From positions 1-64,000 of the forward strand of contig CAMTOV010000002.1 of NCBI GenBank assembly GCA_947074235.1: a stretch of 64,000 bases of DNA, written 5' to 3'. The DNA comes from an uncultured Bacteroides sp. Its GTDB lineage: Bacteria; Bacteroidota; Bacteroidia; Bacteroidales; Bacteroidaceae. The first letter of the stretch is position 1. Each line of letters starts with the position of its first letter. The notes beneath the pieces are model-generated. The model did not search any database and had not been told where the DNA came from. It was given only the letters and a program-made list of their open reading frames with translations. A program made the position numbers and the translations under genes. Below, piece after piece: positions 1 to 64,000 of the stretch.

Positions 1-871
1 GCATACGACCCATAGTGTCAGTCATACCGTAAGAAGCAGGACCAGCAGCCATGTTATCTGGGTGAAGCGTACGACCAGTACCACCACCTGATGCTACTGA
101 GAAGTATGGTTTACCTTCTAATCCGCGTTCTTTTTTGTAAGTACCAGCTACTGGGTGTTGGAAACGAGTAGGGTTAGTAGAGTTACCTGTGATAGATACA
201 TCTACACCTTCTTTCCACATGATAGCTACACCTTCGCGTACATCGTCAGCACCGTAGCATTTTACTTTTGCACGAGCACCTTCAGAGTAAGCGATTTCGC
301 GTACTACTTTCAATTCTCCTGAATAGTAATCAAACTCAGTTTGTACATATGTAAATCCGTTGATACGAGAGATGATTTGTGCAGCATCTTTTCCTAAACC
401 GTTCAAGATACAACGCAAAGGCTCTTTACGTACTTTGTCAGCTTTAGCAGCAATTTTGATTGCACCTTCTGCAGCAGCGAATGATTCGTGACCTGCAAGG
501 AAAGCGAAACATTTAGTTTCTTCGCGAAGCAACATAGCAGCCAAGTTACCGTGGCCGATACCTACTTTACGATCTGCAGCTACAGATCCTGGGATACAGA
601 ATGCTTGAAGACCCAAACCGATTGCTTCGGCAGCTTCAGCAGCGTTTTTACAACCTTTTTTGATTGCGATAGCTACACCTACTACATAAGCCCATTTCGC
701 ATTTTCGAAACAGATTGGTTGAGTTTCTTCACAAGTCAAATAAGGATCAAGTCCATGAGCATCGCAAATTGCGTTTGCCTCTTCAATATCTTTGATGCCG
801 TTCGCATTCAATACTTCGATGATTTGCTTAATACGACGGTCTTGGCTTTCGAATTTTACTTCTCTAATCAT
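1..871 (-). CDS. GGGtGRT protein, 3' end truncated by window edge
   Basis: Open minus-strand frame from ATG at 871 (MIREVKFESQDRRIKQIIEVLNANGIKDIEEAN...) running off the window; contains ASGGGTGRTLHPDNMAAGPASYGMTDTMGRM; aggagg RBS upstream. Confidence 0.85.
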   Translation of the reverse strand, partial: MIREVKFESQDRRIKQIIEVLNANGIKDIEEANAICDAHGLDPYLTCEETQPICFENAKWAYVVGVAIAIKKGCKNAAEAAEAIGLGLQAFCIPGSVAADRKVGIGHGNLAAMLLREETKCFAFLAGHESFAAAEGAIKIAAKADKVRKEPLRCILNGLGKDAAQIISRINGFTYVQTEFDYYSGELKVVREIAYSEGARAKVKCYGADDVREGVAIMWKEGVDVSITGNSTNPTRFQHPVAGTYKKERGLEGKPYFSVASGGGTGRTLHPDNMAAGPASYGMTDTMGRM

Positions 872-889
872 AGTTTTGTTCCTCCTTTA

Positions 890-1591
890 TTATTCGTGAC
901 GTGGATCAATACTTTTAACTGCTCCCTGCTCTTCTGTTACACGACCATAAGTACCTGTAACTTTTTTCAATGCTTCATTTGCATCAGTTCCTTTTTTGAT
1001 TTCGTCCATGAATTTACCCATGTGAACGAATTCGTAACCGCAAATTTCGTCATTCTTATCTAAGAATAGGTTTTTGATATAGCCTTCAGCTACTTCTAAG
1101 TAGCGAGGACCTTTAGCCAAAGTACCATAAAGTGTACCAACTTGGCTACGTAAACCTTTACCTAAGTCTTCCAAACCAGCACCGATAATCAAACCACCTT
1201 CAGAGAAAGCTGATTGAGTACGTCCGTAAACGATTTGCAAGAATAATTCGCGCATAGCAGTATTGATAGCATCACAAACTAAGTCTGTGTTTAACGCTTC
1301 CAAAATAGTTTTTCCTGGAAGAATTTCTGAAGCCATTGCTGCAGAGTGAGTCATACCTGAACAACCGATAGTTTCGATTAATGCTTCATGGATAATACCG
1401 TTTTTAACGTTCAAAGTTAGTTTGCAAGCACCTTGTTGAGGAGCACACCAACCTACACCGTGTGTTAAACCTGAAATATCAACGATTTCTTTTGATTTAA
1501 CCCATTTGCCTTCTTCGGGTATGGGAGCTGGTCCGTGGTTTGGACCTTTCTTTACAACACACATGTGTTCCACTTCGTGTGAATAAGTCAT
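890..1591 (-). CDS. IscU/NifU-like iron-sulfur cluster assembly scaffold family protein
   Basis: 233 aa, conserved Cys in GWCAPQQGACKLTL and TIGCSGMTHSAAMASEI; directly upstream of the GGGtGRT gene. Confidence 0.75.
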   Translation of the reverse strand: MTYSHEVEHMCVVKKGPNHGPAPIPEEGKWVKSKEIVDISGLTHGVGWCAPQQGACKLTLNVKNGIIHEALIETIGCSGMTHSAAMASEILPGKTILEALNTDLVCDAINTAMRELFLQIVYGRTQSAFSEGGLIIGAGLEDLGKGLRSQVGTLYGTLAKGPRYLEVAEGYIKNLFLDKNDEICGYEFVHMGKFMDEIKKGTDANEALKKVTGTYGRVTEEQGAVKSIDPRHE

Positions 1592-1814
1592 AATTAGCTC
1601 GTTTTAAAAGTGATATAATTAATAAATACGTAGTCTTGATTCTTAAATCGGGTGCAAAGTTAGCTGTTTTATTGCTTTAAGCCAAAAGAGGTGTCTTACT
1701 TTTTTATGAAATTATTGAAATATAAGGAGATATGATAAGGTATTGTAATGTAGAGATAGCATTTTTCTGTTGAACTATTTGTGTTAAACTTTGTTTCAAA
1801 TAAAAAAACAAATT

Positions 1815-2222
1815 ATGGTTATTCATCTTGTAGAAGCGCGCTATCTGATTGCATCGACCTGTGTCATCACAGCTGCTTTACTATTTTATAGTATAGGCGT
1901 CTGGATAGAGCATGTGAAGGGGAGACTTAAATTTTGGCACGTTGGGCTAATTTTGGCTGGGTTGGTGTGTGATGCGGTGGGAACGGGGCTTATGAAAAGT
2001 GTGGCTCACTTTACGGGTATGAATAATGAAATGCACACTGTTGTAGGTGTTATTACCATATTTATAATGATGGCTCATGCCATGTGGGCTATCTGGGTGT
2101 TAACAGTTAAAACTCCAACTGCTCGGCTTTACTATAATCGTTTGAGTATATTTTTGTGGTGTATTTGGCTCATTCCTTATTTCTTTGAAGTATACTTGGG
2201 TTTGTCTTTGCATTCATCTTAA
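1815..2222 (+). CDS. HsmA/TIGR03987-like small integral membrane protein
   Basis: Four hydrophobic segments; MVIHLVEARYLIASTCVITAALLFYSIGVWIEHVKGRLKFWHVGLILAGLVCDAVGTGLM; start re-assigned to the internal ATG at MVIHL. Confidence 0.6.
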   Translation: MVIHLVEARYLIASTCVITAALLFYSIGVWIEHVKGRLKFWHVGLILAGLVCDAVGTGLMKSVAHFTGMNNEMHTVVGVITIFIMMAHAMWAIWVLTVKTPTARLYYNRLSIFLWCIWLIPYFFEVYLGLSLHSS

Positions 2223-2228
2223 AAGGTA

Positions 2229-2328
2229 AACTATATCAAATAAAAATTATAACTATAACAAGTAACGCGTTAAATGTAACATTTATGGAGATAAAGTTAA
2301 GCATTTAACGCGTTAAAATGATATAGTT
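2229..2328. repeat. Nested inverted repeat (outer AACTATATCA/TGATATAGTT, inner TAACGCGTTAAATG/CATTTAACGCGTTA)
   Basis: Outer arms 2229-2238 and 2319-2328; inner 14-bp arms 2263-2276 and 2302-2315, exact reverse complements; between two convergent genes. Confidence 0.85.
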
Positions 2329-2343
2329 ATATAACTGTTTGAT

Positions 2344-4062
2344 TTACATGGTTTTGAAAGTTGTTGTTTTGCTTCTTCCTACTACCTTCACAATGCTTGG
2401 TTGGTTGATTACTAATTCCATCGTATTATTTTGAGAAATAGACGAGAATGTCAATTGACCACCTATATTATATATGTATATATGGCTTCCTTCTTCAATA
2501 TTGGCAAGATAAACTATGCCGTTTTGTTTATAAAGCTTTGGAGCGTTAGCGTCATCATACATATTTTCTATATTGGTAGAAGTACCTTTGAGATTGAAGT
2601 CGTTTTTGCTTGGAGAATCTTCTACACCTTCACATCCTGCTTTCATAATATCGTCTACAAGGCTGTTGATATATAGCTCTAAATAAGTATATCCTGTTTC
2701 ATCGTCGGTATCTTTGTAAGTCTTTCCTGTTGGCATGTATTGTGCGGCCCATTCATCGGCTATGCCGTCATTGTTTGCATCGGTGGGTTTTGTGGTTCCT
2801 ACATACTCAATATAGCCTTCAGTGTCGGTTTGCGTATCAATTATCCCATTGTTGCTACCGTTGCTTCCGTTGTAGGTGAATGTTCCCGTTTTTACTTCAT
2901 TAACAATTCGTTGGTCAATAATGTCTCTTTTAAGGCTTGCTCCCGCATAATCTAAAACCTTTTCATAACCTGAATGAGCTGTATGAGTAGTTGGTGCAAT
3001 TACATCATACTCGGTATTACTTTTTAATCCTTCTTTGCTACCACCAGGTAGAGGGGCATTGGTAGTATTTGGATGAATCCCTACCCAGTTGTCTGCATTG
3101 GTGTTTGCGATATTTGTTTTATGAGTATTTGTAAGACTAGTGCAAGATGCATCAAAATAATTCCCAGCTACATAAAATGTACCCCATACGCCTTTTGCAT
3201 TGGTATTCTTTCCATCATCGGCATATGGCTCAAATATACGATAGGTAATGCCAGACTTGGTAGCTGTTGATGGGCCAGGCTTATAATAATTATTAATGAA
3301 ATTATAGCTTCCACCTTCGCCTGCATATCCACTATTACCCGGTCCCCAGTTATAAAATACGTTGTTACGCATGTCAACAAGCTCGTCTTCGGGTCGTCCA
3401 GTGTATCTACTACCGCAAAGACGAGGGTTGCGACTGCTGTGATGGGCTAGTAGATTGTGATGAAATGAAGCTTTTTCTCCACCCCAGATACCTCCATAAC
3501 CATGTGAACCTTTGGTATGTACAGAATTTGTTAAGCTTTCGCTAAGTATACACCATTGCATGGTGAAGTTCTTGTTTCCATAAAAGGATGAACACTCGTC
3601 AGTACACCAACTCATGGTACAATGGTCGATGATTATGTTGCTTTTATTTCTTCCCCAAAGTGCATCATCTGCAGTTTGCTTTTCATCGCCCATGCGGAAG
3701 CGAATGAAACGAATAATAACGTTGTCGGCGGAAACTTGTACGGTGTAGTTTTTGATACATATTCCATCACCCGGTGCTGTTTGACCAGCTATGGTTATAT
3801 TGTTCTTGCTTATTTTAAGTGTACTTGTCAGTTCAATTGTTCCTGATATATCAAACACAATGATGCGATTGGCTTTGCTCACGGCATCACGCAACGAACC
3901 TTCTCCAGTATCATCTAAGTTAGTAACGCGATATACATCTCCACCTCTTCCTCCGGTAGTAGTATATCGTGCAAATCCTTCAGCTCCAGGAAATGCTGGC
4001 GTTTGTGCCATGGTATATAGAGACATAATCCCTATAGTAAATAGTAGTAATAATTTCTTCAT
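2344..4062 (-). CDS. Secreted pectate lyase-like protein (PL1-type right-handed beta-helix) with C-terminal sorting-like tail
   Basis: Signal peptide; AFPGAEGFARYTTTGGRGGDVYRVTNLDDTGEGSLRDAV...IVFDISGTIEL...ITIAGQTAPGDGI typical of PL1 polysaccharide lyases. Confidence 0.8.
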   Translation of the reverse strand: MKKLLLLFTIGIMSLYTMAQTPAFPGAEGFARYTTTGGRGGDVYRVTNLDDTGEGSLRDAVSKANRIIVFDISGTIELTSTLKISKNNITIAGQTAPGDGICIKNYTVQVSADNVIIRFIRFRMGDEKQTADDALWGRNKSNIIIDHCTMSWCTDECSSFYGNKNFTMQWCILSESLTNSVHTKGSHGYGGIWGGEKASFHHNLLAHHSSRNPRLCGSRYTGRPEDELVDMRNNVFYNWGPGNSGYAGEGGSYNFINNYYKPGPSTATKSGITYRIFEPYADDGKNTNAKGVWGTFYVAGNYFDASCTSLTNTHKTNIANTNADNWVGIHPNTTNAPLPGGSKEGLKSNTEYDVIAPTTHTAHSGYEKVLDYAGASLKRDIIDQRIVNEVKTGTFTYNGSNGSNNGIIDTQTDTEGYIEYVGTTKPTDANNDGIADEWAAQYMPTGKTYKDTDDETGYTYLELYINSLVDDIMKAGCEGVEDSPSKNDFNLKGTSTNIENMYDDANAPKLYKQNGIVYLANIEEGSHIYIYNIGGQLTFSSISQNNTMELVINQPSIVKVVGRSKTTTFKTM

Positions 4063-4299
4063 TTGGTATTATATTATTAATTCTACAAATTTACTAATCA
4101 TTGTTATGACGTATGTGGAAAAATTCTTCAATGGCGTGTAAGATTTGAGTTTTTATTGAGAAGCCAAAGGTTGTTTTGCAATTATTGATTTTAAAATGAG
4201 ATACTTCACATTTCATTGATTAAGTTTAGAATAGTGGCTAAACAATATTCTAATTTCATAATAATGTGTACCTTTGCACCAATCAAAAATGATTTAAAA

Positions 4300-4800
4300 A
4301 TGATAGAAGTAAAAGAAATAGCACTTCAAAAAGCTGCTAGCGAAGGTATGGATGAGTTTATTCAAGTATTTACTGATAAATATAAAGAGGTGATACATGA
4401 TGAATTGACAGCTGAAACAATGGGCGAACTAACCGGCGAACAACACTCTTTGCTTGCATATCAATTGTTTAGAGACGAAATAATGATCGGTGGTTTCTGC
4501 CAACTAATTCAAAATGGATATGGTGGTTATATATTCGATAATCCTTTTGCTAAGGTAATGCGTTTGTGGGGCTTAGATGCTTTTTCGAAACTTATTTATA
4601 AAGCTAAGAAAATATATGATGCTAATAAAGTTGATTTAGAGCGCGAACGCACCGAAGAGGAGTTTATGGCTATGTATGAACAATATGAAGCTTTTGATGA
4701 TCTAGAAGAGGAATATTTTGAAATGGAAGAGGATGTGACAGAAACTATAGCACGCTATATTGACGAACATCTAGAACTTTTTGCGAAAATAATTTCATAA
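4300..4800 (+). CDS. DMP19/DUF4375 family acidic protein
   Basis: GGFCQLIQNGYGGYIFDNP motif, highly acidic C-terminus; ATG at 4300 preferred over ORF start 4216 because a TACCTTTG promoter-like element lies at 4269-4276. Confidence 0.65.
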   Translation: MIEVKEIALQKAASEGMDEFIQVFTDKYKEVIHDELTAETMGELTGEQHSLLAYQLFRDEIMIGGFCQLIQNGYGGYIFDNPFAKVMRLWGLDAFSKLIYKAKKIYDANKVDLERERTEEEFMAMYEQYEAFDDLEEEYFEMEEDVTETIARYIDEHLELFAKIIS

Positions 4801-4881
4801 TTAATGCAATATTCTTTAAATGTATGCATTTATCATTAAAAATGAAAAATTATATCTTTTACAGACACTAAAAAAAAAATT

Positions 4882-5694
4882 ATGAAACAAATTAAAACCT
4901 TATTGTTAGCCCAAATCCTTTTTATGGGTATTTTCCTTTCTTCATGTATGGAGTCTTCTAATTACACTCCATCGGGTGGAGGAGTAGCTGAAGTTTATAA
5001 TAATTATGGATATACTTATTTTAAAGATTTTAGCGGTTTTACAATAGAGCCAACTCAAAGTAGTGTATCTACAATCGAATCGAGTATGAACTTTAAACCT
5101 TCGCAAACAAAAATAGCTTATGTTCTTTATACTTACCCTGAAGAAGGCAATGAAGCGGTAGCTACTGACAAAAAAATTAAGAATGCTACTCTTACTTATG
5201 GAGTTGCTTTAGATGGTAAAATTGAACGTGTTGCAAATGAAGGTGCTGCTAACGATTCAGTTTCTACAGCTCCAATTATTAGATTGAGAAGCTTGATGAG
5301 CTCTAGCGTAGATAGTAAAGATGCTTTGTATTTACATAACGGACGTTATTTGATGACTGGGGCTGAATACTATTTTTCGTTAACTAAGTTGCATCATCTA
5401 ACCATGGTTTACTATCCAGAAGAGCAAGTAGAAGGTAAATTAATTCTTCATTTGCGTCATAGTGGAAATCCAGAGTTAGCTAATGTATATACAACATCTT
5501 ATGGTGCTTTCCAATCTGGCTATCCATATGTGTATATATATTCATACGACATATTATCTTATATGCCAATTGCTTCAACTCAAAATGAGTTAGAAATTGA
5601 AGTTCATGTTGATCAAAACTTGAGTTCAAATAAATTGGAAGATGCAATGCCTGTTGTTTATAAATTAACTCATAAATTTAATCAAACAAATTGA
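4882..5694 (+). CDS. NigD-like lipoprotein
   Basis: Lipoprotein signal MKQIKTLLLAQILFMGIFLSSC; 270 aa beta-rich body resembling Bacteroidetes NigD-like proteins. Confidence 0.5.
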   Translation: MKQIKTLLLAQILFMGIFLSSCMESSNYTPSGGGVAEVYNNYGYTYFKDFSGFTIEPTQSSVSTIESSMNFKPSQTKIAYVLYTYPEEGNEAVATDKKIKNATLTYGVALDGKIERVANEGAANDSVSTAPIIRLRSLMSSSVDSKDALYLHNGRYLMTGAEYYFSLTKLHHLTMVYYPEEQVEGKLILHLRHSGNPELANVYTTSYGAFQSGYPYVYIYSYDILSYMPIASTQNELEIEVHVDQNLSSNKLEDAMPVVYKLTHKFNQTN

Positions 5695-5695
5695 T

Positions 5696-6271
5696 TTGAA
5701 TTATAAAGATTTATTTAAAACTGTATTATCATTAGTTTCCTCTCCTGCCAAGGCATGGGAGGAAATTAACTTAGAAGAGGATAAACGAAAAGTTTTTATG
5801 GCTTTTGTTTATCCTATGATTGGTTTATGCGGGTTGTCTTTTTTGATTGGCTCGCTGATAAGTAATGGATGGAGTGGCCCGGAATGTTTCCAGATAGCAA
5901 TGACTCGCTGTTGTGTGGTGGCTGTAGCTCTATTTGGTGGTTATTTTTTAGCTGCATACGGCATCAATGAGTTGAGAGTACGCTTCTATGGTGCTACAAG
6001 CGATTTGCTGCTGGCTCAGCAATTTGCAGGCTATGCACTGGTTATAACTTTTATTGTTTGGTTTATAAATGGAATATTGCCCGATTTTGCTTTAATAGGC
6101 TGGGTTTTTCAGTTTTATTTGGTCTATGTAGTGTGGGAAGGTATTCCTGTTATGATGAAAGTTGAAGAAAATAAGCGTTTTCAGTTTACAATATTAGCAT
6201 CTTTATTGTTATTAATCTGTCCGGTGTTGATAGAGTTTATATTTGATAAACTGACAATGATATTAAATTAA
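5696..6271 (+). CDS. Yip1-family multi-pass membrane protein
   Basis: Begins at TTG one base after the previous stop; MNYKDLFKTVLSLVSSPAKAWEEI N-terminus plus hydrophobic segments as in Yip1 proteins. Confidence 0.55.
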   Translation: MNYKDLFKTVLSLVSSPAKAWEEINLEEDKRKVFMAFVYPMIGLCGLSFLIGSLISNGWSGPECFQIAMTRCCVVAVALFGGYFLAAYGINELRVRFYGATSDLLLAQQFAGYALVITFIVWFINGILPDFALIGWVFQFYLVYVVWEGIPVMMKVEENKRFQFTILASLLLLICPVLIEFIFDKLTMILN

Positions 6272-6283
6272 TAACATTCTCTT

Positions 6284-6736
6284 ATGAAACCAGTCTCTAT
6301 AAATATAAAAAATAAACGAGCTACGTTTGACTACGAGTTGCTCGAAACATTTACAGCCGGCATTGTGCTTACCGGTACCGAAATAAAATCAATAAGACTT
6401 GGTAAAGCTAGCCTGGTAGATACCTATTGCTATTTTGTTAAAAATGAGCTTTGGGTTAAGAATATGCACATTGCCGAATACTTTTATGGGTCTTATAATA
6501 ATCATAACGCACGTCGTGAACGTAAACTTTTATTGAGTAAAAAAGAGTTGCGCAAGATGGAACGGGCAATAAAAGATACTGGTTTTACGATTGTACCTGT
6601 TAGGCTTTTTATTAATGAAAAAGGACTTGCTAAACTAGTAATTGCCTTAGCAAAAGGTAAAAAACAATTTGATAAACGTCAGTCACTTCGTGAGAAAGAT
6701 GACCGCCGTGACATGGACAGAATGTTCAAAAGATAA
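6284..6736 (+). CDS. smpB: SsrA-binding protein SmpB
   Basis: [40 protein letters not shown] and C-terminal [23 protein letters not shown]. Confidence 0.95.
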
Positions 6737-6769
6737 AGATTCTATATTTATTTTCTATTCAATTGATTC

Positions 6770-9520
6770 ATGAAAAAAAATAATATCGCGCAATTAATTG
6801 CCGAACGTATTCTTATTTTGGATGGTGCAATGGGCACTATGATTCAGCAGTATGATTTGCAAGAGGATGATTTCAGAGGAAGTCGTTTTGCACATATCCC
6901 CGGACAGTTGAAAGGGAATAACGATTTATTGTGTCTTACTCGTCCTGATGTAATACAAGATATTCATCGTAAATACTTAGCAGCTGGTGCAGATATAATA
7001 GAAACTAATACATTTAGCTCTACTACGGTGTCGATGGCCGATTATCATGTTGAAGACTATGTGGTAGAGATGAATAAAGAAGCTGTGCGTCTTGCCCGCG
7101 AAGTGGCGGATGAATATACAGCTATAACTCCCAATAAACCTCGCTTTGTGGTTGGCTCTATAGGCCCTACCAACAAAACTTGCTCTATGAGTCCGGACGT
7201 TAATAATCCAGCATTTAGAGCTTTGTCTTACGATGAACTAGCCGATTCATATCAGCAACAAATGATTGCTCTATTGGAAGGTGGTGTTGATGGTATATTA
7301 ATAGAAACCATCTTTGATACGTTGAACGCAAAAGCTGCGATTTATGCTGCCGAATGTGCGATGAAACAAACAGGAATTGATGTTCCTATTATGCTTTCTA
7401 TCACTGTATCTGATATGGGTGGTCGCACTCTTTCAGGACAAACACTAGATGCATTTCTTGCATCGATTCAACATGCCAATATCCTTTCTATCGGCCTAAA
7501 CTGCTCGTTTGGCGCTCGTCAACTAAAACCATTTTTAGAACAACTGGCTCTGCGTGCTCCATATTATATCAGTGCTTATCCTAATGCTGGTCTACCTAAT
7601 AGTTTGGGAAAATACGACCAGACACCAGAAGATATGGCTCATGAGGTTAGAGAGTATTTGCAAGAAGGTTTGATAAACATTATTGGTGGATGTTGTGGTA
7701 CTACAAATGAATATATAGCCGAGTATCCTGCACTTATCGAAAATGCAAAACCTCACATTCCTGCATCTCCATCTAGTCACTTACTACTTTCGGGGCTAGA
7801 ATTGCTAGAGGTAAAGCCCGAAATAAACTTTGTAAACATAGGTGAACGTTGCAATGTGGCAGGATCTCGAAAGTTTCTTCGTCTTGTTAATGAAAAGAAA
7901 TATGATGAAGCGTTATCTATAGCACGCAAACAAGTTGAAGATGGTGCACTGATTGTAGATGTGAACATGGATGATGGTTTGCTTGATGCGCGTAAAGAAA
8001 TGACAACCTTCTTGAATTTGATAGCCTCAGAACCCGAAATTGCCCGTGTGCCTATCATGATTGATTCTTCTAAATGGGAGGTTATCGAAGCTGGTTTGAA
8101 ATGTTTGCAAGGCAAATGTGTAGTGAACTCCATCTCTTTGAAAGAAGGAGAAGAGAAGTTTCTTGAACACGCGCGCCTAATACGTCAATATGGTGCGGCA
8201 GCTGTGGTAATGGCTTTTGATGAAAAAGGTCAAGCTGATACAGCAGCACGCAAAATAGAGGTTTGCGAACGAGCATATCGTCTTTTGGTTGATAAAGCAA
8301 ATTTCCTACCACAGGATATAATTTTCGATCCTAATGTATTGGCTATAGCTACTGGGATTGAAGAACATAATAATTATGCAGTAGATTTTATCAATGCTAC
8401 TCGTTGGATAAGAAATAATCTTCCAGGCGCTCATGTGAGTGGGGGAGTAAGCAATCTATCATTCTCTTTCCGTGGCAATAATTATATTCGTGAAGCAATG
8501 CATGCTGTATTCTTATATCATGCTATTCAAGCGGGTATGGATATGGGTATTGTTAATCCTACAACAAGTGTTCTTTATACAGATATACCTGCAGATGTGC
8601 TTGAAAAGATAGAGGATGTAGTATTGAATCGCCGTGCTGATGCAGCTGAGCAATTGATTGAATTGGCTGAGGTGTTAAAAAATGACTCAACACTTAATAA
8701 TTCGAAGTCAGTAGTTCGCCATGATGCTTGGAGAGAAGGCACTGTGCAAGAACGTTTAAAGCATGCTCTTGTAAAGGGAATTAGCGACTACATGGATGAG
8801 GATTTGGCTGAAGCCTTAACGTTATACAATAAAGCAGTCGATATTATCGAAGGCCCATTGATGGATGGAATGAACTATGTTGGTGAGTTGTTTGGAGCTG
8901 GCAAAATGTTTTTACCTCAAGTTGTAAAAACAGCACGCACTATGAAGAAAGCAGTTGCTATATTGCAACCCATTATAGAATCTGAAAAGCAAGAGGGAAG
9001 TAAATCGGCTGGTAAAGTGCTATTGGCAACTGTAAAAGGCGATGTGCATGATATTGGCAAGAACATAGTTTCGGTAGTTATGGCATGCAACGGATACGAA
9101 ATTATAGATTTGGGTGTAATGGTTCCTGCGGAAACAATCGTGCAACGTGCCAAGGAAGAACAGGTTGATATGATAGGATTAAGTGGTTTAATCACTCCTT
9201 CGCTCGAAGAGATGGTTCATGTGGCTCAAGAGCTGGAAAAAGCAGATATGGATATACCTCTTCTTATTGGTGGAGCTACAACCTCAAAGTTGCATACTGC
9301 TCTAAAAATAGCTCCGGTTTATAGTGCGCCTGTTATTCACTTAAAAGATGCTTCGCAAAATGCAGGGGTAGCTACTCGATTGCTTCATGCCGATAGTCGC
9401 GAAGAACTCAAAGCAGAGTTGAGTAATGAATACCAAGCTTTGCAACAGAAAAACAACTTAAATCAACCTTCTGTGGTGTCTATTGAGGAAGCAAAGATGA
9501 ATAAACTGAATTTGTTTTAG
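6770..9520 (+). CDS. metH: Cobalamin-dependent methionine synthase, form lacking the C-terminal AdoMet activation domain
   Basis: 916 aa; ILDGAMGTMIQQYDL, IGGCCGTTNEYI, NIGERCNVAGSRKFLR, B12-binding DVHDIGKN; ends shortly after the B12 domain. Confidence 0.93.
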   Translation: MKKNNIAQLIAERILILDGAMGTMIQQYDLQEDDFRGSRFAHIPGQLKGNNDLLCLTRPDVIQDIHRKYLAAGADIIETNTFSSTTVSMADYHVEDYVVEMNKEAVRLAREVADEYTAITPNKPRFVVGSIGPTNKTCSMSPDVNNPAFRALSYDELADSYQQQMIALLEGGVDGILIETIFDTLNAKAAIYAAECAMKQTGIDVPIMLSITVSDMGGRTLSGQTLDAFLASIQHANILSIGLNCSFGARQLKPFLEQLALRAPYYISAYPNAGLPNSLGKYDQTPEDMAHEVREYLQEGLINIIGGCCGTTNEYIAEYPALIENAKPHIPASPSSHLLLSGLELLEVKPEINFVNIGERCNVAGSRKFLRLVNEKKYDEALSIARKQVEDGALIVDVNMDDGLLDARKEMTTFLNLIASEPEIARVPIMIDSSKWEVIEAGLKCLQGKCVVNSISLKEGEEKFLEHARLIRQYGAAAVVMAFDEKGQADTAARKIEVCERAYRLLVDKANFLPQDIIFDPNVLAIATGIEEHNNYAVDFINATRWIRNNLPGAHVSGGVSNLSFSFRGNNYIREAMHAVFLYHAIQAGMDMGIVNPTTSVLYTDIPADVLEKIEDVVLNRRADAAEQLIELAEVLKNDSTLNNSKSVVRHDAWREGTVQERLKHALVKGISDYMDEDLAEALTLYNKAVDIIEGPLMDGMNYVGELFGAGKMFLPQVVKTARTMKKAVAILQPIIESEKQEGSKSAGKVLLATVKGDVHDIGKNIVSVVMACNGYEIIDLGVMVPAETIVQRAKEEQVDMIGLSGLITPSLEEMVHVAQELEKADMDIPLLIGGATTSKLHTALKIAPVYSAPVIHLKDASQNAGVATRLLHADSREELKAELSNEYQALQQKNNLNQPSVVSIEEAKMNKLNLF

Positions 9521-9531
9521 AATATAATTAT

Positions 9532-9563
9532 CTGTGAACAATAACAATTAGTTTTGTTCACGG
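9532..9563 (+). terminator. Possible hairpin terminator downstream of metH
   Basis: GTGAACA (9534-9540) / TGTTCAC (9555-9561). Confidence 0.45.
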
Positions 9564-9607
9564 ATATTTTCTTTATACACCATTGTATGTTTATAAAATG
9601 CTATTAT

Positions 9608-12133
9608 TTATTTCCACGTAGCTTTTAATGTATGGAGTAGAGTTGAATTTGCCCAACCTGATCCTGTATGCTGAATAGCAATTCCTCCCCAACTAGATGC
9701 ATCATCCATTTCGCTTTCAAGGTTTACAGTTTTATGAAGCATAGGGTTATCACTCTCTCTTATCTCTGCTGTAGTTTTTATTTCTGCAAATAGCCTATTC
9801 CCTTTTGTTTTTACTGTTATGTTACATAGTGGCAGATAGCAGATGCCAGTAATAGCTTCGCTTATTTGCCTGGTTTCTCCTTTTGTATATTTTACTAAAT
9901 AGAAATCTACTGCATTGTGAAACTTGGTAGTTCTAATAATACGTAATCCATAACCAGTTAGTGTTTTGGTGTCAAATTTAATGCATATATCCATGTACTG
10001 ACCAGTTGCGCTACCAAACCCTTGGCCTATTTGTTTGCAGGGAGCAACAGATAGATTTACAACCATATCTTTATATTCTCTGTTTATAGGAGTGAACATT
10101 AAACGTGCACCTTTTGATGTTTGTAATAATCCACTATAATTGCGAGCTCCATCATATCCTTTACCGTAATGCCAATTCTGTATGCTATCTGCCTTCCATT
10201 CGGTATAATAGGAGGTATCTGTAGGTTTATATCCATCTACCGTCCAAAAACCAGGTATTATTAGAGGCTGCTGAATTTCGGGGAAATCTATGAAATTGGT
10301 GAAATAATCATAATCATTATCTACATCGCTCTCCTTTATTATTTTTTCCCATAAAACTCTTTTTTTATCACCTTCTATACTTTTACTATGTTTTGGAGAT
10401 ATCTCTGCCATAATATAATAGCCTACATCATTTAAAGATAGCGAATAGTTTTTTACTGCTTTATTCAATCTACTCACTTTGATCGGAATGGCATTATCTC
10501 CATTTTTAGAAGTACATCTATACCAAGTAATGTTAGATTCGTCTGTTTTATCTTGAAGATTTAAAAGATATTGTAATGAAAGCTCATTATTTCTATTCAA
10601 AATGATTTTAGGATTTTTCTTGAAAGTTGGCGCTTCCATCATTTTAGGTTCTGCCACTAGGGTTACGGCTGCTTCCAGTCCATAATCTGATTTTATGTTA
10701 ATCACAGTGGTTGTAGCAGTATCCGAGTCATTGATGCAATAAATTGATTTCTTATTATTTTTGCCATCTATTTTAAATAATGACGGATCATATTCCCATT
10801 TCAAATTGGGGGTGAAACTATTATATCCTCCTAGCATTTTAGCAATAGCGATAATAGTTCCACCTATTTTTTCGGCTTGTACAGTATCTATATTGCATAT
10901 AGCACTGAGATGTGTAGGTAATTTAATTAGTTCTATGCCAAGATTGTTTTGCGCAGCATGGATGTTGTGTTTAACTTCCATAGGATCCCAATCGTCATTT
11001 CCTGCAAGCAGATTGTAGGTATTGTATATTATTTCATCATTATGCATTATTTTATATGCATTAAGAAGAGGAGTGTTCGTTATATCAACAGTAACATCAG
11101 GATTTTCCTCATCTATAATGATGGATGCTTCATTGTGAGTTACATTTGATTGATAAAATCTCTTATCTAAAGATGGTTCTTGATGCCAGCCAATATATAT
11201 CGGGTGATCTGAATGAAAGCGAGAATCAATCACAGTGACAGGTCCGTTGCTCTTAACGAAATACTGGTATCTGTTAGTCTTTAAATTAAAATCACAGTTT
11301 AGAAAAATGGCTCCTCCTTGTGGTTGAGTTGAATAAAAAGGTTTTGATCCGTAAAAAGTAAAGTTGCAATTTAAGTAGACTCCACTTTCGCATAAAGCAT
11401 CATCGGTCATCTCAAAATAGCATTGATTGAAAAGTGCTCTTTTTGAACCAGACATGGGACATAAATTTAATCTACTTAAGAAGTGAACATTGTGAGCTTG
11501 ATTTTTATCGCCTCGAGCAATCAACAACTGAGCTTGGGTAATGGCATTCATGCGACGTTTACGATTTAACTCAGTTTTCAAGGGATAGATTAAATCAATA
11601 TTACAATAATTGCCTAGAGTTATATTATGAAGTTGCAATCCATCGCCAACATAATCTATAAGAGTAAAATTCCCATCAGCACCCTGAGACTGACCACGGT
11701 TGGCTGACAACACCACATTGGCAGGATTTTGAGTTAAACCATATAGCTTGAGCCAGGGACAATTAATGGTTAAAGCAAATGGGATGCCTTGTTGGGCCAA
11801 AGGTCTGCGAATTTGTTCATCATCGGGATTATCTATCCAGTATACATAAGGAGCTATGTATATAGTCATAGGTTCGTCTTCACTTCCAGCTTTAAGGTTT
11901 TTTACTGCTTCATTAAAGGAGTTAAAAACATATGGCAAAAGTTCTACTTCTTCCTTGTTTAATGAGCCGTCAACAAACAATGCTTTCTCATTTAATGTAA
12001 TGGTGTCTCCTCGATAGATGATATAATCATTGTGAAAATTTATAGGATCAGTACTATCAATAGGGATATAATTTTGGCTATTGGCAGATATCGATATAAT
12101 TAAAATAATGGTAAAAATAAAATATTTCATCAT
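9608..12133 (-). CDS. Secreted beta-helix protein (pectin methylesterase-like N-terminal half) with C-terminal beta-sandwich region
   Basis: Signal peptide; repeated beta-helix rungs (GNFTLIDYVGDGLQLHNITLGNYCNIDL...ALFNQCYFEMTDDALCESGVYLNCNF); C-terminal LamG/DUF1080-like segment. Confidence 0.55.
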   Translation of the reverse strand: MMKYFIFTIILIISISANSQNYIPIDSTDPINFHNDYIIYRGDTITLNEKALFVDGSLNKEEVELLPYVFNSFNEAVKNLKAGSEDEPMTIYIAPYVYWIDNPDDEQIRRPLAQQGIPFALTINCPWLKLYGLTQNPANVVLSANRGQSQGADGNFTLIDYVGDGLQLHNITLGNYCNIDLIYPLKTELNRKRRMNAITQAQLLIARGDKNQAHNVHFLSRLNLCPMSGSKRALFNQCYFEMTDDALCESGVYLNCNFTFYGSKPFYSTQPQGGAIFLNCDFNLKTNRYQYFVKSNGPVTVIDSRFHSDHPIYIGWHQEPSLDKRFYQSNVTHNEASIIIDEENPDVTVDITNTPLLNAYKIMHNDEIIYNTYNLLAGNDDWDPMEVKHNIHAAQNNLGIELIKLPTHLSAICNIDTVQAEKIGGTIIAIAKMLGGYNSFTPNLKWEYDPSLFKIDGKNNKKSIYCINDSDTATTTVINIKSDYGLEAAVTLVAEPKMMEAPTFKKNPKIILNRNNELSLQYLLNLQDKTDESNITWYRCTSKNGDNAIPIKVSRLNKAVKNYSLSLNDVGYYIMAEISPKHSKSIEGDKKRVLWEKIIKESDVDNDYDYFTNFIDFPEIQQPLIIPGFWTVDGYKPTDTSYYTEWKADSIQNWHYGKGYDGARNYSGLLQTSKGARLMFTPINREYKDMVVNLSVAPCKQIGQGFGSATGQYMDICIKFDTKTLTGYGLRIIRTTKFHNAVDFYLVKYTKGETRQISEAITGICYLPLCNITVKTKGNRLFAEIKTTAEIRESDNPMLHKTVNLESEMDDASSWGGIAIQHTGSGWANSTLLHTLKATWK

Positions 12134-12394
12134 AGTATAATATTATTTCCACTAAAGCAAAGGTGATTGTATTGTCTACATCAATTATATATTTTACAGA
12201 AACTATCAATGGCCTATCGTGTATTAATTGATAATATCATGGATATAATTTGTAAATAGACATTTATAATTGCTTGTAAATATATCAATTATAAAAATGA
12301 AATTGTTAATTTGGCACTCAATAATTAAATGATTTAGTTTATAAAATCATTTGGGAAAGTAATATTATTGAAATCACTTATTAAATATCATGAA

Positions 12395-14707
12395 ATGAAG
12401 AAGACAACCATTGTTATCGGTCTAGCGCTGCTATCTACTACATTGGCAGCTCAAATTAAACTAACTCCTAAAAACATTGACAATGTTATTAAGGAAATGA
12501 CTATCGAAGAAAAAGCAAATATGCTGGTAGGTTATTCTTTTGGTAAATCTTATTGGGGACTACCCACTAATCCTGATCCAAATGCGGGAGCTATTGTGCT
12601 AGGTGCTGCAGGAAATACTGCTAAAATCGACAGATTAGGCATTCCTCATACGGTGCTTGCTGATGGCCCTGCAGGATTGCATGTATCTGCTGAACGCCCA
12701 GGTGACCCTAATAAATATTATTGCTCAGGCTTTCCTATTGGTTCGCTATTATCATCTACATGGGATGTTGATTTAGTAGAGAATATAGGCGAAGTATTTG
12801 GTAAGGAAATTAAAGAATATGGTGTGGATGTAATACTTGGTCCTGGAATGAACCTAATGCGTAATCCTCTTTGTGGTCGTAATTTTGAGTATTACTCAGA
12901 AGATCCTTATTTGAGTGGATTGATTGCTGCTGCCATTATTAACGGTATACAAAGTAATGGTGTAGGTGTATCTCCCAAACATTTTGCGGTGAATAATCAA
13001 GAAGGTAATCGTAATTTCAATAATGCCATTTTGAGCCAACGTGTATTGCGTGAACTTTATTTGAAAGGTTTCGAAATCATGGTTAAGAAGAGTCAACCAT
13101 GGACAATCATGAGTAGCTATAACTTTATAAATGGCGACTATACTCAAGAGAGTTATGAATTACTGACTACCATTTTACGCGATGAATGGGGCTTTAAAAA
13201 TATCGTTCTTACCGATTGGACTAATACTCGTAACACTGCAGCACAGGTACATGCTGGAAATGATTTGTTAACACCTGGAAATTCTGAACAGATTGCTCAA
13301 ATTATCGAAGGACTTGAAAATGGAACTATTGCTATGTCGGATGTTGATCGTAATCTAAAACGCATTTTAGAATATGTAGTAAAAACACCTCGTTTTCAAG
13401 GTTATGAGTATTCTAATAACCCCGACTTAGAAGCACATGCAGCAATTATTCGCAAAGCTGCACCCGAAGGAATGGTATTGCTAAAGAATAATGATAATAT
13501 ATTGCCCTTGGATGGTTCAAAGAAGAAAGTAGCCCTTTTAGGTCACACATCTTATAATCTATATGCAGGTGGCACAGGCTCGGGTAATGTAAACAAACCT
13601 TATGTGGTTGATTTGGTAGAAGGGCTTAATAATGCTGGTATTATTATTGATGATACCTTAAACACTGTTTATAGTAAATATCGCGAATATGCTCATCATG
13701 CAGCAGAATCAGAAATGGGAGAGTTGACCTCTAATTCATATTTCCCACGCTCTCGTATAAAAGAGCCTCAAATGAATGATTATACTTATATACATGCGGC
13801 CGACAGAAGTGATTTTGCAATTGTCACTGTAGGTAGAAGTTCGGGCGAGGGTAGCGATCGTGCATCAGAGGATTTCAATATAAACCCTGACGAATTGGAT
13901 ATGTTGAAACAAACTTACGAAGCTTTTAATAAACGTGGCAAGAAGGTTATAGTTATTTTAAATGTGGGTGGTGTAATTGAAACTGCTCCTATTCAAAAAT
14001 ATGCAGATGCAATTCTCTTGGCTTGGCAACCTGGTTTAGAAGCTGGTAATAGTATAGTAGATGTTCTTACAGGTAAATCAACACCTTCTGGTAAATTACC
14101 TATGACTTGGCCAGTTACGTTGACTGATATTCCATCAACTAAAAACTTCCCTGATGGTTTCACTTGGAGAGAAGAAATGATGATGTCGCATGAGGACATC
14201 AATAAATTGCCCCATTTAGGAGAAACAAATTATGAAGAGGGAATGGATGTTGGCTATCGTTACTTCCAAACCTCAAACAAAGAAGTTTCTTATCCTTTTG
14301 GCTTTGGTATGTCGTATACTGATTTTGAATATAGCGATGCTAAAATTCAAAGAAAAGGAGATAAGTATATCGCTTCGGTTGTTGTGAAGAATACTGGAGA
14401 CTATCCAGGGAAAGAGGCTGTACAACTATATATTACAGCTCCTGAAGGTGATTTAGTAAAACCTGTATACGAATTGAAAGCGTTTGGTAAAACAAAGGAA
14501 TTACAACCAGGCCAGAGTCAAAGAGTAATTATGGAATTTACAAACTATGATTTAGCTTCTTACGATGAATCAAAACAAGCCTACGTAACCGATGCAGGAA
14601 ACTATGTGGCTCGTTTTGCAAGTTCGGCTGCCGATATTCGTCAGAATGTAGATTTTAAGGCCAAAGCTCAGGTTGTAAAGTGCCATGATGTTTTGGGAAT
14701 GAAATAA
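12395..14707 (+). CDS. Glycoside hydrolase family 3 (beta-glucosidase/xylosidase type)
   Basis: LADGPAGLHVSAERPGDPNKYYCSGFPIGSLLSSTWD, SPKHFAVNNQEGNR, IVLTDW, C-terminal FnIII-like domain; ATG 12395 gives a signal peptide MKKTTIVIGLALLSTTLAAQ. Confidence 0.9.
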   Translation: MKKTTIVIGLALLSTTLAAQIKLTPKNIDNVIKEMTIEEKANMLVGYSFGKSYWGLPTNPDPNAGAIVLGAAGNTAKIDRLGIPHTVLADGPAGLHVSAERPGDPNKYYCSGFPIGSLLSSTWDVDLVENIGEVFGKEIKEYGVDVILGPGMNLMRNPLCGRNFEYYSEDPYLSGLIAAAIINGIQSNGVGVSPKHFAVNNQEGNRNFNNAILSQRVLRELYLKGFEIMVKKSQPWTIMSSYNFINGDYTQESYELLTTILRDEWGFKNIVLTDWTNTRNTAAQVHAGNDLLTPGNSEQIAQIIEGLENGTIAMSDVDRNLKRILEYVVKTPRFQGYEYSNNPDLEAHAAIIRKAAPEGMVLLKNNDNILPLDGSKKKVALLGHTSYNLYAGGTGSGNVNKPYVVDLVEGLNNAGIIIDDTLNTVYSKYREYAHHAAESEMGELTSNSYFPRSRIKEPQMNDYTYIHAADRSDFAIVTVGRSSGEGSDRASEDFNINPDELDMLKQTYEAFNKRGKKVIVILNVGGVIETAPIQKYADAILLAWQPGLEAGNSIVDVLTGKSTPSGKLPMTWPVTLTDIPSTKNFPDGFTWREEMMMSHEDINKLPHLGETNYEEGMDVGYRYFQTSNKEVSYPFGFGMSYTDFEYSDAKIQRKGDKYIASVVVKNTGDYPGKEAVQLYITAPEGDLVKPVYELKAFGKTKELQPGQSQRVIMEFTNYDLASYDESKQAYVTDAGNYVARFASSAADIRQNVDFKAKAQVVKCHDVLGMK

Positions 14708-14726
14708 TGTTTGATAGAATATACTT

Positions 14727-15965
14727 ATGAACATTCTATATAAAAAGAATATTTTGTTTTTAATAGCCACGCTTTGTTGTTTAACATCTGTTGCACAACA
14801 AGCTTTATTTGGTGGCAATGAAATAGTTTCACCCGAGGTCAATAGTGATGGATTTGTAACCTTTCGCTTGTTTGCACCCAATGCAAAGCAAGTGCAAGTG
14901 ACAGGTGATTTTTTGCCAAACATCAAAGTTCAAACACCCTTTGGTGAAGTTGAACAACCTCAAACTATTGATATGGTTCAAGCAAATGGTGTATGGAGTT
15001 ATACTACTCCTACATCATTATCTCCAGAATTATATTCATATAAGTTTAAAGTTGACGGACTTGATTATCTTGATCCATCAAATGTATATATGTGTAGAGA
15101 CATTGCATCTTATACAAATATATTTATCGTGAGTAAGGAGAAAGGTGATAAAGGGGATTTATACAGCGTAAATGATGTGCCGCATGGCAATGTATCTAAG
15201 GTGTGGTATGATAGTCCTACATTGAAAATGAATCGTCGTATGACTGTTTATACGCCTCCCGGTTATGAAAAAGGAGATAAATACCCTGCTCTCTATTTAC
15301 TACATGGTGCTGGTGGCGATGAAGATGCTTGGGTTAGTTTAGGACGTGCCTCACAAGTATTAGATAATCTAATTGCAGCAGGAAAAATAGAGCCCATGAT
15401 TGTTGTGATGACTAATGGCAACCCTAACTGTGAGGCTGCTCCTGGTGAGTGGTCGAAAGGAATGTATAAACCATCCTTTATGGGACATATGAACCCAGCG
15501 CCAGTTGCTTCTATGGAAGAGAGTTTTATGGATGTAGTGAACTTTGTAGATAATAATTACAATGTATACACTGATAAACAACATAGAGCTATATGCGGTC
15601 TATCTATGGGTGGAGGTCATTCATTTAGCATCTCAAAACTATATCCTGAATTGTTTGACTATGTGGGTTTATTCTCGGCAGCTGTTTCTCTCAAAAACAA
15701 TTTTAGATTAGAGGAAACTTCTAATCCACAAAACGAAGCCGATCCTATTGTTGCCGAGCAACTGAAAGTAATGTTTGAGAATAATCCTAAGCTATATTGG
15801 ATAGCTATTGGTAATACCGATTTCTTGTATCAAGCCAATGAAACTTATCGTAACTACTTGGATTCAAAAGGGTATAAATATGAATATGTAGAAACCGACG
15901 GTGGTCATATTTGGCGAAATTGGCGTATTTATCTCACTACATTTGCTCAAAGGCTTTTTAAGTAA
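14727..15965 (+). CDS. Carbohydrate esterase family 1-type esterase with N-terminal E-set/CBM48-like domain
   Basis: FRLFAPNAKQVQVTGDF; YTPPGYEKGDKYPALYLLHGAGGDEDAW; CGLSMGGGHSF nucleophile elbow; catalytic-type GGHIWRNWR. Confidence 0.85.
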   Translation: MNILYKKNILFLIATLCCLTSVAQQALFGGNEIVSPEVNSDGFVTFRLFAPNAKQVQVTGDFLPNIKVQTPFGEVEQPQTIDMVQANGVWSYTTPTSLSPELYSYKFKVDGLDYLDPSNVYMCRDIASYTNIFIVSKEKGDKGDLYSVNDVPHGNVSKVWYDSPTLKMNRRMTVYTPPGYEKGDKYPALYLLHGAGGDEDAWVSLGRASQVLDNLIAAGKIEPMIVVMTNGNPNCEAAPGEWSKGMYKPSFMGHMNPAPVASMEESFMDVVNFVDNNYNVYTDKQHRAICGLSMGGGHSFSISKLYPELFDYVGLFSAAVSLKNNFRLEETSNPQNEADPIVAEQLKVMFENNPKLYWIAIGNTDFLYQANETYRNYLDSKGYKYEYVETDGGHIWRNWRIYLTTFAQRLFK

Positions 15966-15973
15966 ATTATATT

Positions 15974-16012
15974 TAATAAAGGAGGTGTCATTATGCATCT
16001 CCTTTATTTTTA
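15974..16012 (+). terminator. Rho-independent terminator-like hairpin
   Basis: AATAAAGGAG ... CTCCTTTATT followed by TTTT. Confidence 0.7.
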
Positions 16013-16121
16013 GATTGCTAATAATCAATTAATTACTTGTTGTAAAGTTTGCAAGTTATACTTATTTTCTTATCTTTAACCTGATAAACACTTCTGATAG
16101 CTTAATCTTATTTATTATTAT

Positions 16122-18605
16122 ATGAAAAACCAATACTTTGTAAAATGCTTTATTGCATTACTTATTGTTACCTTCAATTATACCAACACTAAAGCACAGG
16201 TAGTTATAAACGAGATCATGCAATCCAATCTCAACGTTATTATGGATGATTTGAATGATTATCCCGACTCGTGGGTGGAGCTGTATAATGCTGGGGATAA
16301 TGTAGTTAACCTTCAAAACTATGCTTTAGGAACTAAAAAGAAATATACTTCCAATTATTTGCTCCCATCTTACTCACTTCAACCTAAGTCTTTCGTAGTG
16401 ATATACTGTGATAAAGAGGGTAGTGGACTGCATGCTGATTTTAGAGTAGAGAGTGGTTCGAAAGGTAATTTATATTTATTTGATTCATCAGAAACTCAGA
16501 TTGATGCTATTACTAATTTGGCTGCTATGCCTTCGCCGGATGTAGCTTATGGTCGAACTACTGACGGTGGTCCAAATTGGAATTATTTTGTAACTCCAAC
16601 TCCCGGTAAAAGTAATATCACATCAGTTGCAACAGATGTGATTCTTCCCGCTCCTTTGTTTAGTGTGAAAGGTGGAGTGTTTACTTCTTCGTTTATGCTC
16701 TCAATTGCTAAGCCCGAGGATGCTCCATCTGATGCAGTTATAAGATACACCCTTGATGGGAGTGAACCAATTAAAACGAGTGCAGTGTTTTCTAATGGAG
16801 CCTCAATGAGTATTAGCTCCACAAAAGTTGTTCGTGCCAAGTTGTTCTCAGATAATGCTATTTCGCCTATGTCTACAACGCATACATATATTTTTCATGG
16901 GCGTAAAGTCACTCTACCAATTATTTCTGTTACAACAGATAAGAAGAATTTCTATGACGATTATATAGGCATTTATCATGATGGTAAATATTCACCAGGT
17001 ACAGAAAACTTTAGGTATAATTGGCGTAGACCTATCAATTTTGAATACTTTGACTTAGATGATAATAAAGAAGCTGTTTTGAATCAATTATGTGAAACTC
17101 GTGTTTCAGGTGGGGCATCGCGCGAAGCGCCTATGAAATCATTGATTGTATATAGTAATAAGCGATTCGGGACAAAAGATTTTGCTTATCCATTATTTAA
17201 TGATAAACCCGAAATTCCTATTAAATCTTTCTTGATGCGTAATGGGGGAAATGACTTTTTATGGGGACATATGAGAGATGCAGCCATTCAATTGATTTGT
17301 CATCGTGGTGGTATGGACATTGATTGGCAAGCTTATCAACCTACTATTTGGTATTTGAATGGATCATATATGGGCATCATCAATCTTCGCGAACGTAGCA
17401 ATGAAGATCATATTTATTCAAACTATAATAAGCTTGAAGATATTGATATGTTTGAGAACTGGGGAGAATTGAAATCGGGTACTTGGGACAATTTAAATGC
17501 ATTTCAAGAGTTCTATAGCAAATCTAATAATACCTATGAAGAATGGGAACAATGGATGGATGTGAGTGAGTTTATGAATATGTTCATTATCAATACATAT
17601 CATGTAAATTTAGACTTCCCAGGAAATAATATTGTGATGTGGAGACCCATAGCAGAAGGTGGACGTTGGCGATGGATTATAAAAGATACAGATTTTGGAC
17701 TTGGTTTGTATGATAGGCCATATACCTATAACTATTTAAACTTTATTCTTCGTACTGGAACCCATGAAGAGAACTGGGCTAATACTTGGGATGCAACCCG
17801 ATTATTCCGTAGATTGATTGGAAATGAACAATTTAAAAACGAATTTATCGACCGCTTTGCTGTAGCTCTGGGCGATTATCTTTGCAATGAATTTGGTGCT
17901 ACTATAATTGATAGCTTAAAAAATAATATAGCTTACGAATATCCATACTTCCGTTCTCGTTATTCGGATTATAACTCTTGGTTGAATTGGAATGATGAAA
18001 CAACAAAAATGAAAACATGGATGAGCAATCGTACAAATTATATGTATATTCATTTAAAAGATTACTTCAGCTTAGGAAATCTTGTTTCAATAAGAGTTAA
18101 TACAGCTACAAATTCTCCAAATGATGTAATGATTGACTTCAATGAGAACAAGTTAAGTCGTTCTTTTTTCAAAGGATATTTTTATACCAATAGAGAAATT
18201 CGTTTAAATGGGCAAGCTACTGCAAATGATAAAGAAGTGTCAGGTTGGAAATTAATTAAAACAATTAATGGAACTCAAACAACTGAAACAATCGTAGGCA
18301 ACTCTTTAACTTACACTATTCCTACTAATTGCACCTATCTTAATATCGATCCTATTTTAGATATTAAAACTAATATTGAAGATTCTCATTTATCCAAATG
18401 GAAAATTGTAAACGAAGATGATGGTGTGAGGCTGACGCAATTAGAAATAGGCTCGTTGGTTACTTTATATAATTCTAATGGGCAACTGATATTTTCTAAT
18501 ACAGCTGAAACAGATGAGATTAAAATATCGTTAGTAACAAAAGGTGTTTATATGATAAAAATAGCAAATGATAATAACTTTGAAACACAAAAAGTAGTGT
18601 TTTAA
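16122..18605 (+). CDS. CotH kinase family protein with N-terminal lamin-tail domain, chitobiase C-terminal-like domain and C-terminal sorting-like tail
   Basis: VVINEIMQSNLNVIMDDLNDYPDSWVELYNAGDNVVNLQNYAL (LTD); IRYTLDGSEP (CHB_HEX_C-like); YMGIINLRERSNEDHIYSNY and WRWIIKDTDFGLGL (CotH). Confidence 0.85.
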   Translation: MKNQYFVKCFIALLIVTFNYTNTKAQVVINEIMQSNLNVIMDDLNDYPDSWVELYNAGDNVVNLQNYALGTKKKYTSNYLLPSYSLQPKSFVVIYCDKEGSGLHADFRVESGSKGNLYLFDSSETQIDAITNLAAMPSPDVAYGRTTDGGPNWNYFVTPTPGKSNITSVATDVILPAPLFSVKGGVFTSSFMLSIAKPEDAPSDAVIRYTLDGSEPIKTSAVFSNGASMSISSTKVVRAKLFSDNAISPMSTTHTYIFHGRKVTLPIISVTTDKKNFYDDYIGIYHDGKYSPGTENFRYNWRRPINFEYFDLDDNKEAVLNQLCETRVSGGASREAPMKSLIVYSNKRFGTKDFAYPLFNDKPEIPIKSFLMRNGGNDFLWGHMRDAAIQLICHRGGMDIDWQAYQPTIWYLNGSYMGIINLRERSNEDHIYSNYNKLEDIDMFENWGELKSGTWDNLNAFQEFYSKSNNTYEEWEQWMDVSEFMNMFIINTYHVNLDFPGNNIVMWRPIAEGGRWRWIIKDTDFGLGLYDRPYTYNYLNFILRTGTHEENWANTWDATRLFRRLIGNEQFKNEFIDRFAVALGDYLCNEFGATIIDSLKNNIAYEYPYFRSRYSDYNSWLNWNDETTKMKTWMSNRTNYMYIHLKDYFSLGNLVSIRVNTATNSPNDVMIDFNENKLSRSFFKGYFYTNREIRLNGQATANDKEVSGWKLIKTINGTQTTETIVGNSLTYTIPTNCTYLNIDPILDIKTNIEDSHLSKWKIVNEDDGVRLTQLEIGSLVTLYNSNGQLIFSNTAETDEIKISLVTKGVYMIKIANDNNFETQKVVF

Positions 18606-20002
18606 ACTTTTATATTGTCACTGATATTTTTCCTCATACGTAGACTACTAATGAATACGGTAATTATAGCAATGCCACTAGCTATTAAAAAACAGGTAGC
18701 GGTGGCTTTGCTTTGCACAATAAAGCTAAAAAGCAAAGCTGCAAAGGTAGTACCAAATGTTTGGCCTATAAGCCTACCTAAACTAAGCATACCACTTGCA
18801 CCCCCTGAGCGTTTTGTTGGTGCCGATGCCATAATAAGACTGTTGTTGGGTGTTTGAAAAAGAGCGAACCCAATACCACAAACTGCTATACGCCACGCCA
18901 CATCTATATGTGATGAATCTGCGTGCAAGAATGACAATAACAATAATCCACCGCAAAAGATTATTAACCCTACACTACTCACCAATGCAGGTTTTACCTT
19001 TTCAATTAGAAAACCCGCCAGAGGTGCTGTAAATAGAGCCGCTGCTGGCCATGGTGTAAGTAGCAAACCTGTCATTACCTCTGTCAGCTTCATGGTGTTT
19101 TGCAAGAAAAAGGGGAGAGTAATCATAGCTAACATCTGGGCAATGAATGAAAAAATGGATGTGAATATAGAGAGCCTAAACATAGGAATGCGGAGCAAAT
19201 CAATCGGGAGTAAAGGTGATTCTTGATGCAACTGACGATGAATAAAATAATAACCAATACCTAATACTACTACCAATTGAATCATCAATCTCACTATCGA
19301 ACCATGATGTGCAAACCCATCAAGCGTATAGAATAATAGTCCAAACGTGATAGCGTTTGCAATTGCACTAATGTAGTCAAACTTCCTACTCTTGTCATGT
19401 TCGGTTTTTGGTAGATATTTGATACCAATTAAGAAGGCAATTATGGCCAATGGAATGTTAATTACGAATAACCAATGCCATGAACCGATGGCTAATATGC
19501 CACTGGCTATTGAAGGACCAGATGCAGCAGAGATTGAAACAATCATTGCATTAATACCCATACCACGACCTATTTGTGCTGCCGGAAATACTTTTTTTAT
19601 TAATGCTGTACTTACACTCATTATGGCAGATGCACTAAATCCTTGCAATATACGAGCCATAAATAAAGTGCTGAAAGAATCAGAGAGTGCACATACTAGT
19701 GATGTCACACTAAACATGGCAGTTCCAATCAGAAATATCTTTCTGCACCCCACAATTTCGGCAAGCGATGAAAATGAGAGAATACTAGCAACAATGGCCA
19801 ATTGATATCCATTTACAATCCAGGTAATGGTTGATGGTGATACCTTAAAATCTCTTGCTAAATTGGGCAATATGATGTTAACAATGTAACTATCAAGTAT
19901 AGACATGCAGACAGCACAACCTAAAGCAATTACAGCCCATGTGCGACAAGGCATCGGTAATCCATCTGTATAATCTTGATGAATATCACATTTATTTGAC
20001 AT
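18602..20002 (-). CDS. MFS transporter, DHA2/EmrB-QacA type
   Basis: Multi-pass; SILDSYIVNIILPNLARDF, TWIVNGYQL, GCRKIFLIGTAMFSVTSLVCALS, LARILQGFSASAIM. Confidence 0.88.
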   Translation of the reverse strand: MSNKCDIHQDYTDGLPMPCRTWAVIALGCAVCMSILDSYIVNIILPNLARDFKVSPSTITWIVNGYQLAIVASILSFSSLAEIVGCRKIFLIGTAMFSVTSLVCALSDSFSTLFMARILQGFSASAIMSVSTALIKKVFPAAQIGRGMGINAMIVSISAASGPSIASGILAIGSWHWLFVINIPLAIIAFLIGIKYLPKTEHDKSRKFDYISAIANAITFGLLFYTLDGFAHHGSIVRLMIQLVVVLGIGYYFIHRQLHQESPLLPIDLLRIPMFRLSIFTSIFSFIAQMLAMITLPFFLQNTMKLTEVMTGLLLTPWPAAALFTAPLAGFLIEKVKPALVSSVGLIIFCGGLLLLSFLHADSSHIDVAWRIAVCGIGFALFQTPNNSLIMASAPTKRSGGASGMLSLGRLIGQTFGTTFAALLFSFIVQSKATATCFLIASGIAIITVFISSLRMRKNISDNIKV

Positions 20003-20208
20003 GATTGAAAATTTATAGAATATCTATTATTAAATTATTGTAACAAAATAATCTTCTTTCAGTTTACATCCTCATTCTAAGTTTATCATTTTTTTATTAA
20101 ACAATCCATATATCAACTGTTTATATATCTAATAAAGTCAGCTCTCTAGGTATATAGAATCAATAATTTGCTGTAAATTTGCAAACTCAAATAAATAATA
20201 AGACGATT

Positions 20209-21573
20209 ATGGCATCAAAACCTAGCATACCAAAAGGAACTCGTGACTTTTCGCCTGTAGAAATGGCGAAGCGTAACTATATATTCAATACCATTCGCGA
20301 CGTTTATCATCTTTATGGATTTCAGCAAATTGAAACTCCATCTATGGAGATGCTTACTACATTAATGGGTAAGTATGGAGAAGAGGGTGATAAGTTACTT
20401 TTCAAGATTCAAAACTCTGGTGACTATTTCAAAGGTATTACCGATGAAGAGTTATTGAGCCGCAATGCTGCTAAGTTGGCAAGCAAGTTTTGTGAAAAAG
20501 GATTGCGTTACGACTTAACTGTACCTTTTGCTCGCTACGTAGTGATGCATCGCGATGAAATCACTTTCCCGTTCAAACGTTACCAAATTCAACCAGTGTG
20601 GCGTGCCGATCGTCCACAAAAAGGTCGTTATCGTGAGTTTTATCAATGTGATGCCGATGTAGTGGGAAGCGATTCGCTATTGAATGAAGTAGAATTGATG
20701 CAAATCGTAGATACTGTATTTAGCAAATTCGGTATTCGTGTTTGTATTAAAATCAATAATCGTAAGATACTTTCGGGTATAGCCGAGATTATAGGCGAAG
20801 CCGATAAGATTGTTGATATTACCGTAGCTATTGATAAGCTTGATAAAATTGGTTTGGAGAATGTAAATACTGAACTACAAAGCAAGGGTATCAGCGATGA
20901 GGCTATTCAAAAACTACAACCTATTATTTTGTTGAGTGGAAGCAATGCTGAAAAATTGGCAACTTTAAAAGATGTTCTTTCTGCTAGCGAAGTAGGATTG
21001 AAAGGGGTAGAGGAGAGTGAGTTTATTCTTTCTACACTCGAAACAATGGGCTTGAAAAATGAAATTGAACTAGATTTGACTTTGGCTCGCGGATTAAACT
21101 ATTATACAGGTGCTATCTTTGAAGTAAAAGCATTGGATGTACAGATTGGTAGTATCACTGGTGGTGGTCGCTACGATAATCTTACCGGAGTGTTTGGTAT
21201 GTCGGGAGTATCGGGTGTAGGTATCTCATTTGGTGCTGATCGTATCTTTGATGTGCTAAATCAATTAGATTTATATCCTAAAGAAGCTGTCAATGGCACA
21301 CGTCTTTTATTTGTGAACTTTGGAGATAAAGAAGCTGCATATGCTATGCCTTTTTTAGCAAAAGTTAGAGCTGCCGGTATTTGTGCAGAGATTTTTCCAG
21401 ATTCATCTAAAATGAAAAAACAGATGAGCTACGCCAATGCCAAGAATATACCATTCGTTGCTATCATTGGCGAAAACGAAATGAATGAAGGTAAAATGAC
21501 GCTTAAGAATATGGAAAGTGGTGAACAACAACTTGTTGATGGAGATGAGTTGATTGCTATTGTTGCTAAATAA
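20209..21573 (+). CDS. hisS: Histidine--tRNA ligase
   Basis: [17 protein letters not shown], class II motifs [12 protein letters not shown] and [31 protein letters not shown] 20209 preferred because TAAATTTG overlaps the ORF-track start. Confidence 0.95.
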
Positions 21574-21594
21574 GCATTAAACCATTACAATATA

Positions 21595-21636
21595 ACAAAC
21601 GCCGCTTTGAGTAACTATTCAAAGCGGCGTTTGTTT
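21595..21636. terminator. Bidirectional terminator between convergent hisS and hydF
   Basis: AACAAACGCCGCTTTGA / TTCAAAGCGGCGTTTGTT. Confidence 0.85.
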
Positions 21637-22823
21637 TACCATTCAATTTTATCTAATATTCCTCCCAGATAGGCAAGAGCTATTCCATAATTGGTCATAG
21701 GTATATGTTGTGCTTCAGCTTGTTCAATACGACTTAACACATGTTTCCGATTGAACATGCATGCACCGCACTGGATAACCAAATCATAACCATTTAAGTC
21801 TTTGGGGAAATCATTGCCGGCGGTAATATCTATATGAAGCTTTTCTCCAATCTTCTGACGCAACAGCCTAGGCAATTTCACTCTACCAATATCCTCATTG
21901 AGTGGTACATGTGTGCAAGCCTCCGCAATAAGCACTTTAGAGTTTTCTGTTAGCTGCCCAATTGTTGGGGCACTTTGCACATAATAATCTATATCCCCTT
22001 TGTAAGCAGCAAACAAAACAGAGAAAGAGGTAAGCATACTTTCGGCAGGCTTCAATTCGTATACCGTGTTGAACACTTGCGAGTCGGTGATAATCAATTT
22101 CGGAGGATAAGCCATAGCTTGCAGCGTCAACGATAGCTTGTCTGTTGTGCAACTCATCACTAAGCATCGTTTATCTAACAGCTCACGCATGGTTTGCACC
22201 TGTGGCAATATCAATCTTCCTTTAGGCGCTTGTAAGTCTTGTGGCATCACAAGTAATACTAAGTCGCCCTCTTCAACCAAAGAGCCTGTAATAGACTGTG
22301 CATCATAATCTTCGGGCATGCTAGCAGTAATGGCATTACGAATTTCTTCCATGCCATCACCATTAAGAGCGCTTACTAAAACAGGTCGTTCGCCACACTT
22401 TTCTTTAATAACAGCACTATCCCCTTCAGCATTATCTCTGATATCGATTTTATTTAATATCAATACAACCGGAATCTTTTTACTTTGTAGACGTTTTAAC
22501 CAAGTTAGCTCTTCCGTCATGTCTGGTTGACAAAGCATTAATACGATGTCTGCCTTCTCCATTGCTTTTTCGGTGCGCTCTATACGTTTTTCGCCCAGTT
22601 CACTTACATCATCAAACCCTGGAGTGTCAATAAAAGTACAAGCACCAATGCCATGTATCTCCATCGATTTCATTACAGGGTCGGTTGTTGTGCCCGGCAG
22701 GGCAGAGACCAAAGCCGTGTCTTGCCCTGTCAATGCATTCACCAGCGATGATTTACCACTATTAGTTCGCCCCATTAAGGCAATGTGCAAACGGTTGGCA
22801 CGAGGTGTAGCAGGATGTTTCAT
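21636..22823 (-). CDS. hydF: [FeFe]-hydrogenase H-cluster maturation GTPase HydF
   Basis: GTPase G1 GRTNSGKSSLVNALTGQ, G3 DTPGFDD, NKID; C-terminal CGACMFNRKHVLSRI. Confidence 0.93.
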   Translation of the reverse strand: MKHPATPRANRLHIALMGRTNSGKSSLVNALTGQDTALVSALPGTTTDPVMKSMEIHGIGACTFIDTPGFDDVSELGEKRIERTEKAMEKADIVLMLCQPDMTEELTWLKRLQSKKIPVVLILNKIDIRDNAEGDSAVIKEKCGERPVLVSALNGDGMEEIRNAITASMPEDYDAQSITGSLVEEGDLVLLVMPQDLQAPKGRLILPQVQTMRELLDKRCLVMSCTTDKLSLTLQAMAYPPKLIITDSQVFNTVYELKPAESMLTSFSVLFAAYKGDIDYYVQSAPTIGQLTENSKVLIAEACTHVPLNEDIGRVKLPRLLRQKIGEKLHIDITAGNDFPKDLNGYDLVIQCGACMFNRKHVLSRIEQAEAQHIPMTNYGIALAYLGGILDKIEW

Positions 22824-22828
22824 ATCAA

Positions 22829-24250
22829 TTAAAATCTAAAATCTCTTTTTCCTTGCGCAATCTCTTGTAGGTTGCGCTTAGCAATTGTTTTTATTTTCTC
22901 ATTCGGAATTTTCTCTACCTCTTGCTCAATCATATTGATGGCTTTTTGGCGAGTTTCTTCCGATGCATAATCCATCAGATATTCTTTGAGGGTAATGAGT
23001 GAGTTTGGTGCACAACAGTTGGCTATCTGCCCCGATTTAATAAGCGACATAAATCTGTCGCCTGTACGCCCCATTCGGTAGCAAGCCGTGCAGAAGCTAG
23101 GCACATGCCCTAAGTCGAGCAGCCAACTCACAATCTCATCAAGAGTGCGTTGGTCGCTGATATCAAACTGAGCCGAACTTTCACTTTCGGTTGTAGGTTC
23201 AGCATATCCACCTACCGAAGTCTTTGAACCACCACTTATTTGTGATACACCTATCTCGAGCACCTCTTTACGAGATTTCTCCGATTCGCGTGTAGAGATT
23301 ATAATTCCTGTGTAGGGCACTGCAATGCGAGTTACTGCAATGATGCGTTTAAATATCTCATCCGATATAGCATTAGGAAAATCATTGGTATTGATATCAT
23401 CTGCCGGACAGATACGAGGCATGCTAATGGTGTGCGGTCCTACGCCAAAGCGAGCCTCTAGGTGCTCGGCATGCATCAACAACGCTATAAAGTCATACTT
23501 GTAAGTATTCAAACCAAACAATACCCCTATACCTACATCGTCGATACCAGCTTCCATGGCTCTATCCATTGCTTCGGTGTGATAAGCGTAGTCACTCTTT
23601 GGTCCCGTAGGATGCAATCTTTCGTAATTTTCCTTATCGTATGTCTCTTGAAACAAGATATAAGTTCCTATCCCGGCATCCTTCAGCTTGCGATAGTTCT
23701 CAACCGTAGTTGCAGCAATATTCACATTCACTCGGCGGATAGCTCCGTTCTTATGTTTAATGCTGTAGATAGTCTTTATAGAATCGAGTATATAATCGAT
23801 AGGTGCATGTTTGGGGTGTTCGCCCGCTTCAAGAGCCAAACGTTTATGCCCCATATCTTGCAAGGCAATTACCTCTTTGGCAATTTCCTCTTGCGATAGT
23901 TTCTTGCGAGCAATCGTTTTATTCTTAGCATGATAAGGGCAATAAGTGCAACCGTTTACGCAATAATTTGAGAGATACAACGGTGCAAACATCACAATGC
24001 GGTTGCCATAAAAACGCTGTTTTATCTCTCTAGCCAATGCAAAGATACGCTCCACTAAATCGGGCTCTTTGCAAAGAAGCAGTACGGCCGCTTCGCGATG
24101 GTTCAACCCTTTGCACAAAGCCGCTTTGTCAATGATTTGTTCAATCAATGTGCGGTCGTGCTCATGCGCTTTGGCATAAGCCAATGTATCTTCAATCTCA
24201 GAATGGTCGATAAATTCTTCGGCTTTATCTGAATTTACTATATAAGCCAT
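22829..24250 (-). CDS. hydG: [FeFe]-hydrogenase maturation radical SAM enzyme HydG
   Basis: CVNGCTYCPYHAKN radical SAM motif; C-terminal CTACYRMGRTGDRFM. Confidence 0.93.
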   Translation of the reverse strand: MAYIVNSDKAEEFIDHSEIEDTLAYAKAHEHDRTLIEQIIDKAALCKGLNHREAAVLLLCKEPDLVERIFALAREIKQRFYGNRIVMFAPLYLSNYCVNGCTYCPYHAKNKTIARKKLSQEEIAKEVIALQDMGHKRLALEAGEHPKHAPIDYILDSIKTIYSIKHKNGAIRRVNVNIAATTVENYRKLKDAGIGTYILFQETYDKENYERLHPTGPKSDYAYHTEAMDRAMEAGIDDVGIGVLFGLNTYKYDFIALLMHAEHLEARFGVGPHTISMPRICPADDINTNDFPNAISDEIFKRIIAVTRIAVPYTGIIISTRESEKSRKEVLEIGVSQISGGSKTSVGGYAEPTTESESSAQFDISDQRTLDEIVSWLLDLGHVPSFCTACYRMGRTGDRFMSLIKSGQIANCCAPNSLITLKEYLMDYASEETRQKAINMIEQEVEKIPNEKIKTIAKRNLQEIAQGKRDFRF

Positions 24251-24262
24251 AGTTTATATTTA

Positions 24263-25297
24263 TCATTTATAGTCGCCTCGCTCCATAGATATTTCATACC
24301 CAATGGTTTTCAATTGCTCATTGAGTAGGGTCAATCCCTCCGCAGCTTCCGCACCTAGCGAGGCTTTATTATTGTATAGTTCATATTTTTTTCGCGTGTT
24401 GCTAGGCGAAAGATTGGGCATCACTACATTTGCACCTGCTAGTATGCCTTTTAGTCTACCATCTCCACCCAATGAGGCCAGAGCCGTTGTAGATGGAATA
24501 AGCACCTGAGGAAACATCAAACGGAAGATAGAAAGAAGTTTCAATGTCAACTCTACGCTACCCGCAGGATGCTGCGCAAAGGGCGTATCTTGGTGCGGAA
24601 TAAAAGGGCCGAGACCAATCATTTGTGGTTTTAGTTGTTCAATAAACAAGATGTCCTCAATGATGTTATCAATTGTTTGGTGCGGACTGCCAACCATGAT
24701 ACCCGTGCCTGTTTGAAAACCAATCTCTTTGAGCCAACGCAAACATTGTTGCCTATGTTGTGCCGACATCTCTTGTGGATGAAGTTGCTGATAATGGCTC
24801 GATTGATACGTTTCGTGGCGCAACAAATACCTATTGGCACCAGCATCATACAATCGTTCATAATCTTGATAAGACATTTCGCCTAGAGAGAGAGTAATAG
24901 CGCAGTCGGGAAACTCGCTACGTATAGCAGTTACCACCTCTATTACCCAATCTACCGATTGTGCTCTATCTTCGCCGCCTTGCATCACAAATGTGCGGAA
25001 TCCTAGTTTGTATCCCTCACGGCAACAATCAAGAATTTGCTCTTTCGTCAATCTGTATCGCTCTATATGAGTGTTAGACTTACGGATACCGCAATAGTAG
25101 CAATCGTTTTTACAACAATTACTTATTTCAATCAGTCCACGAATATATACTTTATTACCAAATTGAGTCAATGAAACCTCTCTTGCCTGTTGATGCAGAT
25201 AGTCAGTAACCTCTGCATCTTGGCAAGTTAAGAGTTCATGATATGCCTCTGTGGGCAGATGATGCTCATTCCGTAAGCAATCAATCCATATTTTCAT
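24263..25297 (-). CDS. hydE: [FeFe]-hydrogenase maturation radical SAM enzyme HydE
   Basis: ISNCCKNDCYYCGIRKSN radical SAM CxxxCxxC; FVMQGGEDR; adjacent to hydG/hydA. Confidence 0.93.
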   Translation of the reverse strand: MKIWIDCLRNEHHLPTEAYHELLTCQDAEVTDYLHQQAREVSLTQFGNKVYIRGLIEISNCCKNDCYYCGIRKSNTHIERYRLTKEQILDCCREGYKLGFRTFVMQGGEDRAQSVDWVIEVVTAIRSEFPDCAITLSLGEMSYQDYERLYDAGANRYLLRHETYQSSHYQQLHPQEMSAQHRQQCLRWLKEIGFQTGTGIMVGSPHQTIDNIIEDILFIEQLKPQMIGLGPFIPHQDTPFAQHPAGSVELTLKLLSIFRLMFPQVLIPSTTALASLGGDGRLKGILAGANVVMPNLSPSNTRKKYELYNNKASLGAEAAEGLTLLNEQLKTIGYEISMERGDYK

Positions 25298-26747
25298 ACG
25301 AGTCTTTACGCTTAATCAGCTCTTGTGCCAATTGGCGACGACCAGATACAATATCATTGTGAGTACATGGTCCGGTGATACAGCCACCTTCGCAAGCCAT
25401 TACTTCAATAAACTGTCCGGCAGCTTTGCCTGTTTTGGCGCAAGCACGTAGCAAAGCGATGTTCTTTTTATTGATATCCGATATCTGAATTGCATTAATC
25501 TTGTCAGCTTCTTCTTTCAAATAAGCTTTTACAGCGCCCATCACACCACCTGCTTGAGCAAAGCCATGTGCCTCGCGCACTGAGTTAAATACAACAGAAA
25601 ATGGAGTAGATTGTTCTAATTGAATATCCATACCATCGAGTACCGAACCTACTTCTTCGAAAGTAATCATGTAGTCTACTGCACCATCTTTGCGAATCTC
25701 TTTTCGTTTAGCTACGCATGGGCCAACAAATACAATCTTTGCATCGGGGTGTTTCTCCTTAGCTGTGCGCGCAGTATAGTACATTGGCGAACCGGTAGTA
25801 GATACATATGGTTTAAGAGTAGGGATGTGTTTGTCTACCAACTCTACATAAGATGGACAACAAGAAGTAGTCATAAATGCCTGTCCTTCTTCTAACTTTT
25901 CTAGTAATTCGTGCGCTTCGTTTTTGGTAGTATCCATAGCACCTTGAGCCACTTCAATTACATCGGCAAAGCCCAATTCTTTGAAAGCACCATACACTTG
26001 CTCGATGGTTGTTTTAAACTGACCTAAGATAGAAGGTGCAATAATTGCCACCATCTTTTCGCCTTTGCGGATGCCTTCAAGCACATCAAATACTTGCGAT
26101 ATTTCGAAGATAGCGCCAAAAGGACATGCATTGATGCATTTGCCGCAATAGATACATTTCTCTTCGTCAATCTTCTCTATACCATTTTCATCTTTGGTGA
26201 TAGCTTTTACCGGACAGGTTTCTTCGCAAGGTACTGGTATGTAAACAATGGCATGATAAGGACAGCTTTTGTGACAGATGCCACAACTGATACATGCTTC
26301 ATGGTCTATTTTGGCTTGTCCGTTTTTCTTGAAACGAATAGCATCTTTAGGACAATTCATGTAGCAACTGCGTGCTACACAACCACGACAAAGATTGGTG
26401 ATTTCGTAATTTATCTGAATACATGATGAACAAGCTTCATCAATTACACACAGAATATTATCCTTTATTTCGCCTTCTCGGTCTAATGCATCTTTAGCAT
26501 ACTTTGAAAGCGGGTCAAGTTCGTCATGCTCATCAGACATATCCATGCCCAAAAGAGGTAAACATTTGTATTTCCATACGGCGCGTTCTTTATGTACACA
26601 GCAACGGCCCAAAGCTTTCGATTTTCTAGGGGTTAATTCAAGAGGAAGTCGGTCTATTTTTTCAACTAATTCATCCTTTTTCCAGAGTTTTACAAGGTCC
26701 GCTAGTAGTTTATGGCGGACAATCATCACATTATTAGTAAATGCCAT
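25281..26747 (-). CDS. hydA: [FeFe]-hydrogenase catalytic subunit, group B-like
   Basis: H-cluster motifs TTSCCPSYV, VGPCVAKRKE, EVMACEGGCITGPC; N-terminal ferredoxin-type motifs CISCGICHKSCP and CIYCGKCINACP. Confidence 0.9.
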   Translation of the reverse strand: MAFTNNVMIVRHKLLADLVKLWKKDELVEKIDRLPLELTPRKSKALGRCCVHKERAVWKYKCLPLLGMDMSDEHDELDPLSKYAKDALDREGEIKDNILCVIDEACSSCIQINYEITNLCRGCVARSCYMNCPKDAIRFKKNGQAKIDHEACISCGICHKSCPYHAIVYIPVPCEETCPVKAITKDENGIEKIDEEKCIYCGKCINACPFGAIFEISQVFDVLEGIRKGEKMVAIIAPSILGQFKTTIEQVYGAFKELGFADVIEVAQGAMDTTKNEAHELLEKLEEGQAFMTTSCCPSYVELVDKHIPTLKPYVSTTGSPMYYTARTAKEKHPDAKIVFVGPCVAKRKEIRKDGAVDYMITFEEVGSVLDGMDIQLEQSTPFSVVFNSVREAHGFAQAGGVMGAVKAYLKEEADKINAIQISDINKKNIALLRACAKTGKAAGQFIEVMACEGGCITGPCTHNDIVSGRRQLAQELIKRKDSYENMD

Positions 26748-26912
26748 ACGTTTAATTAGGTTATATAAGAGACTACAAAGATAGCAATATGTTTACTTAT
26801 AACCATAATTTCATTAGTTGCAAATCAATTCTTTTTGCAAATTTACCCCCTTTTTAGGGTAATATGTATATCTTTGATATAAAGATGAGTTTTAACTAAT
26901 AAAAAGAATGGT

Positions 26913-27803
26913 ATGAAAAGCGTGGTAGTTGGTATAGGTGAGGCACTTTGGGATATGTTGCCCGAAGGAAAAAAAATAGGTGGTGCTCCGGCCAATTTTG
27001 CTTATCACTCTTCACAATTTGGTTTTGATGGTTGTGCCATTAGTGCTATCGGGAAGGATGCTTTGGGAACGGAAATTATCGAAACCTTTGATAGTAAAAA
27101 TCTTCACTATTTGTTGCCACAAGTCAGCCATCCCACCGGAACGGTTCAAGTTATTATTGATAGTGAGGGTATACCTACCTATGATATTGAGCAAAATGTG
27201 GCTTGGGATTATATGCCTTTTACCCAAGAAATGAGGCAGCTAGCTCTATGTGCGCGTGCAGTTTGTTTTGGATCTTTGGCGCAACGAGGCATAGAGAGTC
27301 GTCATACCATTATGCAATTTGTGAAATCTATCGCCGATGGTGATGGGCAATTTAAGATATTTGATATCAATTTGCGTCAAGAGTTTTATACCAAACAGAT
27401 AATTGAAGATTCGTTGAAATATTGCAATGTGTTGAAAATTAATGATGAGGAATTGATTCTAATTAGTGAAATGTTTGGCCTTCCCGACATTGATATGGAA
27501 GATAAGTGTTGGATATTGTTGGCAAAGTATAATCTGAAAATGGTGATTCTTACTTGTGGGGTGAATGGTAGTTATGTATTTGCTCCAGGCGAAATGTCAT
27601 TTCAAGAAACTCCTCAAGTAATAGTGGCCGACACAGTTGGAGCAGGCGATTCGTTTACTGCAACATTTTGTGCCTCGTTGCTTTATGATAAATCAATAAA
27701 GGATGCACATAAGCTAGCTGTTGAGGTATCAGCTTACGTATGCTCTCAGCATGGCGCTATGCCTATTCTTCCCGCTTCGCTTATTAAGAAAGTGAAATCA
27801 TAG
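26913..27803 (+). CDS. PfkB-family carbohydrate kinase (fructokinase-like)
   Basis: GEALWDMLPEGKKIGGAPANFAYH; DTVGAGDSFTATF anion hole/ATP motif. Confidence 0.88.
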   Translation: MKSVVVGIGEALWDMLPEGKKIGGAPANFAYHSSQFGFDGCAISAIGKDALGTEIIETFDSKNLHYLLPQVSHPTGTVQVIIDSEGIPTYDIEQNVAWDYMPFTQEMRQLALCARAVCFGSLAQRGIESRHTIMQFVKSIADGDGQFKIFDINLRQEFYTKQIIEDSLKYCNVLKINDEELILISEMFGLPDIDMEDKCWILLAKYNLKMVILTCGVNGSYVFAPGEMSFQETPQVIVADTVGAGDSFTATFCASLLYDKSIKDAHKLAVEVSAYVCSQHGAMPILPASLIKKVKS

Positions 27804-27895
27804 TTGGTTTACTAATGTAAATAAGATGTAACTTCATTGTAAAGTTATTGTATGGTATCTCCTGTATCTTTGTAGTGTCAATAAACTAAAATAAA

Positions 27896-28084
27896 ATGAC
27901 CATGCGAAAGAAACAGGAGTTGTTGTATCATATGCGTGCCATTATGATTGGTACAATGATGCTTATATCGGGAGTGGTATTTTTATGTTATATGGGTAGT
28001 TCTTTGATTCGGTTTACAAAGAAGTATCAAAAACAGACGATGCAAGTGGCGCAAAAACTACCATGGTCTGACATGGAAGAATAA
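27896..28084 (+). CDS. Small single-pass membrane protein, 62 aa
   Basis: ATG at 27896, one TM segment (AIMIGTMMLISGVVFLCYMGSSLI), preceded by TATCTTTG at 27865. Confidence 0.55.
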   Translation: MTMRKKQELLYHMRAIMIGTMMLISGVVFLCYMGSSLIRFTKKYQKQTMQVAQKLPWSDMEE

Positions 28085-28160
28085 ACTATATTCTCTATGT
28101 AATGGTTGGGATTTATGATATTGATGTGTATAGTTGTTATGAATGCTTGCAATGTCAATA

Positions 28161-28226
28161 GTTTCATTGCAGTGAAACAAATGTTTCGCCTTGATGAAAC
28201 CAAAGTTTCGCCTCAATGAAACTGAC
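28161..28226. repeat. Three tandem 22-bp units, consensus GTTTCgccttgATGAAACcaAa
   Basis: Units at 28161, 28183 and 28205, each with GTTTC ... TGAAAC inverted half-sites. Confidence 0.85.
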
Positions 28227-28236
28227 TAGAATGATA

Positions 28237-28302
28237 TGGCTAAGCTATAATAATGCACTGCCTAATGGATAATAACGTAGTGGCTAATGATTAATCTACA
28301 GA
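28237..28302. repeat. Three tandem 22-bp units, consensus TGgCTAAtgnaTAATnnnnnnnn
   Basis: TGGCTAAGCTATAATAATGCAC, TGCCTAATGGATAATAACGTAG, TGGCTAATGATTAATCTACAGA at 28237/28259/28281. Confidence 0.65.
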
Positions 28303-28447
28303 TAACATTATAGTTTTCTTATGCTAAACATTTCGCTCGTATTATTGGAGTAGTAATATTCTGATAATTGATGAAGATATTGCATTGTGCTTGTGAAAGT
28401 AGCAGTGCAATTTTTTATATATACATTTGTGATGCTCCTGCATTATA

Positions 28448-28495
28448 TAAAAATAACGGGCTATGCAGTATTAATGCTTAGCCCGTTATTTTTAT
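28448..28495. terminator. Hairpin terminator downstream of the 28514-29761 gene
   Basis: AAAAATAACGGGCTA ... TAGCCCGTTATTTTT. Confidence 0.85.
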
Positions 28496-28513
28496 AATAA
28501 TACTAATTGCTCT

Positions 28514-29761
28514 TTAAAAACTAAATGAAGCAACTCCTACAATACGATAGTTGGTTACAGCATTTGTGTCATATACTTTACCGTCGTCTCTTTTTACTGT
28601 GCCATACCAAGCAGTAGTTGCTGTAACTTCAGCACCAAACGACCATGGTCCGTTATTGTATGATAGCTCTACGCCACCTTCGGTTAATTGATCGATATTT
28701 GTTCCTAATCCAACTGTGCGAATGATTCTTTCACTTGTTCCTAGATTTTTCATGTAACCGGCAAAGATTCCGGGTCTCCATTTTTTGCCGTAAACAGCAT
28801 TAATCCAAGTGCTTGAGTTGCGGATAGGGGTGTAGTTCTCTCTACCATTGAGCGAGCTAACTGATGTGACACCATAACCACCCAACATACAAAGCTGCGT
28901 TAGATTCTCGCCAAATATAGATTTTGCAGACACAAGTAGATTGTCTGATTTGTATTGCACATAGGCATCATAAGAGATACCAGTTACACGTGCTTTTGTT
29001 TTATAAGTTCTTTCGGCAGTTACTCCACCAAGATTGTTAGTGATGCTGACTTGTGTTTTGGGCATCATCGACATAAATTCTACGCCTACACCTGCTAACC
29101 ATCCGTTTTTGCGGTAGTTAATACCTACATATACTTCTGGAATGCCACTGTTTTTAAGATAATTGACGCTACGCACGTTGTCTGGTCCGATTGAGGTAAA
29201 CTGTGATTGCCACATTAAAGCTCCTATTGCTTGGAATCCACCAAATGAGTGGCGATAACGAATTTGTGGGGCACGGCTAAAAGGTTGGAATGGTGCACCC
29301 GTAGAGAGGTTTAATACTTTAGGATATACTTCACCAAACATGGGATGCCAAGTTTGTCCTAATAGTAAATCGGCCTTACTCCAATTTAATTGAAAATAAG
29401 CATGACGCATGCGAATAGTATATATATTGGAACCTGCTCCACGAAAATCTCCTTCTACTTTGGCAAATGTAGTTGCATTGCCTAGTTTTGGGCCGGTAAT
29501 ATTGATTCCTAAACGACTAGTTAATACATAGAAATTGCCACTAAAACGCTCGTTCAAATCTCTACCATTGGCATCGAGCTCTTTATCTAATGGGTAAAGG
29601 TAAAATAAACCATCAATCATCTCTTGGCTGGCACGACTATTATAGAAAATATCGGTGCGAACTTGGCCATAAAAATCGATTTTAAACTTCTTTTCTTGTG
29701 CCATAATGTTTAAGGCGCTCAAACAGATAAGCATTGACAACAAGAGGTTTTTCTTTTTCAT
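28514..29761 (-). CDS. Outer membrane beta-barrel (porin-like) protein
   Basis: Signal peptide MKKKNLLLSMLICLSALNIMAQ; amphipathic beta strands, KIDFYGQVRTDIFYNSR, ends VASFSF (C-terminal aromatic). Confidence 0.65.
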   Translation of the reverse strand: MKKKNLLLSMLICLSALNIMAQEKKFKIDFYGQVRTDIFYNSRASQEMIDGLFYLYPLDKELDANGRDLNERFSGNFYVLTSRLGINITGPKLGNATTFAKVEGDFRGAGSNIYTIRMRHAYFQLNWSKADLLLGQTWHPMFGEVYPKVLNLSTGAPFQPFSRAPQIRYRHSFGGFQAIGALMWQSQFTSIGPDNVRSVNYLKNSGIPEVYVGINYRKNGWLAGVGVEFMSMMPKTQVSITNNLGGVTAERTYKTKARVTGISYDAYVQYKSDNLLVSAKSIFGENLTQLCMLGGYGVTSVSSLNGRENYTPIRNSSTWINAVYGKKWRPGIFAGYMKNLGTSERIIRTVGLGTNIDQLTEGGVELSYNNGPWSFGAEVTATTAWYGTVKRDDGKVYDTNAVTNYRIVGVASFSF

Positions 29762-29979
29762 GATAAATGTGTTGTATTTGTAAATGAAATAATGGCACAA
29801 AGGTAGAGATTAATTTTTAATTCTTTACGAATTTTAAGTGTCATTTTGGCAGAAGAGATATGACAATGATGATAGAAAACATTTTGGCACGGTTTTGGTT
29901 ATTATTGTTGTGTCTTTTTTAGGTAAATAGAGAAGACTCAAATATACATTTAATATAAATAACATAAAAGTAAACAACT

Positions 29980-30252
29980 ATGAACATTAAACCATTAGCA
30001 GATAGAGTGTTGGTGCTTCCTGCTCCGGCTGAAGAAAAAACAATTGGAGGTATTATTATTCCTGATACAGCAAAAGAAAAACCATTGAAAGGTGAAGTTG
30101 TTGCGGTAGGAAACGGTACGAAAGATGAAGAAATGGTATTGAAAGTAGGCTATATAGTGCTTTATGGCAAATATGCTGGTACTGAACTCGAAATGGAAGG
30201 TACTAAATATCTTATCATGCGTCAAAGTGATGTACTTGCAGTGTTGGGTTAA
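29980..30252 (+). CDS. groES: Co-chaperonin GroES
   Basis: [46 protein letters not shown]. Confidence 0.97.
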
Positions 30253-30287
30253 TTTATAGTATAGTTTAATTCTTAAAATAGTATTAG

Positions 30288-31931
<1,644 letters not shown>

Positions 31932-31953
31932 TAATCTGTTGATACCATATATT

Positions 31954-31998
31954 AAATCCCGCTTTTGGAGTTATCTGAAAGCGGGATTATTTTTTTAT
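31954..31998 (+). terminator. Rho-independent terminator after groEL
   Basis: AATCCCGCTTT ... AAAGCGGGATT followed by ATTTTTTT. Confidence 0.88.
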
Positions 31999-32150
31999 TA
32001 CAATGTTAAAAGTAGCTGAATTGATGTTTTTTTAAGTGAATTTTATAATAATTGAAAATTTTATGCTATTTTTGATAACAAAATAGTGCTATAGTTTGTT
32101 ATTATATTGTACTGTCTCTTAAATTATACTCATCTCTAAACATTATAATT

Positions 32151-32372
32151 ATGAATAAACATGAAATTGGAGTAAATGCAGGAATTGTTTGGAATCTTCT
32201 TAGCGATAATGCAAAATGGAGTTTCGCTAAACTGAAAAAAGCGTCTGGTTTAAACGATAAAGAACTTGCTACAGCTATAGGATGGCTTGCAAGAGAGGAT
32301 AAAATTGGATTTGAACACAATGAAAAAGATGAAGTTCGAGTTTCAATGAATATAAATGTATTTATCGGTTAG
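32151..32372 (+). CDS. Winged helix-turn-helix (DUF2582-like) protein
   Basis: 73 aa MNKHEIGVNAGIVWNLLSDNAKWSFAKLKKASGLNDKELATAIGWLAREDKIGF. Confidence 0.75.
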   Translation: MNKHEIGVNAGIVWNLLSDNAKWSFAKLKKASGLNDKELATAIGWLAREDKIGFEHNEKDEVRVSMNINVFIG

Positions 32373-32423
32373 TAGCATTTAAAGGACTATTTGGCTTATA
32401 ATAGAATAGGGGATAACGTTGTG

Positions 32424-32927
32424 TTATTCCCTATTTCTATTTTGGCTGATAATCAGTTCGTAATCTATTACATCGAGCCATCTACCAAACTTTAATCCTA
32501 CTTCTTTATAATGAGATACTTGCTTGAATCCAAGCTTAGCATGAAGATGATTGCTTGCTTGATTGCCAGTGGTGATGCAAGCTATTAAGCTATGATAATC
32601 TTGCTTTTTGCAAGCTTCAATAAGTTTGTTCATTAAAACCATTCCAATACCTTTACCAATAGACTGCGGTGCAAGATAAACGGTAGTTTCTAATGTATAT
32701 CTATATGCTGCACGCTCTTTCCAATGATGAGCATAACAATAACCAATGACTTGCCCTTCTTCTTCATAAACGAAATAAGGAAAACGGCTTGATAAAGTGT
32801 GAATACGATTTTGCATATCTTCAACACTAACCGGCTCGGTTTCAAAGGTAATGGTGGTATTTATCACATATTCATTATAAATATCGGCAATAGCTTGTGC
32901 ATCTTGCAGTGTTACAACTCTTATCAT
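32424..32927 (-). CDS. GNAT N-acetyltransferase (phosphinothricin acetyltransferase-like)
   Basis: IADIYNEYVINTTITFETEPVSVEDM; SIGKGIGMVLMNKLIEACK. Confidence 0.85.
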   Translation of the reverse strand: MIRVVTLQDAQAIADIYNEYVINTTITFETEPVSVEDMQNRIHTLSSRFPYFVYEEEGQVIGYCYAHHWKERAAYRYTLETTVYLAPQSIGKGIGMVLMNKLIEACKKQDYHSLIACITTGNQASNHLHAKLGFKQVSHYKEVGLKFGRWLDVIDYELIISQNRNRE

Positions 32928-32932
32928 TCTTT

Positions 32933-35395
32933 TTATTGTATAGTAAATTGATAACTCTGTCCTTTTTCTGTATCTATCTCATAAAGATAAGAAGTGGGCT
33001 GATTTGATGTATTTATAGGCGCTTTTGGAGAGATTAAAGGTTTCTTTAATCCTTGCTCTTTCAATAATATATTGTTTGACTCTTGTATTTCCGACAGAGG
33101 GCTTAGTTTCTCTCCATTATAATATAACGGAGTTGAACTGCGAAGTCTTAACAATCCTCCTAACGTAGAATCTAAAGTTACCGATTTCAATTCATTGTCA
33201 TTCCATTTCATCTCATCAATTAAAAAACCTCCTCTACATCGAATTCCTTTTATCTCTCCTTTGCTCCACACATCGGGCAGAGCAGGAAGAAGATGAATAA
33301 CCCCTGCATGGCTTTGAACTAACATCTCAGCAATGCCTGCAGCACAGCCGAAGTTCCCATCTATCTGAAACGGAGGGTGTGCATCGAATAGGTTTGGATA
33401 AGTTCCACCATTTTGACCTGTTTCTTCTATTGTAGGAGTTATTTGATCGGTTATAAGTTTGTAGGCATGATTCCCATCGAGCAATCGTGCCCATAAACAA
33501 ACTTTCCATCCCATAGACCAACCAGTAGAATGATCGCCTCGTGCTTCTAAAGAACGCTTTGCTGCTTCCATTAAAATAGGCGTATCTAGTGTGATTTGTC
33601 GGCCAGGATATAAACCCCATAGGTGTGATATGTGTCTATGTCGATCATTAGGATTGTCCCAATCCTCCATCCACTCTTGTAGTTGTCCCCATCTGCCTAT
33701 CTGCATGGGTGCTAACTGGTTTACTACCGATTGTAAGCTATCAATAAATAGTGGAGATTCATTCATTAATTGAGCAGCTTGTATTGTATTTCTAAATAAA
33801 TCATCAATCATTTGATTATCCATGGTTGCCCCCGCTACTACCACAAAATCACGTTTCCCATTGACAGTTGGTTTATTTTCGGGAGAATACGAAGGAGAAG
33901 CTACCAACCAATTGTTTTGCGGCTCCTTCACAAGGAAGTCAAGGTAAAACTCACATGCACCTCGCATCAATGGATACACTTCTGTTAGGTAATCTTTATC
34001 GCCCGAGAATAAAAATCTATCCCATAAATGCTGACTAAACCAAGCATTGCAAGTGGGCCAAATTCCCCACGCGGCACCATCTACTGATCCAGTAGATCGC
34101 CAGATGTCTGTGTTGTGGTGCAATGCCCATCCACGACATCCATACATTTCGGCAGTTTGTTTGCCTTGTTCGGCTGTTTCTTTTATCAATTGCAAAAAAG
34201 GCTCATGCATTTCGGGGAGGTTAGTTATCTCTGCCGGCCAATAGTTCATTTCTACATTGATATCGGTAGTGTATTTTCCATCCCAAGGAGCTAGTAGTTT
34301 ATAGTTCCAAATGCCTTGTAGGTTGGCAGCTTGTCCGCCGGGTTGCGAACTGCAAATCAATAGATAGCGACCAAATTGAAAATACAAAGTAGCCATTTGC
34401 GGATCGAAAGTAGATTGGAACTCTTCCACACGAACATCAGTTGGTTTCAAAGCTTGTTCATTGCTTCCCAAATCGAGCGACACACGATTGAATAAATTGG
34501 TATAATATTGCGTGTGTGCAATCTTCGTCTTTTGATAGTTCTTGCTCGTTTTTTGTAGATATTCTCGAGCTTTCTTTTGCGAGTCGCCCGAAATATCTTT
34601 ATAATTTATAAAATTAGTACCAGCCGAAACGTAAATAGTGGCGCTATTTGCTCCAGATAGATGCAATACGGAATCTCCGTCGGTAGTTAGCTTGCCACCT
34701 TGATGGTCTATACGCGTTAAAGTAGTAAAACGAATCTTGCCCTCTATGCCTTCATGATTGCTAGCTTTGCCATCTAACTGCAATTCCTTTTGTGATGTTA
34801 TACTTTGTGTTATGTCATTTTTATAAGGGGTAGTATAACTTGCCTTAAAGGATATTTCTCCTTTTTTGTCGGCTGTTAGGCGAATGATAAGTACATCATC
34901 AGAAAAAGACGTGAAGACTTCTCGAGTATAATTTACCCCATTGGCTGTGAAGCGAGTAGTAGCAATTGCATTTTCAATATTCAAATCACGATAATAGTTA
35001 GTGTACTTATCAATTTCATCAAAATCGAGATGTAATGAGCCGATGGTTTGATAAGGCATACCATTGCCAGATGTAGAACTAATAGCCTCGCCACATAATT
35101 TTTGCGCCTCCATATTTTTTCCTTCAAATATCAGTTGACGAATCTCTGAAAGTGCATCTTTAGCTTTCGGATTGGTATTGTTGTGAGGCGATCCTCCCCA
35201 AATTGTTTCTTCGTTAAGTTGAATCTCCTCATGAATGGGATTGCCATACACCATTGCGCCTAGTCGTCCATTGCCTAATGGTAGTGCTTCAACCCACTTT
35301 TCGGCAGGTTGATTATACCATAGCTTTAACTCAGTAACTTGTGCTTGTACTATTAGCGTGGTCAATAAGAAAACAAATGCAATTATTCTTTTCAT
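32933..35395 (-). CDS. Glycoside hydrolase family 95 (alpha-L-fucosidase/galactosidase type)
   Basis: LWYNQPAEKWVEALPLGNGRLGAMVYGNPIHEEIQLNEETIWGGSPHNNTNP; WNYKLLAPWDGKYTTDINVEMNYWPAE. Confidence 0.9.
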   Translation of the reverse strand: MKRIIAFVFLLTTLIVQAQVTELKLWYNQPAEKWVEALPLGNGRLGAMVYGNPIHEEIQLNEETIWGGSPHNNTNPKAKDALSEIRQLIFEGKNMEAQKLCGEAISSTSGNGMPYQTIGSLHLDFDEIDKYTNYYRDLNIENAIATTRFTANGVNYTREVFTSFSDDVLIIRLTADKKGEISFKASYTTPYKNDITQSITSQKELQLDGKASNHEGIEGKIRFTTLTRIDHQGGKLTTDGDSVLHLSGANSATIYVSAGTNFINYKDISGDSQKKAREYLQKTSKNYQKTKIAHTQYYTNLFNRVSLDLGSNEQALKPTDVRVEEFQSTFDPQMATLYFQFGRYLLICSSQPGGQAANLQGIWNYKLLAPWDGKYTTDINVEMNYWPAEITNLPEMHEPFLQLIKETAEQGKQTAEMYGCRGWALHHNTDIWRSTGSVDGAAWGIWPTCNAWFSQHLWDRFLFSGDKDYLTEVYPLMRGACEFYLDFLVKEPQNNWLVASPSYSPENKPTVNGKRDFVVVAGATMDNQMIDDLFRNTIQAAQLMNESPLFIDSLQSVVNQLAPMQIGRWGQLQEWMEDWDNPNDRHRHISHLWGLYPGRQITLDTPILMEAAKRSLEARGDHSTGWSMGWKVCLWARLLDGNHAYKLITDQITPTIEETGQNGGTYPNLFDAHPPFQIDGNFGCAAGIAEMLVQSHAGVIHLLPALPDVWSKGEIKGIRCRGGFLIDEMKWNDNELKSVTLDSTLGGLLRLRSSTPLYYNGEKLSPLSEIQESNNILLKEQGLKKPLISPKAPINTSNQPTSYLYEIDTEKGQSYQFTIQ

Positions 35396-35408
35396 ATGAT
35401 TACTTATT

Positions 35409-38015
35409 TTAATCTACTAGAATTGTTATGCTCTTTAGATCTTCATTTCTAGAACTACAACCATATAATATTTCATATTCTCCAGGAATGGTGCGCATGG
35501 TGTTTGACTGTGTATCAAACCAGTCGAAATCTTTGTACGAAAGAGGAATCGATATAGATTGTTTCTCGCCCTTTTTGAGAGAAACACGTTTAAAGCTTCT
35601 TAGTGCTTTTGTAGGCCCTTCTTTATCGCCACTTCGTTTTAGATAGATTTGCACAATCTCATCTCCATCCATGTTGCCAGTGTTGCTGATAGGTAGGATC
35701 ATCTCAACAGTATCATCAACATTTATCGAGTTTTGTGTAAGTGTTGCATAGTCATAGGCAAACTGAGTATAACTCAATCCGTATCCAAATGGGAATAGAG
35801 GCTCCTCAGTCATATAACGATAAGTGCGTCCTTTCATCGAGTAATCTTCAAAATCGGGTAGTTGATTGGTGTTCTTATAAAATGTTACCGGAAGTCTACC
35901 TGCTGGATTATAATCTCCAAACAATACTTCGGCTACAGCTTGACCACCAGCTTGTCCTGGATACCAAGCTTGTAAAATAGCATCACAACTTTTAGTTTCG
36001 GGTTCTAATGCCATAGCCGATCCTGAGTAATTTACTAATACAACTTTCTTTCCAGCCTGTTTAAGTGCTGCAAGTATCTCTCTTTGTATGGCAGGAAGCT
36101 CTATATTGGTGCGGTCACCTCCTTTAAAACCTGTTGCATTAACTGGCATCTCTTCACCTTCTAATAGGGGAGATATACCTCCGGCAAACACCACAACGTC
36201 GGCATCTTGTATATCATTAAGTAATGATTGCATATTGAATGGCATCTCTTTTACTAAATCAAATTTAAGATACGAGTCATTACGTTTTGATGTATATAAT
36301 AACTCAATATCATATTTCTCGCCAGCCTTAGCTTGTAGTGTATATAGGTTTTGTGGGTTTTTAATATTTGTTTTATCCACTACTTCTTTCCCATTTATCA
36401 AAATTCTAATGTTTTCATTAGTCTGAACTCTAAAAATTGCTACGCAATTATTGGTTGGAGCAAATGTTGTTTGATATTTACCGCTGAAGTTAGTTAAGTT
36501 TACCCCAGCTGCAAAGGTAGTAGCGCCTAGCACATTAAACTGAAAAGGTGTATTGATTTGAAGATTAGCTGCTGCTTCACCTTCAAATTCTCTATTATTC
36601 CAATAGGTTGCATTAAATCCAGATAGCTTATTGCTACTACATTGATTGAATAGGCTCTCGAAAGTAATTCCATCGGTAGGGCCGCATGCTGTAGTAAATG
36701 TTAACTGAGATTCGGGTAGATATTCCTTCATTGCCGATAATAATGTAGAGGTTTTAGAAGGAAAACCATTGTAATTGGCCCACTGCATTACAGAGTCATT
36801 TGCGTTAGGACCAATCAACGCTACCTTGGTTTTTCTACTCAATGGCAATACTTGATTGTTGTTTTGCAATAACGTCATTGTCTGACGCGCCATTTCTAGA
36901 GCCAATGCTTGATGGGCTTCACAATCTACTACGTTATAGGGTATTTGCCAAGGATACTCTTCTTCCATTTCACCCAATTCAAATCTAGCTTTAAGCAAGC
37001 GTTTCAACGATACATTAATTTGTTCTTCATCAATATACCCAGCTTTTACCGCATCCGTTAGTTTGCGATAATCTCCACCACACTCCAAGTCTGTGCCACT
37101 AAGCACAGCATCGGCCGATGCATGCGCAGCATCTTTGTGAGTAAGGTGTCGCTTTTCTCTCCAAAAGTCGCTAATAGCACCGCAATCTGATACAACAATA
37201 CCATCAAACCCCCATTCATCGCGCAAGATTTGAGTAAGCAGACGTTTGCTTCCACAACACGGTTCGCCTTCGTAGCGATTGTATGCACACATCACCTCTT
37301 TTACATTGCCCTCTTGCACCAACACTTTAAAGGCTGGCAAGTAAGTTTCCCACAAATCGCGTGGGTCAATATCTTTGGCATCAAAACTATGGCGATTCCA
37401 TTCAGGGCCTGAATGAACCGCATAATGTTTGGCACAAGCATGTAATTTGTTATACTTAGCAGAGTCGGGACCTTGCAAACCATTAACAACTACCAGTCCC
37501 ATTTGAGTTGTCAAGTATGGGTCTTCGCCGTATGTTTCTTGGCCTCGTCCCCAGCGTGGATCGCGAAATATATTGATGTTGGGTGTCCACATTGTCAGTC
37601 CTTGATAGCGTTTATACTCACCACGACTATTGAAGTCTCGATTCTTTGCTCGTGCTTCGTCCGAAACCACATTAAATACTTCATATAATAATGAATCGTT
37701 GAAAGATGCAGCCATCCCGATAGTTTGAGGAAAGACTGTGGCCAATCCCGCACGAGCTACCCCATGCAAAGCTTCGTTCCACCACTCATAGGGCTTAACT
37801 CCTAAACGAGGGATGGCAGGTGAGTTATTTTGCATCAATGATACTTTTTCTTCCAAAGTAAGTCTATGCATTAAATCTTCGGCACGTTCTTCGGCACTCA
37901 ATGTAGAGTCTTGATAAGGCAACTGTGCAGCGAGATTACTAAAGGTAGAAAAGGTAAAAAAGCAAATGCAGGCTTTAAGGCAAAGTCTGCTTGATAAATG
38001 GAGAAGTGTTTTCAT
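35409..38015 (-). CDS. Glycoside hydrolase family 3 with inserted PA14 domain (beta-xylosidase/glucosidase type)
   Basis: YEWWNEALHGVARAGLATVFPQTIGMAASF, GIVVSDCGAISDF, PA14-like SGFNATYWNNREFEGEA...VAIFRVQTNENIRILINGKEVVD. Confidence 0.9.
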   Translation of the reverse strand: MKTLLHLSSRLCLKACICFFTFSTFSNLAAQLPYQDSTLSAEERAEDLMHRLTLEEKVSLMQNNSPAIPRLGVKPYEWWNEALHGVARAGLATVFPQTIGMAASFNDSLLYEVFNVVSDEARAKNRDFNSRGEYKRYQGLTMWTPNINIFRDPRWGRGQETYGEDPYLTTQMGLVVVNGLQGPDSAKYNKLHACAKHYAVHSGPEWNRHSFDAKDIDPRDLWETYLPAFKVLVQEGNVKEVMCAYNRYEGEPCCGSKRLLTQILRDEWGFDGIVVSDCGAISDFWREKRHLTHKDAAHASADAVLSGTDLECGGDYRKLTDAVKAGYIDEEQINVSLKRLLKARFELGEMEEEYPWQIPYNVVDCEAHQALALEMARQTMTLLQNNNQVLPLSRKTKVALIGPNANDSVMQWANYNGFPSKTSTLLSAMKEYLPESQLTFTTACGPTDGITFESLFNQCSSNKLSGFNATYWNNREFEGEAAANLQINTPFQFNVLGATTFAAGVNLTNFSGKYQTTFAPTNNCVAIFRVQTNENIRILINGKEVVDKTNIKNPQNLYTLQAKAGEKYDIELLYTSKRNDSYLKFDLVKEMPFNMQSLLNDIQDADVVVFAGGISPLLEGEEMPVNATGFKGGDRTNIELPAIQREILAALKQAGKKVVLVNYSGSAMALEPETKSCDAILQAWYPGQAGGQAVAEVLFGDYNPAGRLPVTFYKNTNQLPDFEDYSMKGRTYRYMTEEPLFPFGYGLSYTQFAYDYATLTQNSINVDDTVEMILPISNTGNMDGDEIVQIYLKRSGDKEGPTKALRSFKRVSLKKGEKQSISIPLSYKDFDWFDTQSNTMRTIPGEYEILYGCSSRNEDLKSITILVD

Positions 38016-38268
38016 GGTTAGGAATTTGTCTTTTCAGCATTATTATTCTTATGTGCAATATTACAATTATTTTGTTAATTTTCGTGGTAAATATTGATAG
38101 AAATTGGTGAAGATGTGATAGTTGTGTTGTAATTATTGTTAGTGGAAATATTGATTATGCAAATAATTGGTATGTTATTTTATGAAATTACATGCTTTTG
38201 CACACTTTTTCCACCTATTGCATGATATACTTTCTCAGATATTAGCCATATTATAATGAAAGAAAATT

Positions 38269-38276
38269 TATTTTTG
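38269..38276 (+). promoter_or_regulatory. Bacteroidetes-type -7 element TATTTTTG upstream of the GH28 gene
   Basis: TAnnTTTG 38 bp upstream of ATG 38314; no clear -33 TTTG. Confidence 0.45.
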
Positions 38277-38313
38277 TGAAATCTAATTTTAACTAATATA
38301 CTTAAAAACAAAA

Positions 38314-39843
38314 ATGAAACGTTTATTTGCTTATTTCATAGCATTGCTATGTGTGTCGGTTAGTGCATCGGCGCGTATATTTGATATGCAGCAATTAGGT
38401 GCTGATACGACAGGTAAAACTATTTGCACTGAATTGATTAATAAAGCTATCGAACAAGCATCGTCTGAGGGTGGGGATACTATCTATTTCCCGGCAGGAA
38501 CCTATCTTACCGGTGCTATACAGATGAAGAGTAATATCACACTTCACTTAGAGTCGGGCTCAGTACTTCGCTTTTCCGATGTGTTTGAAGATTATCTTCC
38601 TTTTGTGAAAGTTCGCTGGGAAGGTGTGGTAATGAATGGACTTTCACCACTTATCCATGCCGAAAATGCTGATAATATCACGATTACCGGTCGCGGTACA
38701 TTAGATGGTAATGGATTTAAATGGTGGGAATGGTTGAGAGAAACTCGTTCGCAGCTGAGCGCTAATAATGGCACATTGCCACAATTGAGCAAAATACAGC
38801 AAATGTGGACCGAAGCTAACAAAGATTTAAAGGTTTCTGAGTATTATCAACCGACTATCGAAAGACGTATGTTTCGTCCTCCGTTCATTCAGTTTTTTGA
38901 GTGTACCAATATCGTTATTGAGAATGTAAAGATAATCAATTCACCCTTCTGGACTATCAATCCCGAATTCTGTGACAATATTGTTATTAGTGGCGTGACT
39001 ATTAATAATCCGGGTAGAGATCCTAAAGGACCTAACACGGATGGTATCAACCCATCTTCGTGCACCAATGTGCGTATCTCAGATTGTTTTATCAGTGTGG
39101 GCGACGATTGCATCACTATCAAATCGGGTAGAGATGAACAAGGTCGTGAATATGGTAGACCTTGTGAGAATCTTACCATTACAAACTGTGTGATGCTTTC
39201 GGGCCATGGTGGGGTAGTTATTGGTAGTGAGATGTCGGGTAGTGTAAGACGTGTAACTATCTCTAATTGTGTATTCGATGGTACAGATGCAGGTATTCGC
39301 CTAAAAGCATCTCGTGGCCGTGGCGGTGTGGTAGAAGATATCCGCGTAAATAATATAGTGATGCGCGATATTCAAAAGAATGCCTTTATCTTCGACCTGT
39401 TTTATGATAAAACATCGGTTGTTGAACCGGTTTCAGAGCGCACGCCCATCTTCCGCAATATTCATTTGAGCAATATTACAGGTAAGGAAATTGCCAAGAT
39501 TGGTTACATCAGTGGAATTGAAGAGATGCCGATTGAAGAGATTTCGTTTACTAATATCAATATGGTAGCTGATAAAGGCTTCTCTGCAGAAACAGCAGTG
39601 AATCTTCGTTTCAACAATGTTGATTTTGCTGTAAAACAAGGCCCTTCTTTCTTCTTCAAAGATTGTAAAGAGGTGGTGCTGAACGATGTTCGATCTAAAT
39701 CTCCTATACCAGGACAACCGGTAGTGGTGATGGAACAGGTGCAAGATGCGCTGCTCAACAACTGTTTTCAGATGAAAACATTGCCTGACTTTTTGCAAGA
39801 AACCAACTCTAGTGTGATGAAAATGATGAGTGGCACTTGGTAA
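38314..39843 (+). CDS. Glycoside hydrolase family 28 (polygalacturonase-like)
   Basis: GPNTDGINPSSCTNVRISDCFISVGDDCITIKSG and GHGGVVIGSEMSG catalytic motifs. Confidence 0.93.
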   Translation: MKRLFAYFIALLCVSVSASARIFDMQQLGADTTGKTICTELINKAIEQASSEGGDTIYFPAGTYLTGAIQMKSNITLHLESGSVLRFSDVFEDYLPFVKVRWEGVVMNGLSPLIHAENADNITITGRGTLDGNGFKWWEWLRETRSQLSANNGTLPQLSKIQQMWTEANKDLKVSEYYQPTIERRMFRPPFIQFFECTNIVIENVKIINSPFWTINPEFCDNIVISGVTINNPGRDPKGPNTDGINPSSCTNVRISDCFISVGDDCITIKSGRDEQGREYGRPCENLTITNCVMLSGHGGVVIGSEMSGSVRRVTISNCVFDGTDAGIRLKASRGRGGVVEDIRVNNIVMRDIQKNAFIFDLFYDKTSVVEPVSERTPIFRNIHLSNITGKEIAKIGYISGIEEMPIEEISFTNINMVADKGFSAETAVNLRFNNVDFAVKQGPSFFFKDCKEVVLNDVRSKSPIPGQPVVVMEQVQDALLNNCFQMKTLPDFLQETNSSVMKMMSGTW

Positions 39844-39868
39844 TTTTACCTTCGTGTTATAAATATTA

Positions 39869-39914
39869 ATGCGCCCTATTCACAATGTTGAGTAGGGCGC
39901 ATTGTTGTTTTGTA
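39869..39914 (+). terminator. Terminator hairpin after the GH28 gene
   Basis: ATGCGCCCTA ... TAGGGCGCAT then TGTTGTTTT. Confidence 0.8.
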
Positions 39915-40071
39915 AAGTGCTGATATTCAATAGTGCTTTGTTCGGTTTTAAAACTATATCATTTTACGTTGTATTCCTTTACATTCTACAGATAGAATGC
40001 TTCATTTATCATGTATAAATGTAACAGTTTATAATGCGATTATTATATGTAGTATAAATTTTAGTTTAAAT

Positions 40072-40108
40072 AAAAAAAGCTCCAATGTTTAAAACACTGG
40101 AGCTTTCT
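40072..40108 (-). terminator. Terminator after nagB
   Basis: Minus strand: AAAGCTCCAgtgttttaaacatTGGAGCTTTTTTT. Confidence 0.85.
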
Positions 40109-40128
40109 ATTTAGTATTGTAAATAGAA

Positions 40129-40941
40129 TTACTGAATCAACTTTTCAGCATCTAAAAAGTCTGCTTCAATATCTTTGAAATAACGATAAGTACCTACTTT
40201 GATTTCGGCAGTTGCAGCATCATCGCAAACAATGATTCCTTTTTCATGCATTTGCAATGCACTGATTGTCCACATTTGAGTGATAGAACCTTCTACGGCA
40301 TGGCGCAAAGCACGTGCTTTGTTGTGTCCATTTACGATAATCATTACCTCTTTGGCAGATAAAACAGTTCCAACACCTACAGTCAATGCTGTTTTGGGAA
40401 CTTTGTTGATGTCATTGTCAAAGAAGCGAGAGTTAGCGATGATTGTATCTGTTGTCAATGTTTTTTGACGAGTACGAGATGATAAAGAAGATCCCGGTTC
40501 GTTGAAAGCGATGTGCCCATCGGGACCAATACCACCCATGAATAAGTCGATACCACCATAGAATTTAATTTTATCTTCGTAACGTTCACATTCTGCATCA
40601 AGATCGGCAGCATTTCCGTTAAGAATATTTGTATTTTCTGGTTTAATATCAATATGGCCAAAGAAATTGTTCCACATGAATGAATAATAACTCTCCGGAT
40701 GGTTTTGTGGAAGACCCACATATTCGTCCATATTGAAAGTTACCACATTGGCGAAAGAAACAATTCCTTTTTTGTTAAGTTCGATAAGCTCTTTGTACAT
40801 GCCTAGTGGTGAAGAACCGGTAGGACATCCCAAAACAAAAGGTTTTTCAGGTGTTGGTGCTGCTTGTTTAATCTTAGCAGCCACATAGTGTGCAGCCCAC
40901 TTAGATATAGCTTGATAGTCAGGTTGAATGATTAATCTCAT
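40129..40941 (-). CDS. nagB: Glucosamine-6-phosphate deaminase
   Basis: [59 protein letters not shown]. Confidence 0.95.
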
Positions 40942-40972
40942 AATGTTGATTATTTATAGGGGGTTAGTAATG

Positions 40973-42172
40973 TTATTCTCTGTCTGCCTTTAGTCTATCG
41001 GCCATAGCGCGTCCTAAGTTAGCACATTGGTCGTATGTTATATCTTTCATGCCCTGTTTCATCTCTACAGGATCTCCAATCAATTCAAATTTACTCTGTG
41101 TAGCAAAGTCGCCCATACGCTTAACGGCTGCTCCTGCCCAAGTAAATGAGCCGAACAATCCCAAATAGCGTACTTTGATTTCGCGAAGAAGTATTTTAGA
41201 AATCAATGACTCAATTTCAGGATATATCTGATTGCTGTAGGTTGGCGAACCTACTATTAAGCCTTTATATTTAAATATATCGGCAAGAATGTAAGATGGA
41301 TTGCTCTTGCTTACATTGTGCATTACAATGTTTTTGATGCCTTGCGCAGAAAGCTCACTTGCTATGGCTTCTGCCATTTGCTCTGTATTGCCATACATGC
41401 TACCGTATGCAATCACAACACCCTCTTCGGCTTCGTATTTGCTCAACTTGTCATAGATACCTACTACTTTGGCAATGTTCTCTTCCCAAATAGGTCCGTG
41501 AGTAGAACAAATGGTATTGATGGGTAGCCCACCTAACTTTTGCAAAGCTCTTTGTACGGGGCTGCCATATTTGCCTACAATGTTAGAGTAGTATCTCACC
41601 ATCTCATCCCAATACTTATCAGTATTGATGCGACTATCTATGAATCCACCATCCAAAGTACCGAAACATCCAAACGCGTCTCCCGAAAATAGGATACCAT
41701 CGGTTTCATCGAAACTCATCATTGTTTCGGGCCAGTGCACCATTGGTGTAAGATAAAAGCGAAGTTTATGATGTCCTAATGCTAAGAAGTCGCCATCCTT
41801 TACAAGATATTGTTGACCGGTAACACCATAAAAGCCTTCAATCATGCCGAAAGTTTGCTTATTGCCTACAATGATAATATCTGGATAATGCTGCTGTATA
41901 AGGCGAATAGAACCAGAATGATCGGGCTCCATATGATTGATGATAAGATAATTGATTGGGCGATCGCCTATTATCTTTTTAATTTTATGAATATATACTT
42001 CAAAAAAGTTTATGTCTACTGTATCAACAAGTGCTATCATATCATCATCAATCAAATATGAGTTGTATGATACTCCGTATGGCAATGGCCACATGCCTTC
42101 AAAAAGATGCTTATTGCGATCGTTCACTCCAACGTAATGAACCTTTCCTTTAATTAATGAATTTTGTTCCAT
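40973..42172 (-). CDS. Flavodiiron protein (FprA/FDP; metallo-beta-lactamase plus flavodoxin)
   Basis: HMEPDHSG diiron motif, VHWPETMMSFDE, SGDAFGCFG, flavodoxin GSMYGNTEQMAEAIA. Confidence 0.93.
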   Translation of the reverse strand: MEQNSLIKGKVHYVGVNDRNKHLFEGMWPLPYGVSYNSYLIDDDMIALVDTVDINFFEVYIHKIKKIIGDRPINYLIINHMEPDHSGSIRLIQQHYPDIIIVGNKQTFGMIEGFYGVTGQQYLVKDGDFLALGHHKLRFYLTPMVHWPETMMSFDETDGILFSGDAFGCFGTLDGGFIDSRINTDKYWDEMVRYYSNIVGKYGSPVQRALQKLGGLPINTICSTHGPIWEENIAKVVGIYDKLSKYEAEEGVVIAYGSMYGNTEQMAEAIASELSAQGIKNIVMHNVSKSNPSYILADIFKYKGLIVGSPTYSNQIYPEIESLISKILLREIKVRYLGLFGSFTWAGAAVKRMGDFATQSKFELIGDPVEMKQGMKDITYDQCANLGRAMADRLKADRE

Positions 42173-42225
42173 CTTATTAATCGGATTATATTAGTTTTTC
42201 GTTTTACAAATATATCTTATTTTTC

Positions 42226-43155
42226 TTATATCTTGAGTTTCTTGCCTTGATAAGCTTCTTTTTCCTTCATTCTTTTTTGAATACGAGCAGTAATTTCAAA
42301 GTTTTTGAGTCCCCAGTCGGGTGCAATGAGTAAATTGCGCGGCGATTGAGAGATGAATCTTTCTATAACAATGTCCCCACGAAGATGTTCTACATAATCG
42401 ATGACAAGATTAATGTATTCATCTACCTCGTGAAATAGTTTAAAATCTTGCGGCAGCAACTCATACTCATGGGCCATCTTAGTGCCCCGTATTAACTGCA
42501 GTTGGTGAATCTTGAGTGTTGCTATAGGCAGTTGAGAAATTAAATGTGCTTGTTCTACAATTTCATCATGCTCCTCTCCGGGAAGACCTAGAATGATATG
42601 TGCACCTGTAAGAATGCCTCTAGAAGCGGTGCGCTCAATAGCTTGTTTCGATTCATTAAACGTATGACCACGATTGATTCGCTTTAAAGTGATATCGGAT
42701 GTACTTTCTACTCCATATTCTACTAATAGAAATGTAGTTTTATTAAGCTGCTCTAAATAATCTAGAAGTTCATCTGACATACAGTCGGGACGAGTACCTA
42801 TAACCAACCCTACTACACCGGGCACAGCAAGTGCTTCCTCATATTTCTTTTTTAATTCTTCTACCTCTTGATATGTGTTGGTATAAGCTTGGAAATAAGC
42901 TAGATATTTCATATCAGGATATTTACGTGCAAAAAACTGTTTTCCCTCTTCTAATTGTTGAGTGATAGTTTTTTCAGTTTTGCAATAATCTGGATTGAAA
43001 GTTTGGTTATTGCAATAAGTACAACCACCTTTTCCTTTTGTTCCATCACGATTGGGGCAAGTAAAGCCGGCATTCAAGGATATCTTTTGAACCTTAAACG
43101 GGAAGTGCTTTTTTAAGAATTGTGAGAAGTCATTATATAAGAATGGTTGTGACAT
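42226..43155 (-). CDS. TIGR01212/YhcC-type radical SAM protein
   Basis: LNAGFTCPNRDGTKGKGGCTYCNNQTFNP; YFQAYTNTY; GTRPDC; GLPGE. Confidence 0.88.
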   Translation of the reverse strand: MSQPFLYNDFSQFLKKHFPFKVQKISLNAGFTCPNRDGTKGKGGCTYCNNQTFNPDYCKTEKTITQQLEEGKQFFARKYPDMKYLAYFQAYTNTYQEVEELKKKYEEALAVPGVVGLVIGTRPDCMSDELLDYLEQLNKTTFLLVEYGVESTSDITLKRINRGHTFNESKQAIERTASRGILTGAHIILGLPGEEHDEIVEQAHLISQLPIATLKIHQLQLIRGTKMAHEYELLPQDFKLFHEVDEYINLVIDYVEHLRGDIVIERFISQSPRNLLIAPDWGLKNFEITARIQKRMKEKEAYQGKKLKI

Positions 43156-43211
43156 ATTTTAGGTGTTATATTGAAATGCAAACTTAATTAATATAAAGTG
43201 CACTACAAAAA

Positions 43212-43853
43212 TCAATGTGTTATTAATTCTGTAAGATTGGTCATAATAGAATCATGTGGATACTTTTGTAATTCTTGCTTGCCAGTCATGCCATGTAAGA
43301 CACCTGCAAACTTAACTTCTGCTCGTTGTGCTGCTTCTGCATCTACTGTGCTGTCACCAATGTATAGCACCTTTGCTTTATCTACCTTTAATTGCTCTAT
43401 TGCTCGCAATAAACCTTCGGGCGATGGCTTATGTTCGGATACATCCTCTCCGCCAATTACAATATCAAAGAAATCTTGGGAAAAGTAATTACTTAAAAAA
43501 TCGTTGATGCGATAGCGATATTTAGTAGAGATAATACCGAGTTTGGCTCCTTGTTGTTTAAGTGATTGTAATACTTGAATAGATTCTGGGTAAAAATGGG
43601 TGTTGATGTTCATGTATTGATTGGCCTCATTCTCATACTCTTTTTTTAATTTGAACAAGGAATTTATATCTGTTATTCCTGTCAATATCGAGAAAGAAGC
43701 TTCCAATGTCTTGCCAATGGTACGTTTTATATCTTCATCACTGCTGTTTTTATAGCCATGTCTATTAAGCACAGTCCTAAAGCACATAACGATTCCTTTA
43801 GAAGAATCAGCAAGCGTGTAATCAAAATCGAATAGGTAAGTAGTATAATTCAT
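43212..43853 (-). CDS. HAD-superfamily hydrolase (phosphoglycolate phosphatase-like)
   Basis: LFDFDYTLADSSKG, IISTKYR, YIGDSTVDAEAAQRA. Confidence 0.88.
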   Translation of the reverse strand: MNYTTYLFDFDYTLADSSKGIVMCFRTVLNRHGYKNSSDEDIKRTIGKTLEASFSILTGITDINSLFKLKKEYENEANQYMNINTHFYPESIQVLQSLKQQGAKLGIISTKYRYRINDFLSNYFSQDFFDIVIGGEDVSEHKPSPEGLLRAIEQLKVDKAKVLYIGDSTVDAEAAQRAEVKFAGVLHGMTGKQELQKYPHDSIMTNLTELITH

Positions 43854-43877
43854 TTATCACTAGTTTGTACAAAGGTA

Positions 43878-43914
43878 TAAAAAAAGTGCCTTTCCATTTC
43901 TGAAAAGGCACTCA
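43878..43914 (-). terminator. Terminator at the end of the decarboxylase operon
   Basis: Minus strand: AGTGCCTTTtcagaaatggAAAGGCACTTTTTTT. Confidence 0.85.
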
Positions 43915-43935
43915 ATATCGAATGATTACGATTGA

Positions 43936-45105
43936 TTATAGTAAGAATCCAAGTAGGATACCGGCAGCTACAGCCGAACCGATTACACCTGCTACGTTTG
44001 GACCCATAGCGTGCATCAATAAATAGTTGGTTGGGTCATATTCCAAACCTACTACTTGCGAGATACGCGCTGAATCGGGCACAGCAGATACACCTGCATT
44101 ACCAATAAGTGGGTTAATCTTGTTGTCCTTTCTCAAGAATAAATTGAAGAGCTTAACAAACAATACACCCGATGTTGTAGCAATTACAAATGAGAATGCA
44201 CCCAATGCAAAGATCTTCAATGAATCAGCAGTCAAGAACTCTGATGCTTGAGTAGATGCACCTACAGTTACACCCAATAGGATAGTGATTGTATCGATAA
44301 GCGGACCGCGAGCAGTTTCTGCTAAACGACGTGTTACGCCACTTTCTTTCAATAGATTTCCAAAGAATAGCATACCTAATAGAGGCAAACCAGATGGCAC
44401 CAAGAAAGTTGTAAGCAACATACCAACGATTGGGAAGATTACTTTTTCGGTATGAGATACAACACGAGGAGGTTTCATGCGAATAAGACGCTCCTTGTTT
44501 GTGGTAAGAGCACGCATGATAGGAGGCTGGATTACCGGTACGAGTGCCATATAAGAATAGGCCGATACGGCAATAGCTCCCATTAGGTTAGGTGCGAGCT
44601 TGGAAGATAAGAAGATGGCCGTAGGACCGTCTGCACCACCAATGATACCAATAGCACCCGCTTGCATTGGATTAAAACCAATAGCCAAAGCAATCATATA
44701 TGCACCAAAGATACCGAATTGAGCAGCTGCACCAATCAACATTAACTTAGGATTAGATATCAATGCCGAGAAATCGGTCATTGCACCAATCCCCAGGAAT
44801 ATCAGTGGTGGATACCATCCGGAACTTACCCCGGAATACAAGATATTTAATACAGAACCCTCTTCATAAATACCAATCTTCAATCCGGCATCCATATTGA
44901 AAGGAATATTACCAATCAAAATACCAAATCCGATTGGGATAAGCAACATTGGCTCAAACTCATAAGCTATGGCCAAATAGATGAAAACTAAGCCGATTAC
45001 TATCATGGCAAGGTGTTGCCAAGTAGCATTACAGAAACCTGTATATGTCCAGAAATCAGCTAAGTTATTTCCTAAAAAGCTTGCAAAATCTCCCATATTA
45101 TTCAA
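43936..45105 (-). CDS. Sodium-translocating decarboxylase beta subunit (MmdB/OadB)
   Basis: Multi-pass; GIGAMTDFSALISNPK, GIIGGADGPTAIFLSSKLAP, GNAGVSAVPDSARISQ. Confidence 0.93.
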   Translation of the reverse strand: MNNMGDFASFLGNNLADFWTYTGFCNATWQHLAMIVIGLVFIYLAIAYEFEPMLLIPIGFGILIGNIPFNMDAGLKIGIYEEGSVLNILYSGVSSGWYPPLIFLGIGAMTDFSALISNPKLMLIGAAAQFGIFGAYMIALAIGFNPMQAGAIGIIGGADGPTAIFLSSKLAPNLMGAIAVSAYSYMALVPVIQPPIMRALTTNKERLIRMKPPRVVSHTEKVIFPIVGMLLTTFLVPSGLPLLGMLFFGNLLKESGVTRRLAETARGPLIDTITILLGVTVGASTQASEFLTADSLKIFALGAFSFVIATTSGVLFVKLFNLFLRKDNKINPLIGNAGVSAVPDSARISQVVGLEYDPTNYLLMHAMGPNVAGVIGSAVAAGILLGFLL

Positions 45106-45526
45106 TGATTACAAGGTCAGTACCTTCAAGAACAGATTCACCTTTGCTAACTGGGATAGCTGTAACTTTGCCGTCTTTGTCTGCGTTGATGTTGTTTTCC
45201 ATTTTCATTGCTTCGAGAATGATAATAGTCTGTCCTTTTTTTACAGTGTCTCCAACATTTACTTTGATATCTAAGATTACACCTGGTAGTGGTGATTTAA
45301 CTCCAGATTTACCAGAACTAGCAGCAGTTGGTTTAACTACAGGTGCGGCAGCAGGTGCAGCAGCTGGACGAACCACAGGGCGTGCAACTGGAGCCGCCTT
45401 AGGAGCCTTTTCCATTTCTACTTTATATGAAGTACCATTTACTTCAACATGAGCCATGTTATCTTCAATATCTCCTACGGTTACTTTGTATAAGTTACCG
45501 TTTATTTTATATTTATATTCTTTCAT
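45098..45526 (-). CDS. Biotin/lipoyl carrier subunit of the decarboxylase (MmdC-like)
   Basis: Ala/Pro-rich linker followed by VKSPLPGVILDIKVNVGDTVKKGQTIIILEAMKMENNI. Confidence 0.93.
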   Translation of the reverse strand: MKEYKYKINGNLYKVTVGDIEDNMAHVEVNGTSYKVEMEKAPKAAPVARPVVRPAAAPAAAPVVKPTAASSGKSGVKSPLPGVILDIKVNVGDTVKKGQTIIILEAMKMENNINADKDGKVTAIPVSKGESVLEGTDLVIIE

Positions 45527-45550
45527 TGTTATACGATTTTATTGAGTCAA

Positions 45551-46486
45551 TTACTTTTTAGGAGTTTCGCGCAATGTATAAATCTTAGAACTCCAAGGTG
45601 AGTAAGTACGTTTCACACGATTGATGGTAAGAACAGTATCTTCCATATCGTGAACGTCGTTTTGCATTTCATGCATTGCCATTGCAATAGCTGCAAATAC
45701 TTCACCTGGTGCTTCGCCCAATTTTTTATCTTTTGCTTCTTGCATATCTGTGATGCCTTTAGCTCTCATCGCGTTGCGCTTGCTAAGTGATACAGCTGCT
45801 TTGCCAATAAGTTTGAAGATGATGAAAAGTAATAATAATCCGGCAAATACAACACACATGGCAGAAATTGCCATACCTACACCTGCTTTGTCTTTCTCTT
45901 CAAAATTCTCCATCTTAGCATTGCTATCGATGGTCAAGTTGTTTGTATTGGGAGTTACATACTTATGATCACTACCATCCTTAATTTGCCATTCATCTGC
46001 TGCATCGCTAACACGAGCGTAAGATTGATCAGCATTTAATAATCCTGCAGGAATGGTAACTTGATCTAATAGCTTTTTACCAGCATCAAATAATCCAATC
46101 CAATTGGAAGTTTCAGGATTTAAGATGAAATTAGTATGAAATGTACCACGGCGAGGCTCTCCATCAGCCCAGAATAAAGCATGCTGACGTGGCTTGATAG
46201 AGGTTAAAACGTCACCTTTAGGGATAAAATAGGTAACAGTATCTCCCGGTTGACTACTTACACGTATAAGGTGGGCTGAAAGATCAGCGCTACCAAATGA
46301 TTTATTGAATATCTCAATCCAAGCACTGTTTACTCCATAGTCGTCCTGCATGTTACTTTCGTTCTCAAGAAGGACTTCATTGATTAACAGCTTATTGTTT
46401 GATCTTTGCTCTTGGCAAGAAGAACAAAACATCAGCAATAATAGTAAAGATGAGAATATTCCAAATTTTGTTTTATTCATAATCAA
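45551..46486 (-). CDS. OadG-family subunit fused to an N-terminal exported lamin-tail-like domain
   Basis: Lipoprotein-like signal, LLINEVLLENESNMQDDYGVNSAWIEIFNKSFGSADLSAHLI (LTD-like), single TM VGMAISAMCVVFAGLLLLFIIFKLIGK, OadG-like C-terminus. Confidence 0.75.
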   Translation of the reverse strand: MIMNKTKFGIFSSLLLLLMFCSSCQEQRSNNKLLINEVLLENESNMQDDYGVNSAWIEIFNKSFGSADLSAHLIRVSSQPGDTVTYFIPKGDVLTSIKPRQHALFWADGEPRRGTFHTNFILNPETSNWIGLFDAGKKLLDQVTIPAGLLNADQSYARVSDAADEWQIKDGSDHKYVTPNTNNLTIDSNAKMENFEEKDKAGVGMAISAMCVVFAGLLLLFIIFKLIGKAAVSLSKRNAMRAKGITDMQEAKDKKLGEAPGEVFAAIAMAMHEMQNDVHDMEDTVLTINRVKRTYSPWSSKIYTLRETPKK

Positions 46487-46513
46487 TTCTGTTTTTATTA
46501 TAAATAAGCTTTA

Positions 46514-48067
46514 TTACAATGGAATATTACCATGCTTCTTAGCTGGATTAGTTAGTTTTTTAGTTTGCAATTGTTGCAATGCGCGAATAATACGGAAACG
46601 TGTGTTACGTGGTTCGATTACATCATCGATATAGCCATATTTAGCAGCATTATAAGGATTAGCAAACAGTTTATTATATTCTGCTTCTTTTTCGGCAAGG
46701 AATGCAGCAGGATCTGCTTGATCTTTTGCCTCTCTTGCATAAAGTACCTCTACTGCACCTGCTCCACCCATTACAGCAATTTCGGCTGTAGGCCATGCGT
46801 AGTTCATATCACCGCGAAGTTGTTTACAACTCATTACGATGTGAGAACCACCATATGATTTACGAAGAGTAACAGTTACTTTAGGTACAGTTGCCTCACC
46901 GTATGCATAAAGCAATTTAGCACCGTGTAAGATTACACCATTGTACTCTTGACCTGTACCAGGAAGGAATCCAGGAACATCAACCAAAGATACAATAGGT
47001 ATATTGAATGCATCGCAGAAGCGAACAAAACGACCTGCTTTACGAGATGCATTGCTGTCAAGTACACCTGCTAGGTATTTAGGTTGATTTGCTACGATAC
47101 CTACAGATTGACCATTGAAGCGAGCAAAGCCAATAATGATATTTTTAGAATAATCTTTTTGAACTTCTAAGAATTCTCCATTATCCACAATACTTCCAAT
47201 CACTTCATACATATCGTATGGTTTATTAGGGCTATCAGGAATAATTTCATTTAATGAATCTTCCAAACGATCGATAGGGTCAGTACAATCAACGTATGGA
47301 GCCTCTTCTAAGTTGTTTTGAGGAATATAGCTCAATAACTTGCGTAGCAATGCTAAACCTTCTTCTTCAGTTTGAGCTGTAAAGTGAGTAACACCCGATT
47401 TTGTAGAGTGTACACTAGCACCACCAAGTTGTTCTTGAGTAACGTCTTCGCCAGTTACAGTTTTCACCACTTTAGGACCAGTAAGGAACATATAAGATGT
47501 ACCTTCCATCATCAGAGTGAAGTCTGTTAAGGCTGGAGAGTAAACAGCACCACCGGCACAAGGACCAAAGATACCAGAGATTTGAGGAATCACACCCGAA
47601 GCAAGAATGTTGCGTTGGAAAATTTCAGCATAACCTGCCAAAGCATTAATACCTTCTTGGATACGTGCACCACCCGAGTCATTGATTCCAATCACTGGAG
47701 CACCCATTTTCATTGCTTGATCCATGATTTTGCAAATCTTCAATGACATAGTTTCTGATAATGAACCTGCCGAAACTGTGAAGTCTTGTGCAAAGATGTA
47801 GATTAGTCTACCTTCGATAGTACCACATCCCGTTACTACACCATCACCAGGATAGTGCTTTTTCTCCATGCCGAAGTTGGTACATCTGTGTTCCACAAAC
47901 ATATCCATTTCTTCGAAGCTGCCTTCGTCAAGAAGCATAGCGATACGTTCGCGTGCAGTGTATTTACCTTTTTCGTGTTGCTTAGCAATCGCTTTTTCAC
48001 CACCTCCGATACGTGCAGCTGCACGACGTTCGATAAGCTCTTTAATTTTGTCAAGCTGGTTACTCAT
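46514..48067 (-). CDS. mmdA: Acyl-CoA carboxylase carboxyltransferase subunit / methylmalonyl-CoA decarboxylase alpha
   Basis: [65 protein letters not shown]. Confidence 0.93.
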
Positions 48068-48155
48068 GATTCTTTATATATTAAAATGGTTATAAACTTT
48101 ATTGATTTTTTTGAATTGAAAATAGCTTAAATCTAGTTTCAATGATTGGATAAGA

Positions 48156-48560
48156 TTAGCACTCGCAAAGTTCTGTAAGTACTCCTTGTGTTGATTTGGG
48201 ATGAAGAAAAGCAATATTCAATCCTTCTGCACCTTTGCGTGGTGCTTTATCGATAATCTGAATGCCTTTTTCCTCGCATTCGGCTAAGGCATTAGCTACA
48301 CCGTCTTCCACTGCAAATGCAATGTGGTGCACACCCATTCCTTTTTTCTCGATAAATTTGGCGATAGTACTTTCAGGAGAAGTTGGTTCTAATAATTCAA
48401 TTTTTGTATCACCAACTTTTAAAAAAGCAGTTCTAACTTTTTGATCTTCTACTGTTTCAATGTTATAGCATTTAAGACCTAAAACATTCTCGTAGTAGGG
48501 GAGGGCCTCTTCAATGCTTTTTACAGCAATGCCCAAATGTTCAATGTGTGAAATCTTCAT
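48156..48560 (-). CDS. mce: Methylmalonyl-CoA epimerase
   Basis: ISHIEHLGIAVKSIEEALPYYENVLGLKC; GVHHIAFAVED; LLEPTSPESTIAKFIEKKG. Confidence 0.93.
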   Translation of the reverse strand: MKISHIEHLGIAVKSIEEALPYYENVLGLKCYNIETVEDQKVRTAFLKVGDTKIELLEPTSPESTIAKFIEKKGMGVHHIAFAVEDGVANALAECEEKGIQIIDKAPRKGAEGLNIAFLHPKSTQGVLTELCEC

Positions 48561-48666
48561 AATAATATTTCCTTATTTTGGCATTAAATTTTGTCTTTGG
48601 TTTGTATAAACCAGGACAAAGAAAATCAATTCCTTGTTAATAAAGAAATATTTCTGCATTTAAATT

Positions 48667-51075
48667 TTAAAAGTCAATCATGATTCTTACATTAATTTGA
48701 CGAGATGTAAGGTAATTGGGCACAGCAAACTGGTTATTGTATACATCGGTAACCCAATAATAGGAGTTGACATTGCTAATATTTAGCAAATTGAACAAAT
48801 CTAACCCAAGCCACATGCTTTTTATGTTGCGACCAAAACCTGTGCGATGCTTATCTGTATTATCTATTAGCACACGCGACATACCTATATCTACACGCTT
48901 ATAGGCAGGGGTGCGAAATACGGCTAATTCACGTCCACTATGTGGTGGACCAAAAGGAAGACCTCCGGCAAATGTGCCTTTAAGATTCAATTTCCATTTT
49001 TTGCTACCCGGAAAATAATCGGTGAAATATAGTGATACATTATATCGTTGGTCAGTTGGCCGGGGTATCCATTTCCCATCTATCTTCTCCTCCGTTTTCA
49101 TCAGTGAAAAACTAATCCACGAGTCTGTACCCGGCACAAACTCTCCAAACAATTTCATATCTAGTCCCATGGCATAGCCACTTGCAATATTCTGTCCGTA
49201 ATAACTTACTCGCACATTATCTACATTGTAAGGTATGAGATTGCTTAACGCCTTATAATAAATCTCGGCCGATAATTTGAAAGGGCGTCCCACTGCTCTA
49301 AAACTATAGTCGCCTCCTGCCACAAATTGAATAGAGCGTTGAGATTTAATATTTTTGTTAAGTGTTACTTCTGCTACGCCATCTACCATAGTTGTGTCTC
49401 TAAATTCTTTATAGAATGGTGCTTGATAATAGATGCCACTCGCTACTCGGAAAGTAAACTGTTCGTTGAATTTAGGAATAAATGCTAAGGAAGCACGTGG
49501 ACTTGCTATGAATTCTTTATTCCAACTCCAATAGCTGCCTCTTATACCTGCTGTTAACGTGAAAAGACCTAACTCAGAATTAAATCTATAGCTATCTTGT
49601 GCAAAAAATGAAAGTCTCGTACTACTAATATCATTGCGCGAAGAAAGACTGTAAACCAACTCAGGGCCATTAGGCACATGTGGTAATGAATAACCTGCTG
49701 AGTCTCTTAACTCCCATTCGCGCAATCTGTCTTTGATTACCTCTTTCTTTACTTCTGCACCCCATTGAAGTGTATGTTGATTTAATTGATGTAGCCCATT
49801 CAAGGAGTAGCTTTGTACTGTAGCATTGAGATAATTGCGTGCATGTTCCATATAAGTACCAACGCCAATTGTTGCATCTGGGTCGCCTTCACCGGCATTT
49901 GTGTCATCTAAATCATTGAGCCAATATTGGCCAGTTATATCATAAGTCTCTTGCTCTTTGGTTTTAAATGCAGATGCACGAAAAGTGATATTGTTACGAT
50001 CATTCATCTTATAAGTAATGTTTCCTGCACCAAAAAAAGTTCTGAACAAATCTCTCTCTTGACCATCAAAATAAACCTTGAATTCTCTCACTGATGCTAG
50101 CGTACCAAATTTAGTACTTCTATCTGAAGGCTTAAACGTATATTTATTATCTGATATATTACCAATAAACCCTATTTCCCAGCGCTTAGAAATATTCCAA
50201 TTAAAAAAGGTTTGATAATCGATAAAGCGAGGATCATATTCACCTTTTGTATCAAGCGTTCCAAGTAAATAACGATTGCTTTTATAGCGAAATCCATTAA
50301 TCCACGACCATTTTTGATTTCCTATACCAATATAACCCGAAAACCCTAGTAAACTCACAGATGCTGTAGCTTCAAATTTAGTAGGTTTTTTATAAGTAAT
50401 GTCTAGTACGGAAGACATCTTATCGCCATAACGGGCTTCAAATCCACCTGATGAAAAACCTACGTTGGATACCATGTCGGGGTTGATAAAACTTAATCCT
50501 TCTTGTTGCCCAGAACGGATTAATAGAGGACGATAAACTTCAACTCCGTTGACATATACCATGTTTTCGTCGTAGCTACCCCCACGCACATTATATTGCG
50601 AACTCAATTCATTGTTGGAACTAACCCCAGCTTGTGTTGCAATAATCGATTCAATATTGCCACCCGAAGCATCGGGCATAAACTTACTTGATTTTACTTC
50701 AATGTTTTGAACTGTGTTCATTTGACGTCTATTTTCTGTGATAGTTACTTCGCCCAGTTCATAACCCAATGCGGGTAGAGTAATATTAAGAGCAATGTTA
50801 CCCTGCGGTTTTGCTAATGTACGCTTACGTGTATTATAGCCAATCATAGAGTATACAATTGTTATTGAATCTTTGGATTGAAATTTTAAAGAATACTGAC
50901 CTTTCAAGTTACTTACAGTGCCAATAGCAGTACCATCAATGCGCACGGTTGCCAATTCTATAGGGTCACCGTTTTCATCTCTGATTGTACCGCCCACTTT
51001 AACTTGTTGAGCTAGAACAGGAAGAGTAATAAATAAAAGAAAATATATGATTAAAAGACGATTCTTCATTTGCAT
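48667..51075 (-). CDS. TonB-dependent receptor with N-terminal carboxypeptidase-regulatory-like domain
   Basis: VKVGGTIRDENGDPIELATVRIDGTAIGTVSNLKGQYSLKF; plug NVRGGSYDENMVYVNGVEVYRP; C-terminal barrel. Confidence 0.88.
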   Translation of the reverse strand: MQMKNRLLIIYFLLFITLPVLAQQVKVGGTIRDENGDPIELATVRIDGTAIGTVSNLKGQYSLKFQSKDSITIVYSMIGYNTRKRTLAKPQGNIALNITLPALGYELGEVTITENRRQMNTVQNIEVKSSKFMPDASGGNIESIIATQAGVSSNNELSSQYNVRGGSYDENMVYVNGVEVYRPLLIRSGQQEGLSFINPDMVSNVGFSSGGFEARYGDKMSSVLDITYKKPTKFEATASVSLLGFSGYIGIGNQKWSWINGFRYKSNRYLLGTLDTKGEYDPRFIDYQTFFNWNISKRWEIGFIGNISDNKYTFKPSDRSTKFGTLASVREFKVYFDGQERDLFRTFFGAGNITYKMNDRNNITFRASAFKTKEQETYDITGQYWLNDLDDTNAGEGDPDATIGVGTYMEHARNYLNATVQSYSLNGLHQLNQHTLQWGAEVKKEVIKDRLREWELRDSAGYSLPHVPNGPELVYSLSSRNDISSTRLSFFAQDSYRFNSELGLFTLTAGIRGSYWSWNKEFIASPRASLAFIPKFNEQFTFRVASGIYYQAPFYKEFRDTTMVDGVAEVTLNKNIKSQRSIQFVAGGDYSFRAVGRPFKLSAEIYYKALSNLIPYNVDNVRVSYYGQNIASGYAMGLDMKLFGEFVPGTDSWISFSLMKTEEKIDGKWIPRPTDQRYNVSLYFTDYFPGSKKWKLNLKGTFAGGLPFGPPHSGRELAVFRTPAYKRVDIGMSRVLIDNTDKHRTGFGRNIKSMWLGLDLFNLLNISNVNSYYWVTDVYNNQFAVPNYLTSRQINVRIMIDF

Positions 51076-51112
51076 GCGTTACCAGATATAAACCTATAAC
51101 GCAAAAATACTT

Positions 51113-52108
51113 CTAAACGTATATTTTGGTACATAATTTGTTTAACCATTGCCATCTAAAGCGAAACCATCTTCTTGTGCTACTTTGTTTGCCGCCAAAC
51201 CGTAATACAAAATCTCGATAACCATGTTTCTTGAATGGTAGTCCTACATCTACAAACTCTAAATGATTATAGCCATTTTCGTAAGCATCCTTTAAGGCTG
51301 CCCATACTGCCAATACTCCAGGGTATTGTGGTGCATGAGTTTTGCGCATTCCTCCTGAAAACCAGAGATAAGCATTGCCATTAGAGTAAATACAAGCTGA
51401 TCCGCCAATAATTTTGTCCTTGTATTTTACAGCAAATATTTTAGCTTCCCCATCTTTTATTAAATACTTCTCAAAATGGTTGAAGAAAACAACATTTGGA
51501 AAGTGTTTGCGGATATGAGTGGCATAAATTTTATGTAGCAGTTTTGCTAATTCTTTGATGTCTTCTGGATTTGTGATTTGCTCAATCGTAGCTCCATTTT
51601 TTAATCCTTTTTTTATTTGTCTAATACGAGAAGGACTAATTCTGTCATTCACTGATGCTTGGCTATGAAGTGAATTTCTTACCCTAAGCCAGTTAACAGG
51701 AAAATAATTATTTTCTCTAAAATATTTATATCCCCAAAGAGCGTTTCCCAAGTCTCTAAATTCGATAACAAATGCATCCTTTCGTGCTCTTTTAGTAAAA
51801 TGTTGAAGCATCTGACCAAATAGATATTCTTTCACATATTTACTGTTAGGGTATACACCTTTTCCAAAGATGACACAGCGGTTTATGTGAAATGGCGGAA
51901 GTAATAATCGATTTTTGCGCACTGTAGCCATCATATAAGAAACTACTTCTTGATTCTCATCTGTAGCTATAACCATATAAGGCTTATGTTTTGGAGTTGC
52001 CTCATAAATAAGAAACAACTTTTTAGAATGGAAAATATCATTACCTGGCAAATCAGGTATATCTCCTCCTTTTGTATATATGTTTATATTTAAGGTCATT
52101 CCAAACAA
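51113..52108 (-). CDS. FemAB/GNAT-like acyltransferase, function unknown
   Basis: RIRQIKKGLKNGATIEQITNPEDIKELAKLLHKIYATHIRKHFP...IIGGSACIYSNGNAYLWFSGG. Confidence 0.6.
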   Translation of the reverse strand: MFGMTLNINIYTKGGDIPDLPGNDIFHSKKLFLIYEATPKHKPYMVIATDENQEVVSYMMATVRKNRLLLPPFHINRCVIFGKGVYPNSKYVKEYLFGQMLQHFTKRARKDAFVIEFRDLGNALWGYKYFRENNYFPVNWLRVRNSLHSQASVNDRISPSRIRQIKKGLKNGATIEQITNPEDIKELAKLLHKIYATHIRKHFPNVVFFNHFEKYLIKDGEAKIFAVKYKDKIIGGSACIYSNGNAYLWFSGGMRKTHAPQYPGVLAVWAALKDAYENGYNHLEFVDVGLPFKKHGYRDFVLRFGGKQSSTRRWFRFRWQWLNKLCTKIYV

Positions 52109-52321
52109 AAATATGTTTTTTCTATATATCTACCAAGCTATGCGGTGTATAAATATTGACCCGTATAAATAAAAGAATAGAAAATGTATATAAAGCAATT
52201 GATATTAAAACAAAACAGGAATGATTTTCATCAAAATAGCCTATGAATTACTTCATAACTTCCCTAGTTTTTTCAGCTATTTAGTAAGCAAATCGCTTAG
52301 TTGCAATGTGTTTAATCAATG

Positions 52322-55300
52322 TTATACAGCTGTATTAATATCCTCTAAACCAGTTTGCTCTTTCCCTTCATTATTTAATCGGTACTCTGTAGGCGATACA
52401 CCATACATCTCTTTAAATGAAGAAGAGAAATGTGATAGGGTAGTAAATCCAGTTGCATATGCAATATCCGAAATGGTTAGGTTTTTCTGCATAAGTAATG
52501 TAGCAGATTGTTTTAGTCTTATGTTTTTTATGAAATCTCGTGCAGAGAGATTAGTCAATTCTTTCAATTTTCTATATATGTGTACACGACTTATTCCCAC
52601 TTGTTGTGCGAGAGTTTCTACGTTTAAATTTGGATTAGAGATGTTGTCATTGATTGTTTTCATAATCTTCTCCATCAGAATCTCGTCTGCTGTCTTAATC
52701 TCTATTTTTTGTATTTTATCATTTTGCTCTTGCACCCCACTAAATTTAGTTTGTAATAAGTGTCTATTTTGTATTAAATTAGTGATAGTACTTTTTAATA
52801 TTTCTATATTAAACGGTTTCACGCAATATGCATCAGCGCCTATTTCCATACCTTCTACTTTGTCTTCTAACCTCGACTTTGCTGTAAGTAGAATCACCGG
52901 AATGTGATTAATGTTTATATTTTGTTTTATCTTTCTACAAAGCGTTAATCCATCCATTTCTGGCATCATCACATCGCTAATTATAATATGTGGCGGTTTA
53001 GATAATATTGAATCGTAAGCTTCTTTTCCATTGCGGCATGTATTTATTCTATATTCTTCTCCTAGTTGTAATTGTAGGTAATCACGAATATCATCTTCAT
53101 CTTCCACAATGAGAAGTCTTAAATTAGTCTTGGTTTTAGCCTTTTTATTATTGATTGTTGTTTCATCTATTACTTCTAAAGCTTTCTTCAAAGATTGCTC
53201 TTGAGAGTTAGGAATAGTAATTATACTAGATTGATTAATATGTTCAATTTCGCTATGATCTATGTGAGAACACCCTAGAGGAATTCGTATTATAAAGCAA
53301 CTACCTTGTTTATCTTTTCTATTTTCTGCAATAATCTCTCCTTGGTGCAACTCTACTAAAGAACGGCATAAGTGTAGTCCTATTCCAGTACCAAAGTTGC
53401 TTTGCGTTACATCATTATTAATTTGATAAAAACGTTCAAATATTCGGTCAATTTTGTTTTTATCTAATCCTATTCCTGTGTCAGAAATTCTTATTTCAAA
53501 GTAGTTTTTTAATGCATCTTTAAAGTTAGGATTATAGCCTGATGTAAGTTTTATATCTATTTCACCATTATCAGGAGTATATTTAAAAGCATTAGAAAGA
53601 ACATTCATTAATACTTTATCAAAATTGTTGATGTCTATCCAAGTGTCTAGAGAATCTGTACTATGCTCAAAAGTAAACTTTATCTTCTTTTTTTGAGCCG
53701 GATACTCAAATGTGAGCATAATGTCTTTGATAAACTCTATAATATCAGTTTTTTGATATTTAAGATACATTTGACCTTTATCAATTTTTCTTATGTCCAT
53801 TAATTGATTGATAAGCCTAAGGATGCGTTGAGCATTACGATAAATCATTGCATATGTTTTCTGATGCTCTTCGTTGTTTTTTTCAACTAATAGTTTTTCT
53901 AATGGACTAATTATAAGAGACATTGGTGTGCGAATCTCATGTGAGATATTAATAAAGAACTGAAGTTTTGCTTCATTTAATTGTTCAATATGCTCTCGTT
54001 TCATAAGCTCTCTCTTGTGCAACATTCTAGTTCTAAATATATTATACAATCCAAGTAAAATTAGGAAAACAATAAAGATATAAATAGTATATGCCCACCA
54101 AGTTTGATACCAAGGTGGTGATATAATAATCTTTATAGAATGAGCCTCCGAAAATTCGCCATGATTAGTAGTTCTTACATGAAAAGTATATTTTCCAGGA
54201 GGCAGGTTGTTGTAAGTTACCTTGTTTTCTCCGCCGCCTGTGATTGACCATGAGTTGTCTAACTCCTCTATCATATATTGATAGAATACATGCTCTAAAC
54301 TATTGTATTGCAGAGTTGAGAAAACTAAAGTAAAGGTGTTGTCTTGATGCGAAAGTTGAAATAAATTTGCATCCATTACTGGATGATAAACAATGGGTTT
54401 TCCTCCCGATTCTAATCCTTTGTATACACGCTTATTTGAAACATAAAAATCAGTTATCCATATTCTCGAATCATTTACAATTGGTTCTATTCGTTGAGGC
54501 GTAAAATAGGTAATACCATTTGTTCCTCCAAAATAAAGGTTGCCTTGACTACCTTTATAAAATGCTCCATGGGTAAATTCATTACCCTGCAAACCATCAC
54601 TAGCATAATAATTAGAAAATCGATTTATATGTGGATCCAATTTACTCAATCCCATATAAGTACTTATCCATATATTTCTATCATTATCCTCCGATATGCC
54701 ACAAATTACATTATTGGGCAGCCCATCTTCTATAGAATACCGCTTTAAATCTTCAGTTCTTTTATTGAAGTAATAAAGCCCATCTGTTGTTCCAGCCCAT
54801 ATGTTTCCAGCACGGTCTTCTTGAATTACATATCCAACACGGTTTGTTATGAGTGTGTTTACACCTCTGAAATTTATGAAGTTTTCTGTTTCAGGGTTAA
54901 AACAACTTATTCCTTTGTAATGTCCCATCCATATTAAACCATCGCTATCACAAAAAATATAATTAATCCAGTCGTTGGCCAACTCATTAGCACTTAAATC
55001 ATTCTTTTCGTCTTTTAGAGATTCATAATGATTAAGCTCTCCACTTAATATGTTGTATTTATAAAATCCCGATCCATATGTCGCTATATATAAGTTTTTG
55101 TTTTTATCCTCACAAACTGAAAATATTTTCTTGTCCTCAATTTTTATAGGGAAACTGCATTTTCCAGTTTTGCGATTAAGCTGAGAAATACCACTAGAGT
55201 AAGATCCTAGCCATAAGTTCTCTTCAGAATCTTCAAAAATAGACATGATGGTATTGGGTACAGAGTTTTCTGATGTATTTGGTTTATAATGACGTATCCT

Positions 55301-56446
55301 TTCTCCTTGAGAATCTATTTCGTAAAGTCCTTCATTGTCTGTTCCTACCCAGATGTTCGATTTTTTATCTTGATAGATAGACATTACACAACTTTCGCCT
55401 ATTGGATTGTGAAAAATAGATTTAGCACCAAAATATTGAAATGGATTTGTTTGTTGTGGTAAAAAAACAATTCCTTTTTGAAAAAGTCCAATCCATAAGT
55501 TTTTATTTTTATCTTGAAGTATGGAATGTATTTTGCCATCCGAAAAATTGATTGGCGCATAATTAAACTTAACATCATCAAGTGTTTGATTGTGTGCATT
55601 ATAGATTTTCATTCCTTGCCCATCAGTTCCTACCAATACTCTATCGTCCATCATTGAAAGACAATAAATAGATAAATTGCTTTGTGTTACATGTTTAACG
55701 GGTATAAAGCGCTTTTGTAATTTATCATATCTTGATAAACCATTTTTTTGAGTTCCTACAAGAAGGTTTCCATGCGTATCTTCTATTATTGAGGAGATGT
55801 TGTTGTCATTTATATCTGGGTATTTAAATAATTGAATTCTATCAGTTTGGGGAGAATAATAAATCAAACCATTATTTTCAGTCCCAATCCATATATTATT
55901 TTCCGAATCTTCATAAATACTGTTGAGATAATAATAATCTAATCGCTCCATAATATGATTTATGGAGTAAGCTTTGTTTTCAGTTTTGTTATAATTAAAT
56001 ATACCTTGTCCGCTTGTGGAAATCCAAATTTCACCATTGTGTAGTTCGCACATTTGTGCAACATGGGCGTAAACCTGTTTGTCTTCACGTAACAATGGAA
56101 TCTCTTGAAATGAATCAGTATCTCTATTATATTGCATTAATCCATTAATACATCCTACTAGTAATTTTTGATCACTTGTTTCAAATAGCGTTCTTACATA
56201 GTTGTTTTTTATGGTGGTGTTATCATCAGGTTGATGAATATAATTAGAAAAACGATATCCGTCATATTTATTCAAACCAAACTCTGTAGCAACCCAAATA
56301 AAGCCTCTTTCATCTTGAAAAAGTTGATTAATAAGGCTGTTTGATAATTCACTATCTGTGGAGTATAACTTGCCTATTTGTGCTTTAATGTTGAAACAAG
56401 ACAGTATGAAAATAAGATATATAAATAGATATAACCTTCTGTTCAT
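52322..56446 (-). CDS. Hybrid two-component system sensor/regulator (HTCS)
   Basis: Repeated sensor propellers (IWVGTDNEGLYEID), Y_Y_Y domain, HisKA INISHEIRTPMSLI, HATPase, receiver VIISDVMMPEMDG, C-terminal AraC HTH. Confidence 0.95.
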   Translation of the reverse strand: MNRRLYLFIYLIFILSCFNIKAQIGKLYSTDSELSNSLINQLFQDERGFIWVATEFGLNKYDGYRFSNYIHQPDDNTTIKNNYVRTLFETSDQKLLVGCINGLMQYNRDTDSFQEIPLLREDKQVYAHVAQMCELHNGEIWISTSGQGIFNYNKTENKAYSINHIMERLDYYYLNSIYEDSENNIWIGTENNGLIYYSPQTDRIQLFKYPDINDNNISSIIEDTHGNLLVGTQKNGLSRYDKLQKRFIPVKHVTQSNLSIYCLSMMDDRVLVGTDGQGMKIYNAHNQTLDDVKFNYAPINFSDGKIHSILQDKNKNLWIGLFQKGIVFLPQQTNPFQYFGAKSIFHNPIGESCVMSIYQDKKSNIWVGTDNEGLYEIDSQGERIRHYKPNTSENSVPNTIMSIFEDSEENLWLGSYSSGISQLNRKTGKCSFPIKIEDKKIFSVCEDKNKNLYIATYGSGFYKYNILSGELNHYESLKDEKNDLSANELANDWINYIFCDSDGLIWMGHYKGISCFNPETENFINFRGVNTLITNRVGYVIQEDRAGNIWAGTTDGLYYFNKRTEDLKRYSIEDGLPNNVICGISEDNDRNIWISTYMGLSKLDPHINRFSNYYASDGLQGNEFTHGAFYKGSQGNLYFGGTNGITYFTPQRIEPIVNDSRIWITDFYVSNKRVYKGLESGGKPIVYHPVMDANLFQLSHQDNTFTLVFSTLQYNSLEHVFYQYMIEELDNSWSITGGGENKVTYNNLPPGKYTFHVRTTNHGEFSEAHSIKIIISPPWYQTWWAYTIYIFIVFLILLGLYNIFRTRMLHKRELMKREHIEQLNEAKLQFFINISHEIRTPMSLIISPLEKLLVEKNNEEHQKTYAMIYRNAQRILRLINQLMDIRKIDKGQMYLKYQKTDIIEFIKDIMLTFEYPAQKKKIKFTFEHSTDSLDTWIDINNFDKVLMNVLSNAFKYTPDNGEIDIKLTSGYNPNFKDALKNYFEIRISDTGIGLDKNKIDRIFERFYQINNDVTQSNFGTGIGLHLCRSLVELHQGEIIAENRKDKQGSCFIIRIPLGCSHIDHSEIEHINQSSIITIPNSQEQSLKKALEVIDETTINNKKAKTKTNLRLLIVEDEDDIRDYLQLQLGEEYRINTCRNGKEAYDSILSKPPHIIISDVMMPEMDGLTLCRKIKQNININHIPVILLTAKSRLEDKVEGMEIGADAYCVKPFNIEILKSTITNLIQNRHLLQTKFSGVQEQNDKIQKIEIKTADEILMEKIMKTINDNISNPNLNVETLAQQVGISRVHIYRKLKELTNLSARDFIKNIRLKQSATLLMQKNLTISDIAYATGFTTLSHFSSSFKEMYGVSPTEYRLNNEGKEQTGLEDINTAV

Positions 56447-56549
56447 GTTTTTTTATAGTATAGATGATTCTGAACAAAAATAGAAATAATAAGTCTAATA
56501 AAGTAATGTTCAGCTAAATTAATTTGCTTTTTCGAATCAATATTTTTAA

Positions 56550-56598
56550 TGTAACATAAATGAAATGAATTGTAACATTCAGACAAATGGTGTAACGT
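56550..56598 (+). promoter_or_regulatory. Three direct repeats TGTAAC(A/G)T, candidate HTCS operator
   Basis: TGTAACAT at 56550, TGTAACAT at 56571, TGTAACGT at 56591 in the HTCS-susC divergent intergenic region. Confidence 0.6.
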
Positions 56599-56649
56599 TT
56601 GAATATAATACTAGAAACAAGTATATAATTAAATCTATATAATGTGTCT

Positions 56650-56657
56650 TATTTTTG
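56650..56657 (+). promoter_or_regulatory. Bacteroidetes-type -7 element TATTTTTG upstream of susC
   Basis: TAnnTTTG match about 50 bp downstream of the TGTAAC repeats. Confidence 0.45.
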
Positions 56658-56794
56658 TATCAAGTGAAATATACTTATTTAATCATAAATTTAAAAGATA
56701 TGAAAACGTAGTTACCCTTAAACGAAAAAACAGATTATTACCTTAATTATTAAGAACAAGAACATTGTTGTTATTCATTAAACTAATTTCAATT

Positions 56795-59700
56795 ATGAAA
56801 TGCACAAATCAATTTCTCATGCCTTTTAGGCTATTATTTCTTTTCTGCCTGATTCCAATTTGGGCATTTTCACAGGATATAACTGTGAATGGTGTGGTAA
56901 AAGATGCCACAGGCGAACCGATAATCGGCGCGAGCGTTGTACAAAAAGGTACAAGCAATGGTGTTGTATCTAACTTAGATGGTGAATTTAGAATTAAAGT
57001 TCCCGGAAATAGTGTAATAGAAGTCTCTTTTGTGGGTTATAAGAAAGCTGAAGTTCCAGTAAATGGTAAAAATCAGCTTAACATTACTTTAAAAGAAGAC
57101 GCTGAATTATTAGATGAAGTGGTGGTGGTAGGTTACGGACAAATGAAGCGTTCAGATATGACTGGTTCAGTAGTTTCAGTAAACGATGCTGCAATCAAAA
57201 AATCAGTTCCTACTTCAATTGATCAAGTACTTCAAGGTCGTGCTGCAGGGGTTATGATTCAAGCTAACTCAGGTACACCAGGTGCTAGCTCGGCTATTCG
57301 TATTCGTGGTATCAACTCGCTTAATGCAACAAATCAACCCATTTTCGTAATTGATGGTGTTGTTGTTGATTCTGCTACCGATGATGAGGCTAGTAATCCT
57401 TTATCAAATATTAATCCTGCAGATATTGTTTCTATGGACGTCTTGAAAGATGCCTCTGCAACAGCTATTTATGGTGCTCGTGCATCAAATGGGGTAATCA
57501 TGCTTACAACAAGACGTGGACAAGCAGGAATTGCTACTATCAATTATGATGGTTATTATGGATGGCAGTCTATGCCTACTCAAATTGATATGATGAACTT
57601 GCAAGAATATGCAATGCATCACAATGCACGTGCAGAAGCTGGTATCGTAACACAAAGTAGCGCATTTGTTCGTCCTGATTTGTTGGGCAAAGGTACTAAC
57701 TGGCAAGATGAGCTCTTTAGAAATGCTTTCACTACAGGTCAGAACCTTTCTATTACTGGGGGTTGCGAATCAATGACTTATGCCATCAGTGGTGGTTTCT
57801 TAGATCAAGATGGTATAGCAATTGGCTCTGGATTCAAACGTTTGTCACTTCGCTCTAACATTGACGCTCAAATGCGTAAATGGTTAAAAGGGGGTATTAG
57901 TTTCTCTTTAGCCGATTCTAAGCAACAAGTTGGTACAGATCAAGGAGTTATTATGAACGCTTTGACACAACAACCATCTGTAGCTGTGTCTAATCCTGAT
58001 GGTTCATTCGATGGCCCAGATGATGTTTGGATGCCTGTTAACTCGGTAGCTATCGCAACTATTCGAGATAACTATAATAAAAAGGTTAATTTCCGTACTA
58101 ATGTATATTTGGAAGCTACTATTATTGATGGACTTAAATTGAGAACGGAGTTAAGTGCCGACTACAATAATAATAAGTTTTATTACTACGAACCAGATTA
58201 TAAATTAGGTGTATTGGTCAATAATACTCGTACAAGTAAATGGACGGCCGTTAATTCTAAGTATTGGAGCTGGAGAAATATACTTACCTACGATAAAACA
58301 ATCAAAAAGAACTATATTCAAGCAATGGTTGGTCAGGAAATGAGTCACTCTCATTGGGAAACTCAAACAAGTGCAGCTACTGGATTTCTTTCAAATTCGG
58401 CAACTGATCCAAGTGCTGGTGACTTGACTAAGTCTAGTGGTACAGGTATGAAAACCAACAGTTCATTGTTGTCTTATTTCGGACGTGCATTCTACTCTTA
58501 CGATGATCGCTATTTGCTTACTGGTACAATTCGTAGAGATGGTTCTTCTAAGTTTGCAAAAGGTAATCGCTGGGGATGGTTCCCATCAGCTGCAGTCGCT
58601 TGGAAAGTAAGCAACGAGAGTTTCTTGAAAGAAAACGATGTGTTGAATAACTTAAAAGTTCGTTTTGGTTGGGGTGCTACTGGTAACCAAAATGTTGAAA
58701 ACTGGGCATACATGGCTTTGTTGTCTTCTAAAACAACTCCTTGGGGAACAGGTGTATTAAATGGTAATACAGCCAATCCTGATTTGAAATGGGAAACTAC
58801 TCACTCTACAAATATTGGTCTTGATGTAAATTTATTCAATAACCGTATTGAGTTTATTGCTGATATCTATTATAAAAAGACAAAAGATCTATTGCTTCAA
58901 CTTCCATTGCCTTCTTATCTTGGCTCTGATGGTGCAGGTGCAGCATCAAATCCTTGGGCTAATGTCGGTTCTTTGCGCAATAAAGGTATTGAGTTGACTT
59001 TAAATACAGTTAATATCGATCGTAAAGGTTTCCAATGGCGTTCAAATTTAGTATTCTCACTCAATCGTAATAAAGTATTGAGCTTAGATACTGAGAGTGC
59101 TTCAATTGAAAAATCATTCAGAGTTGGAGATGATAACAATGTTGTTACTCGCACTGTAGTTGGTCAACCTATCGGACAGTTCTGGGGCTATAAAGTAATT
59201 GGCCGTTTTGACAAAGCTGAAGATTTCTACTATAAAGATGGAAATGGTAATGTTAATCAAGTTGCTATTCCAGAAGGTTCTTCTATTGAAGAGGGAAAAA
59301 CGTGGATTGGCGATTATATGTTTGCCGATTTAAACGGTGACGGTGTAATCAACAATAGTGACTGTACATTCATTGGCAATCCAGAGCCTAAATTTACTTG
59401 GGGTTTTGGTAATACTTTATCTTGGAAAGGTTTTGATTTAACTATATTCTTATCAGGTTCTTATGGCAATGATGTTATGAACTACAACCGTCGTTGGATT
59501 GAGAATGTACGTGTAAACAGTAACTTGATGAAAACTGCAGCCAATTATGCACGCGTAGAAATGATTGATCCTAACGGACCTAATGACTATAGAAATCTAT
59601 ATGTAGCTAATGCTGGTAGTACTTCTTTACCACGTATTTCGGCTTCAACAACCAATGCTAACAATCGTGTGAGTGATTTATATATAGAAGATGGTTCATT

Positions 59701-59938
59701 TATTCGTATACAAAACATTTCATTGTCTTACAACTTCCCTAAAAGTCTTGTTAGCAAAATTTCTTTGCAAAATTTGAAGTTGTATATGAATTTGCAAAAC
59801 GTATATACTTGGACCAATTACAAAGGTCTAGATCCAGAAGTAGGCTGTATGTATGGTGATGCTTTGATGAGTGGACTTGATTATGGACGCTATCCTTCAC
59901 CTCGCATGTATACATTTGGTTTAGGTATCACTTTCTAA
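56795..59938 (+). CDS. SusC/RagA-family TonB-linked outer membrane protein
   Basis: ITVNGVVKDATGEPIIGASVVQKGTSNGVVSNLDGEF; ELLDEVVVVGYGQMKRSDMTGSV; DVLKDASATAIYGARASNGVI. Confidence 0.96.
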   Translation: MKCTNQFLMPFRLLFLFCLIPIWAFSQDITVNGVVKDATGEPIIGASVVQKGTSNGVVSNLDGEFRIKVPGNSVIEVSFVGYKKAEVPVNGKNQLNITLKEDAELLDEVVVVGYGQMKRSDMTGSVVSVNDAAIKKSVPTSIDQVLQGRAAGVMIQANSGTPGASSAIRIRGINSLNATNQPIFVIDGVVVDSATDDEASNPLSNINPADIVSMDVLKDASATAIYGARASNGVIMLTTRRGQAGIATINYDGYYGWQSMPTQIDMMNLQEYAMHHNARAEAGIVTQSSAFVRPDLLGKGTNWQDELFRNAFTTGQNLSITGGCESMTYAISGGFLDQDGIAIGSGFKRLSLRSNIDAQMRKWLKGGISFSLADSKQQVGTDQGVIMNALTQQPSVAVSNPDGSFDGPDDVWMPVNSVAIATIRDNYNKKVNFRTNVYLEATIIDGLKLRTELSADYNNNKFYYYEPDYKLGVLVNNTRTSKWTAVNSKYWSWRNILTYDKTIKKNYIQAMVGQEMSHSHWETQTSAATGFLSNSATDPSAGDLTKSSGTGMKTNSSLLSYFGRAFYSYDDRYLLTGTIRRDGSSKFAKGNRWGWFPSAAVAWKVSNESFLKENDVLNNLKVRFGWGATGNQNVENWAYMALLSSKTTPWGTGVLNGNTANPDLKWETTHSTNIGLDVNLFNNRIEFIADIYYKKTKDLLLQLPLPSYLGSDGAGAASNPWANVGSLRNKGIELTLNTVNIDRKGFQWRSNLVFSLNRNKVLSLDTESASIEKSFRVGDDNNVVTRTVVGQPIGQFWGYKVIGRFDKAEDFYYKDGNGNVNQVAIPEGSSIEEGKTWIGDYMFADLNGDGVINNSDCTFIGNPEPKFTWGFGNTLSWKGFDLTIFLSGSYGNDVMNYNRRWIENVRVNSNLMKTAANYARVEMIDPNGPNDYRNLYVANAGSTSLPRISASTTNANNRVSDLYIEDGSFIRIQNISLSYNFPKSLVSKISLQNLKLYMNLQNVYTWTNYKGLDPEVGCMYGDALMSGLDYGRYPSPRMYTFGLGITF

Positions 59939-59956
59939 TCTAAAATACGAAAAACA

Positions 59957-61669
59957 ATGAAAAGAAAATATTTATATATATTAATGATGGCGGGAGGTAT
60001 TTCTTTAAATAGTTGTGAAGACTTCCTAGACCAAAACAATAGCACCAATTTGAATCAAGAGTCATTTTTCGATTCAGATAAGGCTGTAGAGGCAGCAACT
60101 GCTCCTCTATATAATTATGTGTGGGCCAACTTCAATGATAAGTTCTACTATGGTATGGGCGATGGACGTGCAAATAATATCACAGCACAATGGTCATCAT
60201 ACATCTATCCCTATACTAATATGAATGAAACATCTTTAAGCGATGGATTGGATGGTGCATGGGGTTCGTTGTACTCTGTGATTGCTCAATCAAATAATAC
60301 AATCAATAATATTAGAAACTTCTCGGCAAGCACTGTTTCAGAAACAGCAAAACAGCAAGGTGTAGCTGAAGCACGTTTCATGCGGGCTACTGCTTATTGG
60401 TATTTAGGCTCCTTGTGGGGTGCAGCTATTATTTACGAAAATACTTCTGATTTAGTAAATAACTATGTAGTCCCAGCAAGCCGTCGTTCAGATGTGTTTG
60501 AGTTTGCAGTACGTGATTTAGAATATGCAGCAAAATATTTGCCTAAAACAGCTTCTGCTACCGGACGTTTAACACAAGCAAGTGCTTACGGCATGTTGTC
60601 TCGTATATATCTATCAATGGCTGGTGTTACTTCAGAGGGTTCTTACGATGGCAATAATTTGGCTACCGATTTTAATAGAGGTACGCGTAACTCATACTAT
60701 TTAAACTTAGCAGCTAAGGCAGCTCAAAAAGTAGTTACTAATTCAACTTATAGCTTAATGCCCAACTATGGCGATTTGTTTACTATCGAAAATAATAACT
60801 GTCAAGAGGTGCTTTTCCAACTTCAATGGCTTAAAGGCTCGACTGATGCAATTGGTTGGGGCGCAAATCAAGCTATAACAGCATTTTTCGGATGGTCTAC
60901 AATGGTGGCCGATGGAACAAACTGGGGTGGTGCAACTTGTTGCTCATGGGATTTATTCCAAGAATATGATCCACAAGATGAAGTCAGAAAGCATCACTCA
61001 ATAGCTAGTTATGGTGCACATTATCCTGATTTATACAAAAAGGGTGGTGGTTATACTTATGGTGTGACTGAATCAGCAAGTACTAATGGGGCTAACATCA
61101 AAAAATATGTTGTCGGTACTAATGAAGATAATGGGGTGAGCTACAAACAAAGTAGTGGTATTAATACCCACATGTTACGTTTGGCTGAAGTTTATTTAAA
61201 CCTTGCTGAGGCAGTATTAGGTAATAATGCCTCAACCTCAGATGCAACTGCACTTTACTACTATAATGAAGTTCGCAAACGTGCTGGTATGCCAACAAAA
61301 TCTTCAATTACTTACGATGATATTCGTTACGAACGTCGTATAGAACTAGCATTCGAAGGACAATATTGGTATGATTTGATTCGTCGTTCTTACTACAAAC
61401 AACAAGAGGTGATCAATTATTTGAATAATCAAAATAGAAATGCAGGATACTCATATAGTTCTGAAGTTGGTGAGTATGAAATTAGCGAATCGTATGTTGC
61501 TCCAGGTAAAGGAGTAGCAATTGCTACAGCAAAGAGTTTGACTTTGCCTGTTTCAGATGTAGACCAAAACAAGAACCACTATCTTAAGTCGAATACGGCT
61601 GGTGAGTTGGAAACAGTTGCTTATGCTTTCGGTGAAAAGGAAGTAGTTACAGAAGATTTATACAAATAA
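59957..61669 (+). CDS. SusD/RagB-family nutrient-binding outer membrane lipoprotein
   Basis: NSCEDFLDQNNSTNLNQESFFDSDKAVEAATAPLYNYV; RFMRATAYWYLGSLWG; YERRIELAFEGQYWYDLIR. Confidence 0.95.
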   Translation: MKRKYLYILMMAGGISLNSCEDFLDQNNSTNLNQESFFDSDKAVEAATAPLYNYVWANFNDKFYYGMGDGRANNITAQWSSYIYPYTNMNETSLSDGLDGAWGSLYSVIAQSNNTINNIRNFSASTVSETAKQQGVAEARFMRATAYWYLGSLWGAAIIYENTSDLVNNYVVPASRRSDVFEFAVRDLEYAAKYLPKTASATGRLTQASAYGMLSRIYLSMAGVTSEGSYDGNNLATDFNRGTRNSYYLNLAAKAAQKVVTNSTYSLMPNYGDLFTIENNNCQEVLFQLQWLKGSTDAIGWGANQAITAFFGWSTMVADGTNWGGATCCSWDLFQEYDPQDEVRKHHSIASYGAHYPDLYKKGGGYTYGVTESASTNGANIKKYVVGTNEDNGVSYKQSSGINTHMLRLAEVYLNLAEAVLGNNASTSDATALYYYNEVRKRAGMPTKSSITYDDIRYERRIELAFEGQYWYDLIRRSYYKQQEVINYLNNQNRNAGYSYSSEVGEYEISESYVAPGKGVAIATAKSLTLPVSDVDQNKNHYLKSNTAGELETVAYAFGEKEVVTEDLYK

Positions 61670-61688
61670 ATTTTAAAGAAAAACTGAT

Positions 61689-63077
61689 ATGAAAAATTTA
61701 AAATATATAGGACTATTATCATTAACATTGCTTGCATTGTGCTTTACATCGTGCAACGATGATGATGATAAAATACAAAGTACAACCATCAATGTTGAGC
61801 AGATTTATCTTGAAGATTATAAATCTCTAGTTCCCGATCGTCCGGTAGATTTTGCTCGATTAGGTCAGCTAATCAGAATTGAAGGCGAAGGCTTCTTAGG
61901 TTTAAAGAAGCTGTATATTAACGGTTACGATACTTACTTTAATACAGCATACATCACAGATCGCTCTATGTTAGTGACAATACTTCCTAAAACACCAGTA
62001 GTTGAGGCAGAAGAGGATGTACGCAATACAATTCGTTTTGTAAAAGATAATACTGAGTTAGTTTACTCTTTTGTAATTCGTTCAGCTTCTCCATCTGTAT
62101 TAAGTATTAATAACACGCTTCCTTTAGCAGGCGAGAGGGTTATTGTTTATGGTAGTGGTTTGCACGAAACATCTTTGGTCACTCTTCCCGATGGAACAAC
62201 GGTTACAGATATCGATAGTGATGAAGATGGCGAATGGTATGCATTTACTATGCCTTCGGGTGTGGCTAAAGGTGGATCAATATACTCAGAAGGAGCAAAT
62301 GGCACAGCAGCTAGTCCTGAATACTTTAATAATAGCGATTGCATCGTTCTTGATTTTGATGGCAATGGATCACAAGGGTTTTGGAGCTGGAGCGAAACAG
62401 GTTCTATGATCAATGGAGATGATTTAGTAGATGATCCAACAAATAGTGGTCGTGGCAAATGTGTCCCAATTATACCAGAACGCTTGTTGGCAAATGGTAT
62501 TGCAGCAGGTAAATCGCGTGCAACTGAGTGTTGGACTGCAGGAACTGGCAATGAGCATGATGATTGGACTCGTATGTTTGATTATATCCCATCTACTACT
62601 CCTTTGACAGATGTGGCATTTCAATTTGATGTTTATGTACCTGAAGCATGGGTAGGCTCTGGTCATTTGCAAATCTGTTTATTCAATAACTTCAATTATG
62701 GAGGTATTGGTTCTGATGATGATGCAGATAATAAACAAACAGCTTTTTATGTACCTTGGATAGATGATGGTGCAGCTGTACCATTTACTACAACAGGCTG
62801 GCAAACAGTGACTATACCATTTAGTCAGTTCTGTAAATACGCTGCTGCCATTGCAGACAAGGAAGTAACTGACCCAACATTTCAAACAGTGGTTGATGAA
62901 CGTAATGCAGCTACATATATGAATTTTGGAATTGGCTTTATAAATACCGATTTTACCTATCAAGGTCTATCAGTTACGGCTGTTACATGCTCACCTAGAA
63001 TCTATTTAGATAACTGGCGTATAGTACCTTGTGCAAGCATTTTAGTTTCTGATTTTAACGATGAAGAAGCTGAATAA
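61689..63077 (+). CDS. IPT/TIG-containing surface glycan-binding lipoprotein (SGBP-B type)
   Basis: Lipoprotein signal LLALCFTSCNDDDD; IPT-like IRIEGEGFLGLKKLYINGYD and GERVIVYGSGLHETSLVTLPDGT; C-terminal glycan-binding-type beta-sandwich; position after SusD. Confidence 0.78.
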   Translation: MKNLKYIGLLSLTLLALCFTSCNDDDDKIQSTTINVEQIYLEDYKSLVPDRPVDFARLGQLIRIEGEGFLGLKKLYINGYDTYFNTAYITDRSMLVTILPKTPVVEAEEDVRNTIRFVKDNTELVYSFVIRSASPSVLSINNTLPLAGERVIVYGSGLHETSLVTLPDGTTVTDIDSDEDGEWYAFTMPSGVAKGGSIYSEGANGTAASPEYFNNSDCIVLDFDGNGSQGFWSWSETGSMINGDDLVDDPTNSGRGKCVPIIPERLLANGIAAGKSRATECWTAGTGNEHDDWTRMFDYIPSTTPLTDVAFQFDVYVPEAWVGSGHLQICLFNNFNYGGIGSDDDADNKQTAFYVPWIDDGAAVPFTTTGWQTVTIPFSQFCKYAAAIADKEVTDPTFQTVVDERNAATYMNFGIGFINTDFTYQGLSVTAVTCSPRIYLDNWRIVPCASILVSDFNDEEAE

Positions 63078-63102
63078 TTAATAACCCATAAAACGTTTAA
63101 AT

Positions 63103-64000
63103 ATGAAACTACATAAAATAATCCTTCCTATAGTGGCATGTGCATTTGCTGTTGGCAGTTGCGATGACGATAAGATGGAATGGGGTAGACCAGAAGGCTA
63201 TGGAGACGTTTCTCTCTCTGAAATTCCTCTTGGTTTGTCAGAAAAAATAGCGAACTACGATTTTATAAAGAACTATGTTCAAAAGTATGCATCACACATG
63301 AGTGTAGGTATTGGTTTAGGAGCCGATCTTTATATCAATGATGCTGAATATAGACAAGTGGCAAATGATAACTATCAAATGATAACTACTGGTAATGCTA
63401 TGAAGCATTCGTCAGTAGTAAAAAATGATGGTAGTTTAAACTTTACAACTATTGATGCTTTTCTTGAAGCTATTCCAGCAGATATGAAAGTCTATGGACA
63501 TAATTTTATTTGGCATACTCAACAAAAACAAACGTACTTGAAAACACTGATTGCTCCCGAAGTAATTGTGGAAACTGGCGATGATGATGTTTGTGAAAAT
63601 GTAGTAACAAACTCTGGTTTCGAAGATGGTACAACAAATCCATGGGGTTGTTGGGGTGGCAATGGGCCATCAAAGAACTTGTCTGAGGCGGGTCAAGGAT
63701 ATAATGGCGATTATGCCATGATATTATCAAACCCTAAAGATGGTAATATGTGGGATGCACAAGCTGCAGTAACTTTTGATACTTATTTAGTGTCGGGCGA
63801 AACCTATGTATTCCAATTCTGGGCTCGTTCTACATCTCCTGCAGGTCAATTGCAAGTTCAAGTGCAAAATAGCTCTACCTATCAAAGCCAAGAAGGTTAT
63901 AATACTTTTGAAGTTGGAACAGAGTGGATTTTATGTCAACACGAATATACTTGTTCGAAAGATGATGTAGACCGCATACTTATTAACTTTGGTAAAATAG
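63103..64000 (+). CDS. GH10 endo-1,4-beta-xylanase interrupted by a CBM4/9-like module (3' truncated)
   Basis: Lipoprotein signal VGSCDDDKMEWGRP; GH10-type MITTGNAMKHSS...VYGHNFIWHTQQ followed by ENVVTNSGFEDGTTNPWGCWGGNG (CBM4_9-like). Confidence 0.85.
   Translation, partial: MKLHKIILPIVACAFAVGSCDDDKMEWGRPEGYGDVSLSEIPLGLSEKIANYDFIKNYVQKYASHMSVGIGLGADLYINDAEYRQVANDNYQMITTGNAMKHSSVVKNDGSLNFTTIDAFLEAIPADMKVYGHNFIWHTQQKQTYLKTLIAPEVIVETGDDDVCENVVTNSGFEDGTTNPWGCWGGNGPSKNLSEAGQGYNGDYAMILSNPKDGNMWDAQAAVTFDTYLVSGETYVFQFWARSTSPAGQLQVQVQNSSTYQSQEGYNTFEVGTEWILCQHEYTCSKDDVDRILINFGKI

Follow-up and report, generated by a model that had tools for sequence, protein, structure and literature searches.

The window analysed here, positions 1 to 64,000 of contig CAMTOV010000002.1 of an uncultured Bacteroides sp. 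(GenBank assembly GCA_947074235.1, a fragmented draft of 3.1 Mb that is 77.6% complete), carries an array of short tandem palindromes (28161-28287) in a convergent intergenic region. The genes are simple ORF calls, and the functions of those in the window are judged from sequence only. The region is laid out as follows, with strands given for the genes:

26913..27803, plus strand: PfkB-type sugar kinase-like gene
27896..28084, plus strand: ORF of 62 aa resembling a small membrane protein
28161..28178: F1 dyad 1, GTTTC-ATTGCAGT-GAAAC, an exact fit to the dispersed F1 pattern
28183..28200: F1 dyad 2, GTTTC-GCCTTGAT-GAAAC, 22 bp from dyad 1
28205..28222: F1 dyad 3, GTTTC-GCCTCAAT-GAAAC, 22 bp from dyad 2
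28229..28243: F2 site 1, degenerate, GAATGATATGGCTAA, centred 22.5 bp past F1 dyad 3
28251..28265: F2 dyad 2, TAATGCACTGCCTAA, 1 mismatch to TTAnnCAsTGnnTAA
28273..28287: F2 dyad 3, TAACGTAGTGGCTAA, 2 mismatches to TTAnnCAsTGnnTAA
28446..28496: 25-bp inverted repeat, a bidirectional terminator-like hairpin between the array and the porin-like gene
28514..29761, minus strand: porin-like outer-membrane gene, converging on the array

The 62-aa ORF, which follows the kinase-like gene, ends 76 bp before the array, and about 290 bp lie between the array and the stop of the porin-like gene. Orthologs of the latter in four other genomes (G001, G009, G012 and G021; loci L063-L066) are likewise followed downstream by an F1-type array, and the neighbouring gene beyond them is other than in the window. 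Further upstream, HydG-like, HydE-like and iron-only hydrogenase-like genes stand in a row on the minus strand (22829-26747).

A sequence-only reading of the window had described two unrelated sets of tandem triplets that share a 22-bp period and run 10 bp out of phase. All six 22-mers are present at the positions given by that reading, Tandem Repeats Finder (TRF) assigns period 22 to both sets, and each unit of the first set contains an exact GTTTC...GAAAC dyad, as had been claimed. In simulated intergenic regions of the same composition, neither two adjacent GTTTC-N8-GAAAC units nor a pair of F2 dyads at 22 bp occurred (0/20,000 each), and the lag-22 self-similarity of the second set (31/44) was reached in 0/5,000 simulations. 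The period of the second set thus stands; its third unit as originally delimited does not, being an intact right half-site merged with a decayed next unit. At the other end of this set, F2 site 1 keeps an intact right half-site, TGGCTAA, next to a decayed left half (5 mismatches to the consensus). The dyad centres fall at 28169.5, 28191.5, 28213.5, 28236 (the degenerate site), 28258 and 28280, that is, at gaps of 22, 22, 22.5, 22 and 22 bp; the apparent 10-bp offset arose because phase had been taken from the chosen unit starts and not from the dyad centres. The two sets are one continuous composite array of six palindromic sites of two kinds, in register, and the description of the repeats as unrelated has to be dropped, as F1 and F2 are in phase and joined at several loci.

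Both kinds of dyad are dispersed in the source genome, where they were counted by pattern searches and in sampled stretches. The F1 pattern, GTTTC-N8-GAAAC-N4, forms 47 adjacent pairs when matches must be exact and 108 when up to 2 mismatches are allowed (0 for the reversed-pattern control). F2, TTAnnCAsTGnnTAA-N7, occurs at about 20 places with 3 mismatches allowed, and none turned up in 24 further genomes of the genus. A third family, F3 (TGGCAA-N4-TTGCCA-N6), is represented by 22 pairs in the source genome, 55 in G004 and 22 in G022. A fourth, GCCCnnnTAnnnGGGC-N6, yields 51 pairs, all in G014, with a reversed control as high as 20 because the pattern is nearly symmetric. The source genome carries roughly 70 such arrays, that of the window included; the 32 F1 arrays read from end to end comprise 22 of four units, nine of three and one of five. 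Elsewhere in the window there is a single perfect F3 dyad (TGGCAAGGTGTTGCCA, 45006-45021) and a tandem array of period 21 (2256-2317), in which two TTTAACGCGTTAAA-like palindromes lie some 42 bp from each other and may represent another dyad family.

The junction of F1 and F2 recurs at a fixed distance. Of 66 ends of the other arrays in the source genome, 10 have an F2-like dyad (at most 3 mismatches) 22.5 bp past the outermost F1 dyad, 4 of the 10 having at most 2 mismatches where the background is 1 per 9,459 positions; other distances from F1 ends yield no more than one or two scattered cases each. F1 is flanked by TA or TAA, and the array ends of the source genome share the consensus GAAAC-TAA-n-T(G/A)AAAC...TnA, with the core GAAAC-TAA-n-TGAAAC, beyond which no extended sequence is common to the arrays. 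Spacers are polar, T-rich and then A-rich, in a ratio of 12:0 in the source genome and more weakly elsewhere (21:11). Units inside one array are no more alike than units from separate arrays in this genome, and therefore recent tandem amplification is not evident here.

Similar 22-bp arrays, whose absence from this and related genomes the sequence-only reading had named among the observations that would speak against it, are present in both. A sample of 392 genomes from the order yielded exact F1 pairs in no group but this genus and two other families, with up to 62 per genome, and the reversed controls give 0. The distribution is patchy, with carriers that include Bacteroides (finegoldii, faecis, xylanisolvens, pyogenes, oleiciplenus and acidifaciens), Phocaeicola (coprophilus), Mediterranea, Parabacteroides (gordonii, goldsteinii and distasonis), Porphyromonas (uenonis) and Prevotella (jejuni). 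F1 arrays in Chryseobacterium and in a flavobacterial MAG (Flavobacteriia) look genuine, and the F1-like array of a Vampirovibrionales MAG is apparently an unrelated tandem repeat. In most of the Bacteroides genomes sampled F1 arrays are absent, so a putative F1-binding protein would not be essential.

The 22-bp step holds beyond these particular palindromes. An unbiased scan of noncoding DNA (123 kb in 55 stretches from 16 genomes; lags 12-44, with the expectation taken from Markov sequences) returned 22 as the best lag in 29 regions against 0.8 expected, although the matches at G004:C2, G004:C3, G022:C8 and G014:C6 overlap places known from the pattern searches and are not independent of them. 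The other best lags were 21 in 6 regions, 44 in 4 and 23 in 2, with none else above 2. Many of the units repeated at lag 22 are dyads that differ between genomes, for example TTTTGTACAAAA in G003, TGCATAGCGCTATGCA in G004, TGTTGATAACTATCAACA in G207 and CCACGTGG in P. uenonis. When the gap was allowed to vary in a search of four genomes, 65 of the 81 matches listed, which come from two genomes, had neighbours exactly 22 bp apart; interior and spacer measured 8 and 4 bp in 47 of the 81 and 7 and 5 bp in 18, both combinations completing the 22-bp step. P. uenonis mixes GTTTC and GTGCC arms within one array, mostly at 22 bp and sometimes at 23. In the same species, 21-bp-period arrays of TTCsGAA dyads (L212:14550 and L213:2089) lie near the 22-bp CCACGTGG arrays.

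These figures dispose of chance or functionless low-complexity duplication. Tandem repeats do arise easily and the arrays have no annotated function, but the empty simulations and reversed controls, the common period of many unrelated dyads in the lag scan and the constraint on the arms described below refute such an origin, which we regard as exceedingly improbable. A palindrome that varies by species at a constant 22-letter spacing is indicative of a protein-binding or mobile DNA element of a type not yet described.

The genomic placement of the arrays could be taken to suggest a role in RNA. In the source genome they are rare in divergent (promoter) regions (3 of 26, compared with 9 of 17 among control gaps; p=0.005), and in tandem gaps they lie a median of 35 bp after the stop codon; the bias is weaker in other species. 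Palindromes in this position might fold, within the 3′ UTR, into a long rod (or, in DNA, a cruciform) that ends, stabilizes or is processed from the mRNA, with 22 bp corresponding to two turns of A-form RNA. Palindromic symmetry is kept by all families, in the window array the F1 portion folds strongly on either strand (z about -6), and the two ends are mirror-complementary in certain arrays of Parabacteroides and in G014, so that a hairpin role is possible in those lineages. The set-2 part of the window, however, folds no better than chance, the N8 interior has no consistent pairing excess among 441 distinct units, one-sided arm changes outnumber compensated ones by 93 to 2, the array flanks do not pair in the source genome, and intrinsic terminators are not replaced by arrays (8/31 vs 24/96). 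On these counts pairing-based models fit less well, and an RNA or cruciform element appears unlikely. Rfam covariance models had 0 matches in the window, where a tRNA scan likewise found nothing.

The genes next to the arrays, judged by eye from their translations in the source genome and in lineages with few arrays, are unrelated housekeeping genes, and therefore the arrays do not constitute one regulon. No gene recurs beside them, so these translations offer no candidate for a cognate gene.

Selection on the arrays can be read from six orthologous pairs aligned on both flanks, for which the targets were found by similarity of the whole region and the arms, accordingly, were not pre-selected in the target. 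Identity amounts to 178/180 in the arms, 116/144 in the interiors, 36/50 in the spacers and 1050/1137 in the flanks. The arms, changed at 2 of 180 positions, are conserved above the flanks (p=3e-4), whereas interiors and spacers diverge faster than the flanks (p=3e-5 each), an excess that for the interiors may be overstated because the flanks take in some coding DNA. Half-sites under purifying selection around a free centre, the pattern of an operator array, are thus what the arms and interiors display. One arm has switched from GTTTC to GTGCC, the alternative arm type of that species. Several pairs, some of them from Porphyromonas, differ in unit number in steps of exactly 22 or 44 bp, and one of the P. 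gordonii arrays is missing from the locus in P. goldsteinii that matches it. Between L117:1392-1453 and L231, from the same two species, the middle unit appears inverted with its spacers. The common amplification mechanism that the sequence-only reading had also proposed is seen only in part: in the whole-unit copy steps of Porphyromonas, but not among the units within arrays of the source genome.

Changes of this kind are also what a selfish or MITE-like intergenic minisatellite would produce. A transposase or recombination would spread it, it would be tolerated at gene ends, where it is least harmful, its dyads would be recognized by the mobility protein, and the host would draw no function from it. 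Such an element would agree with the patchy, species-specific families, the unit steps and the missing array in closely related species, and the consensus at array ends. The nearest published element found is BrickBuilt of P. gingivalis, a minisatellite/MITE with about 20 intergenic copies per genome, each made of up to 22.8 imperfect 23-nt tandem repeats between a leader and a tail with terminal inverted repeats; its description also notes 22-nt tandem repeats in P. gingivalis W83, locations not given (PMC4596501). BrickBuilt and the arrays described here share their intergenic position, short tandem repeats and occurrence in Bacteroidales, but the unit is 23 nt in the former whereas the latter have mostly 3-4 units of 22 bp, the step that prevails both among the matches listed and in the lag scan; moreover, the arrays consist of dyads, whereas the part of the BrickBuilt description that was consulted mentions none with frozen arms (PMC4596501). 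Nor do the unpaired flanks of the source-genome arrays reveal a leader and tail with terminal inverted repeats. A BrickBuilt-like carrier does exist in P. uenonis (G192), where a multicopy element of 274-341 bp with conserved flanks (L138, L230 and other places) encloses a GTTTC array. Against a selfish origin of the class as a whole, the source-genome arrays lack long common sequence past their ends, no target-site duplication was recognized, and the arms are constrained at orthologous sites, which a dead insertion would not show. A phage or plasmid origin is rejected, given that the 3-unit F1 pattern is absent from IMG/VR and that the window array has no match among phage or plasmid records; viral contigs without arrays also weigh against a selfish element, an explanation we hold to be rather unlikely.

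Other known systems resemble the arrays in part. REP/BIME elements likewise are short intergenic palindromes, often at gene ends, that form species-specific families (PMC3733652, PMC2817692), but the arrays here are contiguous and 22-bp phased, and the GTAG/CGTC tag is absent from the consensus. The RAYT transposase (Y1_Tnp, PF01797) has no match in the 77.6% complete source genome, G001 (B. faecis MAJ27), G004, G009, G014 or G021, with 1 match in G012 (Bacteroides sp. GM023) and 1 over the cut-off in G192 (P. uenonis DSM 23387). Membership in REP/BIME is rejected because the tag is missing and no RAYT domain was found in the first six of these genomes, all array-bearing. The arrays are not CRISPR either: the units abut with a 4-bp spacer, the interiors vary and the flanking genes are, by their sequences, unrelated to cas. 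Plasmid iterons lie near 22 bp apart, and HipB operator sites have the form TATCC-N8-GGATA; tandem operator and iteron arrays place their dyads or repeats roughly two helical turns apart, as do the present ones, and the 5-N8-5 half-site geometry of F1 resembles that of HipB operators. They differ in that the arrays here number dozens per chromosome, lie beside unrelated genes and belong to several dyad families per genome. In the literature searched, which consisted mostly of papers open without subscription, no description of 22-bp phased dyad arrays was found.

The dyads, their constant 22-bp spacing, the in-phase joining of families, the intergenic dispersal and the conservation of arms but not of interiors are established, and the window array belongs to a class found across Bacteroidales. 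The sequence-only reading is partly supported overall: a constraint shared by both sets exists, and helical phasing of a binding protein over two turns, which it had suggested, remains the best reading. Because the palindromic arms are constrained, the centre is free, the two-turn spacing is fixed and different types are mixed in phase, we favour, at about an even chance, arrays of phased binding sites recognized by dimeric, sequence-specific DNA-binding proteins, with the arrays lying between genes and in many cases directly behind a stop codon; the unbiased lag scan counts for these binding sites as well. Each dyad would bind a homodimer, neighbouring dimers would sit on one face of the DNA, 22 bp being two helical turns, and bind cooperatively, and separate dyad families would be read by separate proteins docking in a common lattice. 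The resulting nucleoprotein patch at gene ends might act as a local insulator, a roadblock or a chromosome-organizing site, or might be a mere foothold for the persistence of a selfish element. Against phased binding sites count the lack of a cognate protein among the flanking-gene translations, the absence of F1 arrays from most sampled Bacteroides genomes, the complementary array ends of some Parabacteroides and G014, which suit a long hairpin, and the multicopy element of P. uenonis, which suits a mobile element. B-DNA slightly favours 21 bp over 22, which also counts against them.

Tentatively, the arrays may belong to an architectural system spanning the Bacteroidales, a broader proposal that we find possible but doubtful: a 22-bp lattice would be filled by several interchangeable, fast-diverging dyad alphabets per genome (here F1, F2 and F3), with matching paralogous DNA-binding proteins co-assembling in mixed patches at gene ends, so that the geometry is conserved and the sequence is not. 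Among the major bacteria of the gut are Bacteroides and its relatives, whose intergenic DNA is poorly understood, and a fixed 22-bp spacing with a palindrome free to change between and within species would be an uncommon kind of regulatory or mobile-element code. Should the elements be selfish, they form a widespread class that would be missed by repeat finders tuned to sequence identity. The arrays are ready-made probes for the proteins that read them and bear on gene-end insulation and on the chromosome organization of the phylum.
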